A stretch of 48,615 bases of DNA from Limisphaerales bacterium (GTDB lineage Bacteria > Verrucomicrobiota > Verrucomicrobiia > Limisphaerales > UBA11358). The notes under the pieces were generated by a model. The model saw only the letters and a list, made by a program, of their open reading frames with translations. It had not been told where the DNA came from and searched no databases. The stretch is from NCBI GenBank assembly GCA_025362675.1, contig JANYFN010000166.1:1-48615 (forward strand), given 5' to 3'. Position 1 is the stretch's first letter; each line of letters opens with the position of its first letter. Below are positions 1 through 48,615 of this stretch, one piece after another. The position numbers and the translations under genes are program-made.

Positions 1-120
1 GGCATTGACGCGACGAAGAAAATTCCCGGCGAAGGTTTCAAACGCGCGTGGCCGCCGCTCATCAAGATGGATGCGGCGGTGAAGGCGAAGGTGGAGAAGC
101 TTTTGGGCGTTAAAAAATAA
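1..120 (+). CDS. UbiD-family decarboxylase, C-terminal end (partial)
   Basis: The open frame enters from the left edge and stops with TAA, giving 39 residues. The start GIDATKKIPGEGFKRAWPP matches the C-terminus of the UbiD family (3-polyprenyl-4-hydroxybenzoate decarboxylase and menaquinone-pathway relatives), where 'GIDAT-K-P-E-..R-WP' precedes a short helical tail. UbiD enzymes use a prenylated flavin cofactor to decarboxylate aromatic acids in quinone biosynthesis. Only the tail is visible, so the exact substrate and subfamily cannot be decided. The next gene (Fic) starts about 115 bp downstream after an AT-rich spacer and is probably separately transcribed. Confidence 0.7.
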   Translation, partial: GIDATKKIPGEGFKRAWPPLIKMDAAVKAKVEKLLGVKK

Positions 121-236
121 TTCCTAACTACATCTTGGGGCTTCTTATTCAATCGACCACAATCGGCAGTGCTAAAACCTAAACTATCAGTGAATTATTA
201 ATTGATAATAAATTAATAGTTCGCTAATAGTTGGGT

Positions 237-1565
237 ATGCGCATTCCGCAAACGCCGCCTTCATTCGAAAAATTGATGGCTGGAATAGAAAAACCTGAAC
301 AGATGGTGAAGGTTTTTCAAGCGGTTGAGAACTCGACGCATGATGGCCGTTATCTGCATTGGGACGAATTGCGGTTTAGAAAACCGCCAGAGGATTTAAC
401 GCATAAAGACTGGTGGTTGGGATTAAAAATGCGGCGGCGAGCCGCGCAGCGAACTATTCCTCTAAAAGATACAAAAGGAAATCTTTTTCATTTTTCTGTG
501 CCTGATTTGGTAACAGACCTTCTCCATCAAATTGACCGCGGCGGCGGAACATTTGTTGAGATTCCAGAACAGATAAATAATGCCGAACAGCGTGACCGCT
601 ATGTTGTGCGGTCGCTGATGGAAGAGGCGATCACTTCAAGTCAGTTGGAGGGAGCGGCAACCACGCGCGAGGTTGCAAAAAAAATGCTCGCCGAAGGGCG
701 AAAGCCACGCGACCGCAGCGAGCGGATGATTGTTAATAATTACATAACGATGCGGAAAATCACTGAATTGAAAGACAAACCGCTAACACCGGATATCGTT
801 TTTCAAATTCATCGGGAGATTTCCGACGGAGCGCTGGATATTACCGATGGGGCTGGACGTTTTCGAAAACCTGATGAAAACATAAAAGTTTTCGATGAGA
901 TTGAAGGCACGGTTTTCCACACACCGCCGCCCGCCGCTGAATTGTCGGCACGCTTGGAGGCGATGTGTGACTTTGCAAACGGCAAGACGCCTAGCTTTTT
1001 CGTCCACCCAGTCATTCGCGGAATCATCCTACATTTCTGGCTCGCTTATGACCACCCATTCGTTGACGGCAACGGACGAACGGCCCGAGCCTTATTTTAT
1101 TGGCAGATGATGCATTCAGGCTATTGGCTATTTGAATATATCTCCATTTCTCAATTCTTGCGGAAAGCGCCCGCGCAATACGGCACGGCTTTTCTGCATA
1201 CGGAAACCGATGACAATGACCTGACTTATTTCATCATTCATCAAGCGGAAACCATTCGGCGAGCTTTGAAGGAACTGCATGATTATGTCGCCCGAAAATC
1301 CACTGAGACGCGTGCGTGTCTTAACGCATTGCAAAACCATCCGGAGCTAAATCATCGCCAACAAGCGCTCATTGCACACGCGGTGCGGCATCCCAATTTT
1401 GCCTACCAAATTGCTGGTCACGGAGCACGCCATGCTGTCACCTATGCCACGGCTCGTGCGGATCTTTTGGGTTTGGCAAAACAGAAATTTCTTGAGCATC
1501 GGAAAGTTGGACGCGCATTTGTGTTCGTAGCTCCAAAGGATTTGGAATCAAGGCTGCGTCATTGA
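237..1565 (+). CDS. Fic/DOC family protein, class II (intramolecular inhibitory motif)
   Basis: This 442-residue protein carries the canonical Fic catalytic motif HPFVDGNGRTAR (about residues 273-284). Fic enzymes transfer AMP, or occasionally another nucleotide-derived group, to hydroxyl side chains of target proteins. Upstream at about residues 134-139 is SSQLEG, the (S/T)xxxE(G/N) inhibitory helix motif; its N-terminal position makes this a class II Fic protein that inhibits itself and needs no separate antitoxin. The last 80 residues look like a winged-helix segment. I start at ATG 237 rather than the TTG at 231 used by the ORF track; no clear Shine-Dalgarno sequence precedes either. The upstream 50 bp is very AT-rich. 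The target is unknown and there is no obvious functional partner next to it. Confidence 0.88.
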   Translation: MRIPQTPPSFEKLMAGIEKPEQMVKVFQAVENSTHDGRYLHWDELRFRKPPEDLTHKDWWLGLKMRRRAAQRTIPLKDTKGNLFHFSVPDLVTDLLHQIDRGGGTFVEIPEQINNAEQRDRYVVRSLMEEAITSSQLEGAATTREVAKKMLAEGRKPRDRSERMIVNNYITMRKITELKDKPLTPDIVFQIHREISDGALDITDGAGRFRKPDENIKVFDEIEGTVFHTPPPAAELSARLEAMCDFANGKTPSFFVHPVIRGIILHFWLAYDHPFVDGNGRTARALFYWQMMHSGYWLFEYISISQFLRKAPAQYGTAFLHTETDDNDLTYFIIHQAETIRRALKELHDYVARKSTETRACLNALQNHPELNHRQQALIAHAVRHPNFAYQIAGHGARHAVTYATARADLLGLAKQKFLEHRKVGRAFVFVAPKDLESRLRH

Positions 1566-1571
1566 GAAAGC

Positions 1572-1651
1572 TCACGCGCCGGGCGGCAGCAGAAATTCCA
1601 GCCCGAATTTTTCGCAATCTCCATCACGCGCGGAATGACTCGTTGCGCCCA
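1572..1651 (-). pseudogene. Decayed gene fragment (C-terminus, frameshifted)
   Basis: On the minus strand one frame reads VIPRVMEIA and, one base later, another reads EKFGLEFLLPPGA and then stops at 1572. Joined across a one-base deletion they form a continuous and protein-like C-terminus. The piece is cut off upstream by the repeat at 1652. The ending resembles cupin-type or sugar-epimerase-type tails seen in Verrucomicrobia, but I cannot fix the family. No start codon or upstream domain remains. Confidence 0.4.
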
Positions 1652-1848
1652 GCTCCGTCAGGAGTGAAATCTTTGTAGAACTTCCGACAAAAAAATCCCA
1701 AGCCCCGTCTCGCCTTCATCTGATTTCGTCGCGGCAGGCGAGGTGAAATATGCCGCTCCTGACGGAGCTTGAATTCATTTTCGTTTTGATAACTACAAAG
1801 ATGTCGCCCCGCTGGGGCTTTTGCCCGGAGCGCGGGTCTGTGACCCGC
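1652..1848. repeat. Cluster of short palindromic dispersed repeats
   Basis: GCTCCGTCAGGAG (1652-1664) recurs as its exact reverse complement at 1756-1768, and ATCTTTGTAG (1669-1678) recurs inverted at 1793-1802. GCCCC-GCT-GGGGC (1806-1818) and GCGGGTC-TGT-GACCCGC (1832-1848) are further perfect small hairpins. Sequences of this style are common intergenic repeats in Verrucomicrobia and Planctomycetes (general knowledge; copy number here not testable). The ORF-track proteins at 1716-2124 are translations of this repeat and its flank, not genes. From 1849 to 2196 I recognise nothing else. Confidence 0.7.
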
Positions 1849-2196
1849 AGCATCTCCGCCTGAAATGATGCGTTAAAATCACTCACCGCCATCCGTGCTG
1901 GCCGCGCCGCACGGCGGCAGGAATTCCCGACCAAATGTTTTCTCCACTCCATCCCGCAGAGAGATGGCGTTGATGGCGGCTTTATCAAATCCACGGTTCG
2001 CGCACTTGCATACTCGCCGGGTGCGACTTTGATAAGAGCGCGACTTTGATGCGTGACAGCTTTCTTCCCACCCAAGAGCAGATCCTAGAAGCGTTGTGTT
2101 TTCCTCCGCAATCGATGCCGACACCGTTTAAACGGCGAGTCTTGAAACCAGCGCCGGCAGCAAAAGGTTTAGCCCAATAACTGTTTGTCCGGGAAC

Positions 2197-2337
2197 CTAC
2201 GTTTTTTGCGGACGCTGATTCGCTTTCGAATTTGATTGCTTCGTCTGTTCCCGTCGCAGAGACCGGCGCGCATATAGAATCACCACCACCACCGCGCTCC
2301 AGACGATTATGTTTAGGATGAGTTCAGTGTGTTGCAT
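2197..2337 (-). CDS. Small single-pass membrane protein (46 aa), hypothetical
   Basis: Too short for the ORF track. The ATG at 2337 lies only 9 bp after the stop of the PEP-CTERM gene, which suggests co-transcription. The product has a short N-terminal stretch, a hydrophobic helix (about residues 7-22, containing IIVWSAVVVVILYA) and a basic, polar tail rich in R, K, Q and N. The topology suggests an inner-membrane peptide with a cytoplasmic C-terminus. I do not recognise a family. The tight spacing and clean hydrophobic/basic partition favour a real gene, but it could be chance. Confidence 0.42.
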   Translation of the reverse strand: MQHTELILNIIVWSAVVVVILYARRSLRREQTKQSNSKANQRPQKT

Positions 2338-2346
2338 AAAACAGAA

Positions 2347-2937
2347 TTAAAGCGCTGCCACTTTGCGCGTCTGCTGAAAGCGCCGGATACCCACCGTCCC
2401 CACCAGCGCGACGCCGAACACGCCCAGCGCCACGTTTACCGGCTCGGGAACGGCGGTGACTTCCAAGCTCCAGCCATTTAAGGTCGTTGTGTCGCTTCCG
2501 ACCGTGTCTTGAAAATAAAGCGTCCACGTGTCGTTCGGATTGCGACCGTTTAAAGCGGTCTGAAAATCTGAACCAAACGTCGCAGTCGCATAGGTAAGTG
2601 TGTAAGTCGTCCCACCTGAAACTTCGGGGGAAGCATGAATCAGACTGGTTAAATCATAATAGGGCGAACTGGTTGTAGTGCCTAACCGCAAATATCCTGA
2701 CAAATCTGTTGATGCTCCGCCCTGCAATACAAATTTCAATGTCAAGTCGCTGATACTAGACCCCAGTCCGCCGGCCACGAAGCTGGTTCCGACCATTTCA
2801 CTGGTGCCTATGGTGCTGTTATCTGGAATGCCTCCGAGCGCCGAGCCGCCAGCCAATGTTCCATATTGGTAAAGTGTGGCCAAGGCCGGATGACTGGCCA
2901 CCAGCGTCAGACCGAGGATGCAAAGTTTGATTTTCAT
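2347..2937 (-). CDS. PEP-CTERM sorting-domain protein with P-domain-like fold
   Basis: Exported 196-residue protein. It has an N-terminal signal peptide (MKIKLCILGLTLVASHPALA), a middle beta-rich domain, and a C-terminal VPEP motif followed by a hydrophobic helix and RRFQQTRK. That arrangement is the PEP-CTERM signal processed by exosortase. The segment containing NGRNPNDTWTLYFQDTVG and LNGWSLEV matches the end of the proprotein-convertase P (P/Homo B) domain often found in secreted bacterial proteins. It lies 38 bp after the 1447-aa surface protein on the same strand, so the two are probably one transcript. Its likely place is the cell surface or extracellular matrix; no enzymatic residues are apparent. 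No exosortase is encoded in the window. Confidence 0.88.
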   Translation of the reverse strand: MKIKLCILGLTLVASHPALATLYQYGTLAGGSALGGIPDNSTIGTSEMVGTSFVAGGLGSSISDLTLKFVLQGGASTDLSGYLRLGTTTSSPYYDLTSLIHASPEVSGGTTYTLTYATATFGSDFQTALNGRNPNDTWTLYFQDTVGSDTTTLNGWSLEVTAVPEPVNVALGVFGVALVGTVGIRRFQQTRKVAAL

Positions 2938-2975
2938 GACGTAGTTATTCGTGGGTTAGAGTTGGGGTTTTGAGG

Positions 2976-5900
2976 TCACTGCGCCAGACGATAAATCCGC
3001 ATCTGGTGAGCGGTTATGGCTTCGCTATCCGTCCAACTAATCACTCCGTTGTCTGCGGAGTTGATGGTTGAAATCGTCGTCCACGGCCCTGTGACATCCG
3101 AGTCGGTAGTTTGCGCCTGAACTTTGTAAGTAGTGTTGCGTCCACCAAAAGTCGTGATTTTATAATGTCCACCGTCATCCACACCAGTCAGGGATGGACC
3201 TGCGTTCACTGGATTAACCGTCACCGTCACCAACATCGTTTGCACCCCATGTCCATCGCTGAGCGTCACAGTGAAACTATCTGAGCCCGCAGACGCCCCC
3301 GCAGTGTAGATCAAATTACCCCCATTGAAGGAAACTGAACCCAACGTTGCCCCGGATGCTGAAGCCGACCAGCCGGTGGGATAGACCGCGCCCGCTTTGG
3401 AACTGCTGGCATGGTTCGCCAACTTAGACGCTGGAATCGTAGCCGTCGTGCTCACTAATACCGCCGCCGTCATTGGCGTCGTGCTGAACGCATATACATC
3501 CAGCACACCGCCCGTAGCCAAATGATTTGTGTCCCAACTTAAACCTGATGGCGGCGTGGTTAAATTGACCGAGTTGAACCAACCGCTAAAACTGTTGCCC
3601 GGCGTGGTGAACAATTGGAAACTATTCCCGCTCGCCAATGTGCCACTATTATCAACTGTAAGCGTGCCACCATAAGTCAAGGCGCCGCTTGATAACATGA
3701 GGCTATTCGCCGCAACATTATTTACAATTTCCATTTTCATGCCGCCGTTGAGGCTTGGCGCGCTGGCCGCTGTCACAGTTTTGCCGTTCAAATCCAATGT
3801 GCCGCTGGTGGTGGAGAAAGTTCCGTTCACGGCGGTGTTCTGCGCGAGCGTCACGATGTTATTGCCGCTGCTTCCCGTATTCGCAATGGTCAGATTATTC
3901 ACTGTGGCCGGCAATCCATTGCCGACGGCTTGGGACGCACTGCCGTTGTAGGTGTAGTTGGCAGCCGTGTTAAAATTGCGCGCGCTACCCGTGCTGGTGA
4001 CTTGAATGTTACCGGAGGTTCCTGAAGAAGTAATGCCAGCCGTTGAGCCGATTCTCAAAGTGCCACCAGAACTTAGAGTGAACACTCCAGAGCCGCTGAT
4101 GATTTGAGTGCCGCAGTCGAGAATGCCTCCGTTTGCTACGGTGACGAAACCGCCAGTTGAGGTTGGCCCAGCAGTCCCGGTATTAACCGTCAAGCCAGAA
4201 GCTAGGGTCACTGTCGCACCGTTGTCCACAGTCCAGCCGACTTTCGTGGCAGCACCAAATGTTCCAGATATGGTAAGCGTTTGATTGGCCGATCCGTTGA
4301 AATGAAAATCAATTCCATTATTCCCAGCACCAGCACCAGTTACAGTCAGAGTTGCGCCAGACGCGACAGTTACATTACCTTTTACTTTAACTGTAATCAC
4401 GCCGCTGGCGGATTGCGAAGTGAGGTTTAAGGTGTTAGCGTTCACTACAATATCGCTGCCAATATCGAGTTCGGCGCTGCTTCCCGAACTGCTATTTAGA
4501 ACAACCGTGTTTCCATTTGCCGACTGTAGAGTAAGACTTCCATTTATCGCCTTTGGGCTTCCACCGCCCAATGCTCCAGCAATATCTACTTGGGCATCTT
4601 GGGCGGTCCAGTTCCAAGTAAAGTTACCAAAAGCCTGATTAAGTCCGATAGGTGTTGTGTGTCCTGCTGCGCCGAGAATTACACAGGTTGACCCACTGGC
4701 CCATGTCGCCGCTGGAATCGTGCCGCCATTCAAATTGTGCTGATACTTGCCGGAGCCGGTGAAACTCAAAGCTCCGGTGGGCGTGAATGTCCCTGCGTTT
4801 TTCAAAATGCCGCCGGTGGTAACCGTGAGTGTCGCACCGCCGCCAACCGCGCCGCCGGAGCAAGACACGGTTCCCGCCGTTGAATCCAGCGTGCCGCCGC
4901 CGGTGTCATTCACCGTCAAAAGACCGGAGCCAAGGTTTCCGCCCGTGGGAATTTCATTGCGAGTGCCAATGGTCGCCGCCGTCGAACCTGTGTAGATCAC
5001 GTTCAGGTTGGCTCCAACAGCGGGCTTGGCGTCGAGACTACCGGTGTCGATGGAAATGGTCGCGCCACTGCCAAGCGTCAAATTCCCGGCGCTGGTCACT
5101 TGGCCACTGCTCAACGTCAGCATCCCGCCGATCGTCACCGCACTGCCGATGGCGATGCCGTTACCACGATTGACCGTAAGATTCTGCAAACCGGACACCA
5201 CCGCTGGCAACGTGGTGCTTGCTCCCGAACCGCCGAACGAGACGCTAGAGGTTGAGCCTCCTGTCAAAGTTCCACTGCTGGTGGAAATCGCGCCATTAAG
5301 CGTGAGCGTATTCGCACCTATTGATAGCGCGCCGCTCGTCAGTGTCAGTGTGCCTCCAACACTAATCACGCCGCCGAGTGATATGGTGTCGCCGACGCCG
5401 CTGCGATTCACAATAAGATTATTGAGCGCGACTGCGGGCAGTGGAGTGCTTCCTGAACCGCCAAAAGTGATGCTCGAAGTCGCGCCGCCAGTGAGGCTGC
5501 CGCTCGTTGTGCTAATTGCTCCGTTTAAGGTAAGTGTATTCGCACCGATTGAAAGTGCGCCGCTCGTCAGCGTTAGCGTGCCGCTGATAGTCGGGCTGCT
5601 ATTCAAGGTCACGCCACTGGCATTAACGATGATTAGATTGTTCAGCGCCGTCACGGTGCTCGGAATGTTCACTCCCGCTGAACTACCGCCGAACACAAGG
5701 CTAGATGCCGAAGTCGTGGACAAATTAACCGGCGTCCCAGCAATTGCAGGGCCGTTAAGCGTAAGCGTGTTCGCACCCACAAAAAATGTGCCGTTGTTCA
5801 GCGTTAGCGTGCCGCTGATGGTTGGGCTGCTATTCAAGGACACGCCACTCGTATTATTGATAATTAAATTGTTAAGCGCGGTTATACCGATTGGAATATT

Positions 5901-7319
5901 CACACCCGCTGAGCTGCCGCCAAAAGAAAGGCTCGATGAGGAAGTAGTGGATAAATTAGCCGGTGTCCCCGAAATTGTCGGCCCGTTCAGCGTGAGCGTG
6001 CTCGCGCCCACAGAAAATGTGCCGTTGTTTAGTTTAAGAGTCCCGTTGATGGTTTTTGAAGAACTGGCAGCAAGCGATACGCCGCTGGAGTTATTAATTG
6101 TGACACTATTCGGGCCAGACGATGCCGGGAATTCCACGCCGGTCGTTTGAGAAGCAGAACCGGTGTATGACAAGGTAGAGGAAGTGCCGTATGTCAGAGT
6201 AAATGGAATCATAGTATTCAATGACAAAGTGGCCGTGCCGGCCATTGTAAGTGTTCCATTCACTGTTGTATTCAGGCCAAGCGTTTTTGTGCCAGAGCCG
6301 CTTAATTTGAGATTAGCGTAAGTATCGAGATTGGCACCGCTGCCAGCGGCAACAGCCAGGGTTTGACTACCAGAGTTGGCATACTCCACCGTGCCATTGA
6401 TGGTGATAGAGTTCATGGCGATACTCGGCAATGATCCGGTCAGTTGCAGTAGGCCGTTCACAGTCAAAGTGCCAGCTTTTGTTACACTAGTTCCCCTTTC
6501 GAACACAGGATTTGATGCACTGCTACCAGATTGGCTGGAAATAATAGTTCCGTTAGCCCCAATCGTTACATCACCTTGCCCAGTCAGGCCGTTATCCAAA
6601 GAGATTACATCGGCTCCGGCATCAAGCGTTCCTGAAGATACATTCAGTGATGACGTTTTAATTGCAGTTTGCATTGTGGCCGTCTGTCCGGCAGTCATGG
6701 CAATCTCCGTTGCAAAAGTATTTGTCCCGCCAGTATTGTTTGCGGCCCACTCCCCCACTTTTAAGATATTCCGCGAAGAACCAACAAATCGAATTTCGCC
6801 GGCACCGTTGGCCGTTACTGTTATGGGTGATCCGGGCAGTGTGGTGCTCGATGTTCCTGGTAGATTGACGTTACCGCCAACCGTCCCGACATAACAACGC
6901 AACTTGCCATTAATATCCAAAGTATTGGCTACTAGAATAATTTTCCCATCGTCTCCCGTGCTTGCATCGGAGGTTCCTGTGCTGATATGTAAATCGTTGC
7001 AGGCTTCGCTCACAGTTAAAGTCATAGTGTGGCCAGCTTGAATGAAAACATTATTTACCGATGTAGGCTTTGAAGAAGCCGTCACCCAAGCCGAACCATT
7101 ATATGTTTCCCAATCCGTCGCAGTGGACCAAGTGCTGGATGTATTTTTTGAACGGTAATCCCCGCTTACATCGGCCCAAACCGTGTTGGCTGTAGCAAGC
7201 CCAAAAATCACAGCTAGCATCACCACGACCATTCGTCCTTTGAAGAATGCCGGAATGGAAGGGATTTGCCTCCAAGTGAATTTATTTTCCATGGATCGAA
7301 GTTTGAGTTTCATGTTCAT
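2976..7319 (-). CDS. Giant repetitive secreted beta-strand-rich surface protein (1447 aa)
   Basis: The protein has an extended N-terminus, then a hydrophobic signal segment (about residues 30-50, MVVVMLAVIFGLATANTVWA) and a mature region almost entirely made of Gly/Ser/Thr/Asn-rich beta-strand repeats. Repeats such as SGTLTLNNGTFFVGANTLTL resemble autotransporter-associated beta-strand or filamentous haemagglutinin-type helices. Two units near residues 420-580 are near-identical with a 77-residue period. Near the C-terminus is a cadherin/Ig-like domain (ASAGSDSFTVTLSDG), followed by a fibronectin-like ending (YKVQAQTTDSDVTGPW ... MRIYRLAQ) typical of Verrucomicrobial exported proteins. No autotransporter barrel and no PEP-CTERM signal are present, so export and anchoring are unclear. 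The long plus-strand ORFs inside (for example 380 aa) are antisense shadows. A start at the internal Met just before the signal core is possible. Confidence 0.85.
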   Translation of the reverse strand: MNMKLKLRSMENKFTWRQIPSIPAFFKGRMVVVMLAVIFGLATANTVWADVSGDYRSKNTSSTWSTATDWETYNGSAWVTASSKPTSVNNVFIQAGHTMTLTVSEACNDLHISTGTSDASTGDDGKIILVANTLDINGKLRCYVGTVGGNVNLPGTSSTTLPGSPITVTANGAGEIRFVGSSRNILKVGEWAANNTGGTNTFATEIAMTAGQTATMQTAIKTSSLNVSSGTLDAGADVISLDNGLTGQGDVTIGANGTIISSQSGSSASNPVFERGTSVTKAGTLTVNGLLQLTGSLPSIAMNSITINGTVEYANSGSQTLAVAAGSGANLDTYANLKLSGSGTKTLGLNTTVNGTLTMAGTATLSLNTMIPFTLTYGTSSTLSYTGSASQTTGVEFPASSGPNSVTINNSSGVSLAASSSKTINGTLKLNNGTFSVGASTLTLNGPTISGTPANLSTTSSSSLSFGGSSAGVNIPIGITALNNLIINNTSGVSLNSSPTISGTLTLNNGTFFVGANTLTLNGPAIAGTPVNLSTTSASSLVFGGSSAGVNIPSTVTALNNLIIVNASGVTLNSSPTISGTLTLTSGALSIGANTLTLNGAISTTSGSLTGGATSSITFGGSGSTPLPAVALNNLIVNRSGVGDTISLGGVISVGGTLTLTSGALSIGANTLTLNGAISTSSGTLTGGSTSSVSFGGSGASTTLPAVVSGLQNLTVNRGNGIAIGSAVTIGGMLTLSSGQVTSAGNLTLGSGATISIDTGSLDAKPAVGANLNVIYTGSTAATIGTRNEIPTGGNLGSGLLTVNDTGGGTLDSTAGTVSCSGGAVGGGATLTVTTGGILKNAGTFTPTGALSFTGSGKYQHNLNGGTIPAATWASGSTCVILGAAGHTTPIGLNQAFGNFTWNWTAQDAQVDIAGALGGGSPKAINGSLTLQSANGNTVVLNSSSGSSAELDIGSDIVVNANTLNLTSQSASGVITVKVKGNVTVASGATLTVTGAGAGNNGIDFHFNGSANQTLTISGTFGAATKVGWTVDNGATVTLASGLTVNTGTAGPTSTGGFVTVANGGILDCGTQIISGSGVFTLSSGGTLRIGSTAGITSSGTSGNIQVTSTGSARNFNTAANYTYNGSASQAVGNGLPATVNNLTIANTGSSGNNIVTLAQNTAVNGTFSTTSGTLDLNGKTVTAASAPSLNGGMKMEIVNNVAANSLMLSSGALTYGGTLTVDNSGTLASGNSFQLFTTPGNSFSGWFNSVNLTTPPSGLSWDTNHLATGGVLDVYAFSTTPMTAAVLVSTTATIPASKLANHASSSKAGAVYPTGWSASASGATLGSVSFNGGNLIYTAGASAGSDSFTVTLSDGHGVQTMLVTVTVNPVNAGPSLTGVDDGGHYKITTFGGRNTTYKVQAQTTDSDVTGPWTTISTINSADNGVISWTDSEAITAHQMRIYRLAQ
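5581..6042 (-). repeat. Near-identical 231-bp (77-codon) tandem units in the giant surface gene
   Basis: The plus-strand text beginning ccgctgatagtcgggctgct at 5581 recurs, with a few differences, at 5812. This is an exact 231-bp offset, equal to 77 codons. More diverged copies continue on either side (about 5200-6060). Keeping the period in whole codons allows unit gain or loss without breaking the reading frame. Confidence 0.75.
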
Positions 7320-7440
7320 TACGGCTTCTGAGTTTTGTAAATCGGACTAAAGTTTATGTATTCAACCAGCTCACGCGCCGATCTTGCGTTCATGAATATG
7401 TGCTATAGCTGTTCACCAAGATATTGGGAAACGGTTAACT

Positions 7441-7515
7441 GGTAAGGTGCGTCACTCCATGCGCACCGCGCTTGGCCAGATACACGACGGCGCGCACGGC
7501 GTGACGCGCCCTACC
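7441..7515. repeat. 75-bp palindromic dispersed element
   Basis: The 28-bp arm starting GGTAAGGTGCGTCACTCC (7441-7468) is matched in inverse orientation by 7488-7515, which ends GTGACGCGCCCTACC. The arms agree at 23 of 28 positions with a 19-bp loop. The arm resembles the 'GGTAGGGCGCGTCACTCCGTG' family of repeats I associate with Verrucomicrobia and Planctomycetes. It lies in the intergenic region upstream of the giant surface gene. It is probably a non-autonomous REP/MITE-like element. Confidence 0.65.
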
Positions 7516-8289
7516 CGCCCCGGCTGCGCCAAGGTTATTTTGATTTGCTATAGCCGCACCAGATCGCAGCAATGCCGCATCAGCACAGTTTTCCATTATC
7601 GATAAAATAATGGTATTGTTTTGTGATAACTTGTCCTCATTGGGATCTAGCTGCTCCCTCCTCGATGGCTACAGTAACAGTCCGTTTGAATGCTTCAAGT
7701 AAAATTAAATGCGCTTCGCTGGTGTCTTAAAAAATCAGCAGGACGCGCCACGCACATCGCGCCTTCTAATATGATTTCACTGCGCATAGGTCTTTAGCAA
7801 AAAGTTTAGCATGGACGCCACAAAATCAAAAAAACCACCAACCGCACCGGGACGCTTTGCTTTCAGATGGTGTGTGAGGGCTGGGCCTAGTTGCGCCACG
7901 GGGAAGCGGTTGGTCTGGCGCAATCACCTGACTTTCCTACCAACCAAGCCGTTGCGCTAGAAAGCTGAGTCAGCACGGGCGCGCAATTGATCGTTGCGCC
8001 CACGCTACGACTGGGTTTGTTTGGACAACGACTGTGTGTGCGCGCGCGCCGACCGTGTGCGGGCGCGCACTGAGTCGTTGCGGGCGGGTGTAAATCAGGG
8101 AATTTTCCAATGAAATACAATAAATCGCTATGACATCAGGACAAACACGCGCGTTGGGAGCAAAGAAGTGGCGATCCAGTGCGCCGCCATGAAAGCGGGC
8201 GCGCTCATTTCAGCCAGCGGCGCAGACAATTTTTGTTATGAAGCGGTTTGGAATTGCGCTAATGGTTTCGGGCCATTACAAATTGACGC
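7516..8289. other. Long intergenic region with alternating TTGCGC inverted repeats
   Basis: I find no convincing gene here. Between 7891 and 8000 the hexamer TTGCGC alternates in orientation five times (7891 forward, 7918 inverse, 7952 forward, 7981 inverse, 7994 forward). The first pair extends to TTGCGCCA/TGGCGCAA, and a GC-rich hairpin GTGCGCGC/GCGCGCAC spans 8038-8070. The 77-aa minus ORF at 7887-8120 is a by-product of this repeat-rich sequence. Function unknown; it could be a decayed repeat cluster or a structured RNA. Confidence 0.4.
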
Positions 8290-8484
8290 ATGGGAAATTT
8301 GAGCGAGCGGGCCATTCGCCATCGGGAACGGCGGAAGCAGCGGCGTTTACGCCGCATTATACGCGTGGCGTTGGGCGTGGCGCTGGTGCTCGGCTTTATT
8401 TTCTGGGCGCTGCACTTGATCAATTCCCGTTCGACTTCTGGCCCTTCCGGGGTATCGGGTGATGATGTCTCTGTCCATTTCTGA
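8290..8484 (+). CDS. Small basic single-pass membrane protein (64 aa), hypothetical
   Basis: The N-terminus is strongly basic (HRERRKQRRLRR). It is followed by one hydrophobic helix (about residues 24-45, VALGVALVLGFIFWALHLI) and a short Ser/Gly-rich tail, which by the positive-inside rule implies a cytoplasmic N-terminus. No recognisable family and no clear Shine-Dalgarno sequence. It converges on the DUF2723 gene, whose stop is about 50 bp away. An overlapping 74-aa ORF in another frame (8238-8462) lacks these features and was left out. The orderly basic-then-hydrophobic layout is the main argument for a real gene. Confidence 0.5.
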   Translation: MGNLSERAIRHRERRKQRRLRRIIRVALGVALVLGFIFWALHLINSRSTSGPSGVSGDDVSVHF

Positions 8485-8531
8485 TGGGCCGCACGGTATT
8501 AACTAAAAACGGCGGCGACGGTTTTACAAAC

Positions 8532-11384
8532 TTAATCGGTCGCTTGATTCAACTCTTTTAATTTGGAAGCTACCTTGTTCCACGTGGGCGAATACTTAGG
8601 CGTTTTAGTCAGGCATCTATTGAGATATTGGACGGCTAAATTCGTTTCCCCAAATCCGAGTGAACTCTCGGCCAAGCCGTAATCAATGGCGGGGATATCT
8701 ACCGAGGCATTGGTCAGATCCAGAAAATCTGCCTGGGCGGCGGCGTAGTTCGTGACGCGTAGAAAGGCGATGGCTCGGTTGAACTTTGCGGGCGGGTAGT
8801 TAGTCAGTTCGAGGAGATGGTTCAGCACGGGGATGGCGGCTCCGGCCTGACCTGATTGGATCAGCAATTCGGATTTCGCCTGGAGCAGGAAAGGCTGGTC
8901 CGGCGTCTTATCCAGATAGTTGTTAAAGGTGGCTTCCGCTTGAGCGAAATCTTGCATCAAGATAAATTCTTGGACGATACTTTCAAGGCCGACAATATCA
9001 TCCGCGTGGATTGGAATGAGGTCGCTCAAAATCTGGCGCGCGGGCGCGAGATTGGTTTGGGACCGATAGAAATCGGCTTCCAGAAGGGCGAGCTTCAACT
9101 GGGCGGCATTCGTGGCGGGCCAGCTTTTGATGTCATCACGCAGTTGCGCGATCATGGTCGCCGTTCGACTGGCAAGATGGGTGCGCGTGTAGAGTGAGAT
9201 GAGTTCCAATTTCGGGGCCAACTCACTGGGAGCCAGTTCGGCGGCGCGCTCAAAATTCTGCATGGCTTGTCGAGGAAACCCGGCTTGGGAAAAGGTGTTG
9301 CCGAGCGCGAAACAAAAAGCCGGTTCATCGACCGGCCCAAAACGGCTGAGCAGCGAATTGACGGTTCCGATGTTTGCTAGCCCGCCTACAAGTCGGTCGG
9401 CGACGGCGATATTCATGGGGTGGCCGGCCTGTTGGTTGGTGTTGCAAAATAAATTACAATGGGCGATCCAGTTGGTCTCGTTCAAACTTATCGCTTGGAG
9501 AAAATATTGTTTGGCCTCGGGCCATCGTCCGGCGCGCTGGAGCTGCACTCCCCAGCCATCCAGGGCCATGGAATACCATGACTTAAGGATATCGCCCTGC
9601 ACAAAGGTCGCCGGCTCGAGTAAGAGTAGCTTTGCAAAATAGCTTTCTGACGCTAATGCGTTTCTTCGCCCTGCTTGCTCAAGGGATTCTAGGTGTGGCT
9701 TTGCCTCGGCCCATAACTTTTCAGTTTGCGCGAGTAAGTTGGCGGGAACCGGCGGAGGCAGCACGGTATCAGTCACAAAGGGTTTCAATTCATAGATTGC
9801 CCCAGCCGGCACAAGATAGAAGGCTTCAAGAAAATAACCGGAACTTGGGTGTAAATAGAAAACGCGATTAGAGGTGGTCTGCTGATTGATCCAATCCCGA
9901 AGTTCGTTCGCCGCAATCTGGCTGCGGCTGGTCGCTGGCACGCTCAGACCGGGATGCTGGCGCTGCAGCCAAGCCCGATATTCCATGGACGCAAGCGCAG
10001 TGACATTCACCGGCACCCAATCGTGCGCCTCAGGATGGCGCGACTGAGCCGCGCGAAACACCATCAACCGATCAGAAAAATCCGAGAGCATTATTCCGCC
10101 GCCCGCCGGTAGGGAGCGCACGGCTAATTCGCCAAATTGTTTCAGGGGTTGCTGATTTACTTGCGTCACCGCAAAATAATTACGCGGCGTCAGCAGCGTG
10201 ACGATTAAAGCGATTCCGACGAGCACTAGAACTGGAAAGCTGCGCTCCTGCCAAAAAAATAGGTGATCGAGAATGATCGGACGAATGGAAGGCGGAGTGT
10301 TTCTTTGCCCGCCAAGTAAAAGATTGCCCGCCAAGAGCCCTACTCCTAAGGCGATCAAAAAATCAAAACTTAGCAGCGGCAGGGCAAAATGAATCTGATT
10401 TTTCACGATGTTTCTCGGGCCATAAGTCGGATCCAAGGCGACCCATAAGCAACTTAGCAATAGGGCAAGCCTAAGTCCGCGATAGAGGAATATTTGTAAC
10501 TGGTCCATCGTCGGCTGATTATTCGGTTCGTCATCAAAGCGGCAGAGGAACCAGGCGAGTAACGGCAACAGATAAAACGCCAGCACCACGAATCCCAAAC
10601 CCGAATGGACGCGGAAGAAATAAAAGTATAAAGCCCCTAAGATGTGTCGGACTTGTTGCAACGACATTAACCAGGATTCTTTAAAGCTCAACGATGATCC
10701 GGGGAGGAGGCCGTTCGCCAGCGGCAGAATGACAAAGATCAAAAAACCGGCCAACCCCCAACCGGCGAGCCGGAGCACAAAATTTTTTTCCAAAAATCTC
10801 AGTGGCTGAATGGCAATTAATGCGACGATAAACGCTGGCAGTGTGAGGATCATCATCCAGTTCTCCGCCATCCCTAAGCCCCAGATAAAAACCGACGCGT
10901 GAAGCCACCGACTATTTTGATTCACCCGGAATTCCAGCAGACACCACGTTGCACTGGCCAACAGTAGCACTCCCAACATTTCACCCGTGGCAGCGGTCGC
11001 GTGTTGCCAGAAATTGAGATCCAATCCGCAGACGAACACGGCCAGAGCCAGCGGCAGACGCTGCCTCCATCCAGTGATGGCGAAGATTGGACTTGTCCAT
11101 GGTATCAACTCCAAGCAACGCGCGAGCAACGACAAGGTTCCGACCGCGCAGATTGCTGAGAAGAGATTCAGCAGGCCAGGCACCCAGCTTGCCGGGACAA
11201 GACGCAACGGTAAGGTCAACAGCCAAAGCAAAGGCTGCCCCACCCAAGGACGCCAATCCCAGCCACTGACTTTGGAGGCGAGCTCAAGATTGCTGATAGT
11301 AATACCCTGACTGAGCGTGACTAAGTAAACCAGTAAAGCACCCAATCCCAATATAACTGGAAAACGCCGTAGCAACGGTTTCAT
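8532..11384 (-). CDS. DUF2723 (TMEM260/PMT-like) polytopic membrane protein with TPR domain
   Basis: In this 950-residue protein the first ~410 residues form about ten transmembrane helices with sequence features of the DUF2723 family (WxWRPWVGQPLLWLLTLP, LDLNFWQHATAATGEMLG, GLGMAENWMM), which is related to protein O-mannosyltransferase-like GT-C enzymes. After a periplasmic linker, residues ~560-945 contain tetratricopeptide repeats, for example FPRQAMQNFERAAELAP. In animals TMEM260 glycosylates secreted domains; bacterial members are largely uncharacterised, so a sugar-transfer role acting on exported proteins or polymers is inferred. The acidic active-site motif near the first periplasmic loop is not obvious. 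It stands alone between a convergent small ORF and a divergent exported-protein gene, at the edge of the exopolysaccharide region. Confidence 0.75.
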   Translation of the reverse strand: MKPLLRRFPVILGLGALLVYLVTLSQGITISNLELASKVSGWDWRPWVGQPLLWLLTLPLRLVPASWVPGLLNLFSAICAVGTLSLLARCLELIPWTSPIFAITGWRQRLPLALAVFVCGLDLNFWQHATAATGEMLGVLLLASATWCLLEFRVNQNSRWLHASVFIWGLGMAENWMMILTLPAFIVALIAIQPLRFLEKNFVLRLAGWGLAGFLIFVILPLANGLLPGSSLSFKESWLMSLQQVRHILGALYFYFFRVHSGLGFVVLAFYLLPLLAWFLCRFDDEPNNQPTMDQLQIFLYRGLRLALLLSCLWVALDPTYGPRNIVKNQIHFALPLLSFDFLIALGVGLLAGNLLLGGQRNTPPSIRPIILDHLFFWQERSFPVLVLVGIALIVTLLTPRNYFAVTQVNQQPLKQFGELAVRSLPAGGGIMLSDFSDRLMVFRAAQSRHPEAHDWVPVNVTALASMEYRAWLQRQHPGLSVPATSRSQIAANELRDWINQQTTSNRVFYLHPSSGYFLEAFYLVPAGAIYELKPFVTDTVLPPPVPANLLAQTEKLWAEAKPHLESLEQAGRRNALASESYFAKLLLLEPATFVQGDILKSWYSMALDGWGVQLQRAGRWPEAKQYFLQAISLNETNWIAHCNLFCNTNQQAGHPMNIAVADRLVGGLANIGTVNSLLSRFGPVDEPAFCFALGNTFSQAGFPRQAMQNFERAAELAPSELAPKLELISLYTRTHLASRTATMIAQLRDDIKSWPATNAAQLKLALLEADFYRSQTNLAPARQILSDLIPIHADDIVGLESIVQEFILMQDFAQAEATFNNYLDKTPDQPFLLQAKSELLIQSGQAGAAIPVLNHLLELTNYPPAKFNRAIAFLRVTNYAAAQADFLDLTNASVDIPAIDYGLAESSLGFGETNLAVQYLNRCLTKTPKYSPTWNKVASKLKELNQATD

Positions 11385-11615
11385 ACCTCGCGATGATAAT
11401 CAAAGTATCCCAGAGGGGGAGAAAAAAGTAGAACGAGCCTGCAACACAGTTCTGGTCTTAGCCAACTGACAGCGCACGCAGACACCTCGGTGTTCACGGC
11501 TAAGGTTGAAAGCATTCTCCCCTGAGTTAAAATATTTATAGTGTCTGCCAGCAGTGGCGTTGGTTCGCAACGCCCCCTCTAGCCTAGCAAAAAATCATAC
11601 TTACGAGTAAGCACT
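11385..11615. other. Intergenic region between divergent genes
   Basis: This stretch separates the starts of the DUF2723 gene (minus) and the helical-repeat exported protein (plus). It is not coding in any convincing way. Apart from the palindrome and promoter listed next, I see no further element. Confidence 0.5.
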
Positions 11616-11630
11616 TAGGGGAAAACCCTA
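11616..11630. promoter_or_regulatory. Palindrome TAGGG-N5-CCCTA upstream of a promoter
   Basis: TAGGGGAAAACCCTA is a perfect 5-bp inverted repeat with a 5-bp spacer. It lies about 43 bp before a well-formed -35 box, a position typical of an activator site. The half-sites equal those of the palindrome at 47037-47051 in the stress island, suggesting a shared regulator (inference). Confidence 0.45.
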
Positions 11631-11672
11631 CTAAAATAGATAGACTAAACGTGCTGAAAGACGTTTTTCACA

Positions 11673-11702
11673 TTGACATTTAGGGTGTTTCTGATTTAAT
11701 GT
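11673..11702 (+). promoter_or_regulatory. Sigma70-type promoter for the helical-repeat exported protein
   Basis: TTGACA (11673-11678) and TAATGT (11697-11702) are separated by 18 bp. The predicted transcription start is near 11709, giving a 5' leader of about 27 nt before ATG 11736. GAGG at 11715 is the only, weakly placed, ribosome-binding candidate. Confidence 0.55.
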
Positions 11703-11735
11703 GAGCTGATTTTTGAGGTTATTAAATTCCTTTAT

Positions 11736-12515
11736 ATGAAAACACTTCACAACAACTTGGTATGCGCCATGGTGGCTATGGCGCTAGGAACAGCCGCAAC
11801 CGTCGGGGCGGCAAACAGCAAAGATTCAAGCGCCAGCTTTCCCGTTTTGAGCAAGGCGACGCAAATCGAGCTCCCAGCCAAGGCTGCGGAACTGGTTTCA
11901 AAAGCCGATGCCAAGCACCGCGAGCAAATGACGATTGACGTCGTCAAAGCAGCCGTGGGCTTAAACCCGGCCGCCGCGCCAAACATTGTGGCCAGCATTG
12001 CGCACGCAAATCCTGAAATGGCAGCCACCGCCGCTGCGACTGCCGCCTCACTCCTGCCCGATAATGCGGCCGAAATTGCCCGAGTTGCGGCTGTGGCAGC
12101 TCCGAAAAAATCCGGCCAGATTGTGACCGCAGTGTGCCGCGTTGTGCCGAAGCAATATAAAGCAATTGCCAACGCAGTTGCGGAAGCGGCACCCGATCAA
12201 ACCAAGCAGATTTTGGCGGGTCTCTCCACCGCCTTTCCCATGCTTGAGATGCCGCTTAACAAGATTATTTTATCCTACAGTGGCAACAATATTCCCACTG
12301 TGCCCTCAGTTCTTAACCAAGTGCCGTCCAGCCTAGTTCCCACGCCCACGGTTGCGCCGACCACGACTGCGACTGAGCCAACAGCTACCACGGGTTCACC
12401 GCAGCTTGCTCCGCCCACTTATGGCGCACCTTATGTGATACCTCCTGGCGGCCACGTAAACTTGGATCCAGGCTCGGGCGTAACAGTGCCTGTGCGTAAC
12501 TATGCGGCACCCTGA
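11736..12515 (+). CDS. Exported alanine-rich helical-repeat protein, hypothetical
   Basis: The 259-residue product has a signal peptide (about residues 1-25, ending VGAAN), an Ala-rich middle with imperfect helical repeats of roughly 18-20 residues (AAAPNIVASIAHANPEMAAT, AAEIARVAAVAAPKKSGQIV, KQYKAIANAVAEAAPDQTKQ), then a Pro/Thr-rich linker and a Gly/Pro tail. No enzyme motif is seen. Proteins with this build are common in Verrucomicrobia, often near exopolysaccharide and PEP-CTERM genes, but I know of no assigned function. It has its own promoter and a strong terminator, so it is a single-gene transcript. A structural envelope or matrix role is plausible but inferred. Confidence 0.72.
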   Translation: MKTLHNNLVCAMVAMALGTAATVGAANSKDSSASFPVLSKATQIELPAKAAELVSKADAKHREQMTIDVVKAAVGLNPAAAPNIVASIAHANPEMAATAAATAASLLPDNAAEIARVAAVAAPKKSGQIVTAVCRVVPKQYKAIANAVAEAAPDQTKQILAGLSTAFPMLEMPLNKIILSYSGNNIPTVPSVLNQVPSSLVPTPTVAPTTTATEPTATTGSPQLAPPTYGAPYVIPPGGHVNLDPGSGVTVPVRNYAAP

Positions 12516-12548
12516 CCATTCGTGAAATTTTATTGATTCGTTTTTTGC

Positions 12549-12580
12549 AACCCATCTTCACAAGCTGAAGATGGGTTTTA
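12549..12580 (+). terminator. Rho-independent terminator
   Basis: AACCCATCTTC pairs perfectly with GAAGATGGGTT (11 bp) around a 7-nt loop and is followed by TTTTA. It sits 34 bp after the stop of the helical-repeat exported protein. Confidence 0.85.
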
Positions 12581-12646
12581 GCTTGTAAACAAAAGCTGAT
12601 TACTCGAATCAAGAATTAACTGGTTCTAAGCTATATCGAATCATGA

Positions 12647-13102
12647 GGAAGCGTCAGTGTTTTTTCCCAGATTCAAGCCAATCCTCCGGTCGGCTGGCTT
12701 TTCGACGATGTCACGGTGACTAATACCTTCGCGCTCGGAAACCTTGTCACCAATTTTACATTTACTCCTGGGCAAGCAACCAACTATTGCTTAGAGGCGC
12801 GGGTGGTTTTATTTACCGAGTTCCCTTTGGCGTGGGGACCTTTCAAACGGTTGGCGACCGTAACTGGACCGCCGGCTATTGTGATGGCGGCACCAGTTGT
12901 CGCGCACAACCAAGTGCAACTCAACTTCACAGCAACGGCCGGACCGTTGAGCACGTTTCACCTGATTCAAGCTGATGTGCTCGGACAGGTTTGGATCACC
13001 AATGGGGAAGCGGTGCTGACAACTAATATTTTGGGCAGCGCTTATCGGTTCACGACCACCAATGGCCCCGCAAAGCGATTTTATAAGGTTCAGTCTCCTT
13101 AA
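12647..13102 (+). pseudogene. C-terminal remnant of a Verrucomicrobial secreted protein
   Basis: The frame is open from just after a TGA at 12644 to 13102 but has no proper start; the ORF track begins at a GTG inside it (12716). Upstream of that GTG the same frame reads PPVGWLFDDVTVTNT, the usual lead into this type of C-terminus. The rest ends with the fibronectin-like module (FHLIQADVLGQVW ... YRFTTTNGPAKRFYKVQSP) found at the ends of many exported proteins of this phylum. The catalytic or structural N-terminal part is missing. Most likely a truncated gene; a short expressed GTG-start protein without a signal peptide is less likely. Confidence 0.6.
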
Positions 13103-13219
13103 CACCGTGGAGCCAATCCGAAACACCAATGTTTTCGCGTTCATCGCTTACTCTTTGAACGAGAGCTTACTTGAAAACAAGCATCCTTCAGAGTATAGTC
13201 CCTTTCGTGTCGAGGTGAT

Positions 13220-15976
13220 GTGAAACCCTATTTACCATTAGTCTGCTGTTTTCGCTGGCTGCCGTTCTGCCTTTGGCTGATCACGCTCCCGTTGCGATCG
13301 GCGACTTTCGCGGTGACGACAACCAGCGATGGTGGCTTGGGTTCACTGCGCCAGGCAATCTTGAATGCCAATGGCAGTGCGGGGCCAAACACGATCACTT
13401 TTCAGATCAGCGGTTCCCCTCCGTTCACGATTCAGCCCACGTCGCCGTTGCCCTCTCTGGGAACACCGACGTTCATTAATGGAACGACGCAAACTGGTTT
13501 TCCGGGCACGCCGATAATCGAATTGGACGGCACTTTGGCCGGGGCCAATACAGTAGGACTGCAATTTCTATCCGCTGCCTGCGCCGTGCGGGGATTGGTC
13601 ATCAACCGATTCAATACGCAAGCGATTGTGATATCCGGCCCCTCGAATTCAGTTCAAGGGTGTTACCTTGGGACCGATTTCACCGGCAAGATCGCCCGTG
13701 GGAACGGTAGTTTTGGCATTTGGATTCAAAGCGTCGGAAACCTGATCGGCGGCGGCAACCCTGGAGATGGCAATCTCATTTCCGGCGGCAATGATACCGG
13801 CATCTACCTCAGTCAGGGGTCGAACTTAGTTCAAGGAAATCTGATCGGGGTCAGCATCAGCGGCACGAACGCGTTGAAAAATAGAAACAACGGCGTTGTC
13901 ATTGATAGTTGTAGCGGCAACCAGATTGGCGGCAACTCGGCATTAGTGCGCAATGTTGTTTCCGGCAACGGCCTGAGCGGAATTTATCTGAACACCAAAA
14001 ATGCCAGCGGCAACTTGATTCAGGGCAACTATCTGGGACTAGGGGTCACGGGCAACATTGTGGTGAGTAACGGGGGCGATGGCATTACGATTTTTGGCGC
14101 GGCCGCAAACACGATTGGCGGTATCGCTTCGGGCGCAGGCAACGTGATTTCAGGCAATGGATTGGCCGGCATTGCCTTCAACCTGAATACTGCGGTCAGT
14201 AACGTTGTTTCGGGAAATTTCATCGGCACCGACGCAGTTGGAAAAACGGCCCTCGGTAATAAAAATGCCGGCGTGGTCCTTTCGGCTTCAATTGGTAATC
14301 AGATTGGCGGCTCCATTGCCGGATATGGCAACGTGATTTCTGGTAACAATCAGGATGGAATTTTTCTTAAAGATAGCGCGCTACAGAATTTGATTCAGGG
14401 GAATTTGATCGGACTATCAGCAGCGGGCACTAATGCCATCCCCAACGGATTTAACGGAGTTTCCATCAGCGGAGCCGTTTCGAACATGCTCGGTGGGAAC
14501 ATTAGCACCGCACGCAATGTCATTTCCGGCAATACTTATAATGGCGTCGGCATTTTACAATTAAGCGATCTTGGCAATATTGTTCTCGGAAACTATATCG
14601 GCACGGATGCTGCGGGCACCAAGGGTATTGGCAACGCGTTGGCTGGCGTTCGGATTCAGGGCCGCTCGAATGTGATCGGCGGAGCGACCACTGGCAGCGG
14701 CAATGTGATTTCTGGCAATGGCCAACAGGGGATTTTTTTGTCGGGAACTAATGGCAATGTGACCGGCAATGTGATGATGGGAAATATTATCGGTCTAGAT
14801 GCGACTGGCGCGAATGCCTTGGGCAATGGCGACGCTGGCGTGGGCATCACCAGCGCAGCAAATAATCAAATCGGAGGAACTGCCACCGGTGCGCGAAACA
14901 TACTATCCGCCAATGCCGGAGAAGGTCTCTTCATTCTCAATGCCGGTGCCACGAACAATGTGGTTCAGGGAAATTATATTGGAACTGATCCAACGGGCTT
15001 AGTCGCACGGGGAAACATTTTTGAAGGCATCACAATTCAAAGCACAACCGGTAACCAGATCGGCGGTAACACGGCCGGGGCGGGTAACCTGATTTCCGCT
15101 AATGGCAATCGGGGTATTTATCTACTGACCGCCAGTTCCAATGTCGTTCAAGGCAACCGTATCGGCACCCAATCCGATGGCGTAAGCGCCATGGGAAATG
15201 TTTTTCACGGAATTGATATTGATAGTGGTTCGACCAACAACATTATCGGTGGCACGAATGTCGGCGCCGGCAATAGTCTCGCCTTTTCCCAATCTATCTA
15301 CGCTGGGGTGCGCGTGCGCGCTGGCGCCTTCAATAATTTGATCAGCGGCAACTCCATTTTTAGCAATGGCGCGCTCGGCATTGATTTGGGCAATAATGGC
15401 GTGGATGCAGTGGTGGCTTGTGAAAGCGGGGTGGCGGTAAACGCGGCGAACGCCGGGCAAAATTATCCGGTTTTGACGGCTGCCTTCAGCGGCACCCTCA
15501 CGCTCATTCGCGGGACCCTGAACAGCCTCAGTGGAAAAACTTATGCCTTGGAATTTTTTGCCAGTCCGGCGGGCGATGCTTCGGGATATGGCGAAGGACA
15601 ACTGTTTTTGGGACAAACCAAGCTGACACTTGGGAGCCTGTGCTCCTCGAATTTCGCGGTCACACTTCCGGTGGCCGTCCCGCCGAATTGGGTCGTTACC
15701 GCCACCGCCACCAACCCCACTAATAATACTTCAGAGTTTTCAGCCTGGCTTCCGGTTTTGTCAGTTCCGTCTCCCATACTGACCCGCTCAAGCCCAACCC
15801 AAATAGCTATTTCTTGGACCAACAATGGGGGGAGTTTCCAGTTGCAACAAACGATTAGCCTCTTGCCGACACTCTGGACCACGGTCACTGCCAGCCCTAT
15901 TTTGGCCAACGGATTTTATACGGTGAACTTGCCGCCCACCAACACGACCAGCTTTTATCGCTTGACCCCACAATAG
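13220..15976 (+). CDS. Secreted right-handed parallel beta-helix repeat protein (918 aa)
   Basis: An N-terminal signal peptide (about residues 1-28) precedes a 'TTTSDGGLGSLRQAI' segment typical of CSLREA/choice-of-anchor type beta-helix proteins. It is followed by roughly ten repeats of the pattern N-IGG-..GAGNVISGN-..GI.L-..N.VQGN.IGTD-..G..A.GN. These are rungs of a NosD/pectate-lyase-like parallel beta-helix. The C-terminal 100 residues form the beta-sandwich module ending SFYRLTPQ. No catalytic triad can be read from the rungs, so a polysaccharide-binding, lyase or adhesin role cannot be separated. GTG 13220 is preceded by GAGGTGAT, the best ribosome-binding sequence in this region, which supports this start. 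It is transcribed towards a convergent PEP-CTERM gene. Confidence 0.85.
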   Translation: MKPYLPLVCCFRWLPFCLWLITLPLRSATFAVTTTSDGGLGSLRQAILNANGSAGPNTITFQISGSPPFTIQPTSPLPSLGTPTFINGTTQTGFPGTPIIELDGTLAGANTVGLQFLSAACAVRGLVINRFNTQAIVISGPSNSVQGCYLGTDFTGKIARGNGSFGIWIQSVGNLIGGGNPGDGNLISGGNDTGIYLSQGSNLVQGNLIGVSISGTNALKNRNNGVVIDSCSGNQIGGNSALVRNVVSGNGLSGIYLNTKNASGNLIQGNYLGLGVTGNIVVSNGGDGITIFGAAANTIGGIASGAGNVISGNGLAGIAFNLNTAVSNVVSGNFIGTDAVGKTALGNKNAGVVLSASIGNQIGGSIAGYGNVISGNNQDGIFLKDSALQNLIQGNLIGLSAAGTNAIPNGFNGVSISGAVSNMLGGNISTARNVISGNTYNGVGILQLSDLGNIVLGNYIGTDAAGTKGIGNALAGVRIQGRSNVIGGATTGSGNVISGNGQQGIFLSGTNGNVTGNVMMGNIIGLDATGANALGNGDAGVGITSAANNQIGGTATGARNILSANAGEGLFILNAGATNNVVQGNYIGTDPTGLVARGNIFEGITIQSTTGNQIGGNTAGAGNLISANGNRGIYLLTASSNVVQGNRIGTQSDGVSAMGNVFHGIDIDSGSTNNIIGGTNVGAGNSLAFSQSIYAGVRVRAGAFNNLISGNSIFSNGALGIDLGNNGVDAVVACESGVAVNAANAGQNYPVLTAAFSGTLTLIRGTLNSLSGKTYALEFFASPAGDASGYGEGQLFLGQTKLTLGSLCSSNFAVTLPVAVPPNWVVTATATNPTNNTSEFSAWLPVLSVPSPILTRSSPTQIAISWTNNGGSFQLQQTISLLPTLWTTVTASPILANGFYTVNLPPTNTTSFYRLTPQ

Positions 15977-16013
15977 TCGGCAACGTGGTGGCAGCGGGGT
16001 AACAAATAAAAAA

Positions 16014-16042
16014 GGGAGCGCAATCAGATTGAATGCACCCCC
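16014..16042 (-). terminator. Rho-independent terminator of the PEP-CTERM gene at 16070
   Basis: Read on the minus strand, GGGGGTGCA pairs with TGCGCTCCC (9 bp including two G-T pairs) and is followed by TTTTTTATTT. It lies just downstream of the minus-strand PEP-CTERM gene. A second small palindrome, GTAAATC/GATTTAC, lies at 16043-16061. Confidence 0.65.
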
Positions 16043-16069
16043 GTAAATCAAAACGATTTACAAATATAA

Positions 16070-16795
16070 TTATTCTTTGACAGTGCGGACGATACGCCGT
16101 TGGCGAAGACCGAAGGCCAAACACAACCCGCCAACCAAACCCAAGCAAATGGTTGAAGGTTCGGGAACATCTGCAATGTAGAATCGCGCGCCAAAATTGT
16201 TGGGGCCGGAAGATGGCGTTTGCAACAATTGCCAGCTAGATACGGGTGAAGCCTTGAACCAGTAGTCGTTGTATGAATTGCCGGTCGTGACGCTATTATA
16301 CAACTCCAATCCGAGTGAGTCGGGGCCGCTTAGACCTGAAATGGTGATGGCCAAAGTGAAGTCACTGGGAACTGACAGCGTTAATCCTGACTCAATCACC
16401 CTCAAGCCATATCCGCCGGTTCCGTCATAGGGAGCATAGGGCTGATAAGCCACGGAAGGGGGCGCGAATGTGAATGTATCGTTAAAAAGAGACGCGGAAG
16501 GCGAAGGAAAGCCGCCAACCAGAGCTCCGGCGTTGCTGTATATACTGACGTTCATGCTAACGGTTCCAGTTAACAAATTCGTCGGATTGTATAGTTCGAA
16601 CTCGAAACTAGTAATCGTCGCCGACCCTGTCAAAAGAATCTCATTGCCCACGGTATATCCGTTAGCCAAGTTCAGGCTTCGCAACGTATTTACTGTAGAG
16701 TTGTCATAAACTAAGGTGTCAGCCTTGACGACATGGTTGACGGCCAGAAAAAGGCTTACGCCTGCGGTAAGAGTTTTGGAAATGATTGTTTTCAT
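16070..16795 (-). CDS. PEP-CTERM sorting-domain protein (241 aa)
   Basis: A signal peptide (about residues 1-25, ending VVKA) leads into a beta-rich domain starting DTLVYDNSTVNTL. This is the style of 'choice-of-anchor R/PEP-CTERM' proteins, with a GYGLRVIESGL strand. The C-terminus is VPEPSTICLGLVGGLCLAFG followed by RQRR, a canonical PEP-CTERM signal. It should be exported, cut by an exosortase encoded elsewhere, and released or attached to surface polysaccharide. It is transcribed divergently from the WecA-like gene and convergently with the beta-helix gene. No catalytic motif is visible. Confidence 0.88.
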   Translation of the reverse strand: MKTIISKTLTAGVSLFLAVNHVVKADTLVYDNSTVNTLRSLNLANGYTVGNEILLTGSATITSFEFELYNPTNLLTGTVSMNVSIYSNAGALVGGFPSPSASLFNDTFTFAPPSVAYQPYAPYDGTGGYGLRVIESGLTLSVPSDFTLAITISGLSGPDSLGLELYNSVTTGNSYNDYWFKASPVSSWQLLQTPSSGPNNFGARFYIADVPEPSTICLGLVGGLCLAFGLRQRRIVRTVKE

Positions 16796-17002
16796 CGGTT
16801 AATCCCATCTAATTTAGTCGAGTTTTTAAAAACCTCGCACGCTATCATAGACTAATGGGTTGCCGTGTCAACTTCAATTTGTAGAAAGTATAGGAAATTA
16901 TGGCGTGCAAAAGGTGTTCGGAATAGAAAAATACTCTTGAATTACTTCGCGGTTCCGAATAAGATCATGGTTCGTAGGGGTATTGATATCAGAACTCGGC
17001 AT

Positions 17003-18517
17003 ATGAATTTCTATCAACTGGGATTTTCCGCGCTACTTGGTTTTGGGGTTTGTTTAGCAACCATCTGGCTGGTCCTTCGATTGTATCACCAGAAAAAAGT
17101 GAACATCACCAATCGAATTGAGGCCCATCACTCTAATGCGGTGGCAATGCCACGACTGGGTGGTATTGGGCTGGTCGCGGCTTTCATCTTAACCTTATTG
17201 ACTACAATTGATTTTGCGGTGTATCCATTTGCGTGGAATATTGCCATTTTTTCGGTAGCCATGTTTGGGGTCGGTATTTGGGATGATTTTCGTCCCTTAG
17301 GAGCCAAGAAAAAGCTCGTAGGCCAAATATTGATTGCCACGGCGACTTATTTAAGCGGCATCGGTATCTATAAGTTTCAGATTCCTTTCTCGATGCAAAT
17401 CATAGACCTAGGGGAATGGTCTGGGCTAGTTACAATCTTGTGGGTGGTCGGCTTGACTAATCTGATCAACCTCATTGACGGCGTGGATGGATTGGCGGGC
17501 GGCATTTGTCTGATGCTAATGTTCCTGATGATCTTTGTCGGCAACCAATGCTGCGCGAGCCTGATTGCAGCCGGCATGTGTGGCGCGTTGCTGGCCTTTC
17601 TAAGGTATAACTTCCCGCCAGCGCGGATTTACCTAGGCGATGGCGGCGCATATTTTCTCGGTTTTTTAATCGCCTGTTTGACCATCAGGAGTTCTCAAAA
17701 AGGTGCCGTTTTTGCGGCGTTAACCGCGCCGCTATTCGTTTTGGCGCTCCCCATCGTGGACACTAGCTTGGCTATTTTGCGGCGGGGATTGAATGGCCTC
17801 CCATTATTCCGGCCGGATCGTCGCCATATCCACCACCGGATGCTGGGCATGGGCATGTCCCGGCGACAACTGGTGCTGTGTGCTTATGGCTTCACCGCCT
17901 TTTTTCTCGCGCTGGGTTTTGCCGCGTTCTGGTTGCGCGGAGAACATTTTGCCGTGTTAGTAGGGATTAGTCTGCTAGCTATCGTGTGTGTGGCGGGAAC
18001 ACTGCGATTCAGTCGCCAATGGTTTGCCGTGAGCCGCGTCGTGGGCTATTCGCTAGAAGTGCGCGCGGAAATTCAATATGCACTCGCCCAGTCCCGCTGG
18101 CTCGCCTTGGAAGGATCCCGCACGCCTAACTTATTGCACTTGAGTCAGGACGTGGTTTTCATCGCGCGCAAACTTGGATTCACCAGCGTTCAAATCCAGT
18201 TGGAAGATGACGTGCAACAATGGCAGATAGTTCCCGTCTCAGATACGGAGCAACATTTTTTTCAGCATAAGCTCCCCGGCCATCGTTACTGCTTTATCAA
18301 ACTTGGGATCAAGTATCCGAACCCGACTTCAACCAACTATTCCGACATCCCCAAGGAATTTTGTATGATGAGCGAGTTGGTGGCTGAAGGCTGGGCCAAG
18401 GCAATCAAATCCTGGCAAATCCAAAGAGGTTTTCCTTTACGGTTTGATTTACTGACGCTGACTGACCCCGATCCGGCGGAAGCCATGCCACCGATCAAAC
18501 CCCTACCAGCGCCATAA
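17003..18517 (+). CDS. WecA/TagO-like undecaprenyl-phosphate sugar-1-phosphate transferase with C-terminal extension
   Basis: Integral membrane enzyme of the MraY/WecA family, which transfers a HexNAc-1-phosphate from a UDP-sugar to undecaprenyl phosphate and so starts polysaccharide synthesis. Visible motifs are MPRLGGIG near residue 50, the catalytic DD in WDDFRPLG (about 94), NLINLIDGVDGLAGG (about 152-166), YLGDGGAYFLG and the histidine-rich HIHHR loop (about 275). About eleven hydrophobic helices end near residue 340. A further ~160-residue soluble region (QYALAQSRWLALEGS ... ) is not part of standard WecA; I do not recognise it. I start at ATG 17003 because the protein then begins directly with the first helix; the ORF-track GTG at 16865 adds a non-conserved leader. 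The next gene starts 1 bp after the stop, so the two are translationally coupled. Confidence 0.87.
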   Translation: MNFYQLGFSALLGFGVCLATIWLVLRLYHQKKVNITNRIEAHHSNAVAMPRLGGIGLVAAFILTLLTTIDFAVYPFAWNIAIFSVAMFGVGIWDDFRPLGAKKKLVGQILIATATYLSGIGIYKFQIPFSMQIIDLGEWSGLVTILWVVGLTNLINLIDGVDGLAGGICLMLMFLMIFVGNQCCASLIAAGMCGALLAFLRYNFPPARIYLGDGGAYFLGFLIACLTIRSSQKGAVFAALTAPLFVLALPIVDTSLAILRRGLNGLPLFRPDRRHIHHRMLGMGMSRRQLVLCAYGFTAFFLALGFAAFWLRGEHFAVLVGISLLAIVCVAGTLRFSRQWFAVSRVVGYSLEVRAEIQYALAQSRWLALEGSRTPNLLHLSQDVVFIARKLGFTSVQIQLEDDVQQWQIVPVSDTEQHFFQHKLPGHRYCFIKLGIKYPNPTSTNYSDIPKEFCMMSELVAEGWAKAIKSWQIQRGFPLRFDLLTLTDPDPAEAMPPIKPLPAP

Positions 18518-18518
18518 G

Positions 18519-20150
18519 ATGACGGGCGCGGCAAATAAATATCCGACTCGCTCTGGTAACAAAATATCCACTCCCGATCTGAACCGTGCGGCGGCGCCCA
18601 CTCGTCGATTCCGCTCCCGAATCCGCGCCTGGTTTCCGCTTCGCCCGTTGGATATCCTGAGCTACCGGATATGCGATGAGCTAAGCGGGCTGCTGATTTT
18701 CCTCATGCTGGTGTTCAGTCCGTGGGCACTGGGCACCACCGAAGCCTGGTCCATCCAGATCATGAACCGCGCAGGTTACGCGCTCGCCGTTCTGCTGCTG
18801 ATCAAATGGTTCATCCGCGAAGTAAAAGGATTTCCCGCGCTCCGTTGGGATGAATGCTCCAGCCGCGTCCGTGGTGCAGATGAACCGTATTCTCCCACGC
18901 GCAATTCGGTCGCCCGCATCCTCGCTGCGATCACCCTGTTACTGCTGGCGTATTGTCTCATGGCCGCATTGAACGCCGGCGCCACGTATCATCCGGAAAC
19001 CAAATGGTTCGAATACCATCATTATATCTCGTGGCTGCCCCACAGTTTTGACAGCCAACGCTCTTGGTTCTACTTCTGGATGTATCTCGGCCTCGCCGGC
19101 ATCTTCTGGGCCGTTCAGGATTGGTTGTGCGGGATGACCACGACGGAGGAACGGAGCGTCCGCACCCAGGCGGACAATGCCTCCGCGCCTTCGACCGGCG
19201 TTTTGCCAGCCCGACTACGCGCGCTCCTTTGGCTCCTGTGCCTCAACGGTGCGGTGCTCGGCGTGGAAGGAATTATCCAACGGGCGGCCGGCTCGGATAA
19301 CTTGCTATTTCTGGTGCATCCGCATGTGAACCCCGAAGGCGTCACCCAATTCGGACCCTACGCCTATCGCTCCAACGCCGCGCAATATTTCAACCTGCTC
19401 TGGCCCGTTTGCCTCGCCTTCTGGTGGCGCTTGCAACGCAACGGCGGCTTGCGAAATCGCGCGCAACCGACCCTGCTCTTGTGCGCGGCAATCATGGCCG
19501 CCTGCCCGTTCATTGCCTCCAGCCGCGGGAGCGCCCTGACTGCGGCAACCATGATTATTTTAGCCGTCGCCTATCTCGCGTTCTCGTCCCTACCCGGCTT
19601 CGAGCGACGACCGAGTGAAAGCCAGCACGGCGGGAAAACTATTTCGCTACTAACCTTATTCTTCAGCGTGGCGCTGGGCTTAGGCTGGTATTTTGGGTGG
19701 GATACCTTGGCCCCGCGCATGGAACAACTCGGCGAAGGGTTTGATGGCCGCGAAGCCATGTATGCCGCCGCCCGCCCCATGGCGGCAGATTACCCGTGGC
19801 TCGGGACCGGGCCGGGCACCTTTGCCACCGCATTCCAGTTTTATCGTTTTTCCAACGCCACCTATTGGCCCGAGCAATTGCACAACGACTGGCTGGAGAC
19901 CCGCATCACTTTCGGTTGGATCGGCATGGCGCTCGCACTCGCCGCGCTGGCTTGCGTCTTTTTGCGCCGACTCGTGCCGGGACAAATTCGTGCCGGTCGC
20001 CGCTTCATTTTTCTAGGCTGGCTGGCACTCATCGGCTGCCTCGTTCAGGCGATCTTTGATTTCCCCCTGCAAATCCATTCCATCCTCCTACTTTTCCTCG
20101 TCATCTCCGCCATCCTCTTCAACGTCAGCGGACGCCGCCCGCACCGCTGA
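18519..20150 (+). CDS. O-antigen ligase/Wzy-like polymerase family protein
   Basis: Polytopic protein of 543 residues with about 10-12 helices and the Wzy_C/O-antigen ligase signature region. SSRGSALTA is followed by a long periplasmic loop containing GREAMYAAARPMAADYPWLGT, then GPGTF and LHNDWLETRITFGWIG, with the conserved H-N-D/E pattern. Members join or polymerise undecaprenyl-linked glycans on the periplasmic face. It starts 1 bp after the WecA-like gene, so the pair probably provides initiation and polymerisation (or ligation) for one polysaccharide. The 3' end is followed by the 21-bp tandem array. Polymerase and ligase cannot be separated by sequence alone. Confidence 0.82.
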   Translation: MTGAANKYPTRSGNKISTPDLNRAAAPTRRFRSRIRAWFPLRPLDILSYRICDELSGLLIFLMLVFSPWALGTTEAWSIQIMNRAGYALAVLLLIKWFIREVKGFPALRWDECSSRVRGADEPYSPTRNSVARILAAITLLLLAYCLMAALNAGATYHPETKWFEYHHYISWLPHSFDSQRSWFYFWMYLGLAGIFWAVQDWLCGMTTTEERSVRTQADNASAPSTGVLPARLRALLWLLCLNGAVLGVEGIIQRAAGSDNLLFLVHPHVNPEGVTQFGPYAYRSNAAQYFNLLWPVCLAFWWRLQRNGGLRNRAQPTLLLCAAIMAACPFIASSRGSALTAATMIILAVAYLAFSSLPGFERRPSESQHGGKTISLLTLFFSVALGLGWYFGWDTLAPRMEQLGEGFDGREAMYAAARPMAADYPWLGTGPGTFATAFQFYRFSNATYWPEQLHNDWLETRITFGWIGMALALAALACVFLRRLVPGQIRAGRRFIFLGWLALIGCLVQAIFDFPLQIHSILLLFLVISAILFNVSGRRPHR

Positions 20151-20248
20151 GACAGCGAGCGACTCGCCACTCCCAAGGCCAGACTGCCAATCCGACACCC
20201 GCCGCTGGTTTGGACTGGCATAAACACCTGCGCAAACTGAATTTAAGG

Positions 20249-20416
20249 CGTCGCGAGTCGTCCGCAGGCCATCGCGAGTCGTCCGCAGGCCATCGCTAGT
20301 CGTCGGCAGGCCATCGCAGGTCGTCGGCAGGCCATCGCAGGTCGTCGGCAGGCAGTCGCAGGTCGTCGGCAGGCCATCGCGAGTCATCCGCAGGCCGTCG
20401 CGAGTCGTCCGCAGGC
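20249..20416. repeat. Tandem array: eight 21-bp units
   Basis: Eight consecutive 21-bp copies of approximately CATCGCGAGTCGTCCGCAGGC fill 20249-20416 with no indels. The copies differ at only a few positions (for example GAG/AGG and CC/GG), and a partial ninth follows. The array lies between the converging ends of the ligase-like gene and the TPR gene. Read on the minus strand it is open as a heptapeptide repeat (roughly DGLPTTC), which created the 99-aa ORF at 20088-20387. There are no spacers, so it is not a CRISPR. Confidence 0.9.
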
Positions 20417-20460
20417 GTCGCGGACTAAAAACTAGCGGACGCAGGTGGTTTGTGCGCCAG

Positions 20461-22170
20461 TTAAAATTGCCCCGCCGCCGACAGCAACCGCTTTTCTTCC
20501 GGCAGCCATTGCGATTTGGTCCGCGCGATTTTCAGGAACGCCCTCGCTGCGTTGGTCTCGCCATTGGCCAGCAGCAGCAATCCGTTATACAGCGCCACAT
20601 CCGGCTGCTGCAACTGCGCCGGATCAAGCTGTTGCAGCACCGCCAACCCCTCCCTCGTCCGCCCCTGCAAGTGCAGCGCAAATGCGTAGGTGGAAGCTGG
20701 AACCGGATTGCTCTTCGCGACCGCATAGTTCTCGGCGGACCATTTAAAGGCGTTCGGCAAATTAGTTTTCAACAACAGGCTGGTGAAAGTGAGATTGTTT
20801 TTCAAAACCAGGTTGTCAGGGAAGGCCGCCAATAGTTTGGCGTAAAAAGAGTTTAAGTCAGCCGTGTTACCCCGGGCCACATACAATTGTTCCAGCGCCT
20901 CCTGCGCCCAACGTTCACGTGGAAATTTTTCGGCGATGAGCTTCAACAACACTTCGCGCTCACGCGGCAACTGCCAACGTTCCGCCAGCCCCAGCAACGT
21001 CGTCAATGCGCCATAACGATTACCCGCCTCGCTGATCGCTGAACTCCAATTGCTGTCGGCGGATGGTTGCGCGCCAAGTTGCGACCAGGCGCGGGCAGCC
21101 AAGGCCAGCCGCAGAAAATTCATTTCATCCCAATCGTTCTTCGAAGTGAGTTCATGCAGCGCCGCCCAATCGCCGCTTTGCAAATACGCATCCGCCAGCG
21201 CCACCCGAACCGGCGGCTGCGACCGAATCGCCACCGGCAGATTGATCAACCAGTGGATTTCCTCGGACAACAATTCATTGGCTTGCATCCACTCGGCCAT
21301 TTGCGCCACCGCCGGCGCATTCGTCGACGCGTCTTGCTGAAGGGAACGCAAACGGTCGCCGAAATCTTCGCGCTTGAGCTGCCGCAAAATCCCCAAATGC
21401 ACTAGTTCATCGGCCAGCGGGGCGCGCCCCTTCGCGAGCAGTTGCGTGGCATAAACCTCGGCACCCGCAACGTCGTTGTTCGCCAGCCGATCCACCACCA
21501 ACGCGCGCAACGCCACCGGACCGAGATTGATATCCGACCGAAATTTCTCCAGCACCGCGCGCGCCAGCGGCGCCTTGTTTTCGTTGGTGAACGCGAGCCG
21601 CAAGACCGCGAGATTCAATTCAAATAACTGATTCGTCGGGTCCAGCTTGGTGGCGATTTCAAAATGCGACTCGGCTTCGCCAAGCCGCCGCAGGCTCAAC
21701 GCCAAGCTCGCCGCGGTCACCTGATAGCTGGCGAGATTCGTGGCCGTCAACGCCAGCTCATTCACGATTTGAGCGGTCAGCGGAAAAGGCGGACTTTGAT
21801 AACGCAACGCCGTCGCCGCCAGTTGCAATTTATTTTCCACGGTGGGTTCAACTTGAACTAGGCGTTGTAACCAGTCCAACGCCGCCGACGAATGGGAAAT
21901 CTCCGCGAGCGACGCCATGACGCGGCAGGCGGCGGCGTTCGTGGAATTGAGGTTCAACGTCTGGCGGGCGCTCAACAGGGCATTGCGAAAATCTCCCTGC
22001 GTCAGAAATGCCTGCGCCTGCGCCTGACTGCGACGCTCCTTGAAATGCCGGTAAAACGGGCGGGCTAGCCAAACAATTCCCGCCAGCACCGCCAGCGCGA
22101 TTAGAATGCGCACCAACCAGATGCGGAGCCGCTTTTTCTCCGCTTCAATACTAGTGTTTTCTTCGACCAT
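20461..22170 (-). CDS. Membrane-anchored TPR protein, exopolysaccharide-locus associated
   Basis: The 569-residue product has one N-terminal transmembrane helix (about residues 17-38, IWLVRILIALAVLAGIVWLA) preceded by a charged cytoplasmic tail, then tetratricopeptide repeats throughout (AFLTQGDFRNALLSARQTLNLN, RLGEAESHFEIATKLDPTNQ and others). It should present a scaffold on the periplasmic side. Large TPR proteins commonly accompany PEP-CTERM/exopolysaccharide loci (the PrsT-type arrangement) and may hold polymerase, exporter and kinase together; this role is inferred from context. It converges with the ligase-like gene and is followed upstream on the same strand by a PEP-CTERM gene about 95 bp away. 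Confidence 0.8.
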   Translation of the reverse strand: MVEENTSIEAEKKRLRIWLVRILIALAVLAGIVWLARPFYRHFKERRSQAQAQAFLTQGDFRNALLSARQTLNLNSTNAAACRVMASLAEISHSSAALDWLQRLVQVEPTVENKLQLAATALRYQSPPFPLTAQIVNELALTATNLASYQVTAASLALSLRRLGEAESHFEIATKLDPTNQLFELNLAVLRLAFTNENKAPLARAVLEKFRSDINLGPVALRALVVDRLANNDVAGAEVYATQLLAKGRAPLADELVHLGILRQLKREDFGDRLRSLQQDASTNAPAVAQMAEWMQANELLSEEIHWLINLPVAIRSQPPVRVALADAYLQSGDWAALHELTSKNDWDEMNFLRLALAARAWSQLGAQPSADSNWSSAISEAGNRYGALTTLLGLAERWQLPREREVLLKLIAEKFPRERWAQEALEQLYVARGNTADLNSFYAKLLAAFPDNLVLKNNLTFTSLLLKTNLPNAFKWSAENYAVAKSNPVPASTYAFALHLQGRTREGLAVLQQLDPAQLQQPDVALYNGLLLLANGETNAARAFLKIARTKSQWLPEEKRLLSAAGQF

Positions 22171-22266
22171 TGCGGGTGGATGGTGTCAAAGCAGACTGGG
22201 AAATTCCAATGCTTTCTGTGTGGAGCAGAATCGTCGCACAGAAAATTCCAACTGCGCGCGAACGAA

Positions 22267-22911
22267 TCAAACAGCCGAAGTTATCCGCTGGGAAAGATAC
22301 CGGCGCAAACTTACCACCCCAAAGATGCCGCCGAAGATGGGCAGCGCGAGCGTGATGGGTTCGGGGACGGCAGTGATGTAGAACGTAAAATTTCTACCGC
22401 CATTGCTATAGTAACCAGGGTCACTATTATTAGCACCCTGAAAGTAAACCGTGAGCGTGTCAGTATAGCCTCCGGGTGCATAAGTCAAAAGGCTTGCGAG
22501 GTTGACGCTGGCACCAGAATCCCAAATGTCGGAGTAACTTCCGCTTCCATCCTTCCCACTACCAGTATATGGGAGATTTATAGGCGTGAACGAGCCTCCA
22601 TTTAACGAGTAATACATCGCGATAGTCGTTCCCAAAACGCCAAGATAATCATAAGAACGAATCTGCCCGCCAAGATACAAACTCTGACCTTGGGAAATCG
22701 TAAATAATGTGGATTTGTTTGCACTATCAACGTTGTTGTAAGTAGTGGTGGCACCATTGAGCTGCATTTCAAGATAACCGCTGCCCAAATATAAAGTCGC
22801 CTGACTCACCATCGGGGCGACCAAACAAGCACCGAGAATCAAATTCCGTAGAAACGGCTTGATAATCCTACGATTCTGAGAGACTGAATTGGCAGCGTAA
22901 AATATCGTCAT
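22267..22911 (-). CDS. PEP-CTERM sorting-domain protein (214 aa)
   Basis: The N-terminus carries a signal sequence (about residues 18-39, FLRNLILGACLVAPMVSQA). The mature part is Gly/Ser/Tyr/Asn-rich and beta-strand-like. The end reads FTFYITAVPEPITLALPIFG followed by RRYLSQR, a standard PEP-CTERM signal. An internal Met start close to the signal core is possible. It lies between the TPR gene and the export operon on the same strand. It is probably a small surface or matrix protein needing exosortase; no enzyme motif is seen. Confidence 0.85.
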   Translation of the reverse strand: MTIFYAANSVSQNRRIIKPFLRNLILGACLVAPMVSQATLYLGSGYLEMQLNGATTTYNNVDSANKSTLFTISQGQSLYLGGQIRSYDYLGVLGTTIAMYYSLNGGSFTPINLPYTGSGKDGSGSYSDIWDSGASVNLASLLTYAPGGYTDTLTVYFQGANNSDPGYYSNGGRNFTFYITAVPEPITLALPIFGGIFGVVSLRRYLSQRITSAV

Positions 22912-23065
22912 AAATAACCTTGCTGACTGTTCATTATTTTACACCCCACTGGCTTTTTTTCAACAGCATGTTCATGCAGTCACCGCCTCAAGCGTGGCCC
23001 GCGTTGCAAACAGTTTTTGAGTCGCACACCGTTGCTCCCGGCAAAACGGAAGGTCTCGATCAAGT

Positions 23066-23104
23066 AAAGAAAGCCCGAAAACAAATCGTTTCCGGGCTTT
23101 CTTT
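23066..23104 (-). terminator. Strong rho-independent terminator of the export operon
   Basis: AAAGAAAGCCCGAAAAC (23066-23082) and GTTTCCGGGCTTTCTTT (23088-23104) pair at 16 of 17 positions around a 5-nt loop, with A/T-rich ends giving T runs on both strands. It lies 49 bp after the stop of the Wzc-like gene. Confidence 0.88.
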
Positions 23105-23152
23105 GAAACCAAGGCTGAGGCCCACGGAGAAAACTCCGTGCGCGTATGGCCG

Positions 23153-25294
23153 CTATTTTGTCGCGTGTCCGGAGTAATAATCGCGGTAGCGATAGTAGCT
23201 GTATTCTCCGAGCGACGGGCGCACGGAATTGAACACCAGCCCAAGAATGCGCGCTTTGCGTTGCGCCAACATGTCCAATGAGGCGTTAGCCACTCGGGCG
23301 GAAGTGAATTCTGCGCGGATCACAAACAGCACGCCATCCACGCGGGGCGCGAGACTGGTGACATCATCCGCCGCCATCACCGGTGCTGTGTCAATCAACA
23401 CGTAGTCGTATTCCTTGACGGTATCGGTCAAAAACTGCTGCATGCTTGGCCCAATGAAATACTCGCCGGAATCGTGCATGACCGCGCCGCGTGGCAACAG
23501 ATGAAGCCCGGGCGTTTGGGTTTCCTTGATTGCTTGGTGCCAGTCCAAACCTTGAGTCAGACATTCAGAAAGGCCCGTGTCTGCTTGGATGCCGAAGCGA
23601 CGATGTTGGGTTCCTTTGCGTAGATCCGCATCCACCAACAACACCCGCGAACCACCCGCGGCCAGAGTAATAGCCAGATTTGCAGCCGTAACTGATTTGC
23701 CATCGTTGGGCACGGAACTGGTGATCAATAACGTATGGGGGCGGGTGCCGGTGTTGGCCGTGTAGAGCAGCGAGGAACGCAGATTACGATACGCTTCCAC
23801 GAAGGGATGCCGCGGATCTTCTGGTTGCAGCAATGGCAAAGTCCCGTCTTTGGCCGGCGCTTTTTCGCGAGGAATTTGTCCCAACACATCTTCATCAAAT
23901 AATTCTTCCAATTCCATGAACGAAGTCATCCGGTCGTCCAGGCGGTTCAGCAACAACAGGATTCCCAAGCCCAAAGCCAGACCCACCAATCCGGCAACGA
24001 ACATTTTTTTACTCATTTCCGGGTTCACCACAAAGGCTTCGCTGGCAGGCTGATAAATGGTGACGCTTTCCTGGCCAATGTCCTTGTTAACGTCCACGGT
24101 TTGGAGCGTGGCTAGAAGCTGGTTGTAGAGATCCTGCAACCGGCCACCCTTGGCTTTCAAGCGATTGTATTCGGCATTTTTTCGGTCTAGCTCGACTTTA
24201 TGCTCGCCCAGTTTTTTGGTGGCTCCCTCCAAATTTTTGATTTTGAGATCCAAGACACTTTTTCGCGCTTCCAACTGTTCCACCGTTTGATCTTTGTAAA
24301 TCGCCAGGGTCCGGTTCAGGCGATCCAGTTGGTCATTTAGTTCGACCATCTTAGGATGCATCGGTTTGAGATAGTCGCCATATCGTTCCATTTCGGCTTT
24401 GAGCAGTAGGATGTGTTGCTTGATAGACAAGTATTCCGTGCCGATGGTGCCGGATGACGCGGTTGACTGATTACCGACCGCAGCGTTCGCGAGAATGCTA
24501 TTGTCCTCTCTAGCCGCACCCGCCATTTGAGACGGTAACACCGAACCAGACGAACGCTCTCGCTCGATGACCAGACTCTGATCCAAGGTCGTGGACTCAA
24601 GCAAACTATATTCGGACCGCGCCTCGGCCAACTGCTGATATAACGTGCTCAAATAATTGGCAACCCCGTTAGCCTCTTGCGTCAGACCAACATCATTGGT
24701 GCTAGCGAATGAAGCAATCTCGTCATCTACTTTGCGCATGTCCGGTTGCAGCTTCAGCATTTGATCCGTCAATCCAGCAATCGTGACATCCGACGCGCGC
24801 TTCTCGACGCCACGTTTTATTTCCTGAAATTCTTCCATACATGCCTGAAGATAGGCCTTGGTGTAATCCGGATTTCCACCAGTGGCGCGCAGCATAAAGA
24901 TGGTGGTCTTGGGCAGCAGCGAAACCTCTAGTTTTACTGGTGGTGGAACGGTGAGATTTGGAAATTGGCCGACCAGACGCTCGCGGGCGCGGGACGACAC
25001 CTGTTGGCCTTGCATCAAGGCTTGTTGGGTGCCTAGAAAATTTCCCAATTCCTCGGTGTAGAGCGAATTCTCTTTGATGTTCAGCTTCACGTTAACAATC
25101 ATCTGCCCCACGGAAGAGAACAGTGCCGGAGCGTTCCGAATCAAAAGGGATTCGATACCCACCGCCAGAATCAGACAAATGGCGATTACCCACCACAGGC
25201 GTTGGAGCAGGCTGCGGTAGCGCTGCAGCAGTGAAAAAAATTTCCGGTTGCCAGCGTGGCGGCTGCGAGTATTGGATGTATTAACTCCGTTCAT
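23153..25294 (-). CDS. Wzc-like polysaccharide co-polymerase and tyrosine autokinase (BY-kinase)
   Basis: This 713-residue protein starts with a Wzz-type domain (helix at about residues 34-52), followed by a long coiled-coil periplasmic region and a second helix near residues 430-450. The cytoplasmic kinase half has Walker A SSVPNDGKSV (about 525), Walker A' LLVDADLRKG, Walker B VLIDTAPV and a tyrosine cluster at the C-terminus (YSYYRYRDYYSGH). BY-kinases autophosphorylate this cluster and cycle between oligomeric states to control chain length and export. It is the last gene of the barrel-Wza-Wzc operon, 26 bp after the Wza-like gene, and is followed by a strong terminator. Length and domain order match the family. 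Confidence 0.94.
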   Translation of the reverse strand: MNGVNTSNTRSRHAGNRKFFSLLQRYRSLLQRLWWVIAICLILAVGIESLLIRNAPALFSSVGQMIVNVKLNIKENSLYTEELGNFLGTQQALMQGQQVSSRARERLVGQFPNLTVPPPVKLEVSLLPKTTIFMLRATGGNPDYTKAYLQACMEEFQEIKRGVEKRASDVTIAGLTDQMLKLQPDMRKVDDEIASFASTNDVGLTQEANGVANYLSTLYQQLAEARSEYSLLESTTLDQSLVIERERSSGSVLPSQMAGAAREDNSILANAAVGNQSTASSGTIGTEYLSIKQHILLLKAEMERYGDYLKPMHPKMVELNDQLDRLNRTLAIYKDQTVEQLEARKSVLDLKIKNLEGATKKLGEHKVELDRKNAEYNRLKAKGGRLQDLYNQLLATLQTVDVNKDIGQESVTIYQPASEAFVVNPEMSKKMFVAGLVGLALGLGILLLLNRLDDRMTSFMELEELFDEDVLGQIPREKAPAKDGTLPLLQPEDPRHPFVEAYRNLRSSLLYTANTGTRPHTLLITSSVPNDGKSVTAANLAITLAAGGSRVLLVDADLRKGTQHRRFGIQADTGLSECLTQGLDWHQAIKETQTPGLHLLPRGAVMHDSGEYFIGPSMQQFLTDTVKEYDYVLIDTAPVMAADDVTSLAPRVDGVLFVIRAEFTSARVANASLDMLAQRKARILGLVFNSVRPSLGEYSYYRYRDYYSGHATK

Positions 25295-25320
25295 AGTGAT
25301 AAATCTGTAGTTGGAACGGG

Positions 25321-26037
25321 TTAAAAGTTAATCAGGCGCGAAGGCACAATGATCATATCGTTTGGTTTTAAGGCTATGTCTTTTTCGGTGTCGCCTTTGT
25401 CCATGATGTCAGTCATGTCCAAGTCAAAGGTTTGATTCGTGCCTTGAGGCGCCGTGCGCACCACCTTGACCTTTCGTTTATTGGCAAAGTCTGCAAACCC
25501 GCCCGCCTGCATGATGGCTTTCGCCGCGGTCAACTGCTCGTTCACCACGAGGTTCACCGGGCCTTGGGAATGCACTTGCCCCCAGATATAAACGCGTCCC
25601 AGCAAGCGGTTCGCTACATTCAGGGACAGAACGACCGTCGCCTTTTTGTAATATTTTTTCTCTAACTCCTTTTTGATTTCTTCTCCGAGCTGGTTGCAGG
25701 TTTTATCCACCGCCTTGACGCGCCCCGTATAGGGCACATCCACTTCACCAGAATCCATCACCACCAGGCTGGCTGGAACGGCTTGCAGATTGAGAATCCG
25801 ATCTTCCACGATCTGAAAACTTACGGTGTCGCCCACCCGCAACTGGTAGCTATTATCCGGCACGTAACCGTTGGTCAGGCTGGCCAAGCCAACGGGAATA
25901 TTTGCCGGCCCGGGGGCTGACGGAGCAACGGAGTTAGGCGTGGGAGCCGGAACTGCAAACGCTGGTTGGGCTACAGATGGCCCTTGGCCCAGCAGCCACC
26001 CAGTGCAGATGAAAATCAGAGATAAAGCCCTTTTCAT
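25321..26037 (-). CDS. Polysaccharide export protein, Wza/OtnA-type (poly_export + SLBB)
   Basis: A signal peptide (about residues 1-23) and a Pro/Ala linker precede the poly_export domain (YQLRVGDTVSFQIVEDR ... VDVPYTGRVKAVDKT) and one SLBB domain (VYIWGQVHSQGPVNLVVNEQ). The family forms the periplasmic and outer-membrane conduit for capsule or exopolysaccharide. At 238 residues it is shorter than E. coli Wza (about 380), lacks the C-terminal helix that forms the outer-membrane pore and has no lipobox. The outer-membrane channel may therefore be supplied by the barrel protein encoded 14 bp upstream. That partnership is inferred from operon order. Confidence 0.9.
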   Translation of the reverse strand: MKRALSLIFICTGWLLGQGPSVAQPAFAVPAPTPNSVAPSAPGPANIPVGLASLTNGYVPDNSYQLRVGDTVSFQIVEDRILNLQAVPASLVVMDSGEVDVPYTGRVKAVDKTCNQLGEEIKKELEKKYYKKATVVLSLNVANRLLGRVYIWGQVHSQGPVNLVVNEQLTAAKAIMQAGGFADFANKRKVKVVRTAPQGTNQTFDLDMTDIMDKGDTEKDIALKPNDMIIVPSRLINF

Positions 26038-26051
26038 ACAATTTTAATTTT

Positions 26052-27362
26052 TTAGAAGTGATAAGTTAAGGTCAAGCTTATTATGTCCACAACATAGTTA
26101 AGGCTCGCTTGATCCGAGGTTTCGTTGATGAATTGATAGGAGAAAGCGCCCGCGAGATTTTCGGTGATCTGACGTTCCACATTTAAGGCCGCGCCATATT
26201 GTTCATAGCTGTTGGCTTGATTGAAGAACTGCGTTCCCTTGGTCCACCACACCGGCGTGCTCACGGCATATTTCCGCAATAAGGTGCAATTAGGCGACCA
26301 GCGCACTGTATAAGTGGCGTAAGCCTGACCATAGGACTGCAAATTCTGGCTGCGTTCCGCAGATAGAGTGTAATTGAACCATTGGTTGACCCGGTGCGAC
26401 AGCGATACGTTGAAATACAGGCCACTGCTCGAACCGACGCTGAGATTCGTGGAAATAGTGCCTTGCGGCATGACCTGTGTGAATCCCGCATGTATCTGCG
26501 CGTTTATGTAATCACTAATCTGCCAGCGGCTGAATGCTCCCGCCGACCATTGTTGGAGATCGGGTGAGCTGGCCGCAACCGACCGACTGTAACTGGCGGA
26601 AGTGCCGCCCGCCTCCAGCCCCAACACCAATCCACCCTGCACGTTGGCGCCCCCATTCAAATAAACATTCTCCGTCGAAGCATCCGGCACCGACACCCTC
26701 GACCCGAGTGAGATATAATTGCCATGATTGTAACCAGCCGAAAAAACGAGCTTGTTCATATCCCAGGTCATACCGGTGCCAATGCTATTGTCCAAGCTGG
26801 AGTTATCGCCGTTGCCATTAGCAGTCGGATTTTGATAACCACTCTGGCTCACGGTCACGGAATCGTGCAGGTTGAGCACGACATCGCCGATGTAGATATT
26901 GAAAATAAGACCCGAACCAGGATTCACATAGAACTGGCTCAGTTCCGGATGTTGTAGATAAGTCGAATAGCCAGCCGTGATGGAAAGATCCAGGCTGTTG
27001 AATTGCGTGACGGGATAATGCAACTGCGTGCTGACGCTGGGAACAAAAATGACATCGCCTTGCTGATGGCCGCTGCTTTGCAAACGGACGTTGTCATTGT
27101 ATTGCACACCCATCCCGGAAAAGGCGCGCAAGGTCAGATCGCCCAGCTTCATGTTGTAGTAACCGATGGTAGTCGCGGCCTTATGCTGGGCCTCAGCCGC
27201 CGCTTCCCCCGCCATTGATTGACGCAACGCTTCCTGGCCACACACCCTTTCGGCCCAGATCGCTGGCAAACTCAACGCCAACATCAGTTGCCAAAATCGA
27301 CATGAGGGATTAAACGCCATGCGCCTCGTCGTCCTCCGCAGCCCTGAAAATTTCCGGTTCAT
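26052..27362 (-). CDS. Outer-membrane beta-barrel protein of the exopolysaccharide operon
   Basis: The 436-residue protein has a signal region (core WQLMLALSLPAIWAERVCG) and then many alternating amphipathic strands (ATTIGYYNMKLGDLTLRAFS, YNDNVRLQS, LTYHF), ending in the C-terminal phenylalanine typical of barrels assembled by BAM. It resembles the 'putative beta-barrel porin 2' and EpsL/GfcD-like families seen with PEP-CTERM exopolysaccharide loci. It is the first gene of the export operon and probably forms the outer-membrane exit. A second start at ATG 27320, preceded by GAGG, would place the signal peptide nearer the N-terminus and may be the true one. Exact family uncertain. Confidence 0.78.
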   Translation of the reverse strand: MNRKFSGLRRTTRRMAFNPSCRFWQLMLALSLPAIWAERVCGQEALRQSMAGEAAAEAQHKAATTIGYYNMKLGDLTLRAFSGMGVQYNDNVRLQSSGHQQGDVIFVPSVSTQLHYPVTQFNSLDLSITAGYSTYLQHPELSQFYVNPGSGLIFNIYIGDVVLNLHDSVTVSQSGYQNPTANGNGDNSSLDNSIGTGMTWDMNKLVFSAGYNHGNYISLGSRVSVPDASTENVYLNGGANVQGGLVLGLEAGGTSASYSRSVAASSPDLQQWSAGAFSRWQISDYINAQIHAGFTQVMPQGTISTNLSVGSSSGLYFNVSLSHRVNQWFNYTLSAERSQNLQSYGQAYATYTVRWSPNCTLLRKYAVSTPVWWTKGTQFFNQANSYEQYGAALNVERQITENLAGAFSYQFINETSDQASLNYVVDIISLTLTYHF

Positions 27363-27652
27363 CCTGAATGACTATATTACTTCGACCTATAATGCCTGAC
27401 GCTTGAGTCCGCTCGCAATAATAAAGCCGGGCTATCTCGCCGCTCCCCTAGTATCAAAAACGTTTTGCGCTAGGAATAACACTTAAGGGATTATGCATAA
27501 TATCAGTTATCTGGCTTTAAATTGGCGCTCAATGGTGATTCCAAAAACGCTGAAAAATGGCAGCCAAATTCTGTTGTCGCGAAGCCGTTCTCATGGGAGC
27601 GCGGGACGGTGACTCGCTGCGTAGCGCGCCGCAACTCACGCACCTCAGCAGC

Positions 27653-27745
27653 GGCGTTTTCCAATTCCAGCTTAGTGATCAAGCCAGGCAGGAGTATGCG
27701 ATTCAAAGCAGTGGCAATCTATTGAATTGGAATTCGATGCTGGAA
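27653..27745 (+). pseudogene. Fragment of a Verrucomicrobial exported-protein C-terminal domain
   Basis: The frame reads GVFQFQLSDQARQEYAIQSS and then NLLNWNSMLE. This is the characteristic 'F-F-L-G..G..Y.IQ.S.NL.NW..L' module at the C-terminus of many exported proteins in this phylum. The surrounding ORF (27557-27784) has no signal peptide or other domain and stops soon after, so this is a relic. The rest of 27363-27944 shows no gene; it contains the promoter region of the export operon. Confidence 0.5.
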
Positions 27746-27944
27746 GCGCGCCAGCCTCCAGCAACCATGCGCGAAAAATATTGAGGTTGCCGCCAAAAAG
27801 AATGCATTAACAGGATTTGAGAACTAAATTAAGGAGTTTTAGCTGGAGAATTCGCTTCTGCTGATGTGCGGTCGCTTAAAAAGAAATTAATTTTTCGAAT
27901 TTCGCGGGGTGCTTTTACTGAGGCAAAAACACGTCAATAAAAAG

Positions 27945-28021
27945 TGGCGGGAGTGGCGGGGCTCGAACCCGTAACCTCTGCCGTGACAGGGCAGCGCTCT
28001 AACCAATTGAGCTACACCCCC
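27945..28021 (-). tRNA. tRNA-Asp (anticodon GTC)
   Basis: On the minus strand a full cloverleaf can be folded. The acceptor GGGGGTG pairs with CACTCCC (one G-T). U8-A9 and a D-arm AGCTCAATTGGTTAGAGC follow, then the anticodon stem CTGCC/GGCAG around CTGTCAC (anticodon GTC), and the T-arm ACGGG-TTCGAGC-CCCGC. The discriminator G is followed by an encoded CCA (27945-27947). Without CCA the gene spans 27948-28021. Confidence 0.96.
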
Positions 28022-28101
28022 GCGAAGGGGGACGGGACATTAAAAAATTTTCGGCGGCGCGTCAAGTTTTGCTTCGGGATGTTTTCAAAAAGATTTTCAT
28101 T

Positions 28102-28176
28102 AAGAAAATCCGGGCAGCAGACGCCAAGGAGGTGGGGGTGGGGAACCCCGCTGAAGAAACGTGCTGCTACCCGAAT
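28102..28176 (-). ncRNA. Candidate small RNA (~75 nt) with C-rich, anti-SD-like loop
   Basis: A strong promoter on the minus strand (next entry) predicts a start near 28176. The transcript would fold with its first and last 12 nt pairing completely (TTCGGGTAGCAG with CTGCTGCCCGGA, with G-U pairs). Five more pairs follow after a bulge, and then ATTTTCTT forms a terminator-like tail. The large loop contains CCCCACCCCCACCTCCTT, which includes CACCTCCTT, identical to the anti-Shine-Dalgarno end of 16S rRNA. It does not contain the SRP RNA tetraloop motif and does not look like 6S or tmRNA. No protein frame fits. The evidence is structural only; expression is unproven. Confidence 0.5.
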
Positions 28177-28182
28177 AAGGTC

Positions 28183-28210
28183 ATGTTACAGCCAGGTGAC
28201 AAATTGTCAA
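28183..28210 (-). promoter_or_regulatory. Consensus sigma70-type promoter for the candidate small RNA
   Basis: On the minus strand TTGACA (28210-28205) and TAACAT (28188-28183) are separated by 16 bp. The predicted start is at the A complementary to 28176. It could not serve mutL, which runs in the other direction, and the tRNA lies about 155 bp further on, beyond a terminator-like hairpin. Confidence 0.55.
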
Positions 28211-28361
28211 GATTTCGCTGGAATACCAATGTTTACGCATGAAAAACTATTAAAAATGACTTGTCGGCTCGTTTCTGGAGAATTATCTGGCAGGTCATCA
28301 CGCAAAGCCGGAACTAATCCAAACTCGTGCGACCCAGTAAATTCAATTCGACATTCCGCAC

Positions 28362-30401
28362 GTGAACTTCAAAATTCAGGAAGTGAATCGTATCAAGCTC
28401 CTTTCCGAACAGGTCGCCAACCAGATCGCCGCTGGCGAAGTGGTGGAACGCCCTGCCAGTGTCGTGAAGGAACTCGTCGAAAACTCCCTCGACGCGGACG
28501 CCAAAAAAATTACCGTCGAAATCGGCGCCGGCGGACGCAGTTTGATTCGCATCACAGACGACGGTTTTGGCATGAGCCGTGACGACGCCCTGCTCTCGCT
28601 GGAACGTCACGCGACGAGCAAAATCCAGCGAGCGGAAGATCTGGCCTCCATCGCCACAATGGGTTTTCGCGGCGAAGCCTTGCCCAGTATTGCGAGCGTG
28701 AGTCGTTTCACGTTGATGACGCGTGAGCGCGAAAGTGATTCGCCCGAAGGCTCGCAAATTATTGTGAATGGCGGGACGATCGCCGAAGTGAAAGCTTCCG
28801 GCGGGGCAACGGGCACAAGTATTGAGGTGCGGCAATTATTTTATAACCTGCCCGCGCGGCGTAAATTTCTTCGCACCGAGGAAACTGAAGCGGCGCACAT
28901 CCAACATTATCTCACGCTCGCCGCGCTCGCGTTTCCCGAAGTGGCATTTTCATTTGTTAAAGATGGGCGCAATGTCTGGCAGTTGCCGGCGGTCAAATCC
29001 GGCGTGGCCACTTCCAGTCGCATCGAGGCGTTGCGCGAACGACTCCGCGCCTTGCTGGGCCATGAAAAACTTCTGCCCGTAAACTTTTCTGCGACGCTCG
29101 CCGACCCAGGAAAAGAAAGACCGCCGGATGAAACGGATATTTTTGAAACTGCGTCGCCGGAAAAACCTGCCGAATCTGAAATCTCAAATCTGAAATCTCA
29201 AATCCGCGTTTGGGGTTTGATCGGCACGCCGGGCGTTTCCCGCGCGACGCGTGAGAGTCAATTCACATTTGTAAACCGTCGCCCCGTGGAAAATCGTGGA
29301 CTCAACTTCGCACTCATCGAGGGTTACCATAATTCGCTCATGAAAGGCCGCTATCCCGTCTGCTGCCTATTCATCGAAATTGATCCCGCCGCCGTGGACG
29401 TGAACATTCATCCCGCCAAACGCGAGGTGAAATTTCATCGCGAATTCGAAGTCCGGAAACATGTCGGGCAGGCAGTGCACGAAACTTTGCTTGCATTTCA
29501 TGGCGAGCCGCAACTTCAAAATCTCAAGTCCAAGGTCGCGGCCCAAGTCGAGTTTAAGCCAATCCACACAGACGCAGAACCCGCGCTGCCAAATTTTCCA
29601 GAGCGACCACAATTCTCGCCGCCCGCGGCCGCGCCGATTTCTGCCGCCGCGCAAACCCCTTTAAAACCAGGCTTCTCCGCGCCGATCTCGCCGAAAGTGG
29701 ATTTTATTCCGGGTTATCCGCCGGCGCCCGCAGCCATCGGGCGTCCGTCAAACTTTGCGCCCGATCCCGTTTTACGCACCACGCATCATGGCTCATCAAG
29801 CCCCGTGCCGCTGCTCGAGGTGCCGCTTCGCATGGTCGGCGTCATTGGCAAACTTTACGTCGTGCTCGAATCGGATCGCGGCCTCGTGTTGCTCGACCAG
29901 CATGCCGCGCACGAAAGGATTTTGTTCGAGCAAATGATGAACCGCATCGAAGCGAACACCGTCGCGCCGTCGCAAAAATTATTATTGCCGGAAACCGTTG
30001 AATTGCCACCGCGCGACGCTCAGTTTTTGCGCGAACAATTGCCCGCGCTCGCGCGGCTGGGCGTGGGGTTAAATGAATTCGGCGAGCGGACCTTTTTGTT
30101 GGATGCGCTGCCGCCGTTCGTGAAAGTGCCGGACTCGCGCCGCTTTGTGTTCGATCTCGTGGATGAATTGCGCGCTGCCGGCCGCGAGGTGAATCTCGCG
30201 CGCCTGGGCGAACACACCGTGGCGAAGACCGTCTGTCGTCACGCGGTAAAAGCCAACGACCCGCTCGGTGGCGCGGAGCTGGAAAATCTTGTCGAAGATT
30301 TACGTCGCTGCGCCATGCCCTACACCTGCCCGCACGGCCGACCGACGCTGATCGAAATGAATTATCGCGAGCTGGAGAAAAAGTTTGGACGGGTGCAATA
30401 A
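28362..30401 (+). CDS. mutL: DNA mismatch repair protein MutL
   Basis: MutL couples mismatch recognition by MutS to strand removal. The N-terminal GHKL ATPase is complete: IAAGEVVERPASVVKELVEN, the DDGFGM box, GFRGEALPSIASVS, and FVNRRPVENRGLN. The C-terminal domain keeps the latent-endonuclease motif DQHAAHERILFE (about residues 512-523) and CPHGRPT near the end, so this is the endonuclease-type MutL of bacteria without MutH. The 679-residue length is normal. The linker (about residues 265-490) is Pro/Ala-rich and includes a short repeat insertion (separate entry). The start is GTG 28362; the conserved core begins about a dozen residues later (IKLLSEQVANQIAAGE), so the exact start is not fixed. 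Confidence 0.97.
   Translation: MNFKIQEVNRIKLLSEQVANQIAAGEVVERPASVVKELVENSLDADAKKITVEIGAGGRSLIRITDDGFGMSRDDALLSLERHATSKIQRAEDLASIATMGFRGEALPSIASVSRFTLMTRERESDSPEGSQIIVNGGTIAEVKASGGATGTSIEVRQLFYNLPARRKFLRTEETEAAHIQHYLTLAALAFPEVAFSFVKDGRNVWQLPAVKSGVATSSRIEALRERLRALLGHEKLLPVNFSATLADPGKERPPDETDIFETASPEKPAESEISNLKSQIRVWGLIGTPGVSRATRESQFTFVNRRPVENRGLNFALIEGYHNSLMKGRYPVCCLFIEIDPAAVDVNIHPAKREVKFHREFEVRKHVGQAVHETLLAFHGEPQLQNLKSKVAAQVEFKPIHTDAEPALPNFPERPQFSPPAAAPISAAAQTPLKPGFSAPISPKVDFIPGYPPAPAAIGRPSNFAPDPVLRTTHHGSSSPVPLLEVPLRMVGVIGKLYVVLESDRGLVLLDQHAAHERILFEQMMNRIEANTVAPSQKLLLPETVELPPRDAQFLREQLPALARLGVGLNEFGERTFLLDALPPFVKVPDSRRFVFDLVDELRAAGREVNLARLGEHTVAKTVCRHAVKANDPLGGAELENLVEDLRRCAMPYTCPHGRPTLIEMNYRELEKKFGRVQ
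29173..29204 (+). repeat. 14-bp tandem repeat inserted in the MutL linker
   Basis: AATCTGAAATCTCA occurs twice in direct succession, followed by a partial third copy. It encodes the peptide SEISNLKSQI in the non-conserved linker of MutL. The same ISNLKS-type peptide appears in unrelated proteins of Planctomycetes and Verrucomicrobia (recollection), which fits a short dispersed repeat that tolerates in-frame insertion. Confidence 0.6.
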
Positions 30402-30486
30402 TTTAAGCACCCATTAACGGCCAAAATCAAAACGGCTGAACCCGCCAAGATTTTTATCGTGGAGGCTCAGAAAAGCTCACCGACCA

Positions 30487-30687
30487 CTATTTTACCACGC
30501 CCGCAATAATGCTGTCCTTGGCAGTATTTTGTAACACCGCAACATCTGGCAAGCGCCGGATGAGGTAAAACGAAGGCGGCAACGCCCCGTCTCCGCGATT
30601 ATGGATTTTAGTTGAGTAGGCTAAGGCAGCCAATAAAACTAAATTTAATAAAACGGACACAACCGTGATTATGGTTTTTCTTTTCAT
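30487..30687 (-). CDS. Small membrane protein (66 aa), probable paralogue of the neighbour
   Basis: It has a basic N-terminus (MKRKT), one transmembrane helix (about residues 7-24, TVVSVLLNLVLLAALAYS) and a ~40-residue tail with PPSFYLIRRLPDVAVLQ, probably periplasmic. Its layout repeats that of the gene about 40 bp upstream (helix, a short polar hinge, then an aromatic/basic segment), which points to an old duplication. No family recognised. It is transcribed convergently with mutL, with 85 bp between stop codons. Confidence 0.55.
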   Translation of the reverse strand: MKRKTIITVVSVLLNLVLLAALAYSTKIHNRGDGALPPSFYLIRRLPDVAVLQNTAKDSIIAGVVK

Positions 30688-30730
30688 GGTTTTAGAGAAA
30701 GTTAAATGAGTGCTTACGAATTCCGGGTAA

Positions 30731-30946
30731 CTATTTCGATGGAGATAATTCCGGGGCAGTCACCGCCGCCGCGCTCTCGGCAGTTTTGGGAACATAAATA
30801 AACACCGGCGTCCGCATCGCGGAGTAGAGACGGTTATTTTCGCTGTCAGTCGTCGCGATGTAACCCACCGCTCCAAGCATCACCAAATTGATGGTGATTG
30901 AACTGGCCGCGATGATGTTCAGCATTCTTTGCTTGGTTGTTTTCAT
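30731..30946 (-). CDS. Small membrane protein (71 aa), probable paralogue of the neighbour
   Basis: I use the internal ATG at 30946 (MKTTKQRMLNIIAAS) instead of the longer ORF-track start, because the added 55 residues look random and the protein then starts with a basic patch followed by one helix (about residues 9-28). The tail TDSENNRLYSAMRTPVFIYV and a Ser/Ala/Thr end are probably periplasmic. Similar in build to the following gene, with which it may form a two-gene unit. Function unknown. Confidence 0.55.
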   Translation of the reverse strand: MKTTKQRMLNIIAASSITINLVMLGAVGYIATTDSENNRLYSAMRTPVFIYVPKTAESAAAVTAPELSPSK

Positions 30947-31559
30947 TATATTTATTTGGCGAATATTTACTGTTCGACTAGCTGTTTGATACCGGCACAC
31001 AAAACCTGTTTTATTAGTAAAAGTTGATCTTTTAGCACATTCACTTGTAAAATAAGCGTATATTATGCCAAATCTGAAATTTGTCATTCCGTCGGTGGCA
31101 ACCGTCAGCATTAAATGCGCAAAAAACCAATGAAATCGGCGCCAATTTAGAAATCAGGCTTTCTTCGCAAGGCGCGCCAACGCAACAGCAGACCGAGTAA
31201 ATTTCGTTCAGCTTGTGGAAAATTGACCATGCGGACAAATTAATGCCAATCCTGCAGCCAGCTGTGTTAATCCGTCGAAGAATCTGACCACCACTATGTG
31301 CGGGCATTTTCTACGAGCCTACCGACAAGCCTCGCCCGATTTGCAAAAAACTTGAAGCCGGAGAAAATGATTGTCCGGCCATCGCCACATGGCTCTGTCA
31401 ACTTTTACGATTTTTTTGCGCTGCTGGCGGAGCAGTATAATAATCGCGAGTCATGTTGTCAGCGCCACCACATTTTCGGGAAGTGCTCGGACTAGGATTT
31501 TAACCAAGACTAAACGCACAGGTTGCGGGAATTTTTTGAGCGGCTAATCTTTCGGCGGA
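30947..31559. other. Intergenic region, no gene recognised
   Basis: Short ORFs on both strands (for example 31041-31307 minus and 31298-31495 plus) show no signal peptide, domain or familiar motif. The first 130 bp are AT-rich and probably carry the promoter of the small membrane protein pair. I see no hairpin terminator or repeat. Confidence 0.5.
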
Positions 31560-32405
31560 ATGTTTTTTCGCGCCCGCCAATTTGAATTTCGGTTTCCGCG
31601 TCCCGCGCTCGTCATGGGCATTGTGAACGTCACGCCGGATTCATTTTCCGACGGCGGAAAATTTCTCGATGTGGACGCCGCCGTCGCGCACGCGTTGAAA
31701 CTATTTTCTGACGGGGCGGAAATTTTGGACATCGGTGGTGAATCCACGCGGCCCGGCGCGGGACCGGTGGGCGAGGCGGAGGAGTTGCGACGAGTGATTC
31801 CCGTCATCAAAAAACTCGCGACCACTTTCAAAATTCCGCTCTCGGTTGATACGATGAAACCGGCGGTGGCGCAGGCGGCGCTCGCAGCGGGTGCAAGCAT
31901 CGTCAATGATGTCGCGGCGAATCGCACGGATGAGGTGATGTGGAAAATCGTGGCGGCGGCGGGCGCGGGTTATATCTGCATGCACGCACAAGGCACGCCG
32001 CAGATGATGCAGAAAAATCCGGCCTACAAAAATGTGGTCGCGGAAGTCGCGGAGTTTTTTTGCGCGCAACTGGAAAAACTGAACGCTTGTGGCGTGACTT
32101 CCGAGCAAGTTGTCTTCGATCCGGGGATCGGCTTTGGCAAGTCGCTGGAACACAATTTGTCGTTGCTCGCGGGGCTGGAGCGTTTTACAAAGTTGGATCG
32201 ACCGGTGCTCCTCGGGGTTTCAAGAAAGTCTTTTATCGGAAAATTTTCGGGCGTGGAAACGAATCAACGCTTGCCCGCGTCGCTCGCCTGCGCGACTCTG
32301 GCGGTCGCCGATGGCGTGGAGATTATCCGCACGCACGACGTGGCCGAAACGGTGCAAGCCATTCGCATGGCGGAGGCGGTTTTGACCCGGAAAAATAATG
32401 CCTGA
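31560..32405 (+). CDS. folP: Dihydropteroate synthase
   Basis: FolP condenses 6-hydroxymethyl-dihydropterin pyrophosphate with p-aminobenzoate to make dihydropteroate in folate synthesis, in the cytoplasm. The TIM-barrel signatures are present: MGIVNVTPDSFSDGG (about 19-33), DIGGESTRPGA (57-67), SVDTMKP, INDVAA-like IVNDVAA, FDPGIGFGKSLEHNL and LLGVSRKSFIG with the SRK loop, then the terminal IIRTHDV. Length 281 is normal. Its 3' end overlaps cdaA by 8 bp, a folP-cdaA coupling seen in many bacteria. Confidence 0.97.
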   Translation: MFFRARQFEFRFPRPALVMGIVNVTPDSFSDGGKFLDVDAAVAHALKLFSDGAEILDIGGESTRPGAGPVGEAEELRRVIPVIKKLATTFKIPLSVDTMKPAVAQAALAAGASIVNDVAANRTDEVMWKIVAAAGAGYICMHAQGTPQMMQKNPAYKNVVAEVAEFFCAQLEKLNACGVTSEQVVFDPGIGFGKSLEHNLSLLAGLERFTKLDRPVLLGVSRKSFIGKFSGVETNQRLPASLACATLAVADGVEIIRTHDVAETVQAIRMAEAVLTRKNNA

Positions 32406-33273
32406 CCACATTCACATTCATGATTTGTTGAGTCCCGCGCTGGAGATTTTAATTCTCGCGGTGCTGATTTATTTTGCGTTCAAGTTTGTGCGCGGCACGC
32501 GCGGCTGGCCGGTGGTCATTGGTTTTGTGGTGGTGTTGCTCACGCTGGAATTAGTCACGACGCTGCTGAATTTGCAGGTGTTGAAATGGATTCTCGGCAG
32601 TGCGTCGGTGTTCATCGCCGTGGGCGCGGTGGTTATTTTTCAACCGGAATTGCGCCGGATGCTGGGTGAATTGGGGAATATGCCATTGTTCGCCAACACG
32701 AGTGAACAGCGCGAGAGTATCGAGGTCATCATCCAGACCTGCGAGCGGCTCGCAGATGTAAAAATTGGTGCGCTCATCGCCATCGAACAATCCATCCAGT
32801 TGCAGGAGGCGACGGAGGCAGGCATCAAGGTGGATTGCGACGCGACGCCGGAAATGTTGGAGACGATTTTTTTTCCGAACAACGCGATCCACGATGGCGG
32901 TGTGATCATCAAGGGCGATCGGATTGCTTATGCGGCGTGTATTTTTCCGCTGACGCAGCGGAGTGATTTGAATAAATCGCTCGGCACGCGGCATCGCGCG
33001 GCGATCGGATTGAGCGAAGAAACGGACGCCGTCATCGTGGTGGTTTCAGAAGAGACGGGAATGATTTCCCACGCTTATAAAGGTCAACTCGTGCGCGGCG
33101 TGTCGCTCGAAGAATTGCGTTCGTTTCTCACGCTGATCATTTTGCGCCCGGCCAAAACACACCGGTTACTGAAATGGCTGCGCGGGCACATCGGCGAACA
33201 TAACCGGCCGGTTGGTCCGGCCGTCATCACGAAACGTGAGTCGCGTCCGGCTCCGAAACCCAACGTCAAATGA
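32398..33273 (+). CDS. cdaA: Diadenylate cyclase CdaA (c-di-AMP synthase)
   Basis: It makes cyclic di-AMP from two ATP; this messenger controls osmolyte and potassium balance and wall homeostasis. Three N-terminal transmembrane helices (about residues 10-90) precede the DAC domain, which has the GTRHRAAIGLSEETDA motif (RHR) and FPNNAIHDGGVIIKGDRI. The metal-binding motif reads DGG instead of the usual DGA; the aspartate is kept. The gene overlaps folP (8 bp) at the start and the CdaR-like stub (ATGA) at the end, so one polycistronic message is likely. Confidence 0.95.
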   Translation: MPDHIHIHDLLSPALEILILAVLIYFAFKFVRGTRGWPVVIGFVVVLLTLELVTTLLNLQVLKWILGSASVFIAVGAVVIFQPELRRMLGELGNMPLFANTSEQRESIEVIIQTCERLADVKIGALIAIEQSIQLQEATEAGIKVDCDATPEMLETIFFPNNAIHDGGVIIKGDRIAYAACIFPLTQRSDLNKSLGTRHRAAIGLSEETDAVIVVVSEETGMISHAYKGQLVRGVSLEELRSFLTLIILRPAKTHRLLKWLRGHIGEHNRPVGPAVITKRESRPAPKPNVK

Positions 33274-33452
33274 ATTTTTTCTCCTCCCTGCGCAGCATGT
33301 TGCTCCACGACTTAGGCTGGAAAATTTTATCGGTTGTGCTCGCCGCCGCCATCTGGTTCACGGTGCATCGCAACTTGGTGGATAGTCTCGTTTCATCGTC
33401 GCCACCCAATGCGGAATCATCCGCGACGAACAGCCTTTTGCGGGTAAAATAA
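33270..33452 (+). CDS. Truncated CdaR/YbbR-like membrane stub (60 aa)
   Basis: The ATG overlaps the cdaA stop (ATGA). The sequence LHDLGWKILSVVLAAAIWFTVH matches the single N-terminal helix of CdaR/YbbR proteins ('N-GLKLLSLLLAVLLW'), the usual partners and regulators of CdaA. Full CdaR proteins carry three or four extracellular YbbR domains (300-450 residues). Here only the anchor and a 25-residue Ser-rich tail remain before a TAA, 4 bp from ftsY. It could be a degenerate gene or a minimal helix that still binds CdaA in the membrane. Confidence 0.72.
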   Translation: MNFFSSLRSMLLHDLGWKILSVVLAAAIWFTVHRNLVDSLVSSSPPNAESSATNSLLRVK

Positions 33453-33456
33453 TTTC

Positions 33457-34368
33457 ATGGGACTTTTTGCTAAATTCAAAGCTGGCCTCGCGAAGACGCA
33501 CGCCAAGCTCACACATGAACTCAAACGCATCATCACGCGTTCGCCGAAACTCACCGCTGAGTCGTTGGAGGAAATCGAACACGCGCTGATCGCTGCCGAT
33601 TTGGGGATGGCGATGACATCGCAGATTGTTGCCGCTGTCAAAAAAAATTACGAAACGCAAGGCACGGCGGGTCTGGATTATCTCGCGATTGCCCGCGCGG
33701 AAATTGAAAAAAGCCTTTCCACGAACAAGCCTGATTTGATCAAAGCCGCGAGCGGGCCGACAGTGGTTTCCATCGTGGGCGTGAACGGCACGGGCAAAAC
33801 CACGACGAGCGCGAAGCTCGCGCATTATCTCCAAACGCAAAATAAAACTGTGCTCCTGGCCGCGTGTGACACGTTTCGCGCGGCGGCGATTGAGCAGTTG
33901 AAACTGTGGGGCGCGCGACTCAAGGTCGAAGTCATCGCCAGTGCTTATGGTTCGGATGCCGCATCGGTGGCGCACGATGCCGTCACCGCTGCGCTCGCGC
34001 GCAAGACGGATTATCTGTTCATTGATACCGCAGGCCGATTGCACACGAAGCACAACCTCATGCAGGAGTTGCACAAGCTGCATCGCGTCATCGGCAAGCA
34101 GCTCGCCGGCGCGCCGCATGAAGTGTTGCTGGTGCTCGATGGCAGCACAGGCATGAACGCTTTGAATCAAGCGCGCGAATTCAATAAGGCCGTCCCGCTC
34201 ACCGGCCTCATCGTGACGAAACTCGATGGCACCAGCAAAGGCGGCATGGTCGTGGCGATTCAAAAAGAGCTTGGCCTGCCGATCAAATTCATCGGCCTCG
34301 GCGAGCAACCGGATGATTTACAACCCTTCGATGCGAAGCAGTTCGCGCAGGCATTGTTTGACGAGTGA
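33457..34368 (+). CDS. ftsY: Signal recognition particle receptor FtsY
   Basis: The NG domain GTPase docks SRP-ribosome complexes at the membrane. It contains the N-domain helices (ESLEEIEHALIAADLGMAMT), G1 GVNGTGKTTTSAKLA (about residues 109-123), the DTFRAAAIEQL motif, G3 DTAGRLHTKHNLM, G4 TKLDGTSKGG and the closing GLGEQPDDLQPFDA. At 303 residues it has only a short amphipathic N-terminus and lacks the acidic A-domain of E. coli, as in many bacteria. It follows the CdaR-like stub by 4 bp and may be co-transcribed with folP-cdaA. Confidence 0.97.
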   Translation: MGLFAKFKAGLAKTHAKLTHELKRIITRSPKLTAESLEEIEHALIAADLGMAMTSQIVAAVKKNYETQGTAGLDYLAIARAEIEKSLSTNKPDLIKAASGPTVVSIVGVNGTGKTTTSAKLAHYLQTQNKTVLLAACDTFRAAAIEQLKLWGARLKVEVIASAYGSDAASVAHDAVTAALARKTDYLFIDTAGRLHTKHNLMQELHKLHRVIGKQLAGAPHEVLLVLDGSTGMNALNQAREFNKAVPLTGLIVTKLDGTSKGGMVVAIQKELGLPIKFIGLGEQPDDLQPFDAKQFAQALFDE

Positions 34369-34443
34369 TGCGCATGGTTAATAATTTTTGAATGGACGAG
34401 GGCGACGTATGGCGGTTGAATATGCCGGTTTAGCGACGTAAAT

Positions 34444-35493
34444 ATGAATCCACCCGAAGCCGATGCCACCAAGCTCGCCCAAGAAGCGGCCGCCATGCTC
34501 AAGCGGAGCGAATTGATCACCAAAGAAGCGGGGCGTTTTGCGGAGATGGCGCGAAAAGTTGGCGGCAAGACCCGTCCGGCCATCCGATTGATGGCGGAAT
34601 CGGATCGCCTGCAAACGGAAGCAAATGAACTGCGGGCGAAGGCAGGTCAGCTTCAGGCGCAAGCCGACGAATTATTGCCGATGGCGGAAATTATCGATTC
34701 GCCGAGGTTGGCAATAAAACCGGCTGCGGTGACAACGAATCAAAATGTGGTGGATGTCGAGCCGCTCGCACCGCCGCCCAGACCCACCGCCGCCAGAATC
34801 GTGGTTCCGATTAATAAACCGCCGGTGGCCACCGAGAAATGGGGCGCGGGAATGAAACCGCCCACAGAAAATTTTAGTCCGGCACCACCGATTTCCAAGC
34901 CAGTGGTTCAGGCGCCGAAACCAGTTCAAGAAATTCCAGCGCCGATGGCAACCGTTGCTAAATCAGAGCCACCAAAACCCGAGCCAGCGAAAACGGAAAC
35001 ACCTTCACCGGTGTTGCGAGAAGTGAATCGGTTCCACGAACGGGCGCTGGAAAAACCTAAACCCCTCGGAGCTGGGAGCAAAATAGAGTCAGCGAAACCA
35101 AGCTTTTTAAAACGAATTTTCGGACTGGGGAAATCGGCCGAGCCGCGTGCCAAGCCAGCTCCGGCCAGCACGCGTTCAACCGCCAGCACTACCAAACCGG
35201 CCGTGCCGCCGACCAAGCCGACGGAGCCGATGTTTGAAGCACCCAAGGCTCCCGCCCCGAATGTCGTCGCCCCTCTTCCGGTCCCGTTGCCCGTGGAAAA
35301 ACCAACCCCACCAGCAACCCCGCCGCCCGCACCGAAACCGATCGCGCCACCGCCGCCGCCGGAACGATATGTCACCTGCCATTGCCCTCAGTGTGAACAA
35401 GGAGTGGAGTTTGATACCACGGAACTGACGCCCGACAACTGCTTGATTCCTTGCCCCAATTGCGGAGAGGAAATGAAGTTGTCTATTCCTTGA
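34444..35493 (+). CDS. Coiled-coil, proline-rich protein with C-terminal zinc ribbon
   Basis: Residues 1-80 are Ala/Glu/Arg-rich and predicted coiled coil (SDRLQTEANELRAKAGQLQA). A long Pro/Ala/Lys linker follows (about 80-305), and the end is a small zinc ribbon with CHCPQCEQGVEFD ... CPNCGEEM, four cysteine ligands in two knuckles. No signal peptide, so probably cytoplasmic. The ribbon resembles MJ0042-type or Zn-ribbon modules used for protein or nucleic-acid contacts. It follows ftsY by 75 bp. Function unknown; the linker could be a flexible tether. Confidence 0.7.
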   Translation: MNPPEADATKLAQEAAAMLKRSELITKEAGRFAEMARKVGGKTRPAIRLMAESDRLQTEANELRAKAGQLQAQADELLPMAEIIDSPRLAIKPAAVTTNQNVVDVEPLAPPPRPTAARIVVPINKPPVATEKWGAGMKPPTENFSPAPPISKPVVQAPKPVQEIPAPMATVAKSEPPKPEPAKTETPSPVLREVNRFHERALEKPKPLGAGSKIESAKPSFLKRIFGLGKSAEPRAKPAPASTRSTASTTKPAVPPTKPTEPMFEAPKAPAPNVVAPLPVPLPVEKPTPPATPPPAPKPIAPPPPPERYVTCHCPQCEQGVEFDTTELTPDNCLIPCPNCGEEMKLSIP

Positions 35494-35865
35494 AGCCGAG
35501 TTGATTCAGCACTAAAAAACTCCGCCGAGGAGAGGTTCGTAAGTTGCAAAAAGCCATTGTCGTCCGACTTTAGATACGATCGGGAATCATTGATTCAATC
35601 ATCATTCGCAATAGATTTGGGGCTGTCCTAGGTTACACTTAAAAAGTTTTATTGAATTGGACATGAGAAAGAGTCGTTCAACTAAAAATCAGCAGCGGCA
35701 ATGGGTGGCGCTTTTTGTGGCTGCGACTCGCTAACTAAAGCAACTTAAATTCGGTGGTTTTAAATCAATTCATTTTCCGCACTAACCAACAACGATGACT
35801 TTCGCCGTCACCAGAAAAAAATTGCGGAGGGATGGATGCGATTGATTATTTTTGTCAGAATATTT
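35494..35865 (+). other. Intergenic region with possible left end of an IS3-type element
   Basis: At 35664 the text ATGAGAAAGAGTCGTTC gives MRKSRS, close to the start of IS3-family OrfA proteins (MRKSRF...), and it is preceded by ggctgtcctaggttacactt, similar in style to an IS end. The frame stops after 23 codons. If real, this is a relic of a few dozen bases. I recognise nothing else in this stretch. Confidence 0.22.
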
Positions 35866-36555
35866 TCAAAGTTTCGCGCCAAACAATGCGCCGACGCCCG
35901 CCGTCAGGGCCATGGCCAGTGCGCCCCAAAACGTTACCCGCGCGATGGATTTCCAAACGGGCGCTCCGCCCGCCCGCGACGCCAAAGCACCCAACAAGGC
36001 CAGAAAGAAAAGTGAACTGCCGGAAACCACCCAAACCAGTTTGGAGGTCGGCACCACCAAAACGAGCAACAACGGCAGGGCGGCTCCGACAGTGAACGTG
36101 CCCGCCGAAGCCATGGCCGCTTGAACCGGGCGCGCACTCAGGGTGTCGGAAATCCCCAACTCGTCGCGGGCGTGAGCGCCGAGCGCGTCTTTGGCCATCA
36201 ATTGTGCGGCGACCTGTTTCGCCAGGTCATCATCCAGGCCGCGCTTCACGTAAATGGCCGCGAGTTCCGCCTGTTCAGATTCAACATCCATCGCCAATTC
36301 TTCGCGCTCTCGCTCCAGGTCGGCATTTTCGGTATCCGACTGGGAGCTGACCGAAACATATTCGCCCGCGGCCATAGACATCGCACCGGCGACCAAGCCG
36401 GCCAGGCCGGCGACCAGCACGTTGTTCCGGCTGGCTTCAGCGGCAGCGACCCCGACGATCAAACTAGCGGTGGAAACGATGCCGTCATTCGCGCCGAGGA
36501 CGGCGGCCCGCAGCCAGCCGATGCGGTGAGTGCGATGGAGTTCAGCGTTTTTCAT
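35866..36555 (-). CDS. VIT1/CCC1-family transporter
   Basis: The family moves Fe2+ or Mn2+ out of the cytosol in exchange for protons. The 229-residue protein has the conserved first helix LRAAVLGANDGIVSTASLIVGVAAA, helix 2 GLAGLVAGAMSMAAGEYVSVSSQ and a central acidic cytoplasmic segment (residues ~75-135, rich in Glu) that binds metal in VIT1. Three further helices follow (GTFTVGAALPLLLVLVVP ... and the last two). It is the most promoter-distal member of the minus-strand stress island here and has its own upstream GTAACCCTA half-site. Metal storage or detoxification under stress is likely. Confidence 0.92.
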   Translation of the reverse strand: MKNAELHRTHRIGWLRAAVLGANDGIVSTASLIVGVAAAEASRNNVLVAGLAGLVAGAMSMAAGEYVSVSSQSDTENADLEREREELAMDVESEQAELAAIYVKRGLDDDLAKQVAAQLMAKDALGAHARDELGISDTLSARPVQAAMASAGTFTVGAALPLLLVLVVPTSKLVWVVSGSSLFFLALLGALASRAGGAPVWKSIARVTFWGALAMALTAGVGALFGAKL

Positions 36556-36619
36556 AAAAATTTTTTTGCAGTTTTAACCGCCGTCGCATGATGCACCCAA
36601 AGTTTCCATCAGGCAATGG

Positions 36620-36635
36620 CTCGTAACCCTACCCG
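36620..36635 (-). promoter_or_regulatory. Half-site of the GGGT/ACCC motif upstream of the VIT gene
   Basis: The plus strand reads CTCGTAACCCTACCCG; the ACCCTA half (36626-36631) equals the right half of the palindrome at 47037-47051. It is 71-76 bp upstream of the VIT start, the same spacing as at the PRC-barrel gene. The left half is degenerate, so confidence is limited. Confidence 0.3.
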
Positions 36636-36641
36636 CTACAA

Positions 36642-37104
36642 TTATTTTATCGCAACCAACCATTCATTCAAAAGGGCACACGCAAAGCTGGTGGCCGAAT
36701 CGCTCATTGCGCAGGGGATAATTAGTTCACGTTCGTGCCACACGCTACCGCCGGAATAAACCGCCTTCAGCATCGTTTAGACAAAGCAACGGATCACGCA
36801 GCCGCCCGTTTCCGTCTCGATGGGAATCCGTAGTTACCGAGCTTGAAAAATTCCCACGGCTATTCCGGCAATAATAAAATTTTCGGCTCCGTCCAGAAAT
36901 GCAGGTTGTCGGACGACATGATTCCGCACGCTAATCGCAGCCTTCTGCACGGTCATTGACCGACAGGACGCGGCATTGCAGCGTGAGAAATGCTTTCGTG
37001 ACGGCGCAACGCAGATTGGTTGTGAACGCGCCGACACCTAATTTACTCGGTAGATAATCGCGGAGAAACGCGATCTTGCGAATGGCAGCGATGAGCAAAA
37101 TGAA
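36642..37104 (-). pseudogene. Decayed glycosyltransferase (GT4) / GH130 phosphorylase remnant
   Basis: The first part reads RKIAFLRDYLPSKLGVGAFT and then VLSVNDRAEGCD, matching the N-terminus of a GT4-type glycosyltransferase family (IAFLGDYLPR-CGIATFT ... VNDR-EGYDYP). After a stop, other frames read MSSDNLHFWTEPKILLLPE, then PWEFFKLGNYG, then PIETETGG, and finally YSGGSVWHERELIIP with MSDSATSFACALLNEW ending at 36642. These match the C-terminal half of GH130 mannoside phosphorylases or their relatives. At least three frame changes and two stops separate the pieces. A deletion appears to have joined the start of one gene to the end of its neighbour. Confidence 0.7.
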
Positions 37105-37142
37105 TTGTCATGCGGCGCAACGGGAAGTGATTGACCTCACGA

Positions 37143-37472
37143 TTATTTATTTTTTTGGTTACCGCGCGCGGCGCTAAAATCTGACCAGAAGGTGCTGACG
37201 ATGCCCGCGCCCTTCAACACCGTTTGCCACCAAGCTGGCTTTGTGTCATCGGCCGCGGCTTTGTTGCGGGTCAATGCGGAAAGGCCTGATACTAAAGAGA
37301 CCGCCGAAGAAATGATGGATTTGATCGCGCTCGCACGGACGGTCAAGGCGTGGGTTTCCGCTTTGATCTCCTGCCATTCCTGAAGCATTTGGGCACGGTT
37401 GAGCTCGCTTTCCGCGATCAACAATTGTTTGCGGGTAGCGAGTGAGTTCACACGAGGATTTTTTCCAAACAT
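37143..37472 (-). CDS. YqjK-like small protein of the DUF883/holin operon
   Basis: I start at ATG 37472 (MFGKNPRVNSLATRKQLLIA); the ORF-track extension lies inside the preceding gene. The 109-residue product has an N-terminal amphipathic segment RKQLLIAESELNRAQMLQEW, like the R-Q-LL..SE..R motif of YqjK, and a moderately hydrophobic middle (SIISSAVSLVSGLSAL). It overlaps the holin-family gene by 25 bp. Position as third gene after DUF883 and DUF1469 equals the E. coli yqjD-yqjE-yqjK order, so it is the likely counterpart; sequence similarity alone would be weak. Confidence 0.62.
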   Translation of the reverse strand: MFGKNPRVNSLATRKQLLIAESELNRAQMLQEWQEIKAETHALTVRASAIKSIISSAVSLVSGLSALTRNKAAADDTKPAWWQTVLKGAGIVSTFWSDFSAARGNQKNK

Positions 37473-37837
37473 GCGCGGTCCTTTCGGAGTTGCTCCAGTG
37501 ACGCGGAAAGAGTTTGCCAATTGCGCAACACGCCCATGAGTTGCAAGTATAGGCAAATCCCGGTGGCCGCATAGAGCAGCGTCAGAATCAGCAACACGGC
37601 CAACGGCGACCACGCCCACAACCAAACGGCGATCGCCGCCGTGAGGGTGAGGCCAGCAAGCAAGCCAAACACCGCGATGCCGAGCGCCAGCAGAAACGCG
37701 TGCAGCAGCCGCTCGCGTTCTTCCTGCACTTCCACCGCCAGTAATTCCAGACGGTTTTCGCCGATGGTCAACAACCGACGCGCGAAAGTTTTCGAGGTCG
37801 TGGCCAGTTGCCGCAAGCCGACGGTGGAAGGTTCCAT
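37448..37837 (-). CDS. Phage-holin-family (Holin-X/YqjE, DUF1469) membrane protein
   Basis: ATG 37837 is 7 bp after the DUF883 stop. The ORF-track start would run through the whole DUF883 gene in another frame. The protein (129 aa) begins with an amphipathic helix (RLLTIGENRLELLAVEVQEERERL) followed by two transmembrane helices (AFLLALGIAVFGLLAGLTLTA and SPLAVLLILTLLYAATGICLY), the usual YqjE build. In E. coli, YqjD and YqjE are inner-membrane proteins linked to stationary phase and ribosome association. The C-terminal end overlaps the next gene. Confidence 0.85.
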   Translation of the reverse strand: MEPSTVGLRQLATTSKTFARRLLTIGENRLELLAVEVQEERERLLHAFLLALGIAVFGLLAGLTLTAAIAVWLWAWSPLAVLLILTLLYAATGICLYLQLMGVLRNWQTLSASLEQLRKDRACLEKILV

Positions 37838-37844
37838 AACGAAA

Positions 37845-38150
37845 TCAGTCGCGTTTACAGTTGCCACGGCGGGCGAGGAGATAGCCGAGGAGCGCCCCGA
37901 CGCCGACGCCGATGGCGATGGCTTGGTAAGGATTTTCGCGGACGGTTTGATCGGCAACTTTCGCGCCGGCGATCGCGCGGTCACGGACTTGACCGCCAAC
38001 TTCCTTGGCACGATCAAGCGCAGCGGCAAGGCGCTTGCGGGCTTCGCCGACTTTTTCCCCAGCGACATCAGCCGTCGCCGCCATCATCGCGCGCGCGTCA
38101 TCCGCGAGTTGTCCGAGATCATTACCGACTGCTTGATTTTCTTTATTCAT
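37845..38150 (-). CDS. DUF883 (ElaB/YqjD-like) membrane-anchored protein
   Basis: The start is ATG 38150 (MNKENQAVGNDLGQLADDAR). The 101-residue protein has a long amphipathic helix with many Ala/Lys/Glu, then the family hallmark VRENPYQAIAIGVGVGALLGYLLARR, a C-terminal transmembrane anchor with the G-x-G-x-G pattern. In E. coli, YqjD and ElaB are sigmaS-controlled and tether ribosomes to the membrane in stationary phase. First gene of a three-gene operon. Its promoter region contains the palindrome at 38289-38303. Confidence 0.9.
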   Translation of the reverse strand: MNKENQAVGNDLGQLADDARAMMAATADVAGEKVGEARKRLAAALDRAKEVGGQVRDRAIAGAKVADQTVRENPYQAIAIGVGVGALLGYLLARRGNCKRD

Positions 38151-38288
38151 AGTTTTGATTTGTTTTGGATTTTTTTTAACCGCAAATTTTTGCAAACGGG
38201 ACGCGCCGACATCCTGAGAAAGTGATTCGCCAGGCCACACCGTTCATAAAAGTCCCTTCAGATTAGCGGCGGAAGCAAGTGGCAACTA

Positions 38289-38303
38289 TGGGGTGTTCAC
38301 CCC
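38289..38303. promoter_or_regulatory. Palindrome GGGGT-N4-ACCCC upstream of the DUF883 operon
   Basis: TATGGGGTGTTCACCCCATG contains perfect 7-bp arms (ATGGGGT/ACCCCAT) around GTTC, but no T-run follows on either strand, so it is more like an operator than a terminator. It lies between the HupE stop and the DUF883 start, about 145 bp from the latter. The core resembles the palindromes at 47037 and 47841 with a spacer one base longer. Confidence 0.45.
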
Positions 38304-38318
38304 ATGCCGGAGCGAACG

Positions 38319-39431
38319 TCAGAAGATGGTTCTTTGCAGCAACCACCAGGTTCCGGCCACGACAATCACACCGGAACCAGCCGGCATGAGTCGCAGCACA
38401 AATTGAGGCCGTTCGCGCAACTTCCAGATCACCGGTAAAAACAATGCCGCCAGTGTCATTTGGCAAATCTCCACACCCAGATTGAAAGAAAATAAGGGCA
38501 CGAAAATACTTCCACCATTTGAGCCGACGCCGAGATCTCGCAGCGCCGTGGCAAAGCCGCAGCCGTGCACCAGCCCGAAACCAAACGCGAGCAGCCAGCG
38601 TTGGTCCATGTTCTGGCGAAGGATATTTTCGACGCCGACATAAATAATGGAAACCGCGATCAACGGCTCAATGATGCTCGGAGGAATGTTGATCAGGTTC
38701 ATCGTCGCCAACGCCAGCGTCAGCGAATGTGCCACCGTGAAAGCGGTGATGATTTTTAGTGCCGACTTGAAACTGCCCCCGACCAGCAATAATCCCAACA
38801 AAAATAAGATATGATCATATCCGGTCGCGATGTGCATGACGCCTAGGACGAGAAACTCCTTGAATGAGTGCTGGGCCGCCGGTGGGGATACTTTTCCCGT
38901 CAACGCCAGCGTGCAGGAATCATAAGTGGCATCCAGCATTTCCTGAGCTAACAATTTATTTTCCTGATCGCGAACGGTGAGAAATTGACGATGGCCCCGC
39001 GCTAGACGGTTTAACATTTCAGAATGGATCGCTAGTTGTCCGGCCAACGGACCGGGATATAACATCTCAAATTGGATCGCGCCGGTAGGGTCGCGGCGAA
39101 CGCTAACCTCGGTCACGGAAATATTTCGAGAATCTTCCTTAACGACGAAGGCTTCCCGAGCGATTCGGGTCAGGCTCGGCTGGGCGGCGATAAGTTCATC
39201 CACCGAAATCGTGCCATCATGATTCGCGTCAAGCGGAGTAAGGAATTGGACATCAGTCGGCGACATCGCGAGTTGAATCTGCACGCCGCGGTCGTTGAGT
39301 CTAGCCGTAACAACACTTAATCCGGGATCATGGGCAAATACCGAAACAGCACAGCCAAAGCATGACAGGAAAAAAATAAAGCGATACCACCGGTAGTTGA
39401 CTCCGAGAGTGGTGATCGCTTTTTTGCACAT
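38319..39431 (-). CDS. HupE/UreJ-family membrane protein with N-terminal extracytoplasmic domain
   Basis: The 370-residue protein has a signal sequence (about residues 13-33) and a periplasmic domain (AHDPGLSVVTARL ... LYPGPLAGQLAIHSEMLNRL) that includes the EF-hand-like loop DANHDGTISVDEL. About six transmembrane helices follow, carrying the HupE/UreJ motifs GYDHILFLLGLLL, AFTVAHSLTLALA, GLVHGCGFA and FNLGVEICQ. HupE/UreJ proteins are nickel or cobalt permeases, but this long type with a large N-terminal domain is uncharacterised. No urease or hydrogenase genes are nearby. It is the third gene after a TPR lipoprotein and DUF4331; the set recurs in other phyla (recollection), implying a joint function. 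Confidence 0.85.
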   Translation of the reverse strand: MCKKAITTLGVNYRWYRFIFFLSCFGCAVSVFAHDPGLSVVTARLNDRGVQIQLAMSPTDVQFLTPLDANHDGTISVDELIAAQPSLTRIAREAFVVKEDSRNISVTEVSVRRDPTGAIQFEMLYPGPLAGQLAIHSEMLNRLARGHRQFLTVRDQENKLLAQEMLDATYDSCTLALTGKVSPPAAQHSFKEFLVLGVMHIATGYDHILFLLGLLLVGGSFKSALKIITAFTVAHSLTLALATMNLINIPPSIIEPLIAVSIIYVGVENILRQNMDQRWLLAFGFGLVHGCGFATALRDLGVGSNGGSIFVPLFSFNLGVEICQMTLAALFLPVIWKLRERPQFVLRLMPAGSGVIVVAGTWWLLQRTIF

Positions 39432-39447
39432 AAATTTTGGTTGTTAA

Positions 39448-39494
39448 AACCGGTGGTAGTTCAGGCATCAGTATTTGCCAGACTACCACCGGTT
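39448..39494 (-). other. Long intercistronic hairpin between DUF4331 and HupE genes
   Basis: AACCGGTGGTAGT (39448-39460) and ACTACCACCGGTT (39482-39494) form a perfect 13-bp stem around 21 nt, filling most of the 75-bp gap. On the minus strand it is followed by TTAACAACC, not a T-run, so it may be an mRNA stabiliser, processing site or weak attenuator instead of a true terminator. A related string, taccaccggtagtt, occurs at 39387 inside the HupE N-terminus. Confidence 0.7.
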
Positions 39495-39506
39495 ATGACT
39501 AATTAG

Positions 39507-41024
39507 TTACGGATGAACGTGATTACGTCCATTCTGCGGGGTTGGCTCGTAAGGAAATACTTTATTATAAGCCATATCGTTGCCATCGACATTATCGCCG
39601 TAAGGTCCGCGAATGATCGGTGGGCTGGTCCGCAAATCACTGGCCAGAGCCGTGACCGCGATGTCAATCACGTCATCACCGAAGCGACGGCCATTCGGCC
39701 AGCCACCGGGAATCGTGCCGCCGCCGAAGCCGGGTTGAATCGTGCTGGTAAGTGTGTCCCCGCCGAAGATACCCAGCCGTGAATAGCCAGCATCATCTGG
39801 ATTGGTCGAACTGCTCGCACCACCACCCGCTAACCGGCATGGCCCGGTGGAAAGATCCACCTTAATCAAGTCGGGAATAAAAATCCCGGCAATGTCCGTG
39901 CGATTAGTTTCCGGGGCGGGACCCGCGCCGACAAAAACGATGGCATTGATCAAATGCGCCAGTTCCGGAGTCAACGCATACTTCTTAAACAATTGTTTGT
40001 CCTGCGTCGGGCTGCTGCGGCTATACATATCCTTATCCGCAATGGCCACCAAGGCTTCATTGAAAAGCGGATTACCTTGGCGGGCCACTTGGATATACGG
40101 GCCGTAGATTATGCCACCGCGACTCATATAGCGGTTAGGGTCATTATTAGGATTTGATTCGTCGGTCCGATAGTTTGCAACTGGACTGATCAGCACCTGA
40201 ACTTGGCGACGACTGGTCGTGGCGTAAACACCGACGACCTGCGCCTCACCGCCCAATTCACTGAGTGGAATCGCCAATGCCATCATGTGGACGTTAAAAC
40301 CAGCTTGTGAATCCTTGCCGGGGGAACGGAGTTGCAGTAAGTCAAAGATAGACTGGATGTCGCCGTAAAACCCATCATCGCGCTGGCCGGCAAAAGCCAC
40401 ATATCCATTTGGCAAATTGGTAATCGCCTGGGCCGTGTAATGATCTAACTCGCCAGCCGTGGCCACGCCGTCCTTTGCCGGATTCTCACCGTTGTCACCC
40501 TGATTGTAAAGCGGGGTGGCAATACCTTGGTTGTTGGGCGGAACCATGCCCGTGCCCAAGACCGTTGATTTATGGGTGCGATTGTTGACTTTGGTAACTG
40601 TATAAGTCTGGGTCAGGTTTTGCGCGGCATCCCCAACGTCGCCAATGACGCCCAAATACGATTGTAGAATGGTTTTCGTGTTTTTATATTTGGTCTTGAA
40701 CTGGAATTGATAGCTATAAGTTGCAACGCCCGCCGCCACGTCCTTGCCGGTCGCAACGTGGATCTGGTATAGCACATTATCGTCGAAGTTATACTTGTTG
40801 GGACCGATGCCCGGTTCCTCGAAGGGATAGACGCTCAAGGCGGTGACTAGTTTTTTGACTCCGTTGTCTTGTTGCACGAAGGCATAGACATCCGTGGTGT
40901 TGGCCGAAGGATCAAGCACGATCAACGGCGCATCCATATGGCTGGAAGCGAAGACTGACGTGGCCACGGCTCCAGCCATTAGGCAAGCCAGTCTAAGGCT
41001 AGTTATTTTATTGTTTGTTTTCAT
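39507..41024 (-). CDS. DUF4331 exported protein
   Basis: The 505-residue protein has a signal peptide (about residues 1-26) and begins its mature part with SSHMDAPLIVLDPSANTTDV. This is the 'SSH..AP...D...D.TDVYAF' signature of DUF4331. Further typical blocks are PNKYNFDDNVLYQIHV, FAGQRDDGFYGDIQSIFDLL, YMSRGGIIYGPYIQVARQGNPLFNE, and FGDDVIDIAVTAL. The conserved His/Asp residues could bind metal, but no function is established. Encoded 43 bp after the TPR lipoprotein and upstream of HupE, so an envelope process shared by all three, perhaps metal-related, is inferred. Confidence 0.9.
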   Translation of the reverse strand: MKTNNKITSLRLACLMAGAVATSVFASSHMDAPLIVLDPSANTTDVYAFVQQDNGVKKLVTALSVYPFEEPGIGPNKYNFDDNVLYQIHVATGKDVAAGVATYSYQFQFKTKYKNTKTILQSYLGVIGDVGDAAQNLTQTYTVTKVNNRTHKSTVLGTGMVPPNNQGIATPLYNQGDNGENPAKDGVATAGELDHYTAQAITNLPNGYVAFAGQRDDGFYGDIQSIFDLLQLRSPGKDSQAGFNVHMMALAIPLSELGGEAQVVGVYATTSRRQVQVLISPVANYRTDESNPNNDPNRYMSRGGIIYGPYIQVARQGNPLFNEALVAIADKDMYSRSSPTQDKQLFKKYALTPELAHLINAIVFVGAGPAPETNRTDIAGIFIPDLIKVDLSTGPCRLAGGGASSSTNPDDAGYSRLGIFGGDTLTSTIQPGFGGGTIPGGWPNGRRFGDDVIDIAVTALASDLRTSPPIIRGPYGDNVDGNDMAYNKVFPYEPTPQNGRNHVHP

Positions 41025-41067
41025 TTTATTTTATTGTTTATTTTCGTTTTATCTTATTGTTCTACCC

Positions 41068-42456
41068 TCATTGCCCGTCGGAAAAAACCGTAGTGGAAGG
41101 TTCAGCCGCGGCAGCTGATTGACTAATCAGACCGAAAGTGCCTGCCGATTGCTGAAATTGTTTTTGTTCGGAAGGCAACAGTAACGGCAACATTCCGGCG
41201 GTCTTTCCAAACCACTTGGCGGCCTCCGCGGCATGTCCGGCCCGGCTGGCGATAATGGTGGCGTGAAAAAATAGACGCGCATCCTGGGTGCCTTCCGCCA
41301 GTGCCTTTTCCATTTCTTGATAAGCTTCCCCGGAGCGTCCACTGGCGGCCAGTGCCCAGGCAAGTGCGTCATGGGTGAAGACATCGGCCCGTGAAGCCAA
41401 TTCGTTTCGGGCTAGCTCTAAGGCTGTCAAACTCTCCTTCCCTTGGGTGGCTAGATACAGCGCATAGGTTCTAGGATCAGCGCTGGCACCGTGTTGATTG
41501 AGGCGAGCTTCCACAACCGCCGCATCCTCGTCGCGCCCAGCGGCGTGCAACGCTTCGGCCAGCGCCCATTGATAATCCGGCAGCGGATTCGCGATCTCAG
41601 ATCGTGTAAAACTTTCGACCGCGTCAGTATTTTTACCATCCGCTAACTGCAAACGCCCGAGTAAGAGCAGTGCCGGGGCATAATCTTTTTGGTAATCCAG
41701 CCCGGCTGCAATAGTCTCATTCGCTTGGGAAATTTGTCCCGCTTGGAATTGAAAGAAGGCCAGCCTGGTATCAACCCACGCGGCGGATTCAGGCGCATTG
41801 GGACTCGCCGCACTTACGGCCAACCGCATTAGTTCTGTCGCGCCCGCCAGATCACCTTTTAGCCAGCGATAATGCGCAATGCGGGCATAGGCTTCCAGAT
41901 CCGGTTTAATATCTACCATCTTTTGATAAGCTTCAGCGGCTAACTCCAGCTGTCCTTGCTCCATCAGAACATCGCCCAGCAGCCCATAGTCGAAAGAACG
42001 TCCGCGTTTCGCCACGAGTTCACGGGCTAAAGGTTCGGCTTCTTTGAACCTATGAAGGTTTTGCAACACGTGACCACGGAGTAACAACGCCTCGGGGCAA
42101 TACGGTTTTCGCGAATTAAGACAATAGGCACATTGCTCCGCCAGCTTGTAGTAACCTGGGTCGAAACTCGCGCGCGCCTTCGCCACAAAGAGCCAGCCCA
42201 GGATTTCCAGTGATTGAAACGGTTCGGATTCGGTCTTGATTTTTTCCTGATAACGGACGATGTCGCGGTCGATTTTTTTATCACCGCGATGCGGTGTCAG
42301 CACCAGCGCACAGGGATCGGGCGCGCCGTTCTGGCCGACCTCATTGACCGAAACTGAAGCCATGGGCGGCCGCGCCGGGAGGCTCGCCGCCTGTTTTCTC
42401 TGGCAGGAAGCAGTGACCAAACTCACCACCAAGGGAATCATCAACCATTTTTTCAT
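41068..42456 (-). CDS. TPR-repeat lipoprotein of the DUF4331-HupE operon
   Basis: I start at ATG 42456 (MKKWLMIPLVVSLVTASCQR), giving a lipoprotein signal with lipobox VTASC; the ORF-track start adds 13 residues ahead of it. The 462-residue mature protein carries tetratricopeptide repeats (CPEALLLRGHVLQNLHRFKE, DYGLLGDVLMEQGQLELAAE, LLGRLQLADGKNTDAVESFT and more). It should sit on a membrane as a lipid-anchored scaffold. First gene of the TPR-DUF4331-HupE unit. The cysteine pairs near residue 125 (CAYCLNSRKPYC) are unusual for TPRs and could form disulfides. Confidence 0.85.
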   Translation of the reverse strand: MKKWLMIPLVVSLVTASCQRKQAASLPARPPMASVSVNEVGQNGAPDPCALVLTPHRGDKKIDRDIVRYQEKIKTESEPFQSLEILGWLFVAKARASFDPGYYKLAEQCAYCLNSRKPYCPEALLLRGHVLQNLHRFKEAEPLARELVAKRGRSFDYGLLGDVLMEQGQLELAAEAYQKMVDIKPDLEAYARIAHYRWLKGDLAGATELMRLAVSAASPNAPESAAWVDTRLAFFQFQAGQISQANETIAAGLDYQKDYAPALLLLGRLQLADGKNTDAVESFTRSEIANPLPDYQWALAEALHAAGRDEDAAVVEARLNQHGASADPRTYALYLATQGKESLTALELARNELASRADVFTHDALAWALAASGRSGEAYQEMEKALAEGTQDARLFFHATIIASRAGHAAEAAKWFGKTAGMLPLLLPSEQKQFQQSAGTFGLISQSAAAAEPSTTVFSDGQ

Positions 42457-42747
42457 AAGTCTATTAAGTCGGTGTTGGGTTATCAAACTGAGCAATCTAA
42501 TTTATTCTTAATTGATTTACGCCGCTCAATTCATAGTGGATGCAAATAATTTGAGGAGCCGAAGTTTTTTTTACAGAAGCAGTTGGCCGTAAGTTTGGAA
42601 GTGGAAACTAGCTCGCTGATTTTGAGTCAATAAAGGTGCCAGCAAACCTTATCATTGCGTCGCTATTTTTGCTGCGAACGATTGGAATCGCGGGGTTTGT
42701 AACCTCCTCCGTCACACATGAGCGGGTGGCGGAGCGCTTGAGTTAGG
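42457..42747. other. Intergenic region upstream of the TPR lipoprotein
   Basis: AT-rich sequence that should hold the promoter of the TPR-DUF4331-HupE operon. A plus-strand GTTTGTAACCTCCTCCG near 42697 faintly recalls the stress-island half-sites but lacks ACCC. No gene seen. Confidence 0.4.
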
Positions 42748-43131
42748 TCAAGCTTTTGATCTTTGCTTGGTTTCTTTTTTCAACGGCAAATGTTCTGCGT
42801 CCGCGAGATGCGCGGCGACGGGCGAAGTAGCGACTTTCAAAATGGAATTTCTCCCGCCAAACGGATTCGGCACCGATTCCGCCGCCGACGGATCAGGTAT
42901 CCAATGACCATCCACAATAAGGCAGTATTCATAAGTGCCGGGCGCGAGCAGGGTTTCTTTCCACCAATTGCCGACACCGGAAGAATGGAGCGTCTTAGCT
43001 TCCGGCTGCCAGCGATTGAAGCTGCCCGCCACGCACACGGACTTGGCCGTGGGATGCGTGAACTCGAAGCGCACCGGCATCAATGGCAAACCGGGACTGG
43101 GAGCGTTGTCGTGATTGTGATTGTGTTTCAT
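42748..43131 (-). CDS. Single-domain CBM48/AMPK glycogen-binding-like protein
   Basis: I start at ATG 43131 (MKHNHNHDNAPSP), preceded by GAAGG; the ORF-track start is a TTG. The 127-residue product is one CBM48/isoamylase N-terminal-type fold: VRFEFTHPTAKSVCVAGSFNRW, GNWWKETLLAPGTYEYCLIVDG and WIPDPSAAESVPNPFGG. Such modules bind alpha-glucans. No enzyme domain is attached, and the His/Asn-rich N-terminus may bind metal. Proteins of this kind are often found near stress genes and could target glycogen granules; this is inference. Confidence 0.82.
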   Translation of the reverse strand: MKHNHNHDNAPSPGLPLMPVRFEFTHPTAKSVCVAGSFNRWQPEAKTLHSSGVGNWWKETLLAPGTYEYCLIVDGHWIPDPSAAESVPNPFGGRNSILKVATSPVAAHLADAEHLPLKKETKQRSKA

Positions 43132-43167
43132 ATTTTCAAATACCTTCGTCAAATTATTTAAGGGCGG

Positions 43168-44106
43168 TTACTTCACCGATGCATATTTTGCAGCTTCACG
43201 CCGTGACGCACACTTGGCACCACAACTGCCTCCCCACGCCGTGATCAAAAGGCCGATCAATAGCGCAAAAAATGACCAGAGAGCGGCGCACGAAAGATTG
43301 TGCGCGACCGCATCGGCGGTCGCCCGGGCTTTTTGTTCAGCCACGGCTTTCAGGTTTTCTAATTCGGCTTGGAGATTATTGTAGGAGGTCGTCCATTCAT
43401 CCACGGTTTTCAGGGCATCAGCCTCGGTCATTTGTGAGTTATCCACCAGCGCTTTGACCACGGCCGTGCGATTCGTCGCCATGCCCATATCATTGGCGGA
43501 GGCGAATAATTTCGTCACTGCAAAACCGATTTCGCGTCTGGCGCGCGTGCTGGCTTTGGGCGTTGCGTTCGTCGGCACGGATTGCACCGCTTCATCAATA
43601 AAACTGCCGAGCTGATCCGCGCTGCGTTTGACACCTGCTTTCGCCACTTCGCCCACCCCGTCAGCGACCACTTGTCCTCCCATGCCCATGCCTGCGCCCA
43701 ACACTTTCAACGCGCCACCAAGCACCATACCTGTGCCCGTTGAAAGCAGAAGGAACGTGATGATCAGCGTCACGCTCCAAACTAAAATTCCATGGATGAA
43801 ACCGTGCTGCGCCGAATGGGAAAAACGTCCCGCTACCGCGCCGCCAAACCACAGGGCAGCCAGTGCGCAGAGCGTCCAGACAATGGCGGCGCCCACGCTA
43901 AAATTTGCCACTGGATTAGCGTCGGTGATTGGTGAAAAAACGGACAACCCGGCACCCACGCCCAGGGCCGTCAGGAGGATGTGAATGCCAATCGCTGCGA
44001 CAGTGCCGCCAATAATCGCCTTCCAGCATAAGGACGGAAACAGGGCGGGTCCGCAGGGTGATGAAATAGTTTCGGTCGTTCCAGGAATAGATGAGTCGTT
44101 TAGCAT
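43168..44106 (-). CDS. Conserved polytopic membrane protein of the stress island
   Basis: ATG 44106 (MLNDSSIPGTTETISS) is chosen because the upstream ORF extension overlaps the 42-aa membrane peptide gene. The 312-residue protein has three N-terminal helices (IIGGTVAAIGIHILLTALGV with a G-x-G pattern, VGAAIVWTLCALAALWFGG, GILVWSVTLIITFLLLSTGTG). A Gly-rich segment and a soluble helical middle (KASTRARREIGFAVTKLFAS, coiled coil ELENLKAVAEQKARATAD) follow, with a last helix LWSFFALLIGLLITAWGG. The N-terminal third resembles the 'PhnA-like/YrzE-type' membrane family frequent in stress clusters. Role unknown. Confidence 0.7.
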   Translation of the reverse strand: MLNDSSIPGTTETISSPCGPALFPSLCWKAIIGGTVAAIGIHILLTALGVGAGLSVFSPITDANPVANFSVGAAIVWTLCALAALWFGGAVAGRFSHSAQHGFIHGILVWSVTLIITFLLLSTGTGMVLGGALKVLGAGMGMGGQVVADGVGEVAKAGVKRSADQLGSFIDEAVQSVPTNATPKASTRARREIGFAVTKLFASANDMGMATNRTAVVKALVDNSQMTEADALKTVDEWTTSYNNLQAELENLKAVAEQKARATADAVAHNLSCAALWSFFALLIGLLITAWGGSCGAKCASRREAAKYASVK

Positions 44107-44146
44107 AGTAGTGGTAAATAATGATTGAATTAAGATTGGCGGCAAA

Positions 44147-44275
44147 TCACTTGCCGAACATTTTGGCAATAATGAAAATCATAATGGCTCCGAAAAGCCC
44201 ACCCCCTCCGAGGAGATAAACTAAGGAGAAACCGGCAGCGGCAAACATGGGAGTTATTATTAATAGTGCGATCAT
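44147..44275 (-). CDS. 42-aa hydrophobic membrane peptide, hypothetical
   Basis: Missing from the ORF track because of its length. ATG 44275 to TGA 44147. It consists of two hydrophobic stretches (MIALLIITPMFAAAGFSLVY and FGAIMIFIIAKMFGK) joined by LLGGGG. It is 40 bp upstream of the membrane-protein gene on the same strand and 20-30 bp downstream of a GTTACCCCC motif, so it should be the first gene of that unit. Similar mini-proteins are common in envelope-stress operons (for example PMP3-like peptides), but I do not assign a family. Confidence 0.58.
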   Translation of the reverse strand: MIALLIITPMFAAAGFSLVYLLGGGGLFGAIMIFIIAKMFGK

Positions 44276-44290
44276 AGTAAGAATTGAATG

Positions 44291-44331
44291 GTTATAGGTT
44301 TGTTACCCCCGCAACCACCTGGCGGCGGTTG
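44291..44331 (-). other. Possible terminator and GTTACCCCC half-site
   Basis: On the minus strand GCAACC and GGTTGC (44311-44316 and 44326-44331) can form a 6-bp hairpin after the DUF892 gene, followed by GGGGGTAACAAACC without a T-run. The string TTTGTTACCCCC (44299-44310) matches the right half of the stress-island palindrome; the left half is degenerate. The two roles (end of one unit, start of the next) are compatible. Confidence 0.35.
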
Positions 44332-44341
44332 CAGGGCAGCG

Positions 44342-44941
44342 TTAATTACTTTCACGCAAAGTTTCTGCCCGTTTGCGGCTGGGGACGGATGGACGACTGC
44401 CCGAGCGCTTCACCGATTTTTCGTTGGCATCGTCCCCCACTTCTTTTGCATCAGATTCGCCCAATGCCTGCTGGTTGCAAGTGCTGCGCGCCAGTTCAGT
44501 CAGTGATTCATTGGCCGCCTTCTCTTCTTCAAGGATTTCCTGCAAGAGGCCGACTGCTTCTTCGTTCTCCAACAATCCAGCCCATTCGTGCAAGCAGCCA
44601 TAGGATGCTATCTCATAATGCTCCACCTTCTGTGCGGCCGAAACTAACGCGGCGTTGATGGCGGGTGAACCTTTGAAATCAGCGGCGATTTCGTCGCCCT
44701 CTTTCAGCAGACCGACGGTGGCTTCGCAAGTTTTACCCTTCGCATTTTCGTCAAAGGACTCGAAAACTTGTTCCAACTTCGTGACGTGGCCCTCGGTTTC
44801 CTTCAAGTGCGCTCGGATAGCGGCTCGCAAATCGTCGCAGGTGGCAGCCTTCGCCATTTTTGGCAACGCTTTGACAAGGCGTTTTTCGGCATCATACATA
44901 TCCGCCAGTTCGTCCAGGAACAGATTTTTTAGTGTCTTCAT
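44342..44941 (-). CDS. DUF892/YciF-type ferritin-like stress protein
   Basis: YciF-like proteins are di-iron, ferritin-like four-helix bundles induced by osmotic and other stresses. The 199-residue protein shows the family's opening (LKNLFLDELADMYDAEKRLVKALPKMAKAA) and the repeated metal-ligand patterns E-x-x-x-H (LKETEGHVTKLEQVFE) and VEHYEIASYGCLHEWAGLL, then LLQEILEEEKAANESLTELA. After about residue 160 the tail (GESDAKEVGDDANEKSVKRS) is charged and not conserved. It lies in the middle of the stress island, 36 bp after the glycine-rich stress protein gene. Confidence 0.93.
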   Translation of the reverse strand: MKTLKNLFLDELADMYDAEKRLVKALPKMAKAATCDDLRAAIRAHLKETEGHVTKLEQVFESFDENAKGKTCEATVGLLKEGDEIAADFKGSPAINAALVSAAQKVEHYEIASYGCLHEWAGLLENEEAVGLLQEILEEEKAANESLTELARSTCNQQALGESDAKEVGDDANEKSVKRSGSRPSVPSRKRAETLRESN

Positions 44942-44977
44942 TTTTATTTGGTATTAGATGAATATCGTGCTGAGGAA

Positions 44978-45571
44978 TTAGGAACGCGGAGCAAGGTAAC
45001 TTTCTTTGACCGGGCGATAACTTGACTCGGCCAGCTTGGTTGGTTTGGGAGCGGGCGTGGATGCTTCACCCGTGACACAAATATCCTGCGCCGCCGCACC
45101 GGTGAAAATGGCTTTGGCGCGGGTAATTTCGCCGGAGTTCTCGGTGTGAACCGAGATGAGGATGTTGCCCTGTTTGATCTTCCCCTCGTAACGCTTCGCT
45201 TCCAGTTCAGGAATACCCAGGCCAATCAGTCCACCGGCAATGCCACCGACGGCCGCACCAATCGCGGCACCGCTCAACGCCGCCATGATCGGTCCGGCCG
45301 CGATAAACGGCCCGACTCCGGGGATCGCCAGCGCGCCAATGCCCGCGATCCAACCCAACGCTCCGATTGCGACCCCGCCCGCGACCGCACCAGTCACCGC
45401 CCCTTCTGGTGCTTTGGTGTTCTTCTCATGTGCAAAGTCATGACTCGTGCCTTTGTCGGCGAACAAGGCCGAGATGTCGTTGTGGGAAAATTTCGCCTCC
45501 TTAAGCTGGTCAACAATAGTGTCGGCCTGACTAAGCGAAGTGGCGATGCAGAATACCGATTTTTTTGACAT
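44978..45571 (-). CDS. YflT-like/glycine-rich membrane-associated stress protein
   Basis: The N-terminal ~45 residues (SVFCIATSLSQADTIVDQLKEAKFSHNDISALF) match the ferredoxin-like 'general stress protein' module found in YflT/DUF1269-type proteins. Residues ~55-120 form a Gly/Ala-rich hydrophobic hairpin (AVTGAVAGGVAIGALGWIAGIGAL ... AALSGAAIGAAVGGIAGGLIG). A second alpha/beta part (YEGKIKQGNILISVHTENSG) follows. Such proteins are frequent in osmotic-stress loci; a membrane-bound sensor or regulator role is inferred. Encoded 44 bp after the PRC-barrel/BON gene, probably co-transcribed with DUF892. Confidence 0.8.
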   Translation of the reverse strand: MSKKSVFCIATSLSQADTIVDQLKEAKFSHNDISALFADKGTSHDFAHEKNTKAPEGAVTGAVAGGVAIGALGWIAGIGALAIPGVGPFIAAGPIMAALSGAAIGAAVGGIAGGLIGLGIPELEAKRYEGKIKQGNILISVHTENSGEITRAKAIFTGAAAQDICVTGEASTPAPKPTKLAESSYRPVKESYLAPRS

Positions 45572-45615
45572 GATGTTTTTATTTCTTTGGTTAGTTTAGT
45601 TAGCTGCCGTAAAAA

Positions 45616-46968
45616 TTAATTACTGCTGGTAGTAAGCTGGACTTCCAACTGATTATCCACATTTCCGGTGTTGGCGATGCGGTTGGCAATGTCGCCGATC
45701 CGGCGTTTTTCTTCCGCCGTATTGACCGGTCCCCGCAACGTGACCTGGCCATCTACCGTGATGATCTTGACGTTCTTGGCATTCGTGGACATTCCGTCTT
45801 CAGCAATGATTTCTTTGCGGATTTGCGCCGTGGTGTTGATGTCCGACTGATTATTTCCCTGATCAATCGGGGTCAAGGTGCGGTCATCGCGCTCACTGAC
45901 ATTGCGCCGGGAGTTGTCCGCCTCCGAGACATGACTCGTAGTGAAGTAAGGTTCAAGGTTATAGGCCCGATAAACACCACCAATGTAATTAGTCTGGTCG
46001 AAATCAGGCCATTGACTGTTCTTAAAGTGTGGCGAATTAGCCAGCAACTCTTTACTCGTATCCATGACGAGGTCTTTATGGTTTTCGCTAAACTGGAGCA
46101 ACGTCGGCGGGATGGCACTTAACTCATCGCCGATACCCAGATAGCCACCCGAAGCGACAATCACTGCCACAATGCGACCGGCGGCGACATCCACCGCGAA
46201 ATTTTTCACCCCGCCAATCTTATCATCTTGTAAATCTCTTACGGCCATCCCCATCAACTTGCTCGCCATCTGCACATAGCCAAGGCGAGCTTGTCCTTTA
46301 CCACCGCTAGTTGAATCGCGATTTGCGATGACGGCGGAGGTAGAGGTGGTGGAAGTATTGTTTGTGTCCGCGTAGTTCCGAACTCTACTCACGCCCGAGT
46401 TGTCATCCATCCGGCGTGCCGTGTCGTTATAAATGGTCCCAAACGTGTTAAGGGCCACCGCCACATCATCGTTTTCATGGCCCGCGGCGGCATAAGGCTG
46501 ATCGCCATAGTTGCCATAGACCTCATTCAACCCGGTGGCCTGCGTTGCTCCGTTCAAATGCAAACTGTTAAATTTAGTTCCGGCCAGAAATTTTTTCTTG
46601 TTGGCATCCAGATGTAACATGTGACGCGAAATATCATGATGCAGCGCCCCAGGCGGGACCGCGATGAGTGTAGGCCGCAAGCCCATGAATCCACCGCTAG
46701 CGACGACCACCAGCACCATGCGCCCGGACGACACGTCCAGCGCCAAATCGGACACTTTGCCCAATTTCTCGTTTTGGTAGTTTTGAATTTCTAGTCCGAT
46801 CACGTCGCTGGCCTTGACGACATTGTTGAGCCGGTCAGACTGATTCATCGAGGCATTATTTGAGCCGTCTTCATTCATACTGACATCATTAGTTTCAGCG
46901 ACGAGCATCGTCGGCGAGAGCAGACCGACGGCAGCGACGCCGGTGATGATATGTAATTTCAATTTCAT
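45616..46968 (-). CDS. Periplasmic protein with two PRC-barrel domains and a BON domain
   Basis: A signal peptide (about residues 1-24, ending MLVA) precedes two PRC-barrel domains (VIGLEIQNYQNEKLGKVSDL near 55, LMGMAVRDLQDDKIGGVKNF near 235). Each has a D-G/A-R..V.VVASGG core. A C-terminal BON domain (about residues 385-445, IITVDGQVTLRGPVNTAEEK) completes it. PRC barrels and BON domains are small adaptor or ligand-binding folds; BON binds membranes or phospholipid in OsmY-like proteins. It leads the minus-strand run PRC/BON-YflT-DUF892. A perfect TAGGGT-N3-ACCCTA palindrome sits about 76 bp upstream. Confidence 0.92.
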   Translation of the reverse strand: MKLKLHIITGVAAVGLLSPTMLVAETNDVSMNEDGSNNASMNQSDRLNNVVKASDVIGLEIQNYQNEKLGKVSDLALDVSSGRMVLVVVASGGFMGLRPTLIAVPPGALHHDISRHMLHLDANKKKFLAGTKFNSLHLNGATQATGLNEVYGNYGDQPYAAAGHENDDVAVALNTFGTIYNDTARRMDDNSGVSRVRNYADTNNTSTTSTSAVIANRDSTSGGKGQARLGYVQMASKLMGMAVRDLQDDKIGGVKNFAVDVAAGRIVAVIVASGGYLGIGDELSAIPPTLLQFSENHKDLVMDTSKELLANSPHFKNSQWPDFDQTNYIGGVYRAYNLEPYFTTSHVSEADNSRRNVSERDDRTLTPIDQGNNQSDINTTAQIRKEIIAEDGMSTNAKNVKIITVDGQVTLRGPVNTAEEKRRIGDIANRIANTGNVDNQLEVQLTTSSN

Positions 46969-47036
46969 TATGTGATAAGTGTTTGATGGTTTTTTGTTAC
47001 CACACTGACTTTAAATTCAATCTCTTTTCCCAGCTA

Positions 47037-47051
47037 TAGGGTGTTACCCTA
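47037..47051 (-). promoter_or_regulatory. Palindrome TAGGGT-GTT-ACCCTA upstream of the PRC/BON gene
   Basis: A perfect 6-bp inverted repeat with a 3-bp spacer, centred 76 bp before ATG 46968 and between that gene and the receiver gene. The arrangement of half-sites fits a dimeric regulator such as a LuxR/NarL-type response regulator (inference). The same core recurs at 47841-47852 and, with a 4-bp spacer, at 38290-38302. Confidence 0.55.
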
Positions 47052-47060
47052 ACCACCGCC

Positions 47061-47540
47061 TTACAACGGCAGCCGGTTGGGTAATGGCTGCCCCTGCCAG
47101 TTGGGTGGTGGCGCAGTCTCCGGGTGGTTGCTAGCAACCCCATATAAAACATCTTTAACCGTGTTCAACAATTCCTCGAAGGTATAGGGCTTTAGCAGCA
47201 CCGCCGTCGGACGCAGACTCGGATAGGCGGTGAAAGACCAATCTGGCAAACTTCCGGTCGCCATGATAACTGGCAAGGCCAGATGTGCGGCGCGCGCTTT
47301 CTTCAACAAGTCCACGCCCGACAAATTCGGCATCTTATGATCGGTAACCATCAAGTCGTAGGCGTTTGCCTGGAGCGCGTCCCAAGCCGCCCGACCATCT
47401 TCAGCCGCATCCACCTGATAGCCTGAGTATACCAATACTTCGATGTTGAGACGGCGAAGCACCGGCTCGTCTTCCACTACCAGAATGCGTTGGCGCAAGA
47501 CCGCGCCGGGCTGCAACGTCATATTTTTAGCTGTCAACAT
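47061..47540 (-). CDS. Stand-alone response-regulator receiver domain
   Basis: I start at ATG 47540 (MLTAKNMTLQPGAVLRQRIL); ATG 47522 is also possible, and the ORF-track extension overlaps the Thivi_2564-type gene. The receiver fold is complete: VVEDEP acidic pair, phospho-acceptor in LMVTDHKMP, ATGS and LLKPYT lysine. After the domain there is only a ~25-residue Pro/Asn-rich tail, no DNA-binding domain. It could be a CheY-like partner in a phosphorelay with a hybrid kinase such as the broken one at 47847. It follows the 65-aa membrane gene by 28 bp. Confidence 0.88.
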   Translation of the reverse strand: MLTAKNMTLQPGAVLRQRILVVEDEPVLRRLNIEVLVYSGYQVDAAEDGRAAWDALQANAYDLMVTDHKMPNLSGVDLLKKARAAHLALPVIMATGSLPDWSFTAYPSLRPTAVLLKPYTFEELLNTVKDVLYGVASNHPETAPPPNWQGQPLPNRLPL

Positions 47541-47568
47541 AAGTTTAATAGGATTAACAATCGTTGGT

Positions 47569-47766
47569 TCAGCGCACCTGCGGCACGCGGATGTCCCCGG
47601 TATGTCCCAGCACCCCAAAGGCGGACAATAGCCACAACACCACACAGATTACTACGACGATGTTGAGGATTTTTTTGATCTTAGCGTCCATCGGGATGTA
47701 AGTATTGACGAGCCAGAGCAGCACGCCAACGATGATGAGCGTAACGACAAGCGAGATTAGTGACAT
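47569..47766 (-). CDS. Thivi_2564-family small membrane protein (65 aa)
   Basis: Two transmembrane helices (LISLVVTLIIVGVLLWLVNT and ILNIVVVICVVLWLLSAFGV) flank the conserved loop YIPMDAKIKK. This pattern I recognise as the Thivi_2564 family of small membrane proteins, which often occur with stress genes. Function unknown. A GGGGTATTACCC palindrome lies about 80 bp upstream. The receiver gene follows directly. Confidence 0.85.
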   Translation of the reverse strand: MSLISLVVTLIIVGVLLWLVNTYIPMDAKIKKILNIVVVICVVLWLLSAFGVLGHTGDIRVPQVR

Positions 47767-47838
47767 ACTGATGCTCCGGTTTGATTGGGTTGGTGATAAT
47801 TCACACTGCGACTCTAGGTCAAATAGACACTGGAGGAT

Positions 47839-47854
47839 ATGGGGTATTACCCGA
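47839..47854 (-). promoter_or_regulatory. Palindrome GGGT-ATT-ACCC upstream of the Thivi_2564-type gene
   Basis: ATGGGGTATTACCCGA has 4-bp perfect arms (GGGT/ACCC) around ATT, with the same geometry as the PRC/BON site. Its centre is about 81 bp before ATG 47766. It partly overlaps the end of the broken kinase gene. Confidence 0.5.
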
Positions 47855-48400
47855 CCTCGCCGCGACTTCGGACTTCAGTGGGATGCAAAACTCGATGCAC
47901 CGCTTCTCCAAACGCCCGCGCGGAGCTTGGTTTATCCAACAATCCTTTGAATCCAAGTGCCAACACTCTATCCGGAGTCATTACGCCGCTGTAGCCCGTA
48001 ATGATGATGATTGGCAAATTCGGTTGGAACTCCAGTAACTGACGACCTAGCTTGGCCCCGTCCATGACTGGCATGGTTAGATCGGTGATGACTAAGTCGA
48101 ACGCCTCCGGTTTGGCACGCACGGCGGCGATGGCTTCAAGCGGACTGGTTTTCGTGGTCACGACATACCCCAGTCGCTCGAGAATTTTCTTCCCCAGCTT
48201 GGCCAGCACCGCTTCATCATCCACAAACAAAATATGTTCGCCGCCGCCTTTCGGAATGGGCGCTTCCACGATTCCATAATCAAAAAATTCCGTTTCAAAA
48301 ACTGGAAAATACAAATGAAACACTGTGCCTTCGCCAGGCTCGCTATAAACGAAGATGCCGCCGTCATGGGGGCGCGCAAGACCGTCATCACTGGCAAACC
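47847..48400 (-). pseudogene. Hybrid histidine kinase remnant: end of HATPase plus intact receiver
   Basis: The open frame (47847-48428) contains the last HATPase strand block (HDGGIFVYSEPGEGTVFHLYFP) and then a complete receiver domain: ILFVDDEA, LVITDLTMP, IITGYS and LLDKPSS. The sequence expected just before, GLxVVHGIxRAHDGG, is split. GLPVMTVLRAP is in a different frame (48400-48371), so a frameshift disrupts the G2 region. Upstream of it there is no HisKA or the rest of the ATPase. The gene cannot make a working kinase; an internal start could still give a free receiver. Confidence 0.72.
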
Positions 48401-48612
48401 TGATTGCAACCATGTTTCCACGAGCCACACAGAACGCCAGAACCTTTCAATGCGTAAGCGTGCAGATAGCTGGGAATCAACACCGCCAGAGAAAGAGTCC
48501 CAAGCAATTTTGCCGTGAGGGGAATTTTCGGCTCACGAATTAGTGGTGGTCTCTTTGCCTCAAAGCTGACTGCCTCTGTTTCTACTGAGGTCTTAGCTTT
48601 TACGAATATCAA
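48401..48612 (-). other. Unassigned coding-like fragment at the right edge
   Basis: The 74-aa minus frame reads RPPLIREPKIPLTAKLLGTL and goes on with a hydrophobic helix. This faintly resembles the DUF1232/YkvA motif ('DPR.PW.AK.LA.L'), another family common in stress loci. It ends without joining the kinase frame. It may be the start of a decayed neighbour fused to the kinase remnant by deletion. Low certainty. Confidence 0.25.
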
Positions 48613-48615
48613 TTT

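Follow-up and report, generated by a model that had tools for sequence, protein, structure and literature searches.

Background

The small RNAs closest in design to the one described here are known from Alphaproteobacteria and Cyanobacteria. Hairpins of the alpha-r14 family, to which NfeR1 belongs, carry an ultraconserved CCUCCUCCC anti-Shine-Dalgarno (anti-SD) motif on highly variable stems, and NfeR1 silences ntrB by pairing at the ntrB initiation region, independently of Hfq (PMC10746234). Yfr1, a constitutive RNA, occurs in nearly all cyanobacteria, and its sibling RNAs carry the same motif (PMC6778093). A listing of organisms that are scarce in Shine-Dalgarno (SD) sequences and have a conserved CCUCC includes Akkermansia and another verrucomicrobium (PMC10783764).

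Here we describe an RNA gene from a Limisphaerales bacterium (phylum Verrucomicrobiota), located in the window, i.e. the whole 48,615-nt stretch of DNA that was analysed. The gene is real, well-defined and absent from Rfam; among the possible mechanisms, a seed-pairing small RNA ranks first and a mimic of the 16S 3' end second.

Results

Promoter and flanks of the RNA gene

The gene lies on the minus strand, between tRNA-Asp(GUC) and mutL as the original prediction had placed it, and is present in a single copy in the source genome (Table 1). Along that strand, TTGACA is followed by a 16-nt spacer, TAACAT, a further 6 nt and AUUCGGGUAGCAGCACGUUUCUUCAGCGGGGUUCCCCACCCCCACCUCCUUGGCGUCUGCUGCCCGGAUUUUCUU. 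The predicted near-consensus promoter is therefore present, with 10 of 12 consensus positions, and its boxes are retained together with the RNA in genomes of the genus. Of 88 distinct copies linked to tRNA-Asp, 84 have TTGAC no more than 60 nt upstream, a motif contained in 5% of random 60-mers, and 67 have a run of four T behind the stem, as do 6% of random stretches; TTGAC was also present in the 60 nt upstream of 55 of the 132 copies not linked to tRNA-Asp. As for the predicted T-rich terminator, the tail itself is in place after the stem, but the site was not flagged by a generic terminator scan, the rule of which admits short loops only. In the source genome the RNA is followed on the minus strand by another hairpin, AT-rich and accompanied by a run of T (GATTTTCTTAATGAAAATCTTTTT; window 28085-28110), which is a possible back-up terminator ahead of tRNA-Asp.

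Table 1. Features of the RNA locus, in window coordinates
Feature	Position	Strand	Basis or remark
-35 box TTGACA	28205..28210	-	sequence
-10 box TAACAT	28183..28188	-	sequence; TGTAACAT in most genomes of the genus
Small RNA gene, ~75 nt	28102..28176	-	putative ends, from promoter spacing and U tract
P1 helix, 5' arm AUUCGGGUAGCAGCACG, one bulge	28160..28176	-	covariation
Internal loop, 5' side UUUCUUCA	28152..28159	-	conserved in the order, variable outside
P2 helix, 5' arm GGGGU	28145..28149	-	compensatory changes
Apical loop UCCCC	28140..28144	-	mostly UCCYC across the family
P2 helix, 3' arm ACCCC	28135..28139	-	compensatory changes
Unpaired octamer ACCUCCUU, identical to the 16S anti-SD	28126..28133	-	most conserved unpaired stretch of the family
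P1 helix, 3' arm CGUCUGCUGCCCGGAU, also terminator stem	28108..28123	-	covariation
U-rich 3' tail UUUUCUU	28102..28108	-	sequence
tRNA-Asp(GUC), downstream neighbour of the RNA gene	27945..28021	-	ARAGORN; arrangement kept across the order
mutL, other flank of the RNA gene	28362-30401	+	

Fold and covariation

The 75-nt element folds with a free energy of -34.9 kcal/mol (RNAfold, z = -5.66), and none of 200 shuffled sequences was equally stable. Its ends (ATTCGGGTAGCAG...CTGCTGCCCGGAT) form 13 contiguous pairs, two of them G-U, where 12 had been claimed, and TTTTCTT comes after them. The C-rich stretch CCCCACCCCCACCTCC is indeed present, and CACCTCCTT within it matches the 16S 3' end, but the single loop of the original prediction gave way to a more elaborate shape: a long hairpin (P1) encloses a small one (P2, GGGGU/ACCCC with loop UCCCC), and ACCUCCUU is unpaired between the two helices. 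Across the predicted ensemble the unpaired letters are those of ACCUCCUU, which are mostly unpaired, and the GG after the octamer pairs within the RNA.

In an alignment of 13 sequences of the genus, made with MAFFT and without use of the structure, 98.9% of cells were able to pair and both-sided changes were seen at 11 of 21 pairs. Corresponding values for 74 divergent sequences, the alignment of which was fitted to the structure of covariance model R1 and thus leans towards it, were 96.7% and 19 of 21. In the latter set, 325 compensatory cells were counted versus 70 ± 9 in shuffles (0 of 500 shuffles reached any of the measures), and sliding the partners out of register lowered pairing to 39-52%. 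Single distant members also fold into agreeing structures. The sequence of P1 is free to vary (ATTCGGG..., AGTCCGG..., GGAAGGGCGG..., GATTCAGGAG..., ACGCAGTG...), and in P2 the pair of arms GGGGU/ACCCC is exchanged in a compensatory manner for GGACA/UGUCC, GGCCU/AGGCC and others.

Within the order, hardly any variation is seen on either side of the internal loop (UUUCUUCA and ACCUCCUUGG). In members from outside the class the 5' side of this loop drifts, and what persists is ACCUCCUUGG, the P2 helix and an apical loop rich in C and U; conservation of the octamer ranges from 91 to 100% per position in the order, class and phylum groups. A short open reading frame was ruled out as an explanation, given that conservation tracks base pairs and that frames across the element are not kept. 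At three loci from one family of the class P2 has been lost and the loop reads UUUCUCCU(U), which represents either a reduced variant or a convergent hairpin.

Distribution and genomic context

Matches were sought with two covariance models, R1, built from the 13 sequences of the genus, and a broader model, R2, used outside the class. Near-identical copies were present in 47 of 49 genomes of the genus, 46 of them recognised by covariance model and the last by an identical stretch of 51 nt. Across the order, R1 matched 265 of 320 genomes (143 of 154 good genomes, 109 of 118 genera). The search of relatives and the compensatory changes by which the original prediction was to be checked both came out in its favour. 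Matches in other orders of the class amounted to about 28 genomes, the weakest of which (E 1e-4 to 1e-6) are tentative, and R2 detected weaker relatives of the RNA in 26 sampled genomes, which belong to nine families outside the class. Numerous genomes sampled from other orders and classes gave no match, and the family is therefore near-universal in the order only. Named contigs with an exact match to the core were nearly all titled Verrucomicrobia, Limisphaerales or Pedosphaera. Limisphaerales-type copies were also seen at five loci in metagenome-assembled genome records titled Akkermansia muciniphila, Klebsiella pneumoniae, Desulfomonile tiedjei and Rhodoferax, one of them adjoining tRNA-Asp; these records are probably mislabelled bins. 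No phage or plasmid matched the RNA and only one viral contig did, and a mobile element was ruled out on these grounds.

At most loci across the order, tRNA-Asp(GUC) follows the main copy at a short distance and in the same orientation. This linkage was seen for 50 of the 104 named-contig copies with sufficient flanking sequence; the other copies are paralogues or have been rearranged. Diverged paralogues are located away from tRNA-Asp, with up to 10 copies per genome. Tandem pairs of RNA genes ~110 nt apart were observed at two loci (L045, 4985-5167; L184, 1098-1289), and integrase-like genes stood downstream of the RNA-linked tRNA-Asp at eight others; this tRNA gene seems to be a frequent integration site. 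A diverged sub-family adjoins peroxiredoxin-like genes, being upstream of them at three loci and downstream at two. A riboswitch or leader element was rejected, as no cis role is consistent: the RNA is found on either side of the peroxiredoxin gene and its other neighbours differ. Eight loci outside the class share a different conserved neighbourhood, with a gene for a small lipoprotein-like protein (motif CFR) on one side of the RNA and, on the other, an opposite-strand gene that may encode a glycogen-debranching-type enzyme.

Anti-SD octamer and SD usage

In five genomes drawn from the order and phylum, the 16S genes end in GGAUCACCUCCUUU, confirming GGATCACCTCCTTT as the 16S 3' end and making the exposed octamer ACCUCCUU exactly the anti-SD sequence. 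The letters that come after this end are UCUAAGGAG in four of the five genomes and UCUAAGGGG in the fifth. With UCUAAGGAG in this place, the anti-SD can pair with the trailer of its own precursor (CUCCUU/AAGGAG) in distant members of the phylum.

The octamer is complementary to AAGGAGGU, with a calculated duplex energy of -12.2 kcal/mol. Occurrences of AAGGAGGT-N3-9-ATG in 20 genomes of relatives numbered 118, versus 114 for a reversed-pattern control, i.e. the level expected by chance, and AGGAGG preceded just 3 of 1608 open reading frames in the loci examined. In one complete genome of the order, of which 1.6 Mb was covered, SD-like motifs were found before 15% of genes versus 12% at a control distance (57% of genes in E. 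coli), and AAGGAGG before 0.9% versus 0.1%, percentages that are approximate since the first ATG was taken as the start of each frame. Such low counts agree with the listing of verrucomicrobia as SD-scarce (PMC10783764).

The RNA had been proposed to bind G-rich ribosome-binding sites; as a general blocker of such sites it is ruled out, because these genomes contain perfect SD sites at no more than the chance rate. The RNA may have a few targets only, or may bind a protein. The few genes with a strong SD are the natural candidates for targets, none of them shown to be conserved. A search for the extended complement (GCCAAGGAGGT...ATG), itself a weak one, returned sporadic occurrences, several of which were the RNA gene itself, and no conserved target. 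Hfq was not found in 20 relatives, which does not count against an RNA that acts by pairing, as NfeR1 is also Hfq-independent.

Discussion

The element combines its own promoter, compensatory changes, a terminator tail and the lack of a conserved coding frame, as would be expected of a structured trans-encoded small RNA. Searches of Rfam 15 at the gathering cut-off returned tRNA only; up to an E value of 10 the window element had no match and a distant member no meaningful one. No description was found in literature searched by sequence and for verrucomicrobial anti-SD small RNAs. Covariation, conservation of promoter and synteny and the absence of an Rfam match all support the original prediction that this is a new small RNA containing an anti-SD segment.

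Starting from the structure, conservation, promoter, synteny and octamer observed computationally, we infer a constitutive trans-acting small RNA that pairs through its octamer, as a seed, with a few purine-rich mRNA sites, a reading that we favour and whose chances we judge to be evenly balanced. Transcription of the minus strand would start from the RNA's own sigma-70-type promoter and stop at its own terminator hairpin, and the P1/P2 architecture would hold ACCUCCUU single-stranded in the cell. The octamer could then base-pair with AAGGAGGU or shorter purine-rich sites, presumably with repression as the outcome. Since these bacteria seldom use SD sequences, the RNA would act on a limited number of mRNAs and not on translation as a whole. 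Conservation of the octamer in the face of varying helices and a varying opposite side of the loop is counted in favour of a seed role; the background frequency of perfect SD sites in the 20 relatives and the lack of a conserved target are counted against it, as is the identity of the octamer to the anti-SD over a phylum, which would equally suit a mimic. More tentatively, the RNA may have a housekeeping role in Verrucomicrobiota, as a copy of the anti-SD in bacteria that have largely abandoned SD-guided initiation. Under its control would be either those few mRNAs that bear an SD, or the proteins and maturation steps that act on the 16S 3' end. If so, it would connect a dedicated RNA to the loss of SD usage.

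Era is a GTPase that binds the 3'-end segment of 16S rRNA. A mimic of this end, serving as a decoy for or regulator of Era, of the ribosomal proteins that hold the anti-SD in SD-scarce bacteria or of another protein that reads it, strikes us as rather unlikely, even though the short hairpin and the (G)ACCUCCUU after it are reminiscent of helix 45 with GAUCACCUCCUU behind it, the hairpin directly 5' of the octamer is kept across the phylum, the octamer equals the anti-SD of 16S ends from the same lineages throughout, and the lineage is SD-scarce. Against this likeness, P2 (GGGGUUCCUCACCCC) has a UCCYC loop in place of the GGAA loop of helix 45, hairpin and octamer are 0-1 nt apart as opposed to 3-4 nt in 16S, and type-2 paralogues carry GCCUCCUU. 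A role in ribosome maturation, where CUCCUUGG of the RNA would form 8 bp with the CUAAGGAG that trails 16S and is otherwise the partner of the anti-SD, draws on the trailer sequences reported above and on the conserved GG after the octamer; however, pairing inside the RNA accounts for the GG, and its pairing with the anti-SD already constrains the trailer, which makes this role very unlikely in our estimation.

Recognition of the pyrimidine-rich internal loop as a fold, by a protein or ligand and not by pairing, would suit the pyrimidine-rich character of the apical loop and of both internal-loop sides, as well as the near-invariance of those sides within the order. Outside the order, however, the 5' side is not conserved whereas the octamer is, and we regard this explanation as unlikely. 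That the element is a mere transcription terminator or dispersed DNA repeat devoid of trans RNA function appears highly improbable: the hairpin with its U tract and the several dispersed copies per genome would fit, but a promoter stands directly ahead of the hairpin, terminators can do without an invariant unpaired stretch, and the main copy occupies the same place across the order, with no phage or plasmid matches.

The covariance model annotates a gene in hundreds of genomes where it is invisible to Rfam. This RNA is ultraconserved and near-universal in one order, and related RNAs occur in further classes of the phylum. Marked by an octamer that matches the anti-SD exactly, in genomes scarce in SD sequences, it also offers one defined locus at which to test why the anti-SD persists under such scarcity, and whether regulation by RNA helps to explain that persistence.

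Comparison with known systems

The 16S rRNA 3' end (helix 45 and the anti-SD) likewise presents ACCUCCUU after a short hairpin, but differs in helix sequence, loop and spacing, and the RNA described here is a separate small gene. The alpha-r14 RNAs (NfeR1 and SmelA075) share with it an unpaired anti-SD motif, variable stems and a sigma-70 promoter, and are established trans-acting, Hfq-independent small RNAs, whereas trans action is a proposal in the present case (PMC10746234, PMC3927594). They have three hairpins with CCUCCUCCC unpaired in each; here, a single P1 hairpin with P2 inside it presents ACCUCCUU once, in an internal loop. With another phylum, another architecture and no match in Rfam 15, the RNA does not belong to alpha-r14. 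Yfr1 and Yfr10 of Cyanobacteria are similarly small, with a conserved single-stranded CU-rich motif and siblings that share it (PMC6778093). They are near-universal in their own phylum, and the present RNA is near-universal in its order. In Yfr1 the motif differs from the 16S octamer and is flanked by two independent stem loops, instead of occupying the internal loop of one hairpin, and the differences in sequence and structure place the present RNA outside that family too. Falling outside both structural definitions, the RNA may resemble alpha-r14/NfeR1 and Yfr1 at most in the way it works.
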